From contig CAJOFY010000008.1 in assembly GCA_905233945.1 (NCBI GenBank), positions 1 to 47,686 of the forward strand: a stretch of DNA of 47,686 bases. Reading direction: 5' to 3'. The stretch comes from an uncultured bacterium. GTDB taxonomy: Bacteria; UBP6; UBA1177. Position 1 is the stretch's first letter, and each line of letters begins with the position of its first letter. Under the pieces are notes generated by a model. The model saw nothing but the letters and a program-made list of their open reading frames with translations. It was not told where the DNA came from and ran no database searches. Positions 1 through 47,686 of this stretch are shown piece by piece. The translations under genes were made by a program, and so were the position numbers.

Positions 1-1
1 T

Positions 2-478
2 CATGAAACAATTGTAAACGACGCTGTTCAGATAATCCCCGGCGCAACTTTATACCACTTCGGCATTTTGACATCATCGGTCCACAATGCGTGGATGCGT
101 GCTGTATGCGGCAGACTTGAAAGCCGTTACCGTTATTCAAAGGATATTGTCTACAACAATTTTCCGTGGCCGGATGTAGAGACGTCACCTGAGACGTCTC
201 ACAAAAGAAAAACCGTGGCAAACGCAAAAGAGACGTGTCAGGTGTCTCTACGGGACAGGATCGAACAAACCGCTCAAGCGATTCTCGATGCCCGCGCAAA
301 ATATCCCGATTCTTCTCTTGCCGACCTTTACGATGAAACCACGATGCCGCCGGAATTGCGCAAAGCCCACCGCGAAAACGACAAAGCTGTTATGTCAGCT
401 TACGGTTTTGATCCGAAAATGAGTGAAGCAGAAATTGTTGCTGAACTTTTCAAGATGTATGAAAAGCTGACGAAATAG
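2..478 (+). CDS. MmeI-type restriction-modification DNA methyltransferase, C-terminal fragment
   Basis: The reading frame is open to the left edge, so the gene begins outside the window and only its last ~158 codons are seen. The fragment carries the run HNAWMRAVCGRLESRYRYS followed by VYNNFPWP, which is the end of the target-recognition region of MmeI-like (type IIL/IIG) enzymes. The helical tail follows, with ILDARAKYPDSSLADLYD and MPPELRKAH. In this family one polypeptide both methylates adenine and cleaves at a distance. Between NNFPWP and the tail lie about 25 residues that family members, as I remember them, do not have. They are encoded by an inverted repeat (see that entry) and keep the frame open. 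A TTG at 68 could be mistaken for a start but lies inside the domain. A different codon-rich accessory methylase is unlikely given the motif match. Confidence 0.85.
   Translation, partial: HETIVNDAVQIIPGATLYHFGILTSSVHNAWMRAVCGRLESRYRYSKDIVYNNFPWPDVETSPETSHKRKTVANAKETCQVSLRDRIEQTAQAILDARAKYPDSSLADLYDETTMPPELRKAHRENDKAVMSAYGFDPKMSEAEIVAELFKMYEKLTK
176..251. repeat. In-frame palindromic element within the MmeI-type gene
   Basis: The left arm GTAGAGACGTCACCTGA (176-192) is repeated in inverted form by TCAGGTGTCTCTAC (238-251), with a 3-nt difference (GTC). Inside, GAGACGTCTC at 191-200 is a perfect palindrome, and GAGACGTGTC recurs directly at 230-239. The element length keeps the reading frame. 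It resembles coding palindromic insertions such as those described in Rickettsia, but sequence identity to that family is not claimed. Confidence 0.65.
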
Positions 479-503
479 TCAAAAGTCCCTCGCCGCACTG
501 GAG

Positions 504-546
504 GGATTTAGGGTGAGGTCTGAAAAGGATTTAGGAGTGAGGTCTG
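504..546. repeat. Imperfect tandem repeat of ~20 nt
   Basis: GGATTTAGGGTGAGGTCTG (504-522) is followed after AAAA by GGATTTAGGAGTGAGGTCTG (527-546). The pair sits between the two convergent genes and encodes nothing obvious. Confidence 0.6.
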
Positions 547-550
547 CCAA

Positions 551-589
551 AAAAAATCCGCACAACACACCGAAGCGCATTGTGCGGAT
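551..589 (-). terminator. Rho-independent terminator of the ALDH operon
   Basis: A 10-bp perfect stem (ATCCGCACAA at 556-565 with TTGTGCGGAT at 580-589) and a 14-nt loop lie just past the pruA stop. On the minus strand the stem is followed by six T residues (551-556 complement). It is a textbook intrinsic terminator. Confidence 0.85.
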
Positions 590-615
590 AAAATCAATTA
601 AATCAAATAGTTAAA

Positions 616-2250
616 CTATTTCTCTTTAAGGAAAGCGTATTCGTATGATGTCGGAGAAACAAGGCTTTCCTTGATCGCTCTCTGGCTTGTCCATCTGAGA
701 AGGTTGACGCTGCTGCCAGCCTTGTCATTGGTTCCGCTGCCTCTTGCGCCGCCGAAGGGCTGCTGGCCGACAACTGCACCGGTCGGTTTGTCGTTGATGT
801 AGAAGTTGCCTGCGCAGTGTCTGAGTGCGTCCTCAGCCTGAGCAACAGCCTTTCTGTCGTTTGCGAAGATCGAGCCGGTAAGAGCGTACGGAGAAGTCTT
901 GTCGCAAAGTTCCATCGTCTCAGCAAATTTCTTGTCGTCATAAACATAAACGGTAAGAACAGGTGCGAAAATCTCTTCTTCCATCGTTACGAAGTGCGGA
1001 TCAAGCGCTTCGATGACTGTCGGCTGGATGAAGTATCCTTTCTTCTTGTCGCCGGTTCCGCCGACAACGATTTTTGCATCTTTCGACTTCTTAGCGATGT
1101 TGATGTAGTTCATCGTGTTGTCGAAGCTGTTTTCGTCGATGACTGCGCCCATGTAGTTTCTGAAATCGGTTACGTCGCCGACTTTGATCGTGCTGATCAT
1201 ATCGCACATTCTGTCTTTGATCTGCTTCCAGAGCGACTTCGGAACATACATTCTCGAAGCTGCCGAGCATTTCTGGCCCTGATATTCGAAAGAACCTCTG
1301 ACTGCTGCAACTGCGACTTCGTCAACGTTTGCCGAGCTGTGGACGAATATGAAGTCCTTGCCGCCTGTTTCGCCGACGATCCTCGGATATGAGCGGTAAA
1401 TGTCGATGTTGTTTGCCGATCTCTTCCAGATCGATTTGAAAACAGAGGTCGAACCTGTGAAGTGAAGACCTGCGAATTCCGGAGAATCAACTGCCGGATC
1501 GCCGATGCTGCCGCCGCGGCCCGGAAGGAAGTTGATAACGCCGTCCGGAAGTCCTGCTTCCTGGAAGATCTTCATAAGGTAGTAGTTCGAAAGAAGAGCG
1601 GTCGAAGCCGGTTTCCAGAGAACTACGTTGCCCATAAGAGCCGGAGACATCGGAAGGTTTCCTGCGATAGAGGTGAAGTTGAAAGGAGTTACTGCGAGAA
1701 CGAAGCCTTCGAGAGCTCTGAATTCAACGCGGTTCCATGTTCCTTTATCGTTGTGAAGATCCTGTCTGCGGTAAATCTCCTGCATATAGTGAGAATTGAA
1801 ACGGCAGAAGTCGATAAGTTCGCAAGTAGAGTCTATCTCAGCCTGGTGGCAGGTCTTGCTCTGGTTGAGCATCGTAGCTGCGTTCATTTTGTAGCGGTAT
1901 CTCTGCGAAATGAGCTCGCCCGCCTTCATGAAAATGGCAGCTCTCTGGTGCCAGTCCATGTTCTCCCACTCTCTCTTTGCTTCAAGAGCGCATTTGATAG
2001 CCTTCTGGACTTCTTTCTCGCCGCCGAGATGGCATACGCCGAGAACGTGTTTATGATCGTGCGGAGCTACGACTTTCATCGTTTTGCCGGTTTTGATCTC
2101 TTTGCCGCCGATGATAAGCGGGATCTCGACTTCCTGTTTGAGCTGTGCAGCAAGTTCGTCTTTCAGAAGTTTCTTTTCAACAGAACCCGGAGCGTAAGCG
2201 TAAACGGGTTCATTCTGCGGACGCGGAATCGAATAAATAGCGTTTGTCAT
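616..2250 (-). CDS. pruA: L-glutamate gamma-semialdehyde (1-pyrroline-5-carboxylate) dehydrogenase
   Basis: This is an NAD-dependent aldehyde dehydrogenase that oxidises glutamate semialdehyde (P5C) to glutamate, the last step of proline breakdown. The protein is 544 residues, the usual length for stand-alone P5C dehydrogenase of the long type. It shows the TPFNF segment near 188-192, the general-base Glu294 in ETGGKD and the catalytic Cys328 in GQKCSA. A PFGGARGSGTN block near the C-terminus is also characteristic. AGGAGG lies just upstream of the ATG. The gene is 15 bp downstream of an ALDH7 gene and ends at a strong terminator, so the two form an operon. No proline dehydrogenase (PutA-type) domain is fused or adjacent, so P5C would come from proline dehydrogenase elsewhere or from ornithine/arginine. 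Confidence 0.92.
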   Translation of the reverse strand: MTNAIYSIPRPQNEPVYAYAPGSVEKKLLKDELAAQLKQEVEIPLIIGGKEIKTGKTMKVVAPHDHKHVLGVCHLGGEKEVQKAIKCALEAKREWENMDWHQRAAIFMKAGELISQRYRYKMNAATMLNQSKTCHQAEIDSTCELIDFCRFNSHYMQEIYRRQDLHNDKGTWNRVEFRALEGFVLAVTPFNFTSIAGNLPMSPALMGNVVLWKPASTALLSNYYLMKIFQEAGLPDGVINFLPGRGGSIGDPAVDSPEFAGLHFTGSTSVFKSIWKRSANNIDIYRSYPRIVGETGGKDFIFVHSSANVDEVAVAAVRGSFEYQGQKCSAASRMYVPKSLWKQIKDRMCDMISTIKVGDVTDFRNYMGAVIDENSFDNTMNYINIAKKSKDAKIVVGGTGDKKKGYFIQPTVIEALDPHFVTMEEEIFAPVLTVYVYDDKKFAETMELCDKTSPYALTGSIFANDRKAVAQAEDALRHCAGNFYINDKPTGAVVGQQPFGGARGSGTNDKAGSSVNLLRWTSQRAIKESLVSPTSYEYAFLKEK

Positions 2251-2265
2251 TGTAAAATCCTCCTA

Positions 2266-3813
<1,548 letters not shown>

Positions 3814-3844
3814 GTTTCCCCCTTGCGATAAACGCAGATTGAAC

Positions 3845-3872
3845 ATTATAAAACAATCTCTTTCCCGCGAAA
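3845..3872 (-). promoter_or_regulatory. Candidate promoter of the ALDH7-pruA operon
   Basis: On the minus strand a perfect TATAAT lies at 3845-3850, 16 nt below a poor -35 (TTTCGC, 3867-3872). A short inverted repeat, CCGCG (3865-3869) with CGCGG (3878-3882), overlaps the -35 and could be an operator. Confidence 0.4.
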
Positions 3873-4000
3873 AATCACGCGGAAAAGATTTAAACCGTCA
3901 AATCAAAGTGTAACTGAACATAAAAAACTGATGCTGAGTAGCACAAAATGAAAGAAAAGTAAAATTGTTAGAGGTTATTAAACAGATTTTTTAGCAGATT

Positions 4001-7000
4001 TTAGAAGATTCTTTTTCTGAGAAGAGCGAAACCGAGCATTGCAACAGCCGAAAGAACCGCTGCGATGACAACTACATTGCTGTTGTCAGCTTCTACTTCG
4101 AGAACTGCACAGCCGCCGCTTTTCTTCTTAACAGTTTCGCAGCTTTCGTCGCCGTCCTGACAAGCGTAGGTGTAAGCCTTGGAATTGAGCGGAAGTTCAT
4201 AGAAATCAGCATCTTTTTCGAGTTTGATTCCGCCCTTGGGGATCTGGATCTTTCCGACCATCGCAGGATCAGCCTTAGCCATGTTGAAATCGACCTTGAC
4301 AACAAAATATTTCTCTTCGCCGGCAACATAAGTGATCGGCTGTTTGAAAGTATCGGACTTGAACGATATCGACGTCGCTTCGCCCGATTCGAATGTTGTC
4401 TTTTCAGCTATCTGAAGGTCACCTTCGCCGTCGTTATCGGAATCAAGCCAGAGTGAAATACCTGTTATACCGTTTTTGTCACCGAATCTTACAAATTTCG
4501 TAGCCGGAATCTTGATTTTGAATTCTTTAATCGAATTTTCCTCGGAAACAGCCTTTGTTCTGATCTGCATAACAGCAATATTGTTGTTCATCTCCGAAAT
4601 TGCCGGAACTGCCGGATCGTGCGGACCGCTTGTAACAATGAAGAAGTCACCCGTCGGCTCGAGATAGAATGTAGCAAAATCAATGTTCTCGTTGGAAACT
4701 GTCGCCGAAGTGGTGCCGTTATCCTGCAGATTGATGCGGATATCGCCTTCCTTCAGGAAGAAGTGGAACGCAGTATTAGGCGCGATATCCTCTCCTCTGT
4801 AATCGACCTTGGCTCTGATTATGAAGTAGTTCAGCGATTTACCTTCATACTTCTTATTATTCTGCTTGAGCGGGAAATATACGTAGTTGCTCGGGTTGAT
4901 GGTCGTGCTTTCCGGAATGTTGATTATGGAATCGGAAGCTTCGTCGTAAACGCCGTTGCTGTTTGCATCATATATAAGCTCAAAATCAGAGAAAACGAAA
5001 TTGGTGTCGCGTTTTGTGTCGAAGTTGACGCTTATCGCATCGAAGTTGAACACTTTTTCATCCTCGCATTCGGAAGCCTGCAGCGTGAACTGACCGAGAA
5101 CAAGAGGCTGATTGTTGTTATTCTTAGGAATGATTATCGAGTTGTCGGACTGCGGGGAATTTTTTCCGATATCAAGCGTTACTTGGGCATCATTGCACAT
5201 TCCGTTCGGATCATCCTTGCATTTGTAGTTCTCGCAGATATAGCCTTTTCCGCAATTCGGAAGTCCTTCCGCACCGCATTCACGGTTGTCTTTTACGCCG
5301 CCGCACATTTCAGGTGTAGGACTTGAGCATACAGCCTCAGGAACACAGCTTCCCGGTTTAAGTTTGAGCGGGTAGGAAAGGTTTGTTTTGTAAGGAGACT
5401 CACTGTTTGCATCCCTAATTTCTGCGGTATTGTTGAAAACATAGTTCTTGGCGATTCCGGTTTTCGGTTTTACTTTATATCTGACAAGGATCTTGTTTTC
5501 GCAGTTCTTTTCATCACCCTTGCGCTCGCATTTGATCATCTTGTCGCTTAATTTTACGCCGCCGTCAACCGAAAGCGGGAATTTTCCGCCGTCAGCGTCA
5601 GGAATCTGCATCCAGTCTGTTCCGTCACCTTTCGCGTTGAACTGCGTAGCGTATTCCGTTGTTCCTTTTACATAGTCGAGCTGCGGATCAAGGACATCGT
5701 AGATAGAAACTTTTCCTGTTTCATCCTCGCCCCAGTTCTGGACTCTGACAAGGTAATAGAATTCTCTGCTCATACTGGAATAAGGACAGTAGTAATCCTT
5801 TACGCCGTTGTTTTCAGAAGCCGGACATGCGCAGAAATATTTCTCATCCTCGTCGGGAATATCGAAAGAGGACCCTTTGATGTCGACAGAAAGAACCATG
5901 AAGTTTGTGAAAATACCGTCCTGGTTTACAGAAAGCTGGATATCCATCTCGGTATTTCCTTTTGCAAGATGTTCCTGAAGGTTGATCTTCTTCTCGCTGT
6001 TGAGAAGGAACGTATCGACATCGATACCGTAGTTTACACCCTCGTCTTCAGGACCGGAAACGCACTTGATCTGATTGTCGCCTTCTGCATTCGGATCCCA
6101 GTTTACGATCGACGAAACAGAGTTATAAACCTCGACATACGTGTCAGTTATCGGGTTGCATTCGTTTGTGAGCTTGTAGGTGCCTTCAGCGCCCTGGCCG
6201 TGAAGGAAAATACCTTCCGGCGGAAGTGTCGGCTTCGTAAGACTCGGGTCGCCTTCTGCAATCATCGTGGTGACACGGACTGTCGGATAAAGCGGAAGTT
6301 CGAAACCTGAAACCGTAGCTTTCGAGTTTGTGCCTACAACGAAAGAAAGACCGTTGTAGAAGTAAATCTTTTTCGGCTTGATGTTCTTCGATCTGTAAAT
6401 GAAGAAAAGCGACCATGCGCTTACCATCGTGGTTTTGCATTTGTAAGCGTCGTGATCGGTACAGTCGAGGCCGCTGAAAGTGTAGGTTCCGTAGTATTCG
6501 CCATCTTCGCCGTGGCCTGCCTTGTTGTTTTCTTCAGCAATTTTATCAAAGAAATCGGTTACATCGACACGGTAAGTGAAATAACCGAGTTCAAAATTTT
6601 CACTGGCTTCACCCTCAGCCGTCTCAGAACAGCCTATCGAGACCGTATCTTTGTATTTGAACCCTTCGAAATCGAAAGAACGCGGTTCAGTGAGCTTTTT
6701 GCCCTCTTCCCCGGCTTTGATGTCGGATTCGTACTTTACCGTGCTGTCTGCAGTCTGAGTGAAAGCAAGATGGACTTCGTTGTCGGTCGGATCGTTGAGT
6801 TTTGAAGGATCGACCGCACCCATCCATACCAGGTAAGCCTTTTCGATGATCGCGTCATTCGGAATGTGGAAGTCGTCAAGAGTGAATGAACTCGAATCGA
6901 CACAAGTATCGCCCTGCGGGTTCTTTACCTTGATGCATTTGTCGTTTTCATCTTTTTTCAGACAGTTTTTCGGGTCGGTAAGCTCGTTTGCAAGAATTTT

Positions 7001-7315
7001 AAGGTCATCGATGTTCGAGTTGAACATAACGAAGAAATCCTGACCGCCGTCTTCCCAGCTCATTGCCGGCTCGCCGCCGATCATGTGGCCTTTGACATTC
7101 TCATCTTCTTCTGTTTCTGCCGTGTCCGTATCCGGAGTCTCTACCGGAGCGGTGTCCTGATCGGAAACTTCAGTATCGGGCTCTGCCGCAGTATCCTGAT
7201 CGGAAACTTCGGTATCAGGCTCTGTCGTAGTGTCCTGATCGGGTTCTTCCTGTGCAAAGAGCACAAAAAAAGCAAAAACAATTGAAAAAAGCACCAAAAA
7301 TTTCGTGTTTTTCAT
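4001..7315 (-). CDS. Large secreted surface protein with acidic repeats, DUF11-like domain and C-terminal Cys-TM-Arg sorting tail
   Basis: This 1104-residue protein has no recognisable enzymatic domain. A signal peptide (1-21, ending LFA before QEEPD) is followed by a 13-residue acidic repeat, (P/S)DQDTxxEPDTEV, at 25-57. Residues ~150-340 contain AYLVWMGAV and WSLFFIYRS, resembling beta-sandwich modules of big bacterial surface proteins. Residues ~518-655 resemble a DUF11 repeat (YYLVRVQNWG, IYDVLDPQLDYV, NTAEIRD). A Cys-rich stretch follows at ~657-707. The tail has SGGCAV (~1067), a hydrophobic helix of ~20 residues and the terminal RKRIF. That is the layout of MYXO-CTERM/Synergist-CTERM sorting signals. 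The ATG at 7315 has GGAGG upstream; the longer frame was rejected. The gene diverges from the next lipoprotein gene. It is probably a cell-surface structural protein or adhesin. Confidence 0.75.
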   Translation of the reverse strand: MKNTKFLVLFSIVFAFFVLFAQEEPDQDTTTEPDTEVSDQDTAAEPDTEVSDQDTAPVETPDTDTAETEEDENVKGHMIGGEPAMSWEDGGQDFFVMFNSNIDDLKILANELTDPKNCLKKDENDKCIKVKNPQGDTCVDSSSFTLDDFHIPNDAIIEKAYLVWMGAVDPSKLNDPTDNEVHLAFTQTADSTVKYESDIKAGEEGKKLTEPRSFDFEGFKYKDTVSIGCSETAEGEASENFELGYFTYRVDVTDFFDKIAEENNKAGHGEDGEYYGTYTFSGLDCTDHDAYKCKTTMVSAWSLFFIYRSKNIKPKKIYFYNGLSFVVGTNSKATVSGFELPLYPTVRVTTMIAEGDPSLTKPTLPPEGIFLHGQGAEGTYKLTNECNPITDTYVEVYNSVSSIVNWDPNAEGDNQIKCVSGPEDEGVNYGIDVDTFLLNSEKKINLQEHLAKGNTEMDIQLSVNQDGIFTNFMVLSVDIKGSSFDIPDEDEKYFCACPASENNGVKDYYCPYSSMSREFYYLVRVQNWGEDETGKVSIYDVLDPQLDYVKGTTEYATQFNAKGDGTDWMQIPDADGGKFPLSVDGGVKLSDKMIKCERKGDEKNCENKILVRYKVKPKTGIAKNYVFNNTAEIRDANSESPYKTNLSYPLKLKPGSCVPEAVCSSPTPEMCGGVKDNRECGAEGLPNCGKGYICENYKCKDDPNGMCNDAQVTLDIGKNSPQSDNSIIIPKNNNNQPLVLGQFTLQASECEDEKVFNFDAISVNFDTKRDTNFVFSDFELIYDANSNGVYDEASDSIINIPESTTINPSNYVYFPLKQNNKKYEGKSLNYFIIRAKVDYRGEDIAPNTAFHFFLKEGDIRINLQDNGTTSATVSNENIDFATFYLEPTGDFFIVTSGPHDPAVPAISEMNNNIAVMQIRTKAVSEENSIKEFKIKIPATKFVRFGDKNGITGISLWLDSDNDGEGDLQIAEKTTFESGEATSISFKSDTFKQPITYVAGEEKYFVVKVDFNMAKADPAMVGKIQIPKGGIKLEKDADFYELPLNSKAYTYACQDGDESCETVKKKSGGCAVLEVEADNSNVVVIAAVLSAVAMLGFALLRKRIF
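7148..7243 (-). repeat. 39-bp in-frame acidic repeat
   Basis: Two full units and one partial unit, each encoding (P/S)DQDTxxEPDTEV, lie directly after the signal peptide of the large surface protein. Unit changes keep the frame, so copy number could vary the length of the acidic stalk. Confidence 0.7.
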
Positions 7316-7363
7316 AATACCTCCAATAAAGTTTAAACCTGAGAACCAACACAAAATTGGAAT

Positions 7364-7391
7364 ATTTTAGTGTAAAACAATAAAAAAGCAA
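7364..7391 (-). promoter_or_regulatory. Promoter for the large surface protein gene
   Basis: TTGCTT (7386-7391), a 16-nt spacer and TAAAAT (7364-7369) on the minus strand, about 50 nt upstream of the ATG. Confidence 0.6.
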
Positions 7392-7425
7392 TTTTGTCGG
7401 AAAAAAGTTTTCATTGACATGAATC

Positions 7426-7453
7426 TTTACTTTCCCGGACATTTCGGCATAAT
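7426..7453 (+). promoter_or_regulatory. Candidate promoter for the duplicated-domain lipoprotein
   Basis: TTTACT (7426-7431), a 16-nt spacer and CATAAT (7448-7453), followed by TGCCCGTTTTTT. A better -35 match, TTGACA at 7414-7419, is 28 nt from the -10 and so was not used. Confidence 0.45.
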
Positions 7454-7486
7454 TGCCCGTTTTTTAATGATTCTGCGGAGGTTAAA

Positions 7487-8731
7487 GTGAAAAAAATCAC
7501 GCTCGTCTTACTGACACTTTTCCTGTTTTCCATACTTGTTTCGTGCGGAAACAGCAGTGAAGATTCAGAAAATCCGGACACGGCACCTGACGGAGATGCC
7601 GACACAGCCGACACAGCCGACACAGCCGATCCGTCACCAGACGATGACACCGCTTCAGGAGACACAGCCACAGACAGCGGAACGCCCGAAACTCCCGACA
7701 GCGGGCCGGATGAACCGGAAAAAAACGCTGAAGGATGCTACATTTTCACGGTTGACAACCAAACTTTCGAAAGATGGGGCTATGTCGATACATTTCTCGG
7801 CGATGTCAAGGACAACATTTTAGGAAACAGAAACGAGCGCGACGTTTTTGAACTCTTCACGACCCTGCAGCCGGGCACTTACGATCTAAGCGAAGGAGAC
7901 AACAAAAGTTCCCTCTACTGCACGGAATGCGTAATTGTCAAGCAGGACTTCGAAAAGGAAAAAGAGAAAGTTTTCTTTCAGGAAAGCGGAACTCTCGTGA
8001 TCGAAAAAGTTGACAGCGACTACAACATCAAGGGGACCCTCACGGCGAAACTCGTCGAAGTCGAAGGTGATCCTGCAAGAAGAAACGAAGAGGTCGTCAA
8101 AGTCGACGGCGGAGAGTGCGTCGCAATCGAAAACTGGGCTTTCGACACCGGAATCTGCGTTCCTGACTGCGACGGCAAAGTGTGCGGACCTGATGGATGC
8201 GGCGGAACATGCGGCGAAGGCTGCAGCGAAGATCTCACCTGCTCGCAAGACCAGAAATCATGCGTTCCCTACGAATGTGAAAAAATCACTTTCGACGAAG
8301 TTGAAATGCTCGAAAACGAAGACGAGGACTATTATTACCAGACATCTGTTTCAGGAAATCTTCCAGACAGCACTGCCCTTCCCGACATCATGACGCTCCA
8401 CTTTTACGGTTATCCCTACATTCTCGAAGAAGGAACGATAGACCTCGGAAACGGCGACAACGCAAACTATGAAACATGCTCTGAATGTCTCGTTCTTTAC
8501 AAAGATTTCGTTCTTGAGACAGAGGAATACGCCGCCACATTCTTCCAGCAGAAAGGAGAACTCGTTTTTGAAGAAGTGAAAGAAGGAACTTTTGAGTCAA
8601 AAGGACACGGCTCTTTCAGGCTCATTGAAGTTGAAATCGACGATTACACTGCCGTATCAACGCCTGTTCCCGGCGGAGCGTGCTACGAAATCGAAAACCT
8701 GACATGGAACACAATATCCGCCTCCGAATAA
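7487..8731 (+). CDS. Lipoprotein with two copies of an uncharacterised beta-rich domain
   Basis: A 414-residue lipoprotein with lipobox LVSC (Cys20). Residues ~25-80 are an Asp/Thr/Pro/Ser stalk. Two homologous units follow, ~83-218 and ~260-410. Both run PGTY/EEGT, a CxEC pair (CTECVIV and CSECLVL), VFFQESGTL against TFFQQKGEL, KLVEVE against RLIEVE, and GGECVAIEN against GGACYEIEN. A Cys-rich hinge (~222-258) carries CGPDGCGGTCG, a motif common in myxobacterial secreted proteins. The GTG start is set by GGAGG five nt upstream. It is probably outer-membrane anchored, with Gly at +2. The function is unknown and I recognise no named family for the duplicated unit. Confidence 0.75.
   Translation: MKKITLVLLTLFLFSILVSCGNSSEDSENPDTAPDGDADTADTADTADPSPDDDTASGDTATDSGTPETPDSGPDEPEKNAEGCYIFTVDNQTFERWGYVDTFLGDVKDNILGNRNERDVFELFTTLQPGTYDLSEGDNKSSLYCTECVIVKQDFEKEKEKVFFQESGTLVIEKVDSDYNIKGTLTAKLVEVEGDPARRNEEVVKVDGGECVAIENWAFDTGICVPDCDGKVCGPDGCGGTCGEGCSEDLTCSQDQKSCVPYECEKITFDEVEMLENEDEDYYYQTSVSGNLPDSTALPDIMTLHFYGYPYILEEGTIDLGNGDNANYETCSECLVLYKDFVLETEEYAATFFQQKGELVFEEVKEGTFESKGHGSFRLIEVEIDDYTAVSTPVPGGACYEIENLTWNTISASE
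7601..7627 (+). repeat. Three tandem copies of GACACAGCC
   Basis: A perfect 9-bp unit is repeated three times in frame, encoding Asp-Thr-Ala in the lipoprotein stalk. Confidence 0.8.
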
Positions 8732-8762
8732 AGCAAAAAATCGCTATTTTCTGAAAAATCGC

Positions 8763-8779
8763 TACAATTTCCCGTTTTT
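8763..8779 (+). promoter_or_regulatory. Possible -10 region of pfk
   Basis: TACAAT (8763-8768) is followed by TTCCCGTTTTT, the same downstream pattern as at other promoters here. No convincing -35 is visible. Confidence 0.3.
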
Positions 8780-8809
8780 GTTGTTTTGAACTTTTTTTAG
8801 GAGCGAAAA

Positions 8810-10171
8810 ATGGTCGAAATTCCCAACATCAAAGGGCTCAAGGAAGAGGATTACGAGCTTTTCAGGCACGATATGGAAATAAAGAAGCTGGGCGCGCAGA
8901 ATTTCATGTCGCCGCTCACATCCAATAAAAAAATCTACGAATCGCAGATGATCCCCGAAGACGAGCGTGTTCTTGCCTTCATCGACAAAAGCATGGTCGA
9001 ATCGATCCAGAACAGCGGTTTAAAAGTTCCCTCGTTCGAAAAGGCGGGCCCCAGAACAAAACTCTTTTTCGAGCCCGGCGAGACTACTTCGGCTGTCGTC
9101 ACATGCGGCGGGATCTGCCCCGGCCTCAATGCAGTCATCCGCGGGATCGTCGTCATGAACTACTACCGCTACAACAACCAGAGAACGCTCGGCATAAACT
9201 ACGGCTACGCAGGTTTAGTCAAGGAATTAGGCTATGAAATCAAGCACTTGACTCCGGCGATGGTAGAAAACAAACAGCTTCAGGGCGGCACTTTCATCGG
9301 CACGAGCCGCGGCAATCAGGATGCCGAAAAAATGGTTGACAGACTTGACGAACTCGGAGTAAACATCCTCTACACAATAGGCGGTGACGGCACGCAGCGC
9401 GGCGCGATTTCACTCATCAACGAGATCGAAAAGAGAAACCTCAAGATCTCGGTTATCGGAATCCCGAAAACGATCGACAACGATATCAACTACATAGAAC
9501 GCTCTTTCGGAACGGAAACGGCTTTCTCTGAAGCGTGCGAATCGATAAACTCGGCCTACACCGAGGCGACTTCGATCCACAACGGGATCGGAATCGTCAA
9601 ACTCATGGGACGTGAGTCGGGTTTCATCGCAGCGAACGCGACACTTGCGACAAACCAGGTCGATTTCTGCCTCATTCCCGAAATGGATTTCAGAATGACA
9701 GGCGAAGGAGGATTCCTTGATTCGGTCGAAAAAAGGCTCCGCCGCAAAAAATTCTGCGTCATCGTTGTCGCTGAAGGTGCCGGTCAGGAATATGTAAGAG
9801 ACCCTGAAAAAATCCAGTACGACGCTTCGGGCAACGCGAAACTGGGCGATATCGGCATTTTCATTAAAGACAAGATCAAAAGCTACCTCACCGCAAAAGG
9901 AATGCTTTTCGGCATCAAATACATAGATCCGAGCTACATAATCCGCTCCTGCCCCCCTACCCCGAACGATTCGATTTTCTGCTCGCAGCTCGCGCAGATG
10001 GCGGTCCACGCCGGAATGAGCGGCAGAACAGGAATGGTCGTCGGATACCTCAACGGCCAGTTCATCCACATCCCGATGGATCTTGCGACATCGAAACGCA
10101 AAAAAATCGACATCAACGGCCCGCTCTGGCTCTCCGTTCTCGAAGAAACCGGTCAGCCGCCGGTAATGTAG
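8810..10171 (+). CDS. pfkA: ATP-dependent 6-phosphofructokinase, long (group III) type
   Basis: Phosphorylates fructose 6-phosphate to the 1,6-bisphosphate in glycolysis. The 453-residue protein is longer than E. coli PfkA because of an N-terminal extension of ~85 residues before VVTCGGICPG. The nucleotide site reads GGDGT (191-195), with Gly rather than the Asp typical of PPi-dependent enzymes. The catalytic loop reads PKTIDND (219-225), with Lys where bacterial ATP enzymes have Gly. That combination is found in the plant and trypanosome-like long ATP-PFKs, so ATP is the likely phosphoryl donor. AGGAG lies 8 nt upstream of the ATG. The gene is convergent with the next lipoprotein gene. Confidence 0.88.
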   Translation: MVEIPNIKGLKEEDYELFRHDMEIKKLGAQNFMSPLTSNKKIYESQMIPEDERVLAFIDKSMVESIQNSGLKVPSFEKAGPRTKLFFEPGETTSAVVTCGGICPGLNAVIRGIVVMNYYRYNNQRTLGINYGYAGLVKELGYEIKHLTPAMVENKQLQGGTFIGTSRGNQDAEKMVDRLDELGVNILYTIGGDGTQRGAISLINEIEKRNLKISVIGIPKTIDNDINYIERSFGTETAFSEACESINSAYTEATSIHNGIGIVKLMGRESGFIAANATLATNQVDFCLIPEMDFRMTGEGGFLDSVEKRLRRKKFCVIVVAEGAGQEYVRDPEKIQYDASGNAKLGDIGIFIKDKIKSYLTAKGMLFGIKYIDPSYIIRSCPPTPNDSIFCSQLAQMAVHAGMSGRTGMVVGYLNGQFIHIPMDLATSKRKKIDINGPLWLSVLEETGQPPVM

Positions 10172-10190
10172 GCAAACCTGCCGCCTCTCT

Positions 10191-11549
10191 TCACTCCCTC
10201 ACACATCTGACGGAATAGCCGTCGGCACGTCCTCCGACCGCTTTTGGAGAAGCCGAGACCTGTTCTCCGAACTGGAACGCAAGCGCGTATGCTCCGCACG
10301 GAACAAAAGAATCGTCGTCATCATCAGCGGCATCGGCATACCAGTAGTTGCCCCACAGCCCTGCTCTGCTTCCCATCAGCATCGCATAAGAGCCGTCGTA
10401 ACGTGCTGCAGCCGGAAAATAAGCGTATGAATCAGACGCGGGATCAAGCATGACATACCAGCCGTTTTTGTAGTCATTTCCGTCAGTTATGCCGTCAGAA
10501 TTGATGTCATAGACGGAAAAACCGGCTATATCGGTTTCGTAGCCGCCGCTTGATGTGAAAAAGTCGAAAATTCCTATTTTCGGAACCCTGTAAGTAGCAG
10601 GACACGGGTCAAAAAGGCTCTTTTTACCATCTGTTCCGCCCCAGAGTGCCGGATTTGAGAACTCTTTGCGCAGCCAGTCACGGCAGTCTGAAAACTGTGA
10701 ATTGTTGCTCAAAACCGTTGTCGGATGGGAAAGCGCATATTCGAGGGTGTTGTTTTCGCCGTTTTCCATTGACGAAGCCTGAATAGCGACTTCGTTTCCT
10801 TCCGCATCGTAAACAGGAACGGGCATAGTTGATGTAGTTCCGCCCGAAACGACAGGAGAAGCGGGGAACGGGTCCTTTCTTCCCCACTGATAGAGAAGTC
10901 CGTGACTTTCAGGCAATTCAGGATCAAGAGAAGTCGCGCCGAGATTGCGGTCCATCACAATAACACCGCCGGAAGTTTTAAGCTCCGCAATTTCTTCGCC
11001 TAAAAACCAGATGTGCCAGCTCCAGATTATAATTCCCGCTTCATCAAGCGCCGCAATCAGAGCGTTTCCGCTTCTTCCGTTTGATGTGAAATAAATCCGC
11101 CCTTCTTTCAGTTCAAGCGAATCCAAAAGAGAGTTTTTATCGCTCTGCCAGACAAGTTTCACACCAGCAGGATTAAGTTTTTCTTCATTAAAATCGACAC
11201 CTTCAACTTTTCTGCCGTTTCCTCGCACAGTAGAATCAAAACTATATTTTCCGGCTGCTTTTACGATGTAGCAGTTTGCCGTTTCAGCCACAGAAAGGTC
11301 GGTAACGCTCTCTGTTTCATCGTCAGGTTCCGCCGGTTCTTCATCAGTCTGAGCTGAATTTTCATCCTCGTCAGGCTCTTCATTGACTTGATTTGAATCG
11401 CTGTCATTTTCCGGAGAATCTTCTTCCAGAGTGATCTCATCGCCATCGGAAGAAGCCGGAATATCCTGCTCCGTCTCGTTTTCATCAGATGAACACGCCG
11501 CAAAAAAAAGAGTGATACACAAAACAGAAATCAAAGCCGGAAACTTCAT
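10191..11549 (-). CDS. Lipoprotein with acidic stalk and FISUMP-type C-terminal domain
   Basis: A 452-residue lipoprotein with lipobox FAAC (Cys19) and a Glu/Asp-rich stalk to ~90. The rest resembles the Fibrobacter succinogenes major paralogous (FISUMP) domain family: WSWHIWFLG, VMDRNLGA, GLLYQWGRKDPFP, and a final GYSVRCVRE. These domains occur in extracellular proteins of several phyla and their biochemical role is unknown. GGAGG lies directly upstream of the ATG. The gene lies 75 nt downstream of mazG on the same strand, and a perfect 10-bp inverted repeat separates them, so it may be partly uncoupled from the mazG transcript. Confidence 0.8.
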   Translation of the reverse strand: MKFPALISVLCITLFFAACSSDENETEQDIPASSDGDEITLEEDSPENDSDSNQVNEEPDEDENSAQTDEEPAEPDDETESVTDLSVAETANCYIVKAAGKYSFDSTVRGNGRKVEGVDFNEEKLNPAGVKLVWQSDKNSLLDSLELKEGRIYFTSNGRSGNALIAALDEAGIIIWSWHIWFLGEEIAELKTSGGVIVMDRNLGATSLDPELPESHGLLYQWGRKDPFPASPVVSGGTTSTMPVPVYDAEGNEVAIQASSMENGENNTLEYALSHPTTVLSNNSQFSDCRDWLRKEFSNPALWGGTDGKKSLFDPCPATYRVPKIGIFDFFTSSGGYETDIAGFSVYDINSDGITDGNDYKNGWYVMLDPASDSYAYFPAAARYDGSYAMLMGSRAGLWGNYWYADAADDDDDSFVPCGAYALAFQFGEQVSASPKAVGGRADGYSVRCVRE

Positions 11550-11584
11550 TTTTCCTCCTTTATCAAATTACAGAGAGGTTTTCG

Positions 11585-11606
11585 GAGACGTTTCGGGAAA
11601 CGTCTC
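11585..11606. repeat. Perfect 10-bp inverted repeat, GAGACGTTTC type
   Basis: GAGACGTTTC (11585-11594), two G residues, then GAAACGTCTC (11597-11606). There is no T-run after it on the minus strand, so it is a poor terminator. Its GTAGAGACGT edge matches the arms of the element in the MmeI-type gene at 176-251, suggesting a dispersed palindromic repeat family. Confidence 0.7.
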
Positions 11607-11624
11607 TACAAACCTTAATATTGA

Positions 11625-12413
11625 TTATTTGCCCAGATTCTTCTTCGCTTTCTGCCAAAGTTCCTCGAGTTCGTCAAGCGGTTTTCCCCCTTCGACAAAG
11701 GTCGGGTCGATATTTTCCATCTCGTCGAAGCGCGCTTTGAACTTGGCAGCGCACCTTTTCAGAGCCTTTTCGCTGTCGAGCCCGAGTTTTCTGCCGTAGT
11801 TGACAACGGCGAACATCAGGTCTCCGAACTCTTCCTCAATGTGGTCGCGGTCTCCTTCCGCAAGCGCCTCAGCAAGCTCGGCCTTCTCCTCTTCGATTTT
11901 TTTCATCGTTCCGTCGGTGTTTTCCCAGTCAAATCCGACTGATGCGGCACGCGATGTGTATCTTTGCGAAATAAGGACGGAAGGCATCGACTTGGGAATT
12001 CCGTCAAGCAGATGCCTGCGGCTCTCCTTGTTTTTCTTGATTAAATTCCAGTTTGTGAGGACTTCCGCGCTGTCTTTCACCTTCGCGTCACCGAAAACAT
12101 GCGGATGGCGCGTTATGAGTTTTGCCGTGATAGCTTCTGCCACATCCTCGAAGCAGAAAAGCCCATCTTCGCTTGCGATCTGCGATACGAAAACGACCTG
12201 AAGAAGGAGGTCTCCGAGCTCTTTTTTAAGTTCGGCAAGAGTTTCAGGCTTCGATTTGTCGAATTCGTCAAGAGCTTCGACCGTCTCGAAAGCCTCTTCA
12301 ATGATGTAAGGCCTGAGCGACTGTATCGTCTGCTCCTTATCCCACGGACAGCCGTTCTCACCGCGCAAAGTGCGCATAACTTCAAGAAGTTTCTCTATTT
12401 TCTCAGTCTTCAT
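11625..12413 (-). CDS. mazG: Nucleoside triphosphate pyrophosphohydrolase MazG
   Basis: Hydrolyses NTPs/dNTPs to the monophosphate and pyrophosphate, a house-cleaning role that also affects ppGpp levels in some bacteria. The 262-residue protein has two MazG units. The first carries GCPWDKEQT at 21-29, EEAFE at 39-43 and GDLLLQ at 67-72. The second carries the canonical EEEKAEL and EEEFGDLMFA. The ATG at 12413 is preceded by GGAGAA and overlaps the upstream gene's stop by 11 nt, implying translational coupling. A GTG 21 nt further upstream is less likely. It follows the RppH-like gene in one transcript. Confidence 0.9.
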   Translation of the reverse strand: MKTEKIEKLLEVMRTLRGENGCPWDKEQTIQSLRPYIIEEAFETVEALDEFDKSKPETLAELKKELGDLLLQVVFVSQIASEDGLFCFEDVAEAITAKLITRHPHVFGDAKVKDSAEVLTNWNLIKKNKESRRHLLDGIPKSMPSVLISQRYTSRAASVGFDWENTDGTMKKIEEEKAELAEALAEGDRDHIEEEFGDLMFAVVNYGRKLGLDSEKALKRCAAKFKARFDEMENIDPTFVEGGKPLDELEELWQKAKKNLGK

Positions 12414-12858
12414 AATTTTCTCCGAAAAGTTCACTGAAAGCCTTGATATAACACTCTTTTTTGAAAGAAACTATCCTTTTTATCATCTCTTTTTTCGTTA
12501 TCCACTCGAAAGAAACGAATTCTTCGGTATTTTCGGCAAGTTTCCAGCCTGAATCGGCTATTTTTATGCGGAAATAAACCTGTTCCTGCCCGTCGTATTT
12601 CCCTTTGTTTGATTTCCAGTTCACCGTACGCGGAAAAAGATAGCTTACTTTCGACGACTTTGCCACGATTTTAAGGAATCTGCTGTCGATTCCTGTTTCT
12701 TCCCTGACTTCGCGCAGAACCGCCTCTTCAGCGCTTTCCCCCTCGTCGATTCCGCCCTGAGGAAGCTGCCACGCCCCTTTGATATTTCGCCTTTCGCACG
12801 CAAGAATCAGCCCGTCGCTGTTCTCGATTATTGCCGCCGCATTCTGTCTTAAATTCAC
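12403..12858 (-). CDS. rppH: Nudix hydrolase, RppH-like (RNA 5'-pyrophosphohydrolase)
   Basis: A 151-residue Nudix protein with a perfect Nudix box, GGIDEGESAEEAVLREVREETG (written here in pieces: G-G-I-D-E-G at its start, REVREE at its end). It is preceded by WQLPQ, as in RppH, which removes pyrophosphate from 5'-triphosphorylated RNA and starts mRNA decay. YFRIKI and FEWITKKEM also fit RppH/diadenosine polyphosphate hydrolases. A longer frame exists, but the GTG at 12858 has AAGAGG upstream and matches family starts. The next gene, mazG, overlaps it. RNA or dinucleoside polyphosphate as substrate cannot be decided from sequence alone. Confidence 0.78.
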   Translation of the reverse strand: MNLRQNAAAIIENSDGLILACERRNIKGAWQLPQGGIDEGESAEEAVLREVREETGIDSRFLKIVAKSSKVSYLFPRTVNWKSNKGKYDGQEQVYFRIKIADSGWKLAENTEEFVSFEWITKKEMIKRIVSFKKECYIKAFSELFGENYED

Positions 12859-12900
12859 TTTACGCCTCTTATCACCATGTGACACAACAAAAAACAGTGG

Positions 12901-12929
12901 AAAATAGCACAAAGGGAAGCCGGTTTCAA
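12901..12929 (-). promoter_or_regulatory. Promoter for the rppH-mazG pair
   Basis: TTGAAA (12924-12929), a 17-nt spacer and TATTTT (12901-12906) on the minus strand, followed by CCACTGTTTTTTG. It diverges from the uppP promoter. Confidence 0.45.
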
Positions 12930-12979
12930 ATGAAATCGGGATTATTTTTAAAGAAGCAGTGCCTGCCGGCAGCCGGCTC

Positions 12980-13007
12980 TTGTTTTCGACTGTTTTTTTA
13001 CTATAAT
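12980..13007 (+). promoter_or_regulatory. Promoter for uppP
   Basis: TTGTTT (12980-12985), a 16-nt spacer and TATAAT (13002-13007), then CCGTCGG and a T-run. Confidence 0.65.
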
Positions 13008-13038
13008 CCGTCGGTTTTTTTGATAAGCAGGTGAAAAA

Positions 13039-13815
13039 ATGACGATTTTAGATTCAATTATTCTCGGAATCCTGCAGGGACTCACAGAGTTTCTGCCGGT
13101 AAGTTCATCAGGACACTTGGTTCTCGTGGAGAAACTGCTCGGACACAAGGACGTGCCGCTTCTTTACGACATTCTGCTGCATGTGGCGTCGCTGCTGGCG
13201 GTTTTCATTTTTTTCAGGAAGAAACTGTTCAATCTTGCGAAAGAGTGCGCCTCTTTCAAATACAACAAGTCGCACAAATACGTTCTGATGATTCTCGCGG
13301 CAACAATCGTGACGACTGCGATGCTTTTCGTGACGAAGCCGATAATGAAATCGATCAAAGCAGAGCCTGTTTATCTCACGGCAGCGTTCGCTTTCACGGC
13401 AATTCTGCTGCTTCTGGCACAGTCTTTCTTCAAAAAAGCGGTTCCGGACAAGGAAATTACCCTTAAAGACGCACTTTTCATCGGCTTTTTCCAGGGAATA
13501 GCGGTTCTTCCCGGCGTTTCGCGCTCAGGTTCGACGATAACCGGCGCACTTTTCAGGAAAATTCCGGCTGCGGAAGCTGTCGAATTCTCGTTCATGCTTG
13601 CGATTCCCGCGATTTTAGGCGCACTTCTCCTCGAACTTGTGAAAGGAGGCTTCGCGTTTATCGACCCGGTTCCTTCAGCAGTCGGCTTCATCGTTTCGTT
13701 TGTTTCAAGCTTGGCAGCGCTCAGACTTCTCGTTTTCATGATGAAAAAAACCATACTTTATCCGTTTGCGATATATCTTTTCGCCCTTTCGGCTCTTGTA
13801 CCGTTCGTTGTTTAA
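13039..13815 (+). CDS. uppP: Undecaprenyl-diphosphatase UppP (BacA)
   Basis: An inner-membrane phosphatase that recycles undecaprenyl diphosphate to the monophosphate lipid carrier used for peptidoglycan and other glycans. The 258-residue, multi-spanning protein carries both family signatures: LQGLTEFLPVSSSGHL (12-27; Glu17, Ser22-24, His27) and PGVSRSGST (158-166; Arg162). It is a single-gene unit with its own promoter, divergent from rppH. Loss commonly sensitises cells to bacitracin. Confidence 0.95.
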   Translation: MTILDSIILGILQGLTEFLPVSSSGHLVLVEKLLGHKDVPLLYDILLHVASLLAVFIFFRKKLFNLAKECASFKYNKSHKYVLMILAATIVTTAMLFVTKPIMKSIKAEPVYLTAAFAFTAILLLLAQSFFKKAVPDKEITLKDALFIGFFQGIAVLPGVSRSGSTITGALFRKIPAAEAVEFSFMLAIPAILGALLLELVKGGFAFIDPVPSAVGFIVSFVSSLAALRLLVFMMKKTILYPFAIYLFALSALVPFVV

Positions 13816-14063
13816 CTGAAAATTTCCTGATTTCGTCTTAACTCGATTGCCCTAAATCTCTTAAAACAACCACACTAACAATCCCAAAGAGTATGCGCAA
13901 GAATTTACTCATTTTGCACCTGCATAAAGTTTGATAACGCAAATCTGATAGTGAAAAATTTGATGATTGAAAGAAACAGTTTCTGTCGGAAAAATGGATC
14001 AAAACCTGGTTATTTCGGAAATTGTCTTGATTCTGAACGTAAAGGAAGATTTAACTAAAGGAG
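13816..14063. other. 248-bp convergent intergenic region
   Basis: Between the uppP and ackA 3' ends. I see no ORF, strong hairpin or repeat here. Confidence 0.5.
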
Positions 14064-15272
14064 TTATTTTTTGCCGAACTTCTCTTCGTAAAGTTTCTTG
14101 GAATCCCTTGCAAGAACGAGTTCTTCGTTGGTCGGGATGACCATGACTTTGACCTTGGAGTCGTCGGTGCTGACGACTGCTTCGGTTCCGCAGATCGTGT
14201 TATTGAGCTCTTTGTTCATTTTGATTCCCATGAACTCAAGTCCTTCGACTGATCTTTCGCGGATCTCGCCTACGTTCTCGCCTATTCCGCCGGTGAAGAT
14301 AACTACATCGACTCCGCCCATTGCAGCAGCGTAGGAAGCGATGTACTTTTTGATCCTGTATGTGAACATTGCAAGAGCGAGAGCAGCGCGTTTGTTGCCT
14401 TCGTCACGTGCTTTGCGGATATCGCGCATATCGTTGGAAATGCCGCTCACACCAAACAAACCGCTGTTTTTGTTGAACATTTTATTAACTGCCTGATGTC
14501 CGCCCTCTTTGTCTGCAAGGAAGAAGATAACGCCCGGGTCAACGTCGCCCGAACGGGTTCCCATCATTACGCCTTCAAGCGGAGTCATACCCATCGTGGT
14601 GTCGATCGATTTTCCGCCGTCAACTGCAGCCATCGAGCAGCCGTTTCCAAGGTGGCAGGTAACGATCTTGAGGTCTTTGATGTCTTTTCCGAGCATCTCA
14701 GCGGCTCTGTTAGAAACGAAGAAGTGGCTCGATCCGTGGAAACCGTATCTGCGGACTCTGTATTTTTCGTAGTATTTGTAGTCGATCGGATACATATAAG
14801 CGTAATCCGGCATCGTGTGATGGAAAGCGGTGTCGAAAGTTCCCGACATGAAGGTGTCAGGGAAAAGTTTCTGGCAGGTTCTGATACCGATGATGTTTGC
14901 CGGAATGTGAAGCGGTGCGAGGTCGTTGCATTCCTGGATTCTGAAAACGACATCGTCCGTAACTTCAACGCTGCCGTGGTAGTATTCGCCGGCATGGACA
15001 AGTCTGTGAGCAATTGCCGTGATCTCCGATTTGTCTTTGATAACGCCGTTTTCGGTCATCATATCCATGATTTTGTTCAGAGCTACCGAGTGGTCTGCAA
15101 GAGGAAGATTGACTTCGATCTTGTTTTTGGGATTGGTGATTTTAAGCTCGATGTGACCTTCGGGATTTCCGATTTTCTCTGCAAGACCTTTCGCAATAAC
15201 GGTTTCGTCCGTCATGTCGAAAAGCTGGTACTTGATTGAAGAACTTCCGCAGTTGAGAACAAAAATTTTCAT
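14064..15272 (-). CDS. ackA: Acetate kinase
   Basis: Interconverts acetyl phosphate and ADP with acetate and ATP, the energy-yielding step of mixed-acid fermentation. The 402-residue protein has all family marks: LNCGSSSIKYQLF at the N-terminus, HRLVHAG, FDTAFHHTMP, RRYGFHGSSH, HLGNGCS, GTRSGDVDPG and FTGGIGEN. AGGAGG precedes the ATG. It is downstream of rnhC on the same strand but has a promoter of its own with a palindrome over the -10. No phosphotransacetylase gene is adjacent. Confidence 0.96.
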   Translation of the reverse strand: MKIFVLNCGSSSIKYQLFDMTDETVIAKGLAEKIGNPEGHIELKITNPKNKIEVNLPLADHSVALNKIMDMMTENGVIKDKSEITAIAHRLVHAGEYYHGSVEVTDDVVFRIQECNDLAPLHIPANIIGIRTCQKLFPDTFMSGTFDTAFHHTMPDYAYMYPIDYKYYEKYRVRRYGFHGSSHFFVSNRAAEMLGKDIKDLKIVTCHLGNGCSMAAVDGGKSIDTTMGMTPLEGVMMGTRSGDVDPGVIFFLADKEGGHQAVNKMFNKNSGLFGVSGISNDMRDIRKARDEGNKRAALALAMFTYRIKKYIASYAAAMGGVDVVIFTGGIGENVGEIRERSVEGLEFMGIKMNKELNNTICGTEAVVSTDDSKVKVMVIPTNEELVLARDSKKLYEEKFGKK

Positions 15273-15315
15273 GAGAGCCTCCTAAAAAATTGTTAAAAGA
15301 ATCAAACGACGGGCG

Positions 15316-15344
15316 ATAGTAGCCTATCGGATTTTCATTTTCAA
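15316..15344 (-). promoter_or_regulatory. ackA promoter overlapped by a palindrome
   Basis: TTGAAA (15339-15344), a 17-nt spacer and TACTAT (15316-15321) on the minus strand. The inverted repeat CGATAG-TAGC-CTATCG (15314-15329) covers the -10, so it could be an operator or a hairpin ending rnhC transcription. Confidence 0.5.
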
Positions 15345-16243
15345 GAAAAAATCCTTTCGCAGTTGGCAAAATGGGTTTTTGCGATTTTTTCAAGGATTTC
15401 TTTCCCGAAATGAGTGACGATTTCTTCCATAAGTTTGTCTGATTCTGCTCCGCTTCCGGGAACGAGCCTGAATTTGCTCTCAAGCACGGTTTCGCTTATC
15501 TGGTTCAACGAGATCAAGTATCCGGCGCGAGCTATGACGGAAGCTATCGCAACAGCGGGATCCTGCTCCGCGCGTACCTGGAAATCGACCGGATTTTTGC
15601 CCGCAGCCGCGATTATCCTTGAATTTGCGGAATATGAAGGGGTAAATTTATCGACCAAAACCCGTGTTATGTCGTCTCTTTTTGCGACAACGTTGGCGAT
15701 CGCCTTCGAATGTGCCCAGGCCAGAAGATCGGTCAGGTTTTTCCCCTGCTCCGCCAGATTCTGATAAAAGGAATTGTATCTTTCCGGCATGATGCGGACC
15801 ATCGAAAAAGAGTCTCGGAAATCGGCGTTTATTTTTTCATAAATATCCAATATTTCTTCATTTTTCATTCTTTTGCTGTCTTTGGCGCCGAGTTTCAGCA
15901 AAGTCTCCTCTTTCTTTCCCAGCAGGAACGAGCAGACGACAAGCGGCCCGAAAACATCGCCCTTCCCCGCTTCGTCGCTCCCCAAAGTTCCGACATTCGT
16001 TATAAGCGAAAGAAGAAGCGATTTTATCTCTGAATCGGTCGTGACAACGGAAAAACCTTTTTTTTCGGTGTGATAGATTGCAACAGAAACTAACTTGGCC
16101 TCGCTTTTTCCGGTTTTAAGCGTCACGCCGTAAGGAATTTCCTTAATATTTTCGCTATTTACGACATAGCCTGCCTCAAGCAGCCTGACGTATGCCTTTT
16201 CGACAAAATCTGAAAGCGCCTTATCTTGTGAAAACAAGTTCAA
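15341..16243 (-). CDS. rnhC: Ribonuclease HIII
   Basis: Cleaves the RNA strand of RNA-DNA hybrids. The 300-residue protein has the N-terminal substrate-binding region of RNase HIII followed by GSDEAGKGDVFGP (Asp90, Glu91). LVDKF contributes Asp198, and AEQDPA probably supplies the fourth acidic residue, Glu226. KDSKRM near 121 is also a type 2 RNase H mark. The start is TTG at 16243, chosen because AAGAGG lies just upstream and no ATG fits. It is 11 nt downstream of the receiver gene, in one transcript. Confidence 0.88.
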   Translation of the reverse strand: MNLFSQDKALSDFVEKAYVRLLEAGYVVNSENIKEIPYGVTLKTGKSEAKLVSVAIYHTEKKGFSVVTTDSEIKSLLLSLITNVGTLGSDEAGKGDVFGPLVVCSFLLGKKEETLLKLGAKDSKRMKNEEILDIYEKINADFRDSFSMVRIMPERYNSFYQNLAEQGKNLTDLLAWAHSKAIANVVAKRDDITRVLVDKFTPSYSANSRIIAAAGKNPVDFQVRAEQDPAVAIASVIARAGYLISLNQISETVLESKFRLVPGSGAESDKLMEEIVTHFGKEILEKIAKTHFANCERIFS

Positions 16244-16254
16244 AATGACCTCTT

Positions 16255-16632
16255 TTACAAATAAAATTGAATAGTTTCCAGTATTTTATCGTAGTTGACC
16301 GGCTTAATGAAAACATCGTCAAAACCCTGCTCCATAAAGTGTTTTCTGTCTTCTTCGAAAGCGTAGGCAGTCATCGCGAAAATCGGAACCGATATCATTG
16401 TCAGCTCCTCTTTTACCCTCATTTTATGCATCATTTCGATTCCGTCCATGCCGGGAAGCTGGATGTCGGTTATAACAGCGGACAAGCCTCTTGTTTTGTC
16501 ATAAATTTCCAATGCTTCGAATGCGGACGCCGCGGAAAAAACTTCGACATTCCTCCGCTCTAAACTTTTAACGGAAACAATAAGATTTGCCGGATCGTCC
16601 TCAACTACGAGAACCTTCAGTTTTTCACTCAT
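16255..16632 (-). CDS. Single-domain response regulator (receiver only)
   Basis: A 125-residue CheY-type receiver domain with no output domain. The acidic pocket is Asp12/Asp13, the phospho-acceptor is Asp56 in TDIQLPGMDG, and the conserved Thr88 and Lys110 are present, so it should be phosphorylated. The longest frame begins 96 nt upstream, but the ATG at 16632 starts exactly at the domain and has GGGAG upstream. It is the first gene of an operon with rnhC, and no histidine kinase is nearby. The partner and output are unknown; a phosphorelay shuttle or a hybrid-kinase target is possible. Confidence 0.85.
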   Translation of the reverse strand: MSEKLKVLVVEDDPANLIVSVKSLERRNVEVFSAASAFEALEIYDKTRGLSAVITDIQLPGMDGIEMMHKMRVKEELTMISVPIFAMTAYAFEEDRKHFMEQGFDDVFIKPVNYDKILETIQFYL

Positions 16633-16654
16633 CTCCTCTCCCAAAAAACGCTTG

Positions 16655-16682
16655 ATATTAAGCATATACCGATTTTTTTCAA
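16655..16682 (-). promoter_or_regulatory. Promoter for the receiver-rnhC operon
   Basis: TTGAAA (16677-16682), a 16-nt spacer and TAATAT (16655-16660) on the minus strand, then CAAGCGTTTTTT. Confidence 0.6.
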
Positions 16683-16743
16683 CGAAAAAAGGCTCCTTTA
16701 CAGCAAAAATCAGGCTTATGACCGGCAAAATTCAAGTTTTTTC

Positions 16744-16771
16744 TTGAAATTGCAAAAACTCTAAATAAATT
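16744..16771 (+). promoter_or_regulatory. Promoter for typA
   Basis: TTGAAA (16744-16749), a 16-nt spacer and TAAATT (16766-16771), then ACGCGCG and a T-run. Confidence 0.55.
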
Positions 16772-16813
16772 ACGCGCGTTTTTTTGGAAACGGTCTTTTA
16801 ATGAAGGAAACAG

Positions 16814-18667
16814 ATGGGCAATTTAGTAAGAAACGACAAAATCAGGAACGTGGCGATAATCGCTCACGTTGACCACGGCAAAACGACACTTGTAGACGCA
16901 ATGTTCAAGCAGAGCGGCGTATTCCGCGAAGGCGAGATCGTAAACGACAGGATCATGGACAACATGGATCTCGAGCGCGAGCGCGGCATCACGATCGCAG
17001 CGAAAAACTGCTCGGTAGTCTGGAAAGGCGTCAAAATAAACATCATCGACACTCCCGGACACGCTGATTTCGGCGGCGAAGTCGAACGTGCGCTTTTCAT
17101 GGCAGACAGCGCGATACTCCTTGTCGATGCGTCGGAAGGACCGCTTCCGCAGACGAGATTTGTTCTTCGCAAAGCTCTCGAAGCGAAACTTCAGATCATG
17201 GTCGTAATCAATAAAATCGATAGAAAAGATGCTAGACCGCAGGAAGTTCTCAATGAAATCGGCAATCTTTTCATAGATTTAGGTGCCGACGACGAACAGC
17301 TCGACTTCCCTGTTCTCTATGCGATAGGCCGTGACGGAATCGCTCAGGAAACTCTTGAAGAAAAGGGCGAAAACCTTCATATCCTCATGGATAAAATAAT
17401 CGAATTCACGAAAGGCCCGCTTTACGATCCGGAGCAGCCGTTCCAGATGCTCGTCACCGATCTGAGCTACAACGATTATTTGGGCAGGCTCGCAATCGGA
17501 AAAGTCGTAAACGGCAGCGTCCACTGCAACGAGTCGCTTGTCTGCATCAAGGAAAACGACGTTCAGGCACGCCTTAAAGTCTCAAAACTCCAGCTTTATC
17601 AGGGTGTTAAACTTGTCGATGCAGAAATCGTAGAACCAGGTGACATCGTTATTCTTGCCGGAATCGAAGACGTTCACATCGGTGATACCGTTGCAACGAT
17701 CGATCAGCCTGTAGCCCTTCCGAGAATCAAAGTAGACGAGCCGACAGTCAGCATGGTCTTCACGATAAACAACGGTCCTCTTGCAGGAAAAGACGGGAAA
17801 TACGTCCAGCTGCGCAAAATCAAGGAAAGACTGCACAAAGAGACTCTGATGAACGTCTCGGTAAGGCTGGAAGAGCCCGAAACGAACGATTATGTCATCG
17901 TCAAAGGGCGCGGCGAACTTCAGATGGCGATCATCGTCGAGCAGATGAGACGTGAAGGTTTCGAGCTCTGCGTCGGCAGACCGACCGTTATTTACAAAGA
18001 AATCGACGGCAAAAAATATGAGCCGATCGAGCACGTCTACATCGAATGCCACGAAATGTTCACCGGCATCGTCACCGAGAAACTTTCGGCAAGAAAAGGA
18101 AGAATGATAAACCTCGTCAATTCGGCTAACGAACGCGCTTTCATGGAATTTACCGTTCCTTCGCGCGGACTTATCGGATATCGCGACCAGTTTCTCACAG
18201 ATACGAAAGGAACCGGAACTCTCAACACCCTTTTCGAAGGATATGAGGAATACCGCGGCAACTTCCCTGTCAGATTCACTGGCTCGATTGTTTCCGACAG
18301 ACAGGGCGAAGCGATCGCCTACGCGCTTTTCAACCTTGAGCCGCGCGGCGAACTCTTCATCACTCCCGGAATGCCGGTTTACGAAGGAATGATCATCGGC
18401 GAGCACTCGAAAGATCTCGACATCGACGTCAACCCGTGCAAAGCGAAAAAACTCACCAATATGCGCGCTGCCGGAAAAGACGATGCGGTAACGCTCACTC
18501 CGATAAAACCGATGACTTTGGAAAGAGCGATACACTTCATCAACGAAGACGAGCTCGTTGAAGTTACCCCGAATTCGCTCAGACTCAGAAAAACAGTCCT
18601 CTCTGCTGCTCTGCGTCACGCTATGCGCGGCAAAGAATACATGGAAAGCCTCAAGGAAAACAGCTAA
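16814..18667 (+). CDS. typA: Translational GTPase TypA/BipA
   Basis: A ribosome-binding GTPase related to EF-G that helps 50S assembly and stress growth. The 617-residue protein has G1 AHVDHGKTT (17-25), the G2 Thr within RGITIAAK, G3 DTPGH and G4 NKIDR, then the EF-G-like beta-barrel domain. The BipA-specific C-terminal region includes [24 protein letters not shown] precedes the ATG. It is a monocistronic unit divergent from the receiver gene. Confidence 0.96.
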
Positions 18668-18717
18668 GTTCCAATCATTAAGCAATCAGCATACGCAGTC
18701 TGTATAGCCCTTTCATA

Positions 18718-18745
18718 TTGCAAAAAAAATCGTTCGCGTTATAAC
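18718..18745 (+). promoter_or_regulatory. Promoter for the ArsB/NhaD-type permease
   Basis: TTGCAA (18718-18723), a 16-nt spacer and TATAAC (18740-18745), then AGCGGGTTTTT. Confidence 0.6.
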
Positions 18746-18807
18746 AGCGGGTTTTTCGAGCTGACGCTTTGTAAAAAGTTCAGCCTTCAGATAAATGAGG
18801 TGTGATC

Positions 18808-20163
18808 ATGCTTTTGGCACAAATACTTTCAGTCGTGATTTTTCTTACAATGTTCATTCTCATGGTGACGGAAAAAATCGAACGCCATTTGGTTACGCTC
18901 GGCTGCGCGGTTCTCACGGCGATCCTTGTTTTCGGGCTCGGCCTTCACAGTTTTGACGCGATCATGGAAACGCTTAACATAAAAATAATTCTCACTAAAA
19001 GTTTCTGGTACAGCGCTGGCGATGTTCCAGAGAACTCGACAGGAATCAACTGGGCAACGATATTTTTCATCGCAGGAATGATGGTCATGGTCGAAGGAAT
19101 GGCGGCTTCGGGCTTCTTTCGCTGGCTCTGCATGAGGCTTGCGAAACTTGTTCACTATCGCGTCATCTATATTTTTGTCGCGTTCATGCTGATTTCCTTC
19201 GCCCTTTCGATGTTCATCGACAGCATCACGGTCATTCTTTTCCTTGCTGCGGTAACTGTCGAACTTTCGCGGCTTCTTAAATTCAATCCGGTGAGCATGA
19301 TTCTTGCCGAAATTTTTTGTGCGAACTTAGGTGGTTCGGCAACGATGTGCGGCGATCCGCCCAACATCATAATCGGAACGAGTCTCGGTTATTCCTTCGG
19401 TGATTTCTTTGAACATACCGGAAAAATAGCCTTTATCGGCCTTGCCTTCACGCTCGTTTACTTCATTCTGATGTGCCGTAAGGAATATGTAAGTGCGGGA
19501 AAGGATATCGATATTTCAGCGATTCCGACGCCAAAATCGGCAATAGTCAGCAGAATCGGTTTCAGCAACAGCTGCATAATCTTCTCGATCGCGGTCGTTC
19601 TCCTTGTGACCCACGCCGAAACAGGACTCACGGTTGCGACAATCGGACTCGGGATCGCGCTTCTCACGATTTTTGCAGCACCCAGATACGCGACAAGGAT
19701 TCTGAAACGCGTCGACTACAAGACACTGCTTTTTTTCATCGGACTTTTCTTTGTCGTAGGCGGTTTGGAACAGACCGGAATCCTCAAACTCATCGCCGAT
19801 TTCATCGGAAGAGTCTCCGCCGGAAATGCCTACATTATGATTGCGATAATCATTTGGGTTTCGGCGATCGCCAGTGCCTTCATCGACAACATTCCCTTCG
19901 CCGCGACAATGATTCCCGTCATCAAATCGCTGGCCGCTTCCACCGGAGTTTCGCTTGAAACCATGGCATGGGCGCTTTCGATGGGAACCGACATCGGCGG
20001 CAGCGGAACCCCGATCGGAGCAAGCGCAAACGTAGTCGGGACCTCGGTTTCTGCAAAATCAGGGCACCCTGTCGGCTGGGGCAGATACTGCAAGCTGAGC
20101 GCACCTGCCGCAATAATAGTCGTTGCAATCAGCACGCTTTATATTTTTGTGAAATATCTGTGA
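18808..20163 (+). CDS. ArsB/NhaD-type ion transporter (ion transporter superfamily permease)
   Basis: A polytopic inner-membrane protein of 451 residues with about 11 hydrophobic segments. GDPPNIIIGTSLGYSF in the first half and DNIPFAATMIPVI in the second are the paired re-entrant loop motifs of the ArsB/NhaD/P-protein group. GTDIGGSGTPIGASANVVG near the C-terminus is also characteristic. Known members move Na+ against H+, arsenite, or organic anions. No arsenic genes lie nearby, so Na+/H+ exchange is one reasonable guess, not shown. The ATG at 18808 is preferred over a GTG six nt upstream because GAGG then sits 7 nt away. Confidence 0.8.
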   Translation: MLLAQILSVVIFLTMFILMVTEKIERHLVTLGCAVLTAILVFGLGLHSFDAIMETLNIKIILTKSFWYSAGDVPENSTGINWATIFFIAGMMVMVEGMAASGFFRWLCMRLAKLVHYRVIYIFVAFMLISFALSMFIDSITVILFLAAVTVELSRLLKFNPVSMILAEIFCANLGGSATMCGDPPNIIIGTSLGYSFGDFFEHTGKIAFIGLAFTLVYFILMCRKEYVSAGKDIDISAIPTPKSAIVSRIGFSNSCIIFSIAVVLLVTHAETGLTVATIGLGIALLTIFAAPRYATRILKRVDYKTLLFFIGLFFVVGGLEQTGILKLIADFIGRVSAGNAYIMIAIIIWVSAIASAFIDNIPFAATMIPVIKSLAASTGVSLETMAWALSMGTDIGGSGTPIGASANVVGTSVSAKSGHPVGWGRYCKLSAPAAIIVVAISTLYIFVKYL

Positions 20164-20185
20164 TCGGAAACTGCTGAAAAAATCG

Positions 20186-20204
20186 ACAGCCTGCTGTAGT
20201 TTTT
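20186..20204 (+). terminator. Weak possible terminator after the permease gene
   Basis: A short hairpin, ACAG-CCTG-CTGT (20186-20197), is followed by AGTTTTT. The stem is only 4-5 bp. Confidence 0.3.
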
Positions 20205-20211
20205 GCTGATT

Positions 20212-22626
20212 CTATTTCAAAAACCCGTATTTATAGACTTTTTCCGCGATTTTATCGGCAAGAATTTTCATTTTGCCGCGTAAATCCGCAATTAACCGGG
20301 AATAAGTTTCATCATCAGATTTTGCGTTCATTCTGCCGTTTGTCTCGCCCTGGAAATATTTTCTTATGTCGTAAAAGGAGGCATCCGGATTGGCGTTTTT
20401 CTGTTTGTGATAGTATTTCCAAAGATTCAGACCGGCATTGTAAACGGCCTGCGATTCTTCAGTAAAAACGACTTTTTCAAATTTAGAAGTCTCTGCAACT
20501 GGTTTTAACTCTTCAAAACCGCTTCGTATCTCATGAGTTGATGATGCATCGGTTTTTTTAATTTTTCCGGCAATAAAATCACTCATAAAACGGGATTTAA
20601 ATGCTTTTGTGCAACCAATCTGCCTTTCAGAAAACGGAATCCAATAATTCACGCCGTATTCCGACGAAATACGGTTCTGACCGTGAAACAGCGTAAAAAT
20701 CAGACAATCCGATTGGAACTCGACATCGTTTTTCCAACCATTGTTTGGAAACAAAAATTGATCCCGGTCGTTGAGCCAAGTTGGTTCGATGCACAAACGC
20801 ACGGCAAAATAAATAGCAGCAGAAATAATATTTTGTGTGCAAATCAAGAGTTTGCTGTTGTGTCCCATCTGCTCTGTTCCAGCCAAAATAGCTGTATAAT
20901 TTCGCTGTTGAAAATCGTTTGCCGTATAGTTTAAAAGACCAATAATTTCAGCATTTTTATCTGTTTTGAATTTTGCGATCCAATTATTCATAAATCTATC
21001 TTTATCGGAAACAAAAATCTTTTTCTTTGGAAGTTGATTTCCTTTTGAGTCAAAAACATCTGCGTCAATTTCCTTAAAATTTTCTTTTTTTTGTAAATCC
21101 CAAATATGAAAACCAATCGGAAAATCGCCTGTGACATTATCAAAAGTATTACCTGGAACAATAAAGAGTTTTTCGAGTTTTGCCTGAAAAACATTTCTGA
21201 ATTTTTCAAAATTCGGAGCCTGCAAAATCTTTAATTTTGAAAACTGTGCCAGTTTCCAACACTGGACTTCTTTATAAATGCGAATAAAAAACTGTGCATA
21301 CAATTCATTGCCAGCATTAGCAAGTAAATCACGATATTTTTCTTCTGTTTTACTCTTTTTAACACCACTTCTATCGCTTTTGCGATTATCTGTCTCCGCA
21401 TACGGCGGATTGATATAAATCACCATTTTTTTTCTTTTGTTTTCATCATTAAGAATTTCGCTCAATTCTTCCGGCAACTTATCAAAATCATCATTCAGAA
21501 AGTCAAACTGAAAAATATGATTTTCAAACATATTCCAGCCGTTGCGGATGCGGTCAACCATGACATCAACATCCGCTTTATCAAGCGTCGAAGCCCAGAC
21601 ATTGTCATAATTCGCAAGACCGTTGAGCAAATTTCCAGTTCCGGCGCAGCAATCCCAGATGTAGTATTCATCCTGCCAGTTTTCGCCAAGAACATCAGCC
21701 AAATACTGCTGAGATTTTTCGACCCAGATTTTTGGTGTAAAAAATGAGCCTTTCCGCTCACGGACATCCTGAGGAACCAGCAGATCTCTACGACCGATGA
21801 TGTAATCCCAGTATTCCGATTTCGGAGGCCTTTCATATTTCGCCCAAAATTCACGGTGCGCTTTCTGCTCGTCTTTAAAGCCTGCCGATTTATAGTATTC
21901 AAAACCCGACTCATCGATCTTTTTGGCAACTTCATATTTTGTTTTTTTCAGAACGACAAAAAGACTTTCTTTAAGAGATTCATTGTTACTTGAAAGCAAG
22001 TCTGCAAGAAAAAAATCAGCAGGAATAATCCCTGATTTTTTCGCTACTTCCCAATCAATGGAAATAGAATCTTTTACAGCATCCAGCCACTTCTGAAAGA
22101 CTGCAGGAAAATTATTTTTTGTAACCTGAGCCTTGCCGCCGCCGCCGACCTTGAGTTTTTTTATAAACTTGGCAAGTTCCTTGGAATCTGTTTCATATCT
22201 GTAAATAATCTTGTTTTCTTCTAAAGTTTTTCTACACAAAGCATAAAGCCGCTTGAATTCCTGTGTTTCATGGTCAGACGGCGTTACATTCCAGTTAAAA
22301 TCGTTTCTGTAAAACACTTCCTGAATCCTGTGGTATTCAATAAAAGCGATTTTCTCACCGTCGAAAGCGCCGATGTAAGGCGGAGGCATGTAACCTTTAT
22401 CTTTCTGTTTTCCGATTGTCAGAATCAGTTGTACAAAACTTTCATAAATATCGTGATTTTTCCCTCTTTTGGCTTCCGCCCAGAGAACAGAAGAATATTC
22501 CGGAGTGCCTTCAGGCAAAACAACAACAAAATCAATATTTCCTAAAATGGTAGTGAAATAATCACCGAAAAAATCCTCACGGACAGCGTTTTTAAGGGCT
22601 TCTTCACGCAAATTTAAATAGTTCAT
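20212..22626 (-). CDS. Type IIG-like restriction-modification enzyme (nuclease-adenine methylase fusion)
   Basis: An 804-residue protein. The N-terminus has a PD-(D/E)XK-like nuclease pattern, Asp32 in IDFVVV and Glu51-x-Lys53 in LWAEAKRG. A helical linker follows, then an N6-adenine methyltransferase core with motif I DCCAGTGNL (325-333) and motif IV NPPY (406-409). The C-terminal half probably recognises the DNA target; it includes VNYWIPFSERQIG. One polypeptide would thus cut and methylate, as in type IIG enzymes. The gene is visibly more AT-rich than the housekeeping neighbours and sits beside a tandem ORF6N gene, suggesting a transferred defence islet. The ATG is preceded by GGAGAAG. Whether it is active and which site it recognises cannot be read here. 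Confidence 0.78.
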   Translation of the reverse strand: MNYLNLREEALKNAVREDFFGDYFTTILGNIDFVVVLPEGTPEYSSVLWAEAKRGKNHDIYESFVQLILTIGKQKDKGYMPPPYIGAFDGEKIAFIEYHRIQEVFYRNDFNWNVTPSDHETQEFKRLYALCRKTLEENKIIYRYETDSKELAKFIKKLKVGGGGKAQVTKNNFPAVFQKWLDAVKDSISIDWEVAKKSGIIPADFFLADLLSSNNESLKESLFVVLKKTKYEVAKKIDESGFEYYKSAGFKDEQKAHREFWAKYERPPKSEYWDYIIGRRDLLVPQDVRERKGSFFTPKIWVEKSQQYLADVLGENWQDEYYIWDCCAGTGNLLNGLANYDNVWASTLDKADVDVMVDRIRNGWNMFENHIFQFDFLNDDFDKLPEELSEILNDENKRKKMVIYINPPYAETDNRKSDRSGVKKSKTEEKYRDLLANAGNELYAQFFIRIYKEVQCWKLAQFSKLKILQAPNFEKFRNVFQAKLEKLFIVPGNTFDNVTGDFPIGFHIWDLQKKENFKEIDADVFDSKGNQLPKKKIFVSDKDRFMNNWIAKFKTDKNAEIIGLLNYTANDFQQRNYTAILAGTEQMGHNSKLLICTQNIISAAIYFAVRLCIEPTWLNDRDQFLFPNNGWKNDVEFQSDCLIFTLFHGQNRISSEYGVNYWIPFSERQIGCTKAFKSRFMSDFIAGKIKKTDASSTHEIRSGFEELKPVAETSKFEKVVFTEESQAVYNAGLNLWKYYHKQKNANPDASFYDIRKYFQGETNGRMNAKSDDETYSRLIADLRGKMKILADKIAEKVYKYGFLK

Positions 22627-22653
22627 TTTCTTCTCCGATCCAAAAACTTTTGC

Positions 22654-22682
22654 ACTATAAAAAATCCCCTTTCTTATTGCAA
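22654..22682 (-). promoter_or_regulatory. Candidate promoter of the type IIG-like gene
   Basis: TTGCAA (22677-22682), a 17-nt spacer and TATAGT (22654-22659) on the minus strand. Confidence 0.45.
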
Positions 22683-22886
22683 TAGCGTAAATATCTAATT
22701 TTATTGGATGATTTTGAAATTTAGCTATTAGGCAATATTGAATCTGAGAATGATGAAATGCGAGTAGTGATTGCGTTGCTACGCCACGAAAAGACGATAA
22801 TTTTTAATTTAAAATCAAAATTTGTTGATAATTTTTAAAATTTAATCACAATATAAATGTTGAAAACTTATTTTTGGTCTTTAAAG
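22683..22886. other. AT-rich divergent intergenic region
   Basis: Separates the restriction-modification and ORF6N genes. It is strongly AT-rich with no clear ORF, hairpin or strong rightward promoter. Confidence 0.4.
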
Positions 22887-24287
22887 ATGAAAAACAAGAT
22901 AGTAATTCACAACGAAAACGATTTGCGGTCAAAAATCTACACGATCCGCGGAATGCGCGTAATGCTCGACTTCGATTTGGCGGAAATATACGGCTATTCA
23001 GTCAAGGCTTTTAATCAGCAAGTCAAGAATAATATTGAAAAATTTGATGAAGATTTCAGATTTCAGTTGAATGGATATGAAACTCAAAATTTGCGGTCAA
23101 AATTTTTGACCGCAAATTTCAGTACCATGAGCAGAACCAATCCTTACGCTTTCACAGAGCAGGGAATCTACATGCTGATGACAGTTCTTCGAGGCGATTT
23201 GGCTATTAAACAGAGCAAAATCTTGATCCGACTTTTTAAAACGATGAAGGATTTCATCATTGAAAGGGAAAATCTCATCGGCTCGGACGAAGTCGCGAGG
23301 CTCGCGATTCAAACTTCGCAAAACACGAAAGATATTGCGGAAATTAAAGAATATATTCATGGTTTTAGTCCGATTGAAATCCAAAATGATTTTTTGTCTT
23401 TAAACGGAAAAATTGTTGAAGCGGATAAAGATCAACCCCAACTCGACATTGAAAGCAAAATATTAGTTATTCGCGGTCAGAATGTGATGATTGACCGCGA
23501 CTTAGCGGAACTTTACGGAGTAGAAACAAAGGTTTTGAATCAGGCGGTAAAAAGAAATATCGAGCGGTTTCCGCCGGATTTTCTATTTGTGCTTAATAAT
23601 ATTGAAAAAGAAGAACTGGTCACAATTTGTGACCGGTTCATTCCGTTAAAACATTCTTCCTCTAATCCTCATGCCTTTACTGAACATGGAATAGCAATGC
23701 TTTCTTCGGTTTTGAGAAGCCAGAACGCAGTAGAAGTAAACATTCAGATTATGCGTGCTTTTATCGCTTTACGCCGGTTTTTGCAGAACAATTCTAAAAT
23801 TTTCACTGAAATTGACTACTTAAAAAGGCATGCGATTGAATCTGACAAAAAAATTGATGAACTTTTCGACAAAATGGACAGATACAAAATTGAAGACAAT
23901 CAGGGAATTTTTTTCCAAGGTCAGATTTTCGATGCTTATGCAAAATTCGAAGCGTTTATTGTCGAGGCTGAAAAAGAGATTGTTCTGATTGATAACTATG
24001 TCGATTTGACGGTTCTGGAACGCTTGGCGAGGAAGAAAAATGGCGTAAAAGTTAGGATCTACACTTGTCCCAAAACGAAAATCACACCTTTGGATATTCA
24101 AAAATTCAACGAACAATATCCGACACTTGAGCTGAACCATACAGAAAAAATCCACGACCGCTTTTTAATAATTGACGGAAAAATCCTTTACCACATCGGA
24201 GCTTCACTCAAGGATCTTGGCAAAAAATGCTTTGGATTTGAAATCATGGATTCGTCGTGGATTCAAGAAATTATGCGGAATTTGTGA
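22887..24287 (+). CDS. Tandem ORF6N-domain protein with degenerate phospholipase-D-like C-terminus
   Basis: A 466-residue protein built from two ORF6N DNA-binding domains. The first has YTIRGMRVMLDFDLAEIYG and NPYAFTEQGIYML; the second has LVIRGQNVMIDRDLAELYG and NPHAFTEHGIAMLS. Coiled linkers join them. The C-terminal part contains HDRFLIIDG followed by YHIGASLKDLGKK. This resembles an HKD (phospholipase D/nuclease) motif with Arg in place of Lys. ORF6N domains are usual in phage antirepressors and mobile DNA. The frame extends 30 nt upstream to another ATG (22857). The internal ATG at 22887 starts closer to the domain, but neither has a strong Shine-Dalgarno sequence. It diverges from the restriction-modification gene, with similar AT-rich composition. 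Confidence 0.75.
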   Translation: MKNKIVIHNENDLRSKIYTIRGMRVMLDFDLAEIYGYSVKAFNQQVKNNIEKFDEDFRFQLNGYETQNLRSKFLTANFSTMSRTNPYAFTEQGIYMLMTVLRGDLAIKQSKILIRLFKTMKDFIIERENLIGSDEVARLAIQTSQNTKDIAEIKEYIHGFSPIEIQNDFLSLNGKIVEADKDQPQLDIESKILVIRGQNVMIDRDLAELYGVETKVLNQAVKRNIERFPPDFLFVLNNIEKEELVTICDRFIPLKHSSSNPHAFTEHGIAMLSSVLRSQNAVEVNIQIMRAFIALRRFLQNNSKIFTEIDYLKRHAIESDKKIDELFDKMDRYKIEDNQGIFFQGQIFDAYAKFEAFIVEAEKEIVLIDNYVDLTVLERLARKKNGVKVRIYTCPKTKITPLDIQKFNEQYPTLELNHTEKIHDRFLIIDGKILYHIGASLKDLGKKCFGFEIMDSSWIQEIMRNL

Positions 24288-24292
24288 TTGAT

Positions 24293-24985
24293 CTAACCTT
24301 CCCTGAAATCGAACTTTTCCAGCTGATCCCAGTTTCTGTTTTCGCACCAGTAAACGGTTCTTTCCGTCACGTCATAAACCATGGATACGACTGTCGGGCA
24401 CACTGTCTGTGAAACTTCCTTGAGTATTGCGAAACAGTCTGCGACATCAAAATCGTCATTTGCCGCCTCAAGCATGGCGACTGCTTTCTGATAACGGTCC
24501 CAGCCCATCCACGGATGAGTTTCGCTGTCCATTTTGTAAGGTGAAAAGTTCGTCATCACCTTGTATTCCGGTTTCTCAAAATACATGCAGCCCTGCCCCG
24601 GAACGATTTGAAGAAGATTCCCGTCCTTATCGGAAAGCGACGACATGAAGGTAATGCCCGGCACACTGCAAATTCTGCCAGTTTCAGCGATTTTCCTGAT
24701 TTCCTGAAGTGTTTTTTTCATAAGAAGAAGATCGATATCAAGCAGAACGATGTGCTCTTCCCCGCCTGCGGGATCGCTCCTTTTGTCAAAAGGCCAGCAG
24801 GTCGGCATTCCCACGAAATCACCGCGCGAATTCGCCCCGAAAAGAGGCATCCACCCTTCTTTCGCGTCGTTAATTTCGATATATACGCCGGTTTTCTCCT
24901 TCCGAACGCGGTATTCCATATTGAGAATATCGAGATTCCAGCCGACTATCGTCTTTTTTCTGTTTGAAATGATACTTGTGCACAT
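24293..24985 (-). CDS. Ntn-hydrolase of the choloylglycine hydrolase / penicillin V acylase type
   Basis: A 230-residue protein starting Met-Cys-Thr-Ser, so removal of Met exposes the N-terminal Cys nucleophile of linear amide C-N hydrolases. GWNLDI (15-20) parallels the GRNMD block of bile salt hydrolases and penicillin V acylases, and TNFSPY fits the substrate-pocket Asn region. At 230 residues it is shorter than typical bile salt hydrolases (~320), so it is a divergent member and the substrate is unknown. It lies 11 nt after pyrE in the same direction with no clear ribosome binding site, so translation is probably coupled. The start is fixed by the required Cys2. Confidence 0.72.
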   Translation of the reverse strand: MCTSIISNRKKTIVGWNLDILNMEYRVRKEKTGVYIEINDAKEGWMPLFGANSRGDFVGMPTCWPFDKRSDPAGGEEHIVLLDIDLLLMKKTLQEIRKIAETGRICSVPGITFMSSLSDKDGNLLQIVPGQGCMYFEKPEYKVMTNFSPYKMDSETHPWMGWDRYQKAVAMLEAANDDFDVADCFAILKEVSQTVCPTVVSMVYDVTERTVYWCENRNWDQLEKFDFREG

Positions 24986-24996
24986 AAGTGTAAATT

Positions 24997-25671
24997 TTAC
25001 TTCGCGCCGTAGATTTTGTAGTAATCTTCGATCCTGGATTTCATTTCATCGTCGATGAGGACTTTGCCGTTAACTTTGCGGCCGTAGAGATATTCGACGA
25101 CTTCCGCCATGTTTACGATGGAAAAAGTTTTCATTCCGAAATCGTCACGAATTTCATCAAGTGCGCTTTTGTCGCCGGTTCCGCGTTCCATTCTGTTGAC
25201 CGATACCGAAAGTGCCGCAAGCTCGATGTCAGCCGCCGCTTTGAGAAGCGGAACTGTCTCGCGGATGCTCGTTCCGGCAGTGGTAACGTCTTCGATTATG
25301 AGGACCCTGTCACCTTTCTGAAGTTTGTGACCGATGAGATTCCCGCCTTCACCGTGATCTTTGACCTCTTTTCTGTTGAAGCAGAAGGAGACATTCTTGC
25401 CGAATTTCGAGCTGAGGGCAATAGAAGCCGAAACTGCAAGCGGAATCCCTTTGTAAGCCGGCCCGAAAAGGACATCGAACTCCCCTTTCGTGTTTTCCAT
25501 GATCGATTCGGCGTAAAATTCACCGAGTTTCGCGATCTGCTCGCCCGTTCTGTATTTGCCGGTATTTACGAAAAACGGGGTCTTTCTGCCGCTTTTTGTG
25601 ACAAAATCTCCGAAAGTGAGAACTTCGCACGCAACCATAAAATCAATGAAATCATGTTTGTAGTTATTCAT
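24997..25671 (-). CDS. pyrE: Orotate phosphoribosyltransferase
   Basis: Joins orotate to PRPP to give orotidine 5'-phosphate in pyrimidine synthesis. The 224-residue protein has GPAYKGIPLA, the flexible-loop segment FNRKEVKDHGEGGNLIG, and the PRPP signature VLIIEDVTTAGTSIRE. An upstream in-frame TTG overlaps the GGAGG site, so the ATG at 25671 is the true start. It has a strong promoter and is followed closely by the Ntn-hydrolase gene. Confidence 0.95.
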   Translation of the reverse strand: MNNYKHDFIDFMVACEVLTFGDFVTKSGRKTPFFVNTGKYRTGEQIAKLGEFYAESIMENTKGEFDVLFGPAYKGIPLAVSASIALSSKFGKNVSFCFNRKEVKDHGEGGNLIGHKLQKGDRVLIIEDVTTAGTSIRETVPLLKAAADIELAALSVSVNRMERGTGDKSALDEIRDDFGMKTFSIVNMAEVVEYLYGRKVNGKVLIDDEMKSRIEDYYKIYGAK

Positions 25672-25701
25672 ATTTACCTCCAATTAAGGTTAAACCGGTG
25701 G

Positions 25702-25729
25702 ATTATAGCGAAAAACTGATTGAAAACAA
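25702..25729 (-). promoter_or_regulatory. Promoter for pyrE
   Basis: TTGTTT (25724-25729), a 16-nt spacer and perfect TATAAT (25702-25707) on the minus strand, then CCACCGGTTT. Confidence 0.7.
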
Positions 25730-25768
25730 GGGGAAAAACGGATCACTTTCCGGCTGCCGGCAGTAATC

Positions 25769-27349
25769 CTACGATTCTTCTTTTCCTCTGAGGAAACGTC
25801 CGAAAAGGATCATTCCGAGCGGAGAGATGACAGCGACTGCGCCGACCCAGATCCAGATCATGTAGTGATGCGAAATATCGCCGACCTGCAAAGTTTTTTC
25901 ACCTGCTTCGTTCACGATTTCTGTTGCCGGCGTGTAGGCTGAAAGAAGAGCTCCCGACATCCACGCAACGAGAGGCTGTGAGATGAATTTCGGGAGAAGC
26001 GAAAGGCTGAGATAGCTTGCTTCCTGACCTTTCGGCGCGATTTTCGCGGTGTATTCCATAAGTCTCGGCGACCAGATTGCCTCTCCTATCGTGAAAAGAA
26101 CGACAAAAAAGCAGAGGCCGAGACAAATCGCGATCGTTGAAAGCGAAGAACCGTCGGGAAGAGCGAGCCATTTCTGCCAGATGAGCCTGCCGAGGATCGA
26201 ATCGGCGATCGGAGCGTAGAATTCATCGGGAAGAACTACAAAAAATACAGATGCAGCAGAAATAAGAGAGCCGATCGTTATCATTTTGTAAGCGCTCCAC
26301 TTTCTCGTGAGCCATGCTATCGTCGGAACGAAGAAAATTACGATCACGGGGTTCAGAACGCCGTAGATGTTGCCGATTTTTGCCCCTTCGCCCAAAACGC
26401 GGATTCCGTATTTCGGGAATGTGTAGTGAAAATGGTAGAAGACGTAGTTTACGCCCAAAAGTATCGCAAGAAGCGCCATGAACTTCCAGAAAGCCTTCTG
26501 CTTTGCGACATTCACGAAGATCTTGCCTGCATCCGCAAACGAATTTTTTATCGAATCGATGATCGAAAGGAGCATGTTCCCTTCCTTTTTCGCCCTTTCG
26601 TTCTCGATGTGCTTTACAAGTTCTCCGTCGTCGTTGAGGTCGATGTTGTCACGGATTATGGCGACAAAGAAAAGTGTCGGGATGCTGATGAGGAAAGCGA
26701 CAAGAAGGATGAAGCGGTAAGTCGAAATCTCACCCAGAAGCGGGATCGCGATGTTTCCGTATTCGCCGTAAACTTCGCGGATACCGTCAAAAATGAGTCC
26801 GCCCATCGCGAATCCGACGTTCATCAAAGTGTAGAACATCGCGAATCCGAGAGCCGAAGTGTCAGATTTCGTGTATCTTTTGAGTGCGACCGAAATGACC
26901 GGGCTCATAAAAGCGACCGAAACCGCCTGCGGAACAAAGCCGAGAAGCGTGACGACCCAGAAATTGGTCGTGAGGAACAGGAAGAACCTCGAAAATATCG
27001 CGAGAACCGTGCCGATAAGAAGCACTTTCTTGATCCCGACCGCGTCAACAAGCGAACCTACGCCGAAAATAAGGAGCGTATAGGCTAAATTCCATGTTCC
27101 CATGTAGTTTCCAGCCGCGACATCACTGAGTCCAAGATCGCTCGACAGGAACAGAGTGAGCGTCATCAGCATTACCGAATAAGCGGTGTATTCGATGATC
27201 TGCGAAATCGAGACAAACCAGATCTCGCGCGGAGAAGTTTTCAAACCGCGTTTGTAGTTGTAGACGATATAGATAAAATAAACGCAAGCCGCAGCCGCAA
27301 CAGAATAAAGCAGATAAGTTATCCACTGCGGAAATTCAATATAGGACAT
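25769..27349 (-). CDS. Major facilitator superfamily transporter
   Basis: A 526-residue membrane protein with one hydrophobic segment before the MFS core, then two six-helix halves around a charged central loop (~240-270). The A-like loop carries GVGSLVDAVGIKKVLLIG, matching the GxxxDxxGxRxxL pattern. Several segments (FHYTFPKYGIR, EAIWSPRLMEYTAKIAPKGQEASYL) recall proton-dependent peptide transporters, but this is only a resemblance. GGAGG precedes the ATG. It starts 41 nt after the GAPDH stop on the same strand and is probably cotranscribed with it. The substrate is unknown. Confidence 0.8.
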   Translation of the reverse strand: MSYIEFPQWITYLLYSVAAAACVYFIYIVYNYKRGLKTSPREIWFVSISQIIEYTAYSVMLMTLTLFLSSDLGLSDVAAGNYMGTWNLAYTLLIFGVGSLVDAVGIKKVLLIGTVLAIFSRFFLFLTTNFWVVTLLGFVPQAVSVAFMSPVISVALKRYTKSDTSALGFAMFYTLMNVGFAMGGLIFDGIREVYGEYGNIAIPLLGEISTYRFILLVAFLISIPTLFFVAIIRDNIDLNDDGELVKHIENERAKKEGNMLLSIIDSIKNSFADAGKIFVNVAKQKAFWKFMALLAILLGVNYVFYHFHYTFPKYGIRVLGEGAKIGNIYGVLNPVIVIFFVPTIAWLTRKWSAYKMITIGSLISAASVFFVVLPDEFYAPIADSILGRLIWQKWLALPDGSSLSTIAICLGLCFFVVLFTIGEAIWSPRLMEYTAKIAPKGQEASYLSLSLLPKFISQPLVAWMSGALLSAYTPATEIVNEAGEKTLQVGDISHHYMIWIWVGAVAVISPLGMILFGRFLRGKEES

Positions 27350-27390
27350 TTTTACCTCCGGAAAAAGGAGTTGAAAAAAGAGATGTCAAA

Positions 27391-28605
27391 CTATGCAATA
27401 GCTTTTGAAATATAGACGGCAAGTTTCGTCAGGCAGTTTACATAGCTGCCGAGTTCGTTGTCGTACCAGCCGAAAATTTTCGCGTGGGTGACAGGAACGT
27501 TCGACAAAGGCGGAATATCGACGAAACCGGTTCTCGTGTGGGTGTCGTTGCCTTCGATGACGCACGCAGCCATCTTTCCTTTGAGGTCGCTCGAAACATT
27601 CTGTCTTTCCGAAAGATAGAGCAGATCGCGCTGAGCGCCCGCCGAAGCTTCACGGTAAACATTGTTTATGAACTCGCGGGTGATCGTCGGGAAACCGTCC
27701 TTGTCAAGCGGCGTGTGGAAAGTGAGGTTGAGGTTTATGAGGGATACCGTCTGAACCGGAACGCGGACCGAGTCAGCCATAAAACCGATGTTTTTCATTA
27801 CCGGAAGAATGTATTCTAGAGCCTTTGCCGCGCCTGTCGTCGAAAGGATGATGTTGTAGCCGGCAGCTCTGTTTTTGCGGAGATCGCTCGTTCCGCTTTT
27901 GGGAACAGCGTCGAGAACGTTCTGCGAATTTGTCATCGAGTGGATCGTCGACATACTTGCCGTAAGAATTGCCGAAGTCTCCTCGTGATCGAGAAGAGGC
28001 TTCATCATGTGCGCAAGCGCCGTAGTCGTGCAGGATGCAGCTGAAATTATGTGGTGGTTCATCGGATCGAAATTTCTGTGGTTGACGCCGTAAACCATCA
28101 TGACTGCGTCTTCCGGAAGGGTTTTCGATTTTCCTTTGAGTTTGAAGGGAGCCGAAAGAATGACTTTTCTCGCACCGCCTGCAATGTGGCCGCGGAGAGT
28201 GCCGTTAGCCGAAGTTTCATCGCTCGGATCTACGAATTTTCCGGTCGTGTCGATGACGACTCTCGCCCCTTCCTGACCCCACGGAATCTTCTCGGGATTT
28301 CTTTCGCTTCTCAAAAATTTGACCTTTTTGCCGTAGAAGTTGACTTCGCCGTTCGCATCATCCGTGATTTCAATTTCGGGCTCTTTCGTGCTGCCGAAAC
28401 CGAAAAGGAAATTGTGAAGAGTGCCGTAAGTCGAATCATAGATCGCGTAATCGACAAGATCCGTAAGCGATTTGCCGACTTCACGCCCGAGGTTGATGAC
28501 GATTCTGTCAAAATCATCCTTCAGAAGCATGTTCCAAAGTGTAAGTTTTCCGATTCTGCCGAATCCGTTGATTCCGATAGTAGCCTTGCAGTTGATGTCA
28601 ATCAT
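27391..28605 (-). CDS. gap: Glyceraldehyde-3-phosphate dehydrogenase, divergent type
   Basis: Oxidises glyceraldehyde 3-phosphate to 1,3-bisphosphoglycerate in glycolysis. The 404-residue protein is longer than the usual ~335. The Rossmann start is GINGFGRIG (11-19). The catalytic Cys192 lies in SCTTTA instead of the usual SCTTNC, and His222 lies in TIHSMTN. RVPVQTVSL and WYDNELGSY correspond to the RVPTPNVS and WYDNEWGYS blocks. The catalytic pair is thus intact but flanking residues differ. NAD specificity is likely, not shown. A longer frame exists; the ATG at 28605 has CAGGAGGG upstream. It is first in an operon with an MFS gene and diverges from a lipoprotein gene. Confidence 0.88.
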   Translation of the reverse strand: MIDINCKATIGINGFGRIGKLTLWNMLLKDDFDRIVINLGREVGKSLTDLVDYAIYDSTYGTLHNFLFGFGSTKEPEIEITDDANGEVNFYGKKVKFLRSERNPEKIPWGQEGARVVIDTTGKFVDPSDETSANGTLRGHIAGGARKVILSAPFKLKGKSKTLPEDAVMMVYGVNHRNFDPMNHHIISAASCTTTALAHMMKPLLDHEETSAILTASMSTIHSMTNSQNVLDAVPKSGTSDLRKNRAAGYNIILSTTGAAKALEYILPVMKNIGFMADSVRVPVQTVSLINLNLTFHTPLDKDGFPTITREFINNVYREASAGAQRDLLYLSERQNVSSDLKGKMAACVIEGNDTHTRTGFVDIPPLSNVPVTHAKIFGWYDNELGSYVNCLTKLAVYISKAIA

Positions 28606-28645
28606 AACGCCCTCCTGAAAATTGTTAAAAAATCGAAAACACAAT

Positions 28646-28673
28646 ATTTTAAGGATCGCAGTACTTTTTGCAA
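28646..28673 (-). promoter_or_regulatory. Promoter for gap
   Basis: TTGCAA (28668-28673), a 16-nt spacer and TAAAAT (28646-28651) on the minus strand. Confidence 0.65.
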
Positions 28674-28707
28674 ATTTATCGAAAATAATTCAGAAATCAG
28701 TTACTAT

Positions 28708-28735
28708 TTGACAATAAGTCCCATTTTACTATTAT
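28708..28735 (+). promoter_or_regulatory. Promoter for the Cys-module lipoprotein at 28770
   Basis: TTGACA (28708-28713), a 16-nt spacer and TATTAT (28730-28735). It is divergent to the gap promoter, 35 nt apart. Confidence 0.65.
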
Positions 28736-28769
28736 TAAAAGGTTATACTAAGTTTTTTTGGAGGATTAA

Positions 28770-30104
28770 ATGAAAAGATTTTTATCTGCTGCACTTTTGA
28801 TTCTTGCAATGTTTTTCGTTGTTTCATGCGGTGACAGCGAAGATGAAAGCAACCAGCTCGGCGGCTCGTGTTCACTTGAAGGTGCGGAATCGTGCTCGGG
28901 AGACGGAGCGCTGATTCTTGTCTGCAACGATTCTACATGGCAGACGAAAAAGAGCTGCAACCTCAACTTCGGTCAGTATTGCAGACAGACTGCTGACGGC
29001 TCCTACAGCTGCACTGACAGCGGAAACGGCGGGAACGGCGACGGAGGCAACGGCGGCGGGAACAACGACGGAGGCAACGGCGGCGGAGATAACGGCGGCG
29101 AAAATGACGGCGGCGACACAGATACGACACCTGAATCGGACGATAATGATACAACTGATTCCGAGCCGAATGACAATGAACCTGCCGACGACAACGAACC
29201 GAATGACAACGATTCCGGGCAGTCGGACAATGAATCTGCAAACGATAATGACTCCGGCGACAATGATTCCGCACCTGACAACGACTCCGACAATGAGCAG
29301 CTCGGTCCGGTCAATCCCGATCTTCCGGCTCCCGGTGACTGCGCAAATATCATGAAGTGCATGAATTCATGTGAGAGTACAGACACCGATTGTCCGCAGA
29401 ACTGCCTCAATAACGGAACCATTGACGGTAAAGCCCAGTATAACGATTTGTTTACTTGCGGCAACAATCAGTCCTGCAAAAATGATGAAGGAGCCTATCC
29501 CAATGACTGTCTCTGGAATAAGTGCCGTAACGAATATGTTATATGCGGCGGTGCCGGCGATACATTAAAATACAAAGTTCCTTACGGCAAGGTTACCATC
29601 AACGGAACTTTCAACTATCTTCATAACGGAGACGAAGAAGAAAGTGTATATTCCACTCACGTTATCGAAGGTGGCTTCATCACCGGCTCTTTCGGAAACT
29701 ACGAAAGTACTCTTACAAATCTTATAGATGAAGATGCAACTCCTTTTGCCTATGCATCTCTTGAAGACGGAAATATAATGCTTTACCAGAAGCATAACAC
29801 TGATACAGCTTCGCCATTAATCATGATGCTTGTTGAAGCGACCGAACCCGGCACATATACTTTCGGACTTTCTGATTTGAACAGAATTTTCATTGTTGAC
29901 ATGACAGGAGGCACACTGAACTGCTCGCACGCTTTAGGATACGGACCGGTCAACATCACGGCTATCAGCCACGAACTCGGAGACACCACGATCTCATTGA
30001 ACGGTGAAATAGAGCTTTACAGCCTGAAAGCGGCGCCATATTTCGGAGGAGACGCTTCCAATGAACCGGTAAGCAATTTGTGGAAAGCCTGCGAACCGAA
30101 ATAA
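28770..30104 (+). CDS. Lipoprotein: N-terminal six-Cys module, Gly/Asn and Asp/Asn stalk, Cys-rich head
   Basis: A 444-residue lipoprotein with lipobox VVSC (Cys20). Residues ~31-82 are a Cys module (CSLEGAESCS, ILVCNDSTW, KKSCN, YCRQTADG) shared with the lipoproteins at 33272 and 38466. A Gly/Asn-rich tract and an Asp/Asn/Glu/Ser stalk extend to ~190. A second Cys-rich segment (~196-265; CANIMKCMNSC, CPQNCL, LFTCG, CLWNKC) has the spaced-Cys pattern common in secreted Myxococcota/Bradymonadota proteins. The C-terminal ~180 residues look beta-rich (EPGTYTFG, GTLNCSHA) and are not recognised. GGAGG precedes the ATG. It is probably outer-membrane anchored, with Gly at +2. The function is unknown. 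Confidence 0.72.
   Translation: MKRFLSAALLILAMFFVVSCGDSEDESNQLGGSCSLEGAESCSGDGALILVCNDSTWQTKKSCNLNFGQYCRQTADGSYSCTDSGNGGNGDGGNGGGNNDGGNGGGDNGGENDGGDTDTTPESDDNDTTDSEPNDNEPADDNEPNDNDSGQSDNESANDNDSGDNDSAPDNDSDNEQLGPVNPDLPAPGDCANIMKCMNSCESTDTDCPQNCLNNGTIDGKAQYNDLFTCGNNQSCKNDEGAYPNDCLWNKCRNEYVICGGAGDTLKYKVPYGKVTINGTFNYLHNGDEEESVYSTHVIEGGFITGSFGNYESTLTNLIDEDATPFAYASLEDGNIMLYQKHNTDTASPLIMMLVEATEPGTYTFGLSDLNRIFIVDMTGGTLNCSHALGYGPVNITAISHELGDTTISLNGEIELYSLKAAPYFGGDASNEPVSNLWKACEPK
29040..29086 (+). repeat. 20-bp direct repeat in the Gly/Asn tract
   Basis: GACGGAGGCAACGGCGGCGG occurs at 29040-29059 and 29067-29086, in the same frame, encoding Asp-Gly-Gly-Asn-Gly-Gly. Confidence 0.75.
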
Positions 30105-30146
30105 AGTCTAATATTACTAACAGCTTACATAATAATGGAGAACAAC

Positions 30147-31253
30147 TTGTCAGACAACAATTCAGGATCGACCTCAAGACTTATGCAGCTTTGCTTCGGC
30201 TACTTCTTTTTCTACATCATAACGGGTGTCGGAGTTAAATTTTTCCTCAAAACAGGCGACGGATTTCCCGGACTTCCCGGCATGGAATACCTTTTTTACA
30301 GCACTCTCGCTTCGACTGTTCTCGTCACGGCGATTGTCCTCATCCTGCGCTGGTACCGCCTTGATTCGGTCAGAAAAATCACGGTCTGCGGAATAACAAT
30401 GCCGAGCGAACTGCCTTACATCGTTTTTTCGGGTATCTGCACTGCAGTCGTAGTTCCGACAACCACCCTTCTCTACACTTTCGACCATATTTCGGTCATG
30501 GTCGCAATGATAATCATGCGCGGTTCGGTCATCATCATCGGCAGGATCGTCGATGCAATACAGATCAAACAGGGAATCCTGAAGAAAAAAGTCTTCATGG
30601 AAGAAAATATCGCGATGTGCATCGCCCTTTTCGCAGTTCTCATCAAGGCTTTCACAGGCGGCAGCGACGGCAAGGAGAGCCCGTTCTCGTCTATTCCGTT
30701 CATGGTCATTTTCCTGAGCTACATTCTTGCTTACATGTTCAGAATCTATATCATGAACTACTATAAAAACACCCGCACCCGTCCGGCTGAAGAAAAAGCG
30801 GCTAAGAAGGACAACAACAAGGCATTTTTCGCAATCGAGCAGATCGCTTCCTTCACAACGATGCTCCTTGTTACGATCTGCGTTCTCATCGCTGCCGGCA
30901 AATTCGGTGTCACAGGCCCGAGAATCGATCCTTTCTCAAAAGCGTTCTTCAACACTAACTGGGACTGGGCGATCTGGGCAGGAATTGTCGGATGTGCCTA
31001 CGGAATCAACGCGTTCTTCTCGGTTTTCATCTTCATGTTCAAAGGAAGAACGGCGACTTTCGCAAACCTTGCGAACCGTCTGACATCGCTCATCGCCGGA
31101 ACTCTTTCGACAGTCATTTTCGCAGCAGTTTTCGGCGGAAAATATCCGGCACTCATCGACTGGGTATCGCTCGGATTCATCTTCCTCGCAATATGGTTCA
31201 TGGCTAAAGCTGAAAAAAGAAGAAAAGCTGAAATGACAGCTTCAGCCAAATAA
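30147..31253 (+). CDS. Ten-helix membrane protein, possibly EamA/DMT-like
   Basis: A ~368-residue polytopic membrane protein with about ten hydrophobic segments, a charged cytoplasmic loop (~200-215, rich in Lys/Glu) and a Lys/Arg-rich C-terminus. Size and helix number fit drug/metabolite (EamA-like) transporters, and VAMIIMRGSVIIIGR is reminiscent of their conserved half-repeat. No diagnostic motif is seen, so the family call is tentative. An ATG lies at 30135, but GGAG at 30137-30140 sits 6 nt before an in-frame TTG at 30147, which I prefer. It follows the lipoprotein by 42 nt and may be cotranscribed; the next gene is convergent, 9 nt away. Confidence 0.6.
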   Translation: MSDNNSGSTSRLMQLCFGYFFFYIITGVGVKFFLKTGDGFPGLPGMEYLFYSTLASTVLVTAIVLILRWYRLDSVRKITVCGITMPSELPYIVFSGICTAVVVPTTTLLYTFDHISVMVAMIIMRGSVIIIGRIVDAIQIKQGILKKKVFMEENIAMCIALFAVLIKAFTGGSDGKESPFSSIPFMVIFLSYILAYMFRIYIMNYYKNTRTRPAEEKAAKKDNNKAFFAIEQIASFTTMLLVTICVLIAAGKFGVTGPRIDPFSKAFFNTNWDWAIWAGIVGCAYGINAFFSVFIFMFKGRTATFANLANRLTSLIAGTLSTVIFAAVFGGKYPALIDWVSLGFIFLAIWFMAKAEKRRKAEMTASAK

Positions 31254-31262
31254 TTTCCTGGA

Positions 31263-32204
31263 TTATTTATCTGATTTTTCTGAATTTTCTTTTTTTACGG
31301 CAGACTCTTTTTCAACGGCTTCTTCCGCTTTCTTTTTAGCTTCTTCTTCCTTCTTTTTGCCGTACTGCCTGTCACCCTGCGAAGTCGTTTTTACAAGCCT
31401 GTCATTTTCGTCGTAATAGTATTCGCCGCCGTAAACACCTTTCGGGATTTCTTTCACGATTCCGGTTCTGACAAGCTCAGTCAGCTCTTTGTCAGGCGAT
31501 TTTCCGAACTTGTTGTAATATGCCTCCGCAGCCTCGCTTAAAGCCAGAAGGTTGCCGAAATGCTGAAGCTCTTTCTCGAACTGGTCATGCATATATTTAT
31601 CCTTTGCCGTTTCAAGCCGCGCTTTAGTGTACTCATAACCCAGCCTGTAACCGCCGCCCATCGTTGCGATATGATTTACAAGCCAGAGTATCTTCTGCGG
31701 TGCGCTTTTCATGCTTACAGCTTCATACATCAAAGGATAGGCCCTTTCCATATCATTCAGATAGATGAAATAGTTGTAACCCTGATTGAAAACATAGTAA
31801 TAATCGTCCGGATAAAGCTCGTGTCCGAGTCTGAGCAGCGAATTTGCCGATTCAATCGCACTTTCGGTCCTCATGGAAGATATCGCCGCCTCACCGAAAG
31901 GAATTGCATATTCCAGACTAGGATTAAGCGCCATAATAACACGGATCATCTGCTCCAGAAGGAGATAGGTTCCGTCAGTAACATAGTGGCTTCCGTAATA
32001 ATACTGCGATCTTGCAAAGAGAAGATCCGCAGCGAACGCATTCATCCCCAAAAACATTATTTTCGCGACATCCGGCTTAGGATAAGCCGCTATTGTTTCG
32101 ACTTTCGGCCTCTCATTTTCAATAAGATGTTTTCTGACGAAATAAAAAGGAAGAATAGAGGCCGCAATCAGAATTACAGCTATAAGTGTTGACAATTTCT
32201 TCAT
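31263..32204 (-). CDS. Membrane-anchored protein with helical repeat-like region and Lys/Glu tail
   Basis: A 313-residue protein with one N-terminal hydrophobic anchor (MKKLSTLIAVILIAASILPFY, given here only in part as its first 20 residues, 1-20). A soluble helical region follows with segments such as LADLLFARSQYYYGS-type and GYNYFIYLNDMERAYPLMYEAV that resemble TPR-like helices. From ~270 the tail is Lys/Glu/Ala-rich and probably coiled or disordered. The ATG at 32204 overlaps the glycosyltransferase stop as ATGA, with GGAG upstream, so the two are translationally coupled. The role is unknown; the coupling suggests a partner of the glycosyltransferase in envelope glycan or glycolipid work. 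Confidence 0.6.
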   Translation of the reverse strand: MKKLSTLIAVILIAASILPFYFVRKHLIENERPKVETIAAYPKPDVAKIMFLGMNAFAADLLFARSQYYYGSHYVTDGTYLLLEQMIRVIMALNPSLEYAIPFGEAAISSMRTESAIESANSLLRLGHELYPDDYYYVFNQGYNYFIYLNDMERAYPLMYEAVSMKSAPQKILWLVNHIATMGGGYRLGYEYTKARLETAKDKYMHDQFEKELQHFGNLLALSEAAEAYYNKFGKSPDKELTELVRTGIVKEIPKGVYGGEYYYDENDRLVKTTSQGDRQYGKKKEEEAKKKAEEAVEKESAVKKENSEKSDK

Positions 32205-33124
32205 TTTTTTCTCCATTCATCTTTCATTTTTTTGATGTCGTCACGTACACTGACAACAAGTTCCGCCAAAAATCCCATAAAAATGAAAATAAGACCTGAC
32301 AAAAAGAGTCCGAGGCTGAAATAAAGAAGCGGACGCATCCTGAAAACCGGATTTCCGAGAACAAACTGGTCGTAAAGCATCCATGCAACGGTAACAAGCG
32401 ATACCAAAAGCTGGATAAAACCGAAAGAACCGAAAATACGCATCGGCGCCTTGGTAAAAGTGAGTATGAACTTGACGGCAATCGAATCAAAAAAAGAAAT
32501 CGGAATCCTTTTCAGCCCGAAATGGCTGTGCCCGCTTTTGCGTTTATGCCACATAACAGGAACTTCGACTGCGTTGTAGCCTTTTGCATGGAGAATCTGC
32601 ACAATGAAACGGTGCCAGTCGCTTCTAAGCTCCAGATCTTCGAGACATTCGCGCCGGAAAGCCTTTATCCAGTTCATGTCGCTCAAAGTTATCCCGAACA
32701 AAAAACGGCTGATTTCATTATAAATTTTTGACAAAAAGACTTTAAATTCCCTTCTTTTCATCCTGTTTCCGCAGACAATATCGACACCTGGCTCAAACGC
32801 TTTGAGAAGAGCCGGAATATCCTCATCAGGATACGATTCCAGATCTGCCGGCAGAAAAACTATGATTTCGCCGCGGCATTCCTTGAAACCGGTGTTCATC
32901 GCCTCGGTAAGTCCCCGGTTTTTTCTGTGTCTGAAAAGCCTGACCCACGGTTTTTCCTTCATCGCGCTTTCAACAACAGCTGCTCCATTGTCAGTAGAGC
33001 CGTCGTCGACAAAAATCAGCTCGACATCAACTCCTGCCGCAATAGCGCCTTTTTCCGTTCTTTCTATGATTTCATTAAGATTTTTTTCCTCGTTGCAGAA
33101 AGGAATAAAAACCGAAACAAGCAT
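32201..33124 (-). CDS. Family 2 glycosyltransferase, polyprenyl-phosphate sugar transferase type
   Basis: A 307-residue GT2 enzyme. The GT-A core has VDDGSTD (~40-46), a PADLES metal-binding region and a WHKRKSGHSHFG block. Two C-terminal transmembrane helices (~228-250 and ~262-288) follow. This is the layout of DPM1/GtrB-like enzymes that load a sugar from a nucleotide donor onto undecaprenyl or dolichyl phosphate at the inner membrane. The ATG at 33124 has GGAG 8 nt upstream; the longer frame was rejected. The downstream membrane protein overlaps by four bases. The sugar is unknown. Confidence 0.85.
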   Translation of the reverse strand: MLVSVFIPFCNEEKNLNEIIERTEKGAIAAGVDVELIFVDDGSTDNGAAVVESAMKEKPWVRLFRHRKNRGLTEAMNTGFKECRGEIIVFLPADLESYPDEDIPALLKAFEPGVDIVCGNRMKRREFKVFLSKIYNEISRFLFGITLSDMNWIKAFRRECLEDLELRSDWHRFIVQILHAKGYNAVEVPVMWHKRKSGHSHFGLKRIPISFFDSIAVKFILTFTKAPMRIFGSFGFIQLLVSLVTVAWMLYDQFVLGNPVFRMRPLLYFSLGLFLSGLIFIFMGFLAELVVSVRDDIKKMKDEWRKK

Positions 33125-33156
33125 TTGAAACTCCAAGCAAAACAATAAACCCGCTG

Positions 33157-33184
33157 ATTTTATTCACCTTCACCTCTGCTTCAA
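33157..33184 (-). promoter_or_regulatory. Promoter for the glycosyltransferase pair
   Basis: TTGAAG (33179-33184), a 16-nt spacer and TAAAAT (33157-33162) on the minus strand, then CAGCGGGTTT. Confidence 0.6.
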
Positions 33185-33209
33185 GTTTTTTGTGCTTTAA
33201 TAATAAAAC

Positions 33210-33237
33210 TTGTAATTAAAATGCTTTTCCCTATTAT
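33210..33237 (+). promoter_or_regulatory. Promoter for the DUF1566 lipoprotein at 33272
   Basis: TTGTAA (33210-33215), a 16-nt spacer and TATTAT (33232-33237). The spacer ATTAAAATGCTTTTCC is nearly repeated in the promoter at 35490-35517. Confidence 0.6.
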
Positions 33238-33271
33238 TGCCACGTTCGATTTTTTGTATGCGAGGTGTTTT

Positions 33272-35431
33272 ATGAAAAATTTATGGATTGTTCTTACGGT
33301 TTTTTCTCTCTTTTTTCTGGTTTCATGCGTTGAGGATGATGAAGAGATTGCAGCAGGAGAGCCCTGCTCGGTTCCCGATGAGGAAGCTTGTTCAGCCAAC
33401 GGTGACGCAATTCTGGTATGCAGCGATTCATCATGGGAGCAGAAAAAGAGCTGCGACACGAATTACGGTGAATACTGCCAGATGACTGCAAACGGGAAAC
33501 TCGGCTGCGGCGGCAGCGGAAATAATCACGACACGGGAGATACCGATTCAGGCACATCAGACACCGGTGATAATCCTGATTCCGACAACAGCGACACTGC
33601 GCCGGCTCAGCCTGATAATGACGCCGATACTTCGGACACCGGTCAAACTGACAATGATACCCCGCAGAACGACAACGATTCCGACAATCAGTCTCCCGAC
33701 AACGATGCGGATACTCCGCAGAACGACACAGACACAACCGAGCCCGACGAAGATACAGCAAGTCCTGATAACGAGATCACGGATAACGATACAACGGTCA
33801 TCAATGATGAGGATACAACAGAACACGATGATAATGACACAACAGTCATCGACGAAGATTCTGATGTTCCGCAGCCTGCTGACGAAGATACAGACGAGGA
33901 TACTGACGAAGATGCAAATGCAGATGAAGATGCACCTGATGAGGACGTAACTCCTGCTGATCCGTGCAACCCGAACCCGTGTGCAGGCAAAACGAATTCA
34001 ACCGAAGTATGCAGCATCACAGAAGACGGTGAAAACTACACATGCGGCTGCATTGAGGGCTACGAATGGAAGGACACTTCATCTTCATGCGAGCAGACAA
34101 ACGAAACAATATGCAACGGTTTCGGTGACGAAGCGAAATGGGAAGAAAACAAGTGCATAAAAACAACTACGGACGACTGTGCACCATTCACTGACGAGCA
34201 CGCTGTCTGGAACGGGGAAACCTCTTACAATCAGGAATACGATTTCGACAACAATACATGGAGAGAAATCGAAACGACTTACAACGAAGATGAGGGAACC
34301 TGCCATTTCAAATGCGACACCAACTATTTCTGGAAAGACGGAAGCTGCGTAAATCCGTGTGAACCAGAAAACAATCCTGACAACAATCCGTGCGCAGAGA
34401 AAGAAAACACGGACGAAGCTCATACATGTACTCCGAAAGATGCAACAAAATACGAGTGCGGCTGTAAGGTTCCTTACTTCTGGAACGATGAAAACTGCCG
34501 TCTGACGCTCGGCAACATCTGTACAGGACAGAATGAGTGTTATGACAGTAATGGCACAAGTTCTAATATTATTGAATGTCCGGTATCTTCATCAGGAACT
34601 TGTGCGGCAACCAATAATTGCGATTACAATTACTTTGGTCAGGATACACAGTATAACAATTTATGCGAAGAACATGATTTTGTAGTAAAAACTGCCTCCA
34701 ACGGAGACAAGACCCTTTTTGACAACAACACCGGACTTGAATGGACCAATCTGTGGCAATCTGTCACATATGCAAAGGCCAAAACCAAATGTGACGATTT
34801 AAATTATGCAGAAGTTACCGGTTGGCGTCTGCCTACACCACAAGAACTCCTGACTCTTGTTGACAGCAGCAGGTATTCTCCTCCGTTTGACTTCAGCAGC
34901 ATCTGGCCGGATATGACTAAGATGAACAACTCATTATTTGGTGTACAGCAATCAGGAAACAAATACTATCTCATGGATATATACGGTCAAATATCTTTCA
35001 CTACCAGCGGCACATTCAATGTTATGTGTGTCCGCGGAAAGACTCTGCCAGGCGGAAGTTTTTCAACCACAGATGACATAAATTTTGTTACTGATTCAAC
35101 AACAGGTCTTATGTGGCAGAAAACACCTTCCAACGCTATGAATTGGCGAATGGCTCTTGCATTCTGCGAAACCAGTGAAGATTCAGGTTATACCGACTGG
35201 CGGCTTCCGACAAAAAACGAACTTGCTTCGCTTTTGGAGCACAAAGATAAAACTGCTGCACCTTTTTCTAATTTTCCATTCAAAACATCAAAAACCTCAT
35301 TATGGACATCCACGACATCTGTTGGTAACAAAGCAAATGCAAATTATGTATCTACAGAATATAAGACCGGTACTGCTGCCAAAAATAATAATTCAACTTA
35401 CAGAGCTCTCTGCGTCCGCAACGCCGAGTAA
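33272..35431 (+). CDS. Large lipoprotein: six-Cys module, acidic stalk, EGF-like segments and two DUF1566 domains
   Basis: A 719-residue lipoprotein with lipobox LVSC (Cys19). The Cys module (~29-78; CSVPDEEACS, ILVCSDSSW, KKSCD, YCQMTANG) is shared with two neighbours. The stalk (~85-230) is Asp/Thr/Asn/Glu-rich and includes one DNEITDNDTT unit at residue 166. Cys-rich EGF-like segments follow (CNPNPCAGK, CGCIEGYEW, CGCKVPYFWN). Two DUF1566 (Lcl C-terminal) domains end the protein, marked by TGLEWT, GWRLPTPQELLTL, MCVRG and then TGLMWQ, DWRLPTKNELASL, LCVRN. GAGG lies upstream of the ATG at 33272; an earlier ATG was rejected. DUF1566 is found in surface proteins of unknown function. Confidence 0.8.
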   Translation: MKNLWIVLTVFSLFFLVSCVEDDEEIAAGEPCSVPDEEACSANGDAILVCSDSSWEQKKSCDTNYGEYCQMTANGKLGCGGSGNNHDTGDTDSGTSDTGDNPDSDNSDTAPAQPDNDADTSDTGQTDNDTPQNDNDSDNQSPDNDADTPQNDTDTTEPDEDTASPDNEITDNDTTVINDEDTTEHDDNDTTVIDEDSDVPQPADEDTDEDTDEDANADEDAPDEDVTPADPCNPNPCAGKTNSTEVCSITEDGENYTCGCIEGYEWKDTSSSCEQTNETICNGFGDEAKWEENKCIKTTTDDCAPFTDEHAVWNGETSYNQEYDFDNNTWREIETTYNEDEGTCHFKCDTNYFWKDGSCVNPCEPENNPDNNPCAEKENTDEAHTCTPKDATKYECGCKVPYFWNDENCRLTLGNICTGQNECYDSNGTSSNIIECPVSSSGTCAATNNCDYNYFGQDTQYNNLCEEHDFVVKTASNGDKTLFDNNTGLEWTNLWQSVTYAKAKTKCDDLNYAEVTGWRLPTPQELLTLVDSSRYSPPFDFSSIWPDMTKMNNSLFGVQQSGNKYYLMDIYGQISFTTSGTFNVMCVRGKTLPGGSFSTTDDINFVTDSTTGLMWQKTPSNAMNWRMALAFCETSEDSGYTDWRLPTKNELASLLEHKDKTAAPFSNFPFKTSKTSLWTSTTSVGNKANANYVSTEYKTGTAAKNNNSTYRALCVRNAE

Positions 35432-35489
35432 ACGCGCTTAACGGCTGTTTTACAGTAGCCGAATTGGAACCCCCTCAAACCTTTAAAAT

Positions 35490-35517
35490 TTGCCATTAAA
35501 ACGTTTTTCCTTATCAT
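35490..35517 (+). promoter_or_regulatory. Promoter for the repeat lipoprotein at 35551
   Basis: TTGCCA (35490-35495), a 16-nt spacer and TATCAT (35512-35517), then AACGGGTTTTT. Confidence 0.6.
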
Positions 35518-35550
35518 AACGGGTTTTTGTTTTTTGTTTAGAGGTGATTT

Positions 35551-36567
35551 ATGAAAAAAATTTTGGTTATTTTCTCAATTTTCTCACTGTTTATCCTTGC
35601 TTCCTGCTCAAACAATGATGAAGAAGACTTCTTCCCGCCGGAACCTGATTCCGACAACGGCACAAACACAACTGAACCCGATTCCGACAACGGCACTTCG
35701 GATAATGAAATCACGGATAACGATACAACAGTCATCAACGATGACAACTCAACAGAACCGGACGACAACACCGATACAACGGACAACGAAATCACGGATA
35801 ACGATACAACGATTATCGACGATAACGATTCCAATGATGACGACACGATAGAATCCGATGACAACAATGACTCCGGCTCCGACTTAACGGATAACGAAAT
35901 CACTGATGAAGATACAACGGTTATCGACGATAACGACACGATGGAATCCGATGACGACTCCGACACAGACTCAACGGACAACGAAATCACAGATAACGAT
36001 ACAACAGATATCGATGACAACGAGTCCGATAATGACGACTCGACAGAACCTGATAATGATGCAGATGCCGACTCTGATACCGGCAGCGGCGAAGATGAAC
36101 CGCATGAATGCGCAGTCAATCCGACCACACCATGCAAAGCAGGCAATCTGATATGGTCTTCCAGATCAGCTACTACTGTTGATTGGGATACTGCAAAATC
36201 GAAATGTGCAAGTTACAGTGAAGGCAAATTTACCAGCGGCTGGAAACTGCCGACGATAAACGAACTCAGAGGAATCATTCAAAATTGCGACAAAACTAAG
36301 GCTGGCGGAGACTGCCAGGTAACAAATGAATGCTCAAGTGACAGCTGTTATACAAACGTCTCCTGCAAGAAAGTGTTCGGTGATATATGTTCACCTTCTG
36401 TGGAACACAGTCCGTTCGGCGAGACAGAAAAATTATGGTCGGCAACAGATCAATCCAACGATCATAATACAGCATGGTATGTATATTTTCACAATGCTGA
36501 AATAGGTTATGCAGCCACCAATAACAACTACGAAATCTATTACCGCCGCGTCCACACTGTCGAATAA
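35551..36567 (+). CDS. Lipoprotein with DNEITDNDTT repeats and a DUF1566/FISUMP-like head
   Basis: A 338-residue lipoprotein with lipobox LASC (Cys19). The N-terminal Cys module of its neighbours is missing and the acidic stalk begins at once. The stalk contains four units starting (S/T)DNEITDxDTT at residues ~51, 78, 114 and 143. The head (~185-338) carries WDTAKSKCASY, GWKLPTINELRGI, LWSATDQS and YYRRVHTVE, a compact DUF1566-like arrangement with eight or more Cys residues. GAGG precedes the ATG. The gene looks like a paralogue of the upstream one, with which it shares a repeat unit and promoter spacer. It may be cotranscribed with uvrC, 34 nt downstream. The function is unknown. Confidence 0.75.
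   Translation: MKKILVIFSIFSLFILASCSNNDEEDFFPPEPDSDNGTNTTEPDSDNGTSDNEITDNDTTVINDDNSTEPDDNTDTTDNEITDNDTTIIDDNDSNDDDTIESDDNNDSGSDLTDNEITDEDTTVIDDNDTMESDDDSDTDSTDNEITDNDTTDIDDNESDNDDSTEPDNDADADSDTGSGEDEPHECAVNPTTPCKAGNLIWSSRSATTVDWDTAKSKCASYSEGKFTSGWKLPTINELRGIIQNCDKTKAGGDCQVTNECSSDSCYTNVSCKKVFGDICSPSVEHSPFGETEKLWSATDQSNDHNTAWYVYFHNAEIGYAATNNNYEIYYRRVHTVE
35701..36030 (+). repeat. Four in-frame copies of a DNEITDNDTT-coding repeat
   Basis: Units begin at 35701, 35782, 35890 and 35977 with GA(T/C)AA(T/C)GAAATCAC and GATACAAC. Variable acidic spacers separate them. A fifth copy lies in the upstream gene at 33767. Confidence 0.8.
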
Positions 36568-36601
36568 CTTAAATTAAACGGCTGACTCTGCCGAGGTTCT
36601 C

Positions 36602-38374
36602 TTGTCAATTCCAGAAAACACCGGAAACTCCTACATAATCGATGAAACGCTGCTGAAAAAACTGCCCGAAACGCCGGGAGTTTACCAGTTCAAGAACAAA
36701 CTTGGAAAAGTAATATACATCGGCAAGGCGAAAAATCTGCGGGCGCGTGTTTCGCAGTATATTTCAGGAACCGACAGCAGACCCATGGTCGAATCGCTTA
36801 TGAAAAAAGCGGGGAGCGTCGAAATCATCCTCACAAATTCTGAAACCGAGGCACTTGTTCTCGAAAATCTGCTGATAAAAAACAGGCAGCCCCTTTTCAA
36901 CATCGATCTCAAGGACGACAAAACATACCCCTATCTCGCCGTCACAGACGAAGAGTGGCCGCGCCTCATTTCAACAAGGCGCCTCAGCAAGAAACTCAAA
37001 TATTTCAGAGGCCCTTTCACGCAGATAAACCTTATGAACTCACTGAAATCGCTGATCCAGGCGCTTTATCCCCTCAAATACTGCTCGAACAAGCGTCCGA
37101 AAGGGTGCATAAACTTCGAGCTCGGCCTCTGCCCTGCTCCGTGCAGAAAAGATGCCGACCGCGGAAAATATCTTGAAAACGTGAAAAACACGATCGAAAT
37201 CCTGCAAGGGAAAAAGTGGAACGAAATTTCGAGGATAATCCAGGAAAAGATCGCTTCAAATGCAGAAGCGCTCAACTTTGAAAAAGCGGCTAAATTACGG
37301 GATTTACTGACACTTCTGCCTGACATCAAGCGAAAGTATTCGGTCGAATTTTCCGGAAACGGCGCCGAGGATTTCTTCTGTTTCAAGCGTCTCGGCGACC
37401 TTCTTTTCGCGGCGGCGGCGAGATACAGCGAAGGAAAAATGATCTCGCTCAAATCGTTTTCGGCAACAGGCATTTTCGAGGATATGAAAAGCTGGATTTC
37501 GACTTTTCTCACCTCATTTTACGCAGGGCGCGACACCCCTGACAAAATCTTTCTTTTCCCTGAAACGCTCACAAAAGAGGAAATTTCCGCGATTCTGCAG
37601 CGGGACATCAGAAAAACAGGGCTTGCTGGCGGCGAAATCCTCAAAATGCTGCAAACCAACATTGAGCAGAACATTCGCGTTTTCCTGAACGACACCGAAA
37701 AGACGAACAAATCGCTCTCGGTCATCTCGAAATTCCTGAAAACCAAGGTTTCATCGATACTCTGCCTCGACATTTCCACACTTTACGGCGAATACAACGT
37801 CGCCGGCGCAGTCTGGTGGGAAAACGGCAAATTCGATAAAAAGAAATACCGCAGATACAAAATCAAGACTGTCAAAGGAGTTGACGATTTCGGAAGCCTG
37901 CGCGAAGTTGCGGCGCGTCTTCTCAAACGCTGGGAGGAAAATTCGCTCGAAAAACCGTCGCTGCTTCTCATCGACGGCGGCGAGGGGCAGGTCTCGTCGG
38001 TAAATTCGGTCATCAAAGGAGCTGTTAAAGTCGCAGGGATCATCAAGGACAGGCACAATGTCAAAGGAATGGAACTTTTAATTGACGGAAACGGAAACGA
38101 ACTTGTGCTTCAGGACACCGTTTTCGCGATGACTTTAAAAGCGATACGTGACGAGACACACCGTTTTTCAATCACTTTCAACCGAGAACTGCGCAAAGGA
38201 AGGCTCGACTTCCCCCTTGCGAAAGTCAAAGGGATCGGCAAAGCGAGAGAAAACGCGCTGCTTGAAAAATTCCGCACCATTTCGGCGATAAAAAATGCAT
38301 CTGTTCAGGATTTGATGCAGGTAAAAGGAATCACGAAAGAAATCGCGGAAGAAATACTCAAGGCACTGCAATAA
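36602..38374 (+). CDS. uvrC: Excinuclease ABC subunit C
   Basis: The nuclease of UvrABC nucleotide excision repair, making the 3' and 5' incisions around a lesion. The 590-residue protein has the GIY-YIG domain (PGVYQFKN, VIYIGKAKNLRARV), a UVR motif (EALNFEKAAKLRDLL) and the RNase H-like C-terminal nuclease (CLDISTLYGEYNVAG, LLIDGGEGQ). It ends with a double helix-hairpin-helix (VKGIGKAREN, VKGITKEIAEE). The start is TTG at 36602 with GAGG 5-6 nt upstream. It is slightly shorter than the ~610-residue E. coli protein. It may share the promoter of the preceding lipoprotein. Confidence 0.95.
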   Translation: MSIPENTGNSYIIDETLLKKLPETPGVYQFKNKLGKVIYIGKAKNLRARVSQYISGTDSRPMVESLMKKAGSVEIILTNSETEALVLENLLIKNRQPLFNIDLKDDKTYPYLAVTDEEWPRLISTRRLSKKLKYFRGPFTQINLMNSLKSLIQALYPLKYCSNKRPKGCINFELGLCPAPCRKDADRGKYLENVKNTIEILQGKKWNEISRIIQEKIASNAEALNFEKAAKLRDLLTLLPDIKRKYSVEFSGNGAEDFFCFKRLGDLLFAAAARYSEGKMISLKSFSATGIFEDMKSWISTFLTSFYAGRDTPDKIFLFPETLTKEEISAILQRDIRKTGLAGGEILKMLQTNIEQNIRVFLNDTEKTNKSLSVISKFLKTKVSSILCLDISTLYGEYNVAGAVWWENGKFDKKKYRRYKIKTVKGVDDFGSLREVAARLLKRWEENSLEKPSLLLIDGGEGQVSSVNSVIKGAVKVAGIIKDRHNVKGMELLIDGNGNELVLQDTVFAMTLKAIRDETHRFSITFNRELRKGRLDFPLAKVKGIGKARENALLEKFRTISAIKNASVQDLMQVKGITKEIAEEILKALQ

Positions 38375-38403
38375 TTTCAGACCGCAAAATCGACTTCTAT
38401 TTT

Positions 38404-38431
38404 TTGCATTTTTTCCGATTTTGACTATCAT
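38404..38431 (+). promoter_or_regulatory. Promoter for the lamin-tail lipoprotein
   Basis: TTGCAT (38404-38409), a 16-nt spacer and TATCAT (38426-38431). Confidence 0.55.
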
Positions 38432-38465
38432 TTTTTGTTTTATGGTTGCGTTTTCGGAGATTTAT

Positions 38466-39731
38466 ATGAAAAAAAACATTTTTTTGCTTTCGGCTGTAGT
38501 TTTAATGCTTTTCATTTCGGCGTGCAGTGATGAGGACGAAGAGGTTCTTGCAGGTTCTCCGTGTACTTTCGAGAATGCTGAAATCTGCTCGGACAACGGA
38601 GTTGACATTCTTATCTGCCAGTCTTCGGTCTGGAAAATAAAAAAGCAGTGCAACATTTCTATCGGGAAAAAGTGCAGGCAGACTTCCGACGGCTCGCTGG
38701 ACTGCCTCGGCGACGGAGAAATACATCAGCCCGCAACAAATGACGACGATGATGATAACGATGATGATGAGAACAACAGCAGCAGCGATGATGCTGAGAA
38801 TGTTTCCGACGATGTCGAAGTGAGCGATTCAGACAATCAGGAAGAAACAGACAGTGACACCGGCACGGAAGAGCAGAACGAAGAAGATTCAGGCAACAGT
38901 GATTCGGACAACAACATCGTGAACGATTCAGATAACAGCGGTTCCGGCAGCAACGATCAGGACACCGCCGCACCGACAGACGAAGACACTGACAACAACG
39001 ATGAAGAGACAACTCCGGATGAGGATGAAAATGAAGATATCGACACCGGCATCGAAACTCCTGATCAAGACACTGATACTGACAGCAGCACCGGAGGATG
39101 TTCCTCCAATGACGACTGCTCAGGCAGTACTCCCTACTGCTCATTCTCGACATCACAATGCATTGAAAACGCAGTTTTCATCACGGAATATGTAGAAGGA
39201 GAAAGTAACAACCGGGCGATAGAAATTTACAACGGTTCAAAGTCTCCAATAAATTTAAGCAATTACACATTAAAACAAGCCAACGCCGGTTCAAACGCCG
39301 AAAGTCGCAAGGACTGGGGAAAAGATGATTCCGGCAACATTTCAACATCTTTCACATATACTTTTCCGCTAATACAGCTCGATCCTGATGAAACCTACAC
39401 GGTCTGCAATAAAGAAAGTGTGAGTGACCTCCTGGAAAAATGCGATGACAAACCCGCGACAGGATCGACTTTTTCATTTACAGGCAATGACGGTTTAGCT
39501 TTATTTGAGGGTAATACTATTCTTGATCAGATAGGAACAAACAAAACCACTCCGACAGAACCGTGGGATGTCGCAGGTAAAGAAAAAGCCACTGAAGACC
39601 ACACTTTGAGAAGAAAACCTGAAATTATCCAAGGCACAACCGACTGGGCTGCATCTGCCGGAACAACTGAAGAAAATTCTGAGTGGATAGTGCTTCCGAA
39701 GAACACTTTTAACGGTTTAGGCTCAAGATAA
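38466..39731 (+). CDS. Lipoprotein: six-Cys module, acidic stalk, lamin-tail (LTD) head
   Basis: A 421-residue lipoprotein with lipobox ISAC (Cys20). The N-terminal Cys module (~31-80; CTFENAEICS, ILICQSSVW, KKQCN, KCRQTSDG) matches those at 28770 and 33272. An Asp/Ser/Glu/Asn stalk runs to ~215, then a short Cys cluster (CSSNDDCSG, YCSFSTSQC). The head (~235-421) is a lamin-tail domain: FITEYVEGESNNRAIEIYN, LSNYTLKQ, LDPDETYTVCN, TGNDGLALFEG, DQIGT, TLRRKPEI. LTDs occur in secreted bacterial nucleases and surface proteins, and no nuclease domain is attached here. GGAG precedes the ATG at 38466; the longer frame was rejected. The glgA gene follows after 22 nt. Confidence 0.8.
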   Translation: MKKNIFLLSAVVLMLFISACSDEDEEVLAGSPCTFENAEICSDNGVDILICQSSVWKIKKQCNISIGKKCRQTSDGSLDCLGDGEIHQPATNDDDDDNDDDENNSSSDDAENVSDDVEVSDSDNQEETDSDTGTEEQNEEDSGNSDSDNNIVNDSDNSGSGSNDQDTAAPTDEDTDNNDEETTPDEDENEDIDTGIETPDQDTDTDSSTGGCSSNDDCSGSTPYCSFSTSQCIENAVFITEYVEGESNNRAIEIYNGSKSPINLSNYTLKQANAGSNAESRKDWGKDDSGNISTSFTYTFPLIQLDPDETYTVCNKESVSDLLEKCDDKPATGSTFSFTGNDGLALFEGNTILDQIGTNKTTPTEPWDVAGKEKATEDHTLRRKPEIIQGTTDWAASAGTTEENSEWIVLPKNTFNGLGSR

Positions 39732-39753
39732 CAATTTATTATCGGGGGTTGCC

Positions 39754-41205
39754 ATGAAAATCGCTTTTATCGCTTCCGAATGTTACCCTTTGGTGAAAAC
39801 CGGCGGTCTTGCCGATGTCGTAGGCTCGCTCTCGCAGGCACTTGCAACGCTTGGTCATGAAGTAGCCGTGATAATCCCCTATTACAAAAAAAATATTGCT
39901 TCCCGCAATATCGAAATTTCGACTTTCTTTGAAACTATGTGCGTCCACATGGGTTCAGGAATTGAGGAATGGTGCTCAGTCAAAACGGCAATGCTCGGCA
40001 GAAAAGTCCGCGTTTTCTTTATCGAATCGGACAAATACTTCTTCCGCGAAGGGTTGTACTGCGACAGTTTCAACAACGACTTTCAGGATAACCCTTACCG
40101 TTTCGCATTTTTCAGCCGCGCCGCTCTGCAGCTGCTGCGAGACATGGATTTCAGACCCGACGTGATACACGCACACGACTGGCAGACTGCGGCAGTATGC
40201 GCCTACATGAAGACCTGGGACTGGGGCGAAAGCGGAATCGATAAAGCGAAATCGGTCCTCACGATCCACAACATCGGCTACCAGGGAATTTACAGCGCCG
40301 ACTGCCTCGACTACTGCGGTTTTGACTGGAAATTCTTCACAAGCGACATTTTTGAAGACTACGGAAGAGTCAACTTCCTCAAAGGGGGCATCCATTTTGC
40401 CGATTTCGTAACGACAGTAAGCCCGAAATATGCCGAAGAAACGCTCGGCGGCTCGCAGAGTTACGGCCTTGCGCCTTATCTCAGAAGCAAAAACGAGAGA
40501 TACTTAGGAATACTCAACGGCGTGGACTATTCAGTCTGGGATCCCAAAACAGATGAAAACATTCCAGAAAACTTTTCGGCCCGCAGTTTCAAGGGAAAAG
40601 CCGCCTGCAAGCGCGAACTGCAGAAACGTTTTGCTCTTGACGAGAACGAAAACATTCCGGTCATCGGCGTTGTCAGCCGTTTCGCGCACCAAAAAGGGCT
40701 TGATATCCTCGCAAAAACTGTAGGACGCATTGTCGATTCGATGGTCGTCCAGTTCGCGATCATGGGTTCGGGTGAAGCGGAACTTGAAAACTTTTTCAGA
40801 TGGATTCCCGGCGAAAAACACGGAAAGATCGGCAGTTTCATAGGTTACAGCGACGAAATGTCGCACCTCGTCGAGGCAGGAAGCGACTTTTTCATAATGC
40901 CTTCGCGCTACGAGCCGTGCGGACTCAATCAGATCTATTCTCTTAAATACGGCACACTGCCTATCGTCCGCAACACAGGCGGCCTTTCCGACACCGTCCA
41001 GCAGTATTGCGAAGCAGACGGAAGCGGAACCGGCTTCAAATTCGACTACCTCTCGACTGACGCCATTTTCGACACCGTCGGCTGGGCTGTCAGTACCTAT
41101 TTCGACCGTCCGAAACACATCGACAAGATGCGCAAAGCGGCGATGAAATGCGATTTCAGCTGGAAAAATTCGGCGAAAGAATACGAGAAAATCTATAAAT
41201 TCTGA
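39754..41205 (+). CDS. glgA: Glycogen synthase (ADP-glucose type)
   Basis: Extends alpha-1,4-glucan chains using ADP-glucose, in the cytoplasm. The 483-residue GT5 protein has the substrate-binding KTGGLADVVGSL (15-26), HAHDWQTA, HNIGYQG and NGVDYSVWDP. The C-terminal GT-B signature MPSRYEPCGLNQIYSLKYG is also present, with RNTGGLSDTV. GGGGG lies 6 nt before the ATG. It lies between two acidic-stalk lipoprotein genes (22 and 8 nt gaps), so all three may be one transcript. A TATTAT at 39737-39742 could give a separate start but lacks a -35. Glycogen storage fits the glycolytic and acetate-forming gene set nearby. Confidence 0.95.
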   Translation: MKIAFIASECYPLVKTGGLADVVGSLSQALATLGHEVAVIIPYYKKNIASRNIEISTFFETMCVHMGSGIEEWCSVKTAMLGRKVRVFFIESDKYFFREGLYCDSFNNDFQDNPYRFAFFSRAALQLLRDMDFRPDVIHAHDWQTAAVCAYMKTWDWGESGIDKAKSVLTIHNIGYQGIYSADCLDYCGFDWKFFTSDIFEDYGRVNFLKGGIHFADFVTTVSPKYAEETLGGSQSYGLAPYLRSKNERYLGILNGVDYSVWDPKTDENIPENFSARSFKGKAACKRELQKRFALDENENIPVIGVVSRFAHQKGLDILAKTVGRIVDSMVVQFAIMGSGEAELENFFRWIPGEKHGKIGSFIGYSDEMSHLVEAGSDFFIMPSRYEPCGLNQIYSLKYGTLPIVRNTGGLSDTVQQYCEADGSGTGFKFDYLSTDAIFDTVGWAVSTYFDRPKHIDKMRKAAMKCDFSWKNSAKEYEKIYKF

Positions 41206-41213
41206 GGTTTAAA

Positions 41214-43277
41214 ATGAAGAAAATCACTCTTGTTTCCGCACTTTTCATACTGTTTTTCGCAGTTTCCTGCGATTCAGGAATCAAGTTTGAGAATCCGAAT
41301 GACAGAAACTCTGATGCATATCATGGCGACAGCGATCAGATTACACCCGATGATGACAGAGAACAGCCTGACGATCAGGATAGTGGTAAAGGCAGAAAAC
41401 AGGGTGAACTTTACGGCGAATGCTATCCAAACAAAACCTGCAACGAAGGACTTGAGTGCGATATTGAAAATAATATCTGCATAAAAGAAAGTGCCAATGA
41501 CAACAATTCAACTTCAGACAACGATAAAAATACAACAGATTCCGATGATTCACAATCCGACAATGACACAGACTCAAGTGATTCAGGAGATTCCCAATCT
41601 GACGACAGCGACAGTTATGATTCCACCGATGATTCCGGCGATTCTGAGCCGGATTACACAAACATCACCGATGACGGCGATACTTCAGCACCAGATGAAG
41701 ATGATGACAATCATGACACAACACCGGACGATGACGCCGACACATCGGCAGATTCACCAACCGATGAGCCTGAATGTGCTTGTGAACTCGACCCTGACGC
41801 TGATTCTGACGGAGACGGTATTCCTAACAACATAGAAACTTGCAAAGACTATGATAACGATTCTATTCCCAACTGTCTCGATAGTGACAGTGACGGAGAC
41901 GGTATTCCTGACAAAACCGAGTGCTCTTCCCAGCCTTGCAAAGATATCGATGGAGACGGAGTACCCGATTTCATTGACAAGGACAGTGACAACGACGGAC
42001 TCACAGACAAAGACGAAAAGGAAAAAGGGACTGATCCCTGCAACAAGGATACCGACGGAGACGGCAGCGATGACCTTGCTGAAATCGTCTATGGTTCAGA
42101 TCCTCTTGACAACGGCAGCCGCATTCCTGAAGGACTTTTCTATGTCGTTCTCCCCTACAACGCAAAATACAATGTCAGCAGAATATGGGAATTTAATACC
42201 AACATTTCCAAAATCGATGTTGCCTTTCTGCTAGACCTTTCAGGTTCGATGGATGAAGAACAGGCAAACCTCAAAGATAAGATTAAAACCGATGTCGTTG
42301 AGAAAGTTAAAACTTTGAATGAAGGTACTCTTGATGCTGCCTACGCTTTTGCTCACTTCATGGATTTTGACAAAGATGACATGGATCGAATCTACAAGGT
42401 AGACACACTGATAACGACAGATGTTGACGAACTGAAAGCAGCTATAGACTCAACACCAACTCCTTACGGCGGTACAGAATGCCACTGGCTTGTCCTTTAT
42501 GCCGCGACGACAAGCGAAGATATTTACGGTACTTGCCAGCCTACTGGAATGGACGGCTTAATGAACAAAGCGACCTGCAACTTCCCGAAACCTGACTGCT
42601 CCGGCAGAGTCGGAGACAGAGGAGGTCTCTGCTTCCGAGAAAAATCGATGCCGGTTCTTATCATGATAACGGATGAAGGTCCTACTGACACCAAAATGCC
42701 ACCTGTCAATGAACTCGCATCCACCCTTGCGATGCAGACACTTCTAGAACAAAGTGCAAAATTCATAGGTATCCGCTCGACAAACAACAATGTTGAAATA
42801 GATTCTTTTTACAACTCTCTCGCTGAACTCACGGGAACTCTTGATAAAAACGGCAACAACTTCAATTTCGAAGTCGGAACAGACGCTATTGCAGCTGACG
42901 GCAAAGCGATGAGCGAAAAGATCGGTGAAGCGATTGAAAATCTTACATCTTTCGTCCAGATGGACGTGTGGGTCGCAGGAAATTCAAACGAATTTTGCCA
43001 AGGCACAGAGCTGAGTACCGCAAATTTCATTATTGGCGGATTTCCGATTAAAGCCGTGCCGCCGGAAGGAGCACAGATAGACGAAGCAAACATGAAATTC
43101 CTCAAAGTAAATCCTGGAACCGTCGTAACTTTCGATGTCCAGTTCCATAACGATTTCTGTTCCAATCCGACGGCAGATCCGGTTCTCTACAAAGCCGAAG
43201 CGATGGTGTTGGGCGAAGGTGCTTATCTTTCCAAAAAAGAAGTTCAGATCATCGTTCCGAAAAGCGAAAGCATATAA
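41214..43277 (+). CDS. Lipoprotein with acidic stalk, thrombospondin type 3 repeats and vWA domain
   Basis: A 687-residue lipoprotein with lipobox AVSC (Cys19), followed by Asp at +2. In enterobacteria Asp at +2 keeps lipoproteins in the inner membrane, so its location may differ from its neighbours. A short Cys segment (70-89; CYPNKTCNEGLECD) precedes an Asp/Ser/Asn stalk (~95-190). Calcium-binding thrombospondin type 3 repeats follow (~195-300; DSDGDGIPN, DSDGDGIPD, DIDGDGVPD, DSDNDGLTD, DTDGDGSDD). The vWA domain (~334-565) has an intact MIDAS start, DLSGS (341-345). The C-terminal ~110 residues are not recognised. The gene starts 8 nt after glgA, with its GAGG overlapping the glgA stop. 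It is likely a metal-dependent binding protein; the ligand is unknown. Confidence 0.85.
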   Translation: MKKITLVSALFILFFAVSCDSGIKFENPNDRNSDAYHGDSDQITPDDDREQPDDQDSGKGRKQGELYGECYPNKTCNEGLECDIENNICIKESANDNNSTSDNDKNTTDSDDSQSDNDTDSSDSGDSQSDDSDSYDSTDDSGDSEPDYTNITDDGDTSAPDEDDDNHDTTPDDDADTSADSPTDEPECACELDPDADSDGDGIPNNIETCKDYDNDSIPNCLDSDSDGDGIPDKTECSSQPCKDIDGDGVPDFIDKDSDNDGLTDKDEKEKGTDPCNKDTDGDGSDDLAEIVYGSDPLDNGSRIPEGLFYVVLPYNAKYNVSRIWEFNTNISKIDVAFLLDLSGSMDEEQANLKDKIKTDVVEKVKTLNEGTLDAAYAFAHFMDFDKDDMDRIYKVDTLITTDVDELKAAIDSTPTPYGGTECHWLVLYAATTSEDIYGTCQPTGMDGLMNKATCNFPKPDCSGRVGDRGGLCFREKSMPVLIMITDEGPTDTKMPPVNELASTLAMQTLLEQSAKFIGIRSTNNNVEIDSFYNSLAELTGTLDKNGNNFNFEVGTDAIAADGKAMSEKIGEAIENLTSFVQMDVWVAGNSNEFCQGTELSTANFIIGGFPIKAVPPEGAQIDEANMKFLKVNPGTVVTFDVQFHNDFCSNPTADPVLYKAEAMVLGEGAYLSKKEVQIIVPKSESI

Positions 43278-43319
43278 TCTGAAATTTTCCTAAACAGTTT
43301 CCTGAAAAATTTTTAGATT
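43276..43319. terminator. Possible weak bidirectional terminator
   Basis: AATCT (43276-43280) pairs with AGATT (43315-43319), with neighbouring AAATTTT and AAAATTT also complementary. It lies between convergent genes. The stem is AT-rich and bulged. Confidence 0.3.
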
Positions 43320-43377
43320 GATTTCAAAATATCGAGAATAGAAGCTCTGATTGTTACACCGCTGTCAGAAATCAGTT

Positions 43378-44574
43378 TTAAACCCGCGCATTCATTAAAT
43401 TCACAAACTTTTCGACTGTGTGGAAACTGCCTGTAACAAGAAGTTTCATTCCGTTTCTGCGGGCAAAAGAGAGCGCTTCGCGCACTGTCGTTTCGTCGTT
43501 TTCACAGAATCTTATTTTTTTCGATACCGCGGATGACGCCCGTTCAATAATATCTCCTGCTTTTGCCCCGCGGTCGTTATCGGCCTCAAGGCTGACGACA
43601 AAAATATCATCGGAAATTTCGCCGATATAATCAAGAACCTGGGTTATATCCTTATCTTTCATCGCGCCGTAAAGTACAACGACTTTTCCCAGACGTTTTT
43701 TCACGGTTTCCACCAGAGAAGCGATAGCCGGCGGATTGTGGGCGACATCGGCGACAATATCAGGCTCTATAAATTCAAATCTTGCGGGAAGTCTCAAGGT
43801 GCCGAAACCGGGTATTTTCAAACCGTTTTTTTCGGTCAAAAGAGCTGCTTTCAGAGCGAGTTTTATGTTTTTTTCCTGTTCAGGACTTGTGAAATCACCG
43901 TAAAATTCAATATTTTCAGGAAGTTTTTCATCTTCGACCCTGTTTGCCCCTTTTGAAACGGCAATTTCCGCCATCCATTTGTCAAAAGCCGCGTCTTTGC
44001 TGCTTCCGAGGAGGACAGCGTCCCCGTTTTTGACGATTCCTAACTTTTCGAGCGCTATTTTTTCAAGAGTGTCACCTAAAATATGGGTATGATCAAGCCC
44101 GATTGAAGTGATTATGTCGGTTTTCGGCCCTTCGATTACATTTGTTGCATCAAGTCTGCCGCCGAGACCGACTTCAAAAACAGCGCGGTCACAACCGTTG
44201 ATCTCAAAATATTTCCAGGCAATGAGAAAAGTTATCTCAAAAAACGACAACTCTTCAAAACTGCTTATTTTTTTCTCAAGATAACGGTAAATTTCACGAA
44301 CTTGCGAATCACTTATATCAACTCCGTCGACCGCAATGCGCTCATTGTATCTGAAAAGATGCGGAGAAACAAACCGCCCTGTTTTCAAGCCGTTGGAACG
44401 CAGAATGTGATCAAGCGCATAGACTGTCGTCCCCTTCCCGTTTGTTCCGGCAACGTGATAAACCTGAATGTTTTTCTCAAAAATCACAGGAAAAGCGTCC
44501 GCCACACGCCCGAGACCGAGTTTTATTCCGCCTCGTCTCTGATAAAGCTGCTTCAAAAAATCATCCTGCGGCAT
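43378..44574 (-). CDS. folC: Folylpolyglutamate synthase / dihydrofolate synthase
   Basis: Adds glutamate to dihydropteroate and/or tetrahydrofolate with ATP. The 398-residue Mur-ligase-type protein has the P-loop AGTNGKGTT (42-50), the family segment FVSPHLFRYNERI, EVGLGGRLDATN, SIGLDHTHILG and VADVAHNPPA. Whether it is monofunctional or bifunctional cannot be told by eye. The best ribosome site (GGAG) is about 13 nt from the ATG, longer than usual. It is a single gene, convergent with the vWA lipoprotein. Confidence 0.92.
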   Translation of the reverse strand: MPQDDFLKQLYQRRGGIKLGLGRVADAFPVIFEKNIQVYHVAGTNGKGTTVYALDHILRSNGLKTGRFVSPHLFRYNERIAVDGVDISDSQVREIYRYLEKKISSFEELSFFEITFLIAWKYFEINGCDRAVFEVGLGGRLDATNVIEGPKTDIITSIGLDHTHILGDTLEKIALEKLGIVKNGDAVLLGSSKDAAFDKWMAEIAVSKGANRVEDEKLPENIEFYGDFTSPEQEKNIKLALKAALLTEKNGLKIPGFGTLRLPARFEFIEPDIVADVAHNPPAIASLVETVKKRLGKVVVLYGAMKDKDITQVLDYIGEISDDIFVVSLEADNDRGAKAGDIIERASSAVSKKIRFCENDETTVREALSFARRNGMKLLVTGSFHTVEKFVNLMNARV

Positions 44575-44615
44575 AAGTCAGAAATCTCCATATAAAATCA
44601 AGTGTTTTGAACTTT

Positions 44616-45497
44616 TTAATTGATATAAGGCTGGGAAACCTTTTCGATGACACCGGCACTTTCTCCCGAATCAAGCTTTGCGTCATTTATTCTGGATACT
44701 CCGTACTTGAACATCACGCTCTGAAGCCTGCCGACATAAGCCTCTTTGATTATGGCGTATTTGTCGAAACCTTCAGCCATTTTTGAAAGATTGCCCGGGT
44801 GAGTACGCCTGTACCAGCGGAATTTGTTGTAGGCTCTGTTGCGGTTCAGGTTGAGCATATAAGCCTCAATCGAATCCGCAATCGAGTCAAAAATCCTGAT
44901 ATGACGCTGGTTTCCGCTCCAGTTTTTCGGCTTCATACCTTTTGTCGGATCGGGAGAAACGTGGCCGAACAGGTTGTTGCCCTCAAAAACAAAGCGGCTC
45001 GTTCCCCAGCCCGATTCAAGAGCTGCCTGCCCCACTGCGATTGCCGGAGGAACCGGCCTTATTTTATGATCGAGAAAGTAGCGGATTTTTTCTTTTTCCT
45101 CTTCCGGAAGCGCCGATATGTCCTGACCTTCGTCAATTATGTTGTATTTTTCGGCAACTTTGGAAATAAGCGCTGTATCTTCGGGAGTCCAATCCTTTTT
45201 TGATGCGTGCGACATAACTTCATCATGCTCCGCCGAAATTTTTTCGTTTTCAAGCAGAACAATCGGAAGAATCAGCCTGATAAAGAACTTTCTTCTTTCG
45301 ACACCTTCAAGTTTTTTTATCTCTTCAGGAATTTTTTTCACAAAAATGCGCGGAATCTTTTCGTTATCCCAAGTGTAACCGACAAGATCGTAGGCCGATT
45401 TTATCTCTTCGTAGCTTTCCAGAAAAACTTCCGCCGACAAATTACGGCAGAAACAAAGAGATAAAATTAAAAGAATAAAAGCGAAACTTTTTTTCAT
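44616..45497 (-). CDS. Bax-like peptidoglycan glucosaminidase
   Basis: A 293-residue secreted protein with signal peptide 1-22 (ending LSA). The catalytic region resembles E. coli Bax and other beta-N-acetylglucosaminidase (GH73-like) enzymes: AVGQAALESGWGTSRF with Glu161 as likely catalytic acid, GNNLFG (173-178), and YMLNLNRNRAYNKFR. It would cut peptidoglycan in the periplasm. The gene starts only 9 nt after the tRNA-Arg 3' CCA, and the intervening TTTTTTGTT contains no Shine-Dalgarno sequence. The signal peptide fixes this start. Translation may therefore proceed from a very short leader made by tRNA processing. Confidence 0.82.
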   Translation of the reverse strand: MKKSFAFILLILSLCFCRNLSAEVFLESYEEIKSAYDLVGYTWDNEKIPRIFVKKIPEEIKKLEGVERRKFFIRLILPIVLLENEKISAEHDEVMSHASKKDWTPEDTALISKVAEKYNIIDEGQDISALPEEEKEKIRYFLDHKIRPVPPAIAVGQAALESGWGTSRFVFEGNNLFGHVSPDPTKGMKPKNWSGNQRHIRIFDSIADSIEAYMLNLNRNRAYNKFRWYRRTHPGNLSKMAEGFDKYAIIKEAYVGRLQSVMFKYGVSRINDAKLDSGESAGVIEKVSQPYIN

Positions 45498-45506
45498 AAC
45501 AAAAAA

Positions 45507-45583
<77 letters not shown>

Positions 45584-45591
45584 GCGCCCCG

Positions 45592-45894
45592 CTATGATCT
45601 TCTTGAATCAACTTTTTTGTCTTTTGATCTCGCCATCTGCTTTACCAGCTTGTCGATGCAGAGATCTATCGAAGTCTGAAATTCCTTGTCGTCCGAATCG
45701 CTTGCAAGGAACTCTTCGCCGTTGTTGTTCAGCTTGATTTCGGTTGCTTTGATATTTTTGTCTTTCTGAAAAACAACTTCGACAACGGCATTTGCCGAAA
45801 CGAACTTTTCAATTTTGGAAAGTTTTTTGGTTACATAGTCTTTAAGACCGTCACTGTTTTCTTCAAATCCTCTGAAAGCGAAATTGATGTTCAT
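45592..45894 (-). CDS. hpf: Ribosome hibernation-promoting factor, short form (HPF/RaiA)
   Basis: Binds the 30S decoding centre of idle ribosomes. The 100-residue protein matches the short HPF/RaiA domain: a beta-alpha-beta start (NINFAFRGFEENSDGLKDYV), KLSKIEKF, and the C-terminal helix IDLCIDKLVKQM with a basic tail. It lacks the long-form dimerisation domain, as in E. coli HPF or YfiA. AGGAGG is placed well for the ATG at 45894. It has a canonical promoter and is followed within 8 nt by the tRNA-Arg gene, so tRNA and Bax-like gene may be on the same primary transcript. Confidence 0.85.
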   Translation of the reverse strand: MNINFAFRGFEENSDGLKDYVTKKLSKIEKFVSANAVVEVVFQKDKNIKATEIKLNNNGEEFLASDSDDKEFQTSIDLCIDKLVKQMARSKDKKVDSRRS

Positions 45895-45934
45895 AAATTC
45901 CTCCATCTAAACTAAAAAAACAAAACAACGGAAA

Positions 45935-45962
45935 AGATTACCACAACGCCGCATGATGTCAA
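45935..45962 (-). promoter_or_regulatory. Promoter for hpf (and perhaps tRNA-Arg)
   Basis: TTGACA (45957-45962), a 16-nt spacer and TAATCT (45935-45940) on the minus strand, then TTTCCGTTGTTTTG. Confidence 0.65.
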
Positions 45963-45993
45963 TTTATCGGCTTTAACCACAGATTCCGAATAC

Positions 45994-46019
45994 AAAAAAA
46001 GCGCGACTTAAAGCCGCGC
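45994..46019 (-). terminator. Rho-independent terminator of serC
   Basis: On the minus strand an 8-bp stem GCGCGGCT / AGTCGCGC with a TTA loop is followed by seven T residues. Confidence 0.8.
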
Positions 46020-46030
46020 CTGATGCAAAT

Positions 46031-46049
46031 GGGCGGATGGAATCCGCCC
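46031..46049. terminator. Second perfect hairpin in the serC 3' region
   Basis: GGGCGGAT-GGA-ATCCGCCC is an 8-bp perfect stem with a 3-nt loop, between the serC stop and the terminator. It has no T-run. It may act in tandem or protect the 3' end. Confidence 0.6.
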
Positions 46050-46070
46050 GCAATAAACGATGTTAAAGGT

Positions 46071-47198
46071 TTAGTGAGCTTTTCTGAACGATTCCATGAA
46101 GTTGACAAGTGTTTCAACGCTTTCCGGAGTCGTCGAATTGTAGATGCTGGCTCTGATTCCGCCGAGGGTCCTGTAGCCTTTAAGACCGAGCATGCCCTGA
46201 GCTTTTGCCGTTTTAACGAACTCGTCTTCAAGTTCCGGAGTCGGAAGGTTGAAGGTTACGTTCATCCATGAACGGTGTTCAGGATTCTGGACATAGCCTC
46301 TGTAGAAGCCGTTGGAGTTGTCGATCGCGCCGTAGATCATCTTCTGTTTCTTGTCGTTTCTTTCTTCCATAGCCTTCAGGCCGCCCATTTCGAGCATCCA
46401 TTTGAAAACAAGGCCGGTGATGTAGATGTTGAAGCAGGGCGGTGTATTGAACATGCTGCCTTTTTCGATCTGAACTTTGTAGTCAAGAGTCTTCGGAAGC
46501 TGGAAGCCTTTCTTCTGGAAAGTTTCAGCCCAGGACTTTTTGATAACTACGACTGTAACGCCTGCGGGGCCGACATTCTTCTGTGCGCCTGCATAGATCA
46601 TGTCGAATTTCGTAGCGTCGAAGCTGTGTGACATGAAACCGCTGGACATATCAGCTACAAGCGGAACGCCCGGGAGAGGTTTCGGATAGTTTTTCTCAAA
46701 GAACTGGGTTCCGTAGATCGTGTTGTTCGAGCAGAAGTGAAGGTATTTTGCGTTCGGGTTCATGTTTTCCTGTTTTACTTCAGGAAGAACGCAGTATTTC
46801 TTCTCAAGTTCGCGTGTCGAAGCGATGCAGTTAGCCTTTGCTTTCGCCCAGTCAGCCTGGATGCAGGCTTCTTCGTAAGCTCTGTGTGCCCAGTTACCGG
46901 AATCAACGTAGTCAGCGCAGTCGCCTTCGTTGAGAACGTTCATCGGGAGCATGATGAACTGATGTGTTGCGCCGCCGCCCAAGAAAAGGACAGCGTAGTC
47001 GTCGCCGAGGCCGAGAAGTTTTTTAAGATCTGCCTCTGCTTCTTCTGTTACAGCTATGAAAGCCTTGTCTCTGTGGCTGATTTCCATAACGGAAACGCCC
47101 GTGCCTCTGAAATTGAGAAGTTCTGCCTGAGCCTGTTTGAGGACTTCAAGCGGAAGCGCAGCCGGACCTGCGAAAAAGTTGTGAGCTCTGTTTTCCAT
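46071..47198 (-). CDS. serC: Phosphoserine aminotransferase
   Basis: A PLP enzyme transferring an amino group from glutamate to 3-phosphohydroxypyruvate in serine synthesis, also used in pyridoxine synthesis in some bacteria. The 375-residue protein starts with NFFAGPAALP, has LFLGGGATHQF (PLP phosphate region), SSGFMSH and the Schiff-base Lys207 in YAGAQKNVGPAG. It ends with GYRTLGGIRASIYNSTT. GGAG lies upstream of the ATG. It is a single gene closed by tandem hairpins. A convincing promoter was not found: TTGACT at 47273-47278 is 19 nt from AGTAAT. Confidence 0.96.
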   Translation of the reverse strand: MENRAHNFFAGPAALPLEVLKQAQAELLNFRGTGVSVMEISHRDKAFIAVTEEAEADLKKLLGLGDDYAVLFLGGGATHQFIMLPMNVLNEGDCADYVDSGNWAHRAYEEACIQADWAKAKANCIASTRELEKKYCVLPEVKQENMNPNAKYLHFCSNNTIYGTQFFEKNYPKPLPGVPLVADMSSGFMSHSFDATKFDMIYAGAQKNVGPAGVTVVVIKKSWAETFQKKGFQLPKTLDYKVQIEKGSMFNTPPCFNIYITGLVFKWMLEMGGLKAMEERNDKKQKMIYGAIDNSNGFYRGYVQNPEHRSWMNVTFNLPTPELEDEFVKTAKAQGMLGLKGYRTLGGIRASIYNSTTPESVETLVNFMESFRKAH

Positions 47199-47289
47199 TT
47201 TTTACTCCATAAAAATATCGGTTGTTAAATAAGCTCCAAAAAACGGGATTACTCAACCATTTAAAAATAATAAGTCAAATTTTTCCGTA

Positions 47290-47389
47290 ACGGCGTGACG
47301 ACGTAACGCCGTGTCGATATTTCGATTCGCCGCCGGTTCGTTATTTCGAAATGTCGAAATCTCGATATATCGAAACAAATTTGGCGGCG
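47290..47389. repeat. Cluster of nested palindromes rich in TCGA
   Basis: The cluster holds ACGGCGT (47290-47296) with ACGCCGT (47306-47312) and TCGATATTTCGA (47314-47325). An outer CGCCGCC (47328-47334) with GGCGGCG (47383-47389) encloses ATTTCGA (47343-47349) / TCGAAAT (47354-47360) and the perfect 12-mer TCGATATATCGA (47362-47373). It lies between serC and the AEC permease gene. Confidence 0.65.
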
Positions 47390-47397
47390 CTGAAAAT

Positions 47398-47425
47398 TTG
47401 TTTTTCAGAGGATTTTCCTTAAAAT
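47398..47425 (+). promoter_or_regulatory. Promoter for the AEC permease
   Basis: TTGTTT (47398-47403), a 16-nt spacer and TAAAAT (47420-47425), then CCCCTGATTTTTT. Confidence 0.65.
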
Positions 47426-47452
47426 CCCCTGATTTTTTGGAACGAGGCCGCT

Positions 47453-47686
47453 TTGAATCTGGTTGAGATTGTTCTGACGATAAATTTTCCGATATTTTTA
47501 GGCTGGATCTTCAAACAGCTGAAACTCTTCCCCGACAACGAATCAGCCGTTCTTCGCAAATTCGTCATAAAAGCCACGGTTCCTTTCCTTATCTTCAGAA
47601 ACCTCTACAACGCCGATACGCATGAGTTCAGCCAGATGCTGCCGATGATCACCGCTCTCTGCCTGACTCTTGTTCTTTCCGCGGTT
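47453..47686 (+). CDS. AEC-family permease, N-terminal fragment
   Basis: The frame runs off the right edge; 78 codons are visible. The start is TTG at 47453 with GAGG about 6 nt upstream. The first helix (IVLTINFPIFLGWIFKQLK), then FPDNESAVLRKFVIKATVPFLIFRNL, follow the pattern of auxin-efflux-carrier (AEC) transporters, whose N-terminal helix is followed by a short loop and a helix ending in LPALLF-like residues. Known bacterial members export malate or other organic acids. Too little is seen to suggest a substrate. Confidence 0.7.
   Translation, partial: MNLVEIVLTINFPIFLGWIFKQLKLFPDNESAVLRKFVIKATVPFLIFRNLYNADTHEFSQMLPMITALCLTLVLSAV

Follow-up and report, generated by a model that had tools for sequence, protein, structure and literature searches.

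The stretch of DNA between serC and an AEC-type permease gene in an uncultured UBP6 bacterium raises the question of what a cluster of nested TCGA palindromes within 100 bp might be: an array of operator sites, a structured RNA or a small mobile repeat, the three options given in the original prediction. In the window (the whole stretch of DNA analysed, 47,686 nucleotides), direct reading of the sequence located each of these palindromes, namely a 12-nt perfect palindrome TCGATATATCGA at 47362-47373, the 7-nt arms ATTTCGA/TCGAAAT at 47343-47349 and 47354-47360, the near-palindrome TCGATATTTCGA at 47314-47325, and the pair ACGGCGT (47290-47296) and ACGCCGT (47306-47312). The flanking genes are divergent and both are supported by Pfam. 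What had been missed is that the palindromes are joined by an exact 8-bp CG register, with 11 consecutive CG dinucleotides, one start per 8 bp, the first at 47291 and the last at 47371 (run ends 47372). The pieces of the element and its neighbours are as follows.

46071-47198, minus strand: serC (phosphoserine aminotransferase), left neighbour, from its ORF, PF00266 (Aminotran_5) and serC relatives
47286-47317, no strand assigned: CGT-N-ACG-N array, four units of 8 bp, CGTAACGG CGTGACGA CGTAACGC CGTGTCGA, from sequence, repeat families and a related array in sister species at the serC locus
47326-47393, plus strand: extent of the match to the sequence-only family model R1 (62 bits, E 9.5e-17 in its own genome, the window copy being one of the model's 12 training rows)
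47328-47334, plus strand: left arm CGCCGCC, from sequence, kept in alignment A1
47339-47372, plus strand: CG-NN-AT-NN lattice array, five CGs at 8-bp steps, CGTTATTT CGAAATGT CGAAATCT CGATATAT CG, from sequence and the genus-wide pattern; overlaps the 12-nt palindrome at 47362-47373
47373-47382, plus strand: asymmetric right spacer AAACAAATTT, consensus ACAAAAnTT, from alignment A1
47383-47389, plus strand: right arm GGCGGCG, from sequence and alignment A1
47453-47686, plus strand: start of the AEC-type permease, whose frame leaves the window end, from its ORF and PF03547 (Mem_trans)

The element has a direction, because the right spacer is asymmetric.

The register is specific to a step of 8 bp. 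CG runs at other periods (5-13) reach at most 5 anywhere in the window, and the longest period-8 run in 200 first-order Markov sequences as long as the window was 6, versus the 11 observed; direct-repeat families spaced 8 and 16 bp and tandem arrays with periods of 16 and 8 bp were also found in the window. Among loci from the genus, which were partly chosen for the element, there were 160 distinct windows of five CGs at period 8 versus 0-13 at periods 5-7 and 9-13, and four units was the commonest array length (58 of 135 arrays), both counts excluding loci outside the genus (serC relatives) and all viral loci. In genus loci, a scan for degenerate units found 249 distinct windows with period 8 and another 93 with period 9 (coding repeats included), with 0 in shuffled sequence; periods 10, 11, 13 and 14 gave 0-4, period 6 gave 13, period 12 gave 76, and period 7 gave none. 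A fixed 7-8 bp step of contiguous units is expected of MetJ-like RHH operator arrays, and here such a step was found at period 8 only.

Searches of the organism's own 2.65-Mb genome and of its relatives revealed that the element belongs to a family of short (~30-90 bp), mostly intergenic arrays scattered over the genomes of this UBP6 genus. The rule of the family is that CG (and AT) is fixed every 8 bp while the letters between change freely, in units of the type CG-NN-AT-NN, with CG and AT in turn at 4-bp intervals, or of the type CGT-N-ACG-N. The genome, whose serC shares 97-100% identity with that of MAGs mainly of ruminant origin, gave 46 BLAST matches to the element (many weak, self included), the closest other copy being 82% identical to the one in the window. 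Model R1, built from 12 copies, gave 127 matches on both strands, corresponding by hand count to roughly 50 distinct places. In alignment A1 the left arm GATTCGCCGCC is followed by five CGs spaced 8 bp apart, then by the right spacer ACAAAAnTT and the right arm GGCGGCGTCGA; alignment A2 was set aside because it holds both strands of one copy. All 15 genus genomes matched the model, 13-87 times each, and all 15 contained the pattern CGNNATNN x3+CG in 10-123 windows per genome, with 0 in each of them for the backward control. The left part of the element in the window is made up of a sister array, CGTNACGN, a pattern present in 10 of 15 genomes of the genus and in none of 84 others. A third lattice, of 9 bp and non-palindromic (CCCTANNNN, mostly CCCTARNYW), was present in 13 of 15 genus genomes with a backward control of 0, and in one sister species (L023; others at L277-L296) it occupies the serC slot, upstream of serC. 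The possibility that the element has neither a second copy nor any conservation, which would leave it as chance low-complexity DNA, therefore fails, since it belongs to a dispersed family found genus-wide. By eye, 9-bp runs such as TTATTATCG flank many copies (e.g. L019) and pair in part with the tail TCGACAAGAACGA.

Comparison of the same intergenic region in relatives, as had been suggested for the serC locus, showed that the serC slot of sister species holds a related array. Over eight shared slots (serC and S1-S7), at least 4 CGs at 8-bp steps occurred in 44 of 77 slot sequences and in none of 94 pieces of 500 bp from the rest of the window; in sister species the slots are sometimes empty and sometimes hold a different array. 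These and the substitution comparisons cover loci with synteny at S1-S7 (omitting, e.g., L141, L169, L160, L162, L164-L168 and L171). Between orthologous arrays of the CGTNACGN type, hand-anchored by shared flank, 24 of 60 N positions differ versus 4 of 204 fixed positions, and for the CGNNATNN type, anchored in the same way, 31 of 112 versus 3 of 126; the 15 pairs so anchored were selected by eye and have branches in common, and the p-values of 5e-14 and 9e-9 are indicative only. Such constrained positions are expected of base-specific contacts in a MetJ-like array. The clearest pair is at site S7, where 12 of 16 free letters and none of the 18 fixed ones differ between G014 and G009. An automatic comparison of 108 pairs, a set that may contain non-orthologous pairs, went in the same direction (free, 160/408 and 200/816; fixed, 101/1342; CG, 24/506; AT, 39/408); it and the CGTNACGN anchored comparison were confined to genus loci, with serC-relative loci of other genera and viral loci left out. 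The free letters also have a species flavour, with a G+C fraction of 0.54-0.64 in G005, G009 and G014 versus 0.12-0.28 in nine other genomes, compared at equal locus G+C (0.44-0.47) and on 1-7 arrays per genome, except 35 in the organism's own. That the free letters have local dyad symmetry about CG was considered and rejected, as this symmetry equals the within-element null (0.516 v 0.516); its appearance under a pooled null arose because that null mixed species flavours.

The arrays tolerate inversion and a coding context. The unit lattice is strand-symmetric, the serC-locus element is inverted in one relative (L022, 56 of 58 positions identical), and that at site S2 is inverted in G006 and G011. 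In a census of 38 of the ~50 own sites, made with a crude ORF caller, 12 lay at tandem, 12 at convergent and 8 at divergent junctions, 5 in long stop-free frames and 1 at an edge. One cluster of copies in the own genome lies in the linker of a TonB_C protein (G000:C4:61723-62463; L114, L297-L311). Among the 9 of 15 orthologous loci that were readable (6 in which the search expression found no frame being left out), CG arrays were found in 8 and the CGNNATNN type in 7, with none in G013. TonB_C linkers of several species are encoded by 8-bp arrays, each species with its own flavour. An operator array, one of the predicted options, is the closest of the three to the reading favoured below, yet not as a local operator of the permease, because copies occur at convergent, tandem and divergent junctions and in a coding linker. 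That strand, transcript and reading frame make no difference suggests that whatever reads the arrays acts on double-stranded DNA.

A structured RNA or single-stranded DNA hairpin (a terminator, a 3'-UTR stabiliser or an attC-like site), in which the GCCGCC/GGCGGC arm stem and the inner repeats would be what matters, appears improbable. The region in the window does fold strongly, at -46.3 kcal/mol versus -33.2 +/- 3.2 for dinucleotide shuffles (z -4.2), the inverted arms and asymmetric spacer are conserved, and site S2 lies within the loop of a terminator-like GGCAA/TTGCC + T hairpin. However, when the lattice itself was preserved in the shuffles, 77 strict arrays had a mean of -8.0 kcal/mol versus -10.2 for the shuffles, with 16% folding better than their own shuffle mean and ~84% worse, and an inner RNA hairpin was rejected on this ground. 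Two-sided changes were seen in only 2 of 18 consensus pairs, and arm complementarity was barely above that of mismatched pairings (5.80 v 5.53 +/- 0.11), these fold and arm-pairing comparisons being limited to genus loci, without serC relatives from elsewhere and viral loci. Divergent junctions are used too, and no Rfam family was matched by the element in the window, so that neither stem covariation nor a known family marks it as a structured RNA, and that part of the original prediction is not supported.

The main rival is that the arrays are a non-autonomous mobile or selfish family, MITE-like or resembling Rickettsia palindromic elements, inserting in intergenic slots and permissive coding linkers, with the lattice as the recognition feature of a putative mobilising enzyme; this is a serious if doubtful possibility. 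Of the predicted mobile repeat, the small dispersed repeat was recovered, and as expected of MITEs its copies are present or absent among close relatives, which have both occupied and empty slots. Different arrays in one slot, the copies in the TonB linker, the G+C-rich inverted arms, the inversions, and the position of site S5 near a synteny break in several relatives all fit mobility. Against it, the Y1 transposase family was found in 1 of 15 genus genomes (other transposase families were outside the search), copies are not near-identical, as the best match to the window copy noted above indicates, and a target duplication was not consistent, with a possible TTAA at site S1 only. Furthermore, copies at shared loci keep the lattice while their free letters drift, which is unexpected of decaying insertions. 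At site S3 of G011, a 1.5-kb insert between two copies was found to be an Lcl_C (PF07603) lipoprotein gene (L150:753-2066) and not a transposase, and an autonomous element there was rejected; a ClpB-like 3' end is partly duplicated on the far side of this gene. Functionless low-complexity intergenic DNA, generated by neutral tandem-repeat slippage or template switching, is very improbable. It would account for the difference of exactly one 8-bp unit between G006 and G003/G011 at site S5 and for degenerate arrays of other periods in the genus, but not for identical positions that are fixed across loci and species while others vary, nor for the backward control of 0, and nothing in slippage would protect CG and AT.

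Known intergenic repeats resemble the arrays in part. Rickettsia palindromic elements are palindromic repeats that occur between genes and in frame inside genes, as the present arrays do, but the copies of those elements are similar in sequence, whereas the arrays share only lattice and arms. REPs have not, to our knowledge, been described as having an internal 8-bp lattice. The cognate Y1/HUH TnpA-REP transposase (PF01797), which REP elements need, was not found in the own genome and was found in 1 of 15 genus genomes (and in 5 of 14 control genomes), and a REP/RAYT identity was rejected on its absence from the other 14; no GTAG or CGTC tag of a 20-40 bp REP palindrome was evident in alignment A1. 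The arrays are like REP/BIME with TnpA-REP in being extragenic palindromic repeats with many copies and mosaic modules (PMC8266576), and unlike them in the internal lattice and in the 14 genomes that have no Y1 transposase. Nearest in genomic behaviour are the TAACTGA heptamer repeats, likewise short tandem units, mostly intergenic, with few copies in each set and many sets in a genome, slots that are specific to strains, and length changes in unit steps (PMC4679880). Those repeats have one 7-nt unit, whereas the present arrays have an 8-bp step, distinct fixed and free letters and a strand-symmetric lattice, and period 7 gave 0 windows in genus loci. Intergenic heptamer arrays are characterised in one study as the most abundant intergenic tandem repeats, widespread and unexplained (PMC6344855). 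It is the fixed-and-free 8-bp lattice that sets the present arrays apart from known intergenic repeats, and no description of such arrays was found in the open-access literature, which was the scope of the search (subscription papers and preprints lay outside it).

With double-stranded DNA as the apparent substrate and RNA structure unsupported, a small protein that binds cooperatively in 8-bp steps is favoured, tentatively, as the reader of the arrays. The met boxes of MetJ have an 8-bp step. The omega/ParB heptads of pSM19035 are 7-bp repeats, 5'-WATCACW-3', of which four or more contiguous RHH-bound copies are required (PMC9499535), and four units are commonest here. The resemblance to these RHH operator or partition arrays lies in contiguous short units at a fixed step, several per array and tolerant of orientation; the difference is that those have one consensus and few sites per replicon, whereas here there are dozens of chromosomal sites, partly fixed units and a protein that is putative. 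A DNA-binding protein, probably a small dimer, would make its contacts at the fixed letters, and neighbouring dimers would bind side by side at the 8-bp step in the manner of MetJ on met boxes and omega/ParB on heptads. Arrays of 3-5 units could then seed a cooperative complex at about 50 or more sites on the chromosome, possibly serving nucleoid organisation, segregation or a global regulon, and a changed preference of the protein may have taken the free letters from A+T-rich to G+C-rich in one species group. With at least three unlike arrays (CGNNATNN, CGTNACGN and the 9-bp CCCTANNNN), one protein is unlikely to read all of them.

Several points speak against a protein reader. The G+C-rich arms and right spacer are unexplained by protein binding alone, and the arms suggest by their resemblance a hairpin or inverted ends; slot differences between species also fit mobile arrays, and the region in the window has a stronger fold than plain dinucleotide shuffles, at the z value given above. 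Variable lattices on some viral contigs, described below, count against this reading as well. The free letters have no local dyad symmetry around CG beyond the within-element null, and the two modules (CGT-N-ACG-N and CG-NN-AT-NN) are out of common register at other loci, the phase seen in the window occurring in 1 of 10 pairs, the window's own, so that a shared register was rejected. A broader proposal is somewhat unlikely as a whole: a genus-wide DNA code in which only letters at fixed 8-bp steps are selected in dozens of arrays, read by a putative cooperative lattice-binding protein that would co-evolve with the free letters by species and be tolerated in a gene, with the 8-bp lattices CGNNATNN and CGTNACGN and the 9-bp CCCTANNNN competing for intergenic slots.

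In bacteria, the repeats between genes typically consist of near-identical copies or of simple tandem units, whereas here a spacing rule is shared and not a sequence, which is why ordinary repeat finders and Rfam miss the arrays. Should a protein prove to read the rule, uncultured rumen bacteria would have a new way of reading DNA across the whole genome; selfish arrays would instead be an example of an element that stays recognisable while about half of its letters drift.

Beyond the genus, none of the 13 other phylum members had CGNNATNN x3+CG, and a set of 358 further genomes included 15 with 1-6 windows, several of these windows being repeats of identical units; a model search of 46 non-genus genomes gave one weak match each in 2. 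The degenerate-unit scan gave none at periods 7 and 8 in 16 loci outside the genus. On viral contigs, variable CGNNATNN lattices (at least 3 distinct units) were found in 28 of 50 stretches versus 8 of 48 for the backward control, and the phenomenon is therefore wider than the genus and strict genus exclusivity is weakened. The degenerate-unit scan of viral loci, which were chosen for period 8, gave mainly that period plus 31 windows at period 7, and the four-unit CGTNACGN pattern gave one viral match, with identical units. For two lattice-bearing viral contigs no relatives were found among annotated phages. Several variable CGNNATNN arrays are carried by each of the viral contigs L201, L205, L222, L223, L230 and L194/L226, and the flanks of some lattice-bearing viral contigs look Bacteroidota-like by eye.

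Elsewhere in the window, the sole Rfam match is a tRNA gene at 45510-45583 on the minus strand, adjoined by a small ORF (45592-45906, minus strand) that presumably resembles a ribosome hibernation factor, and a large lipoprotein-like ORF with Asp/Ser-rich repeats occupies 41214-43277.
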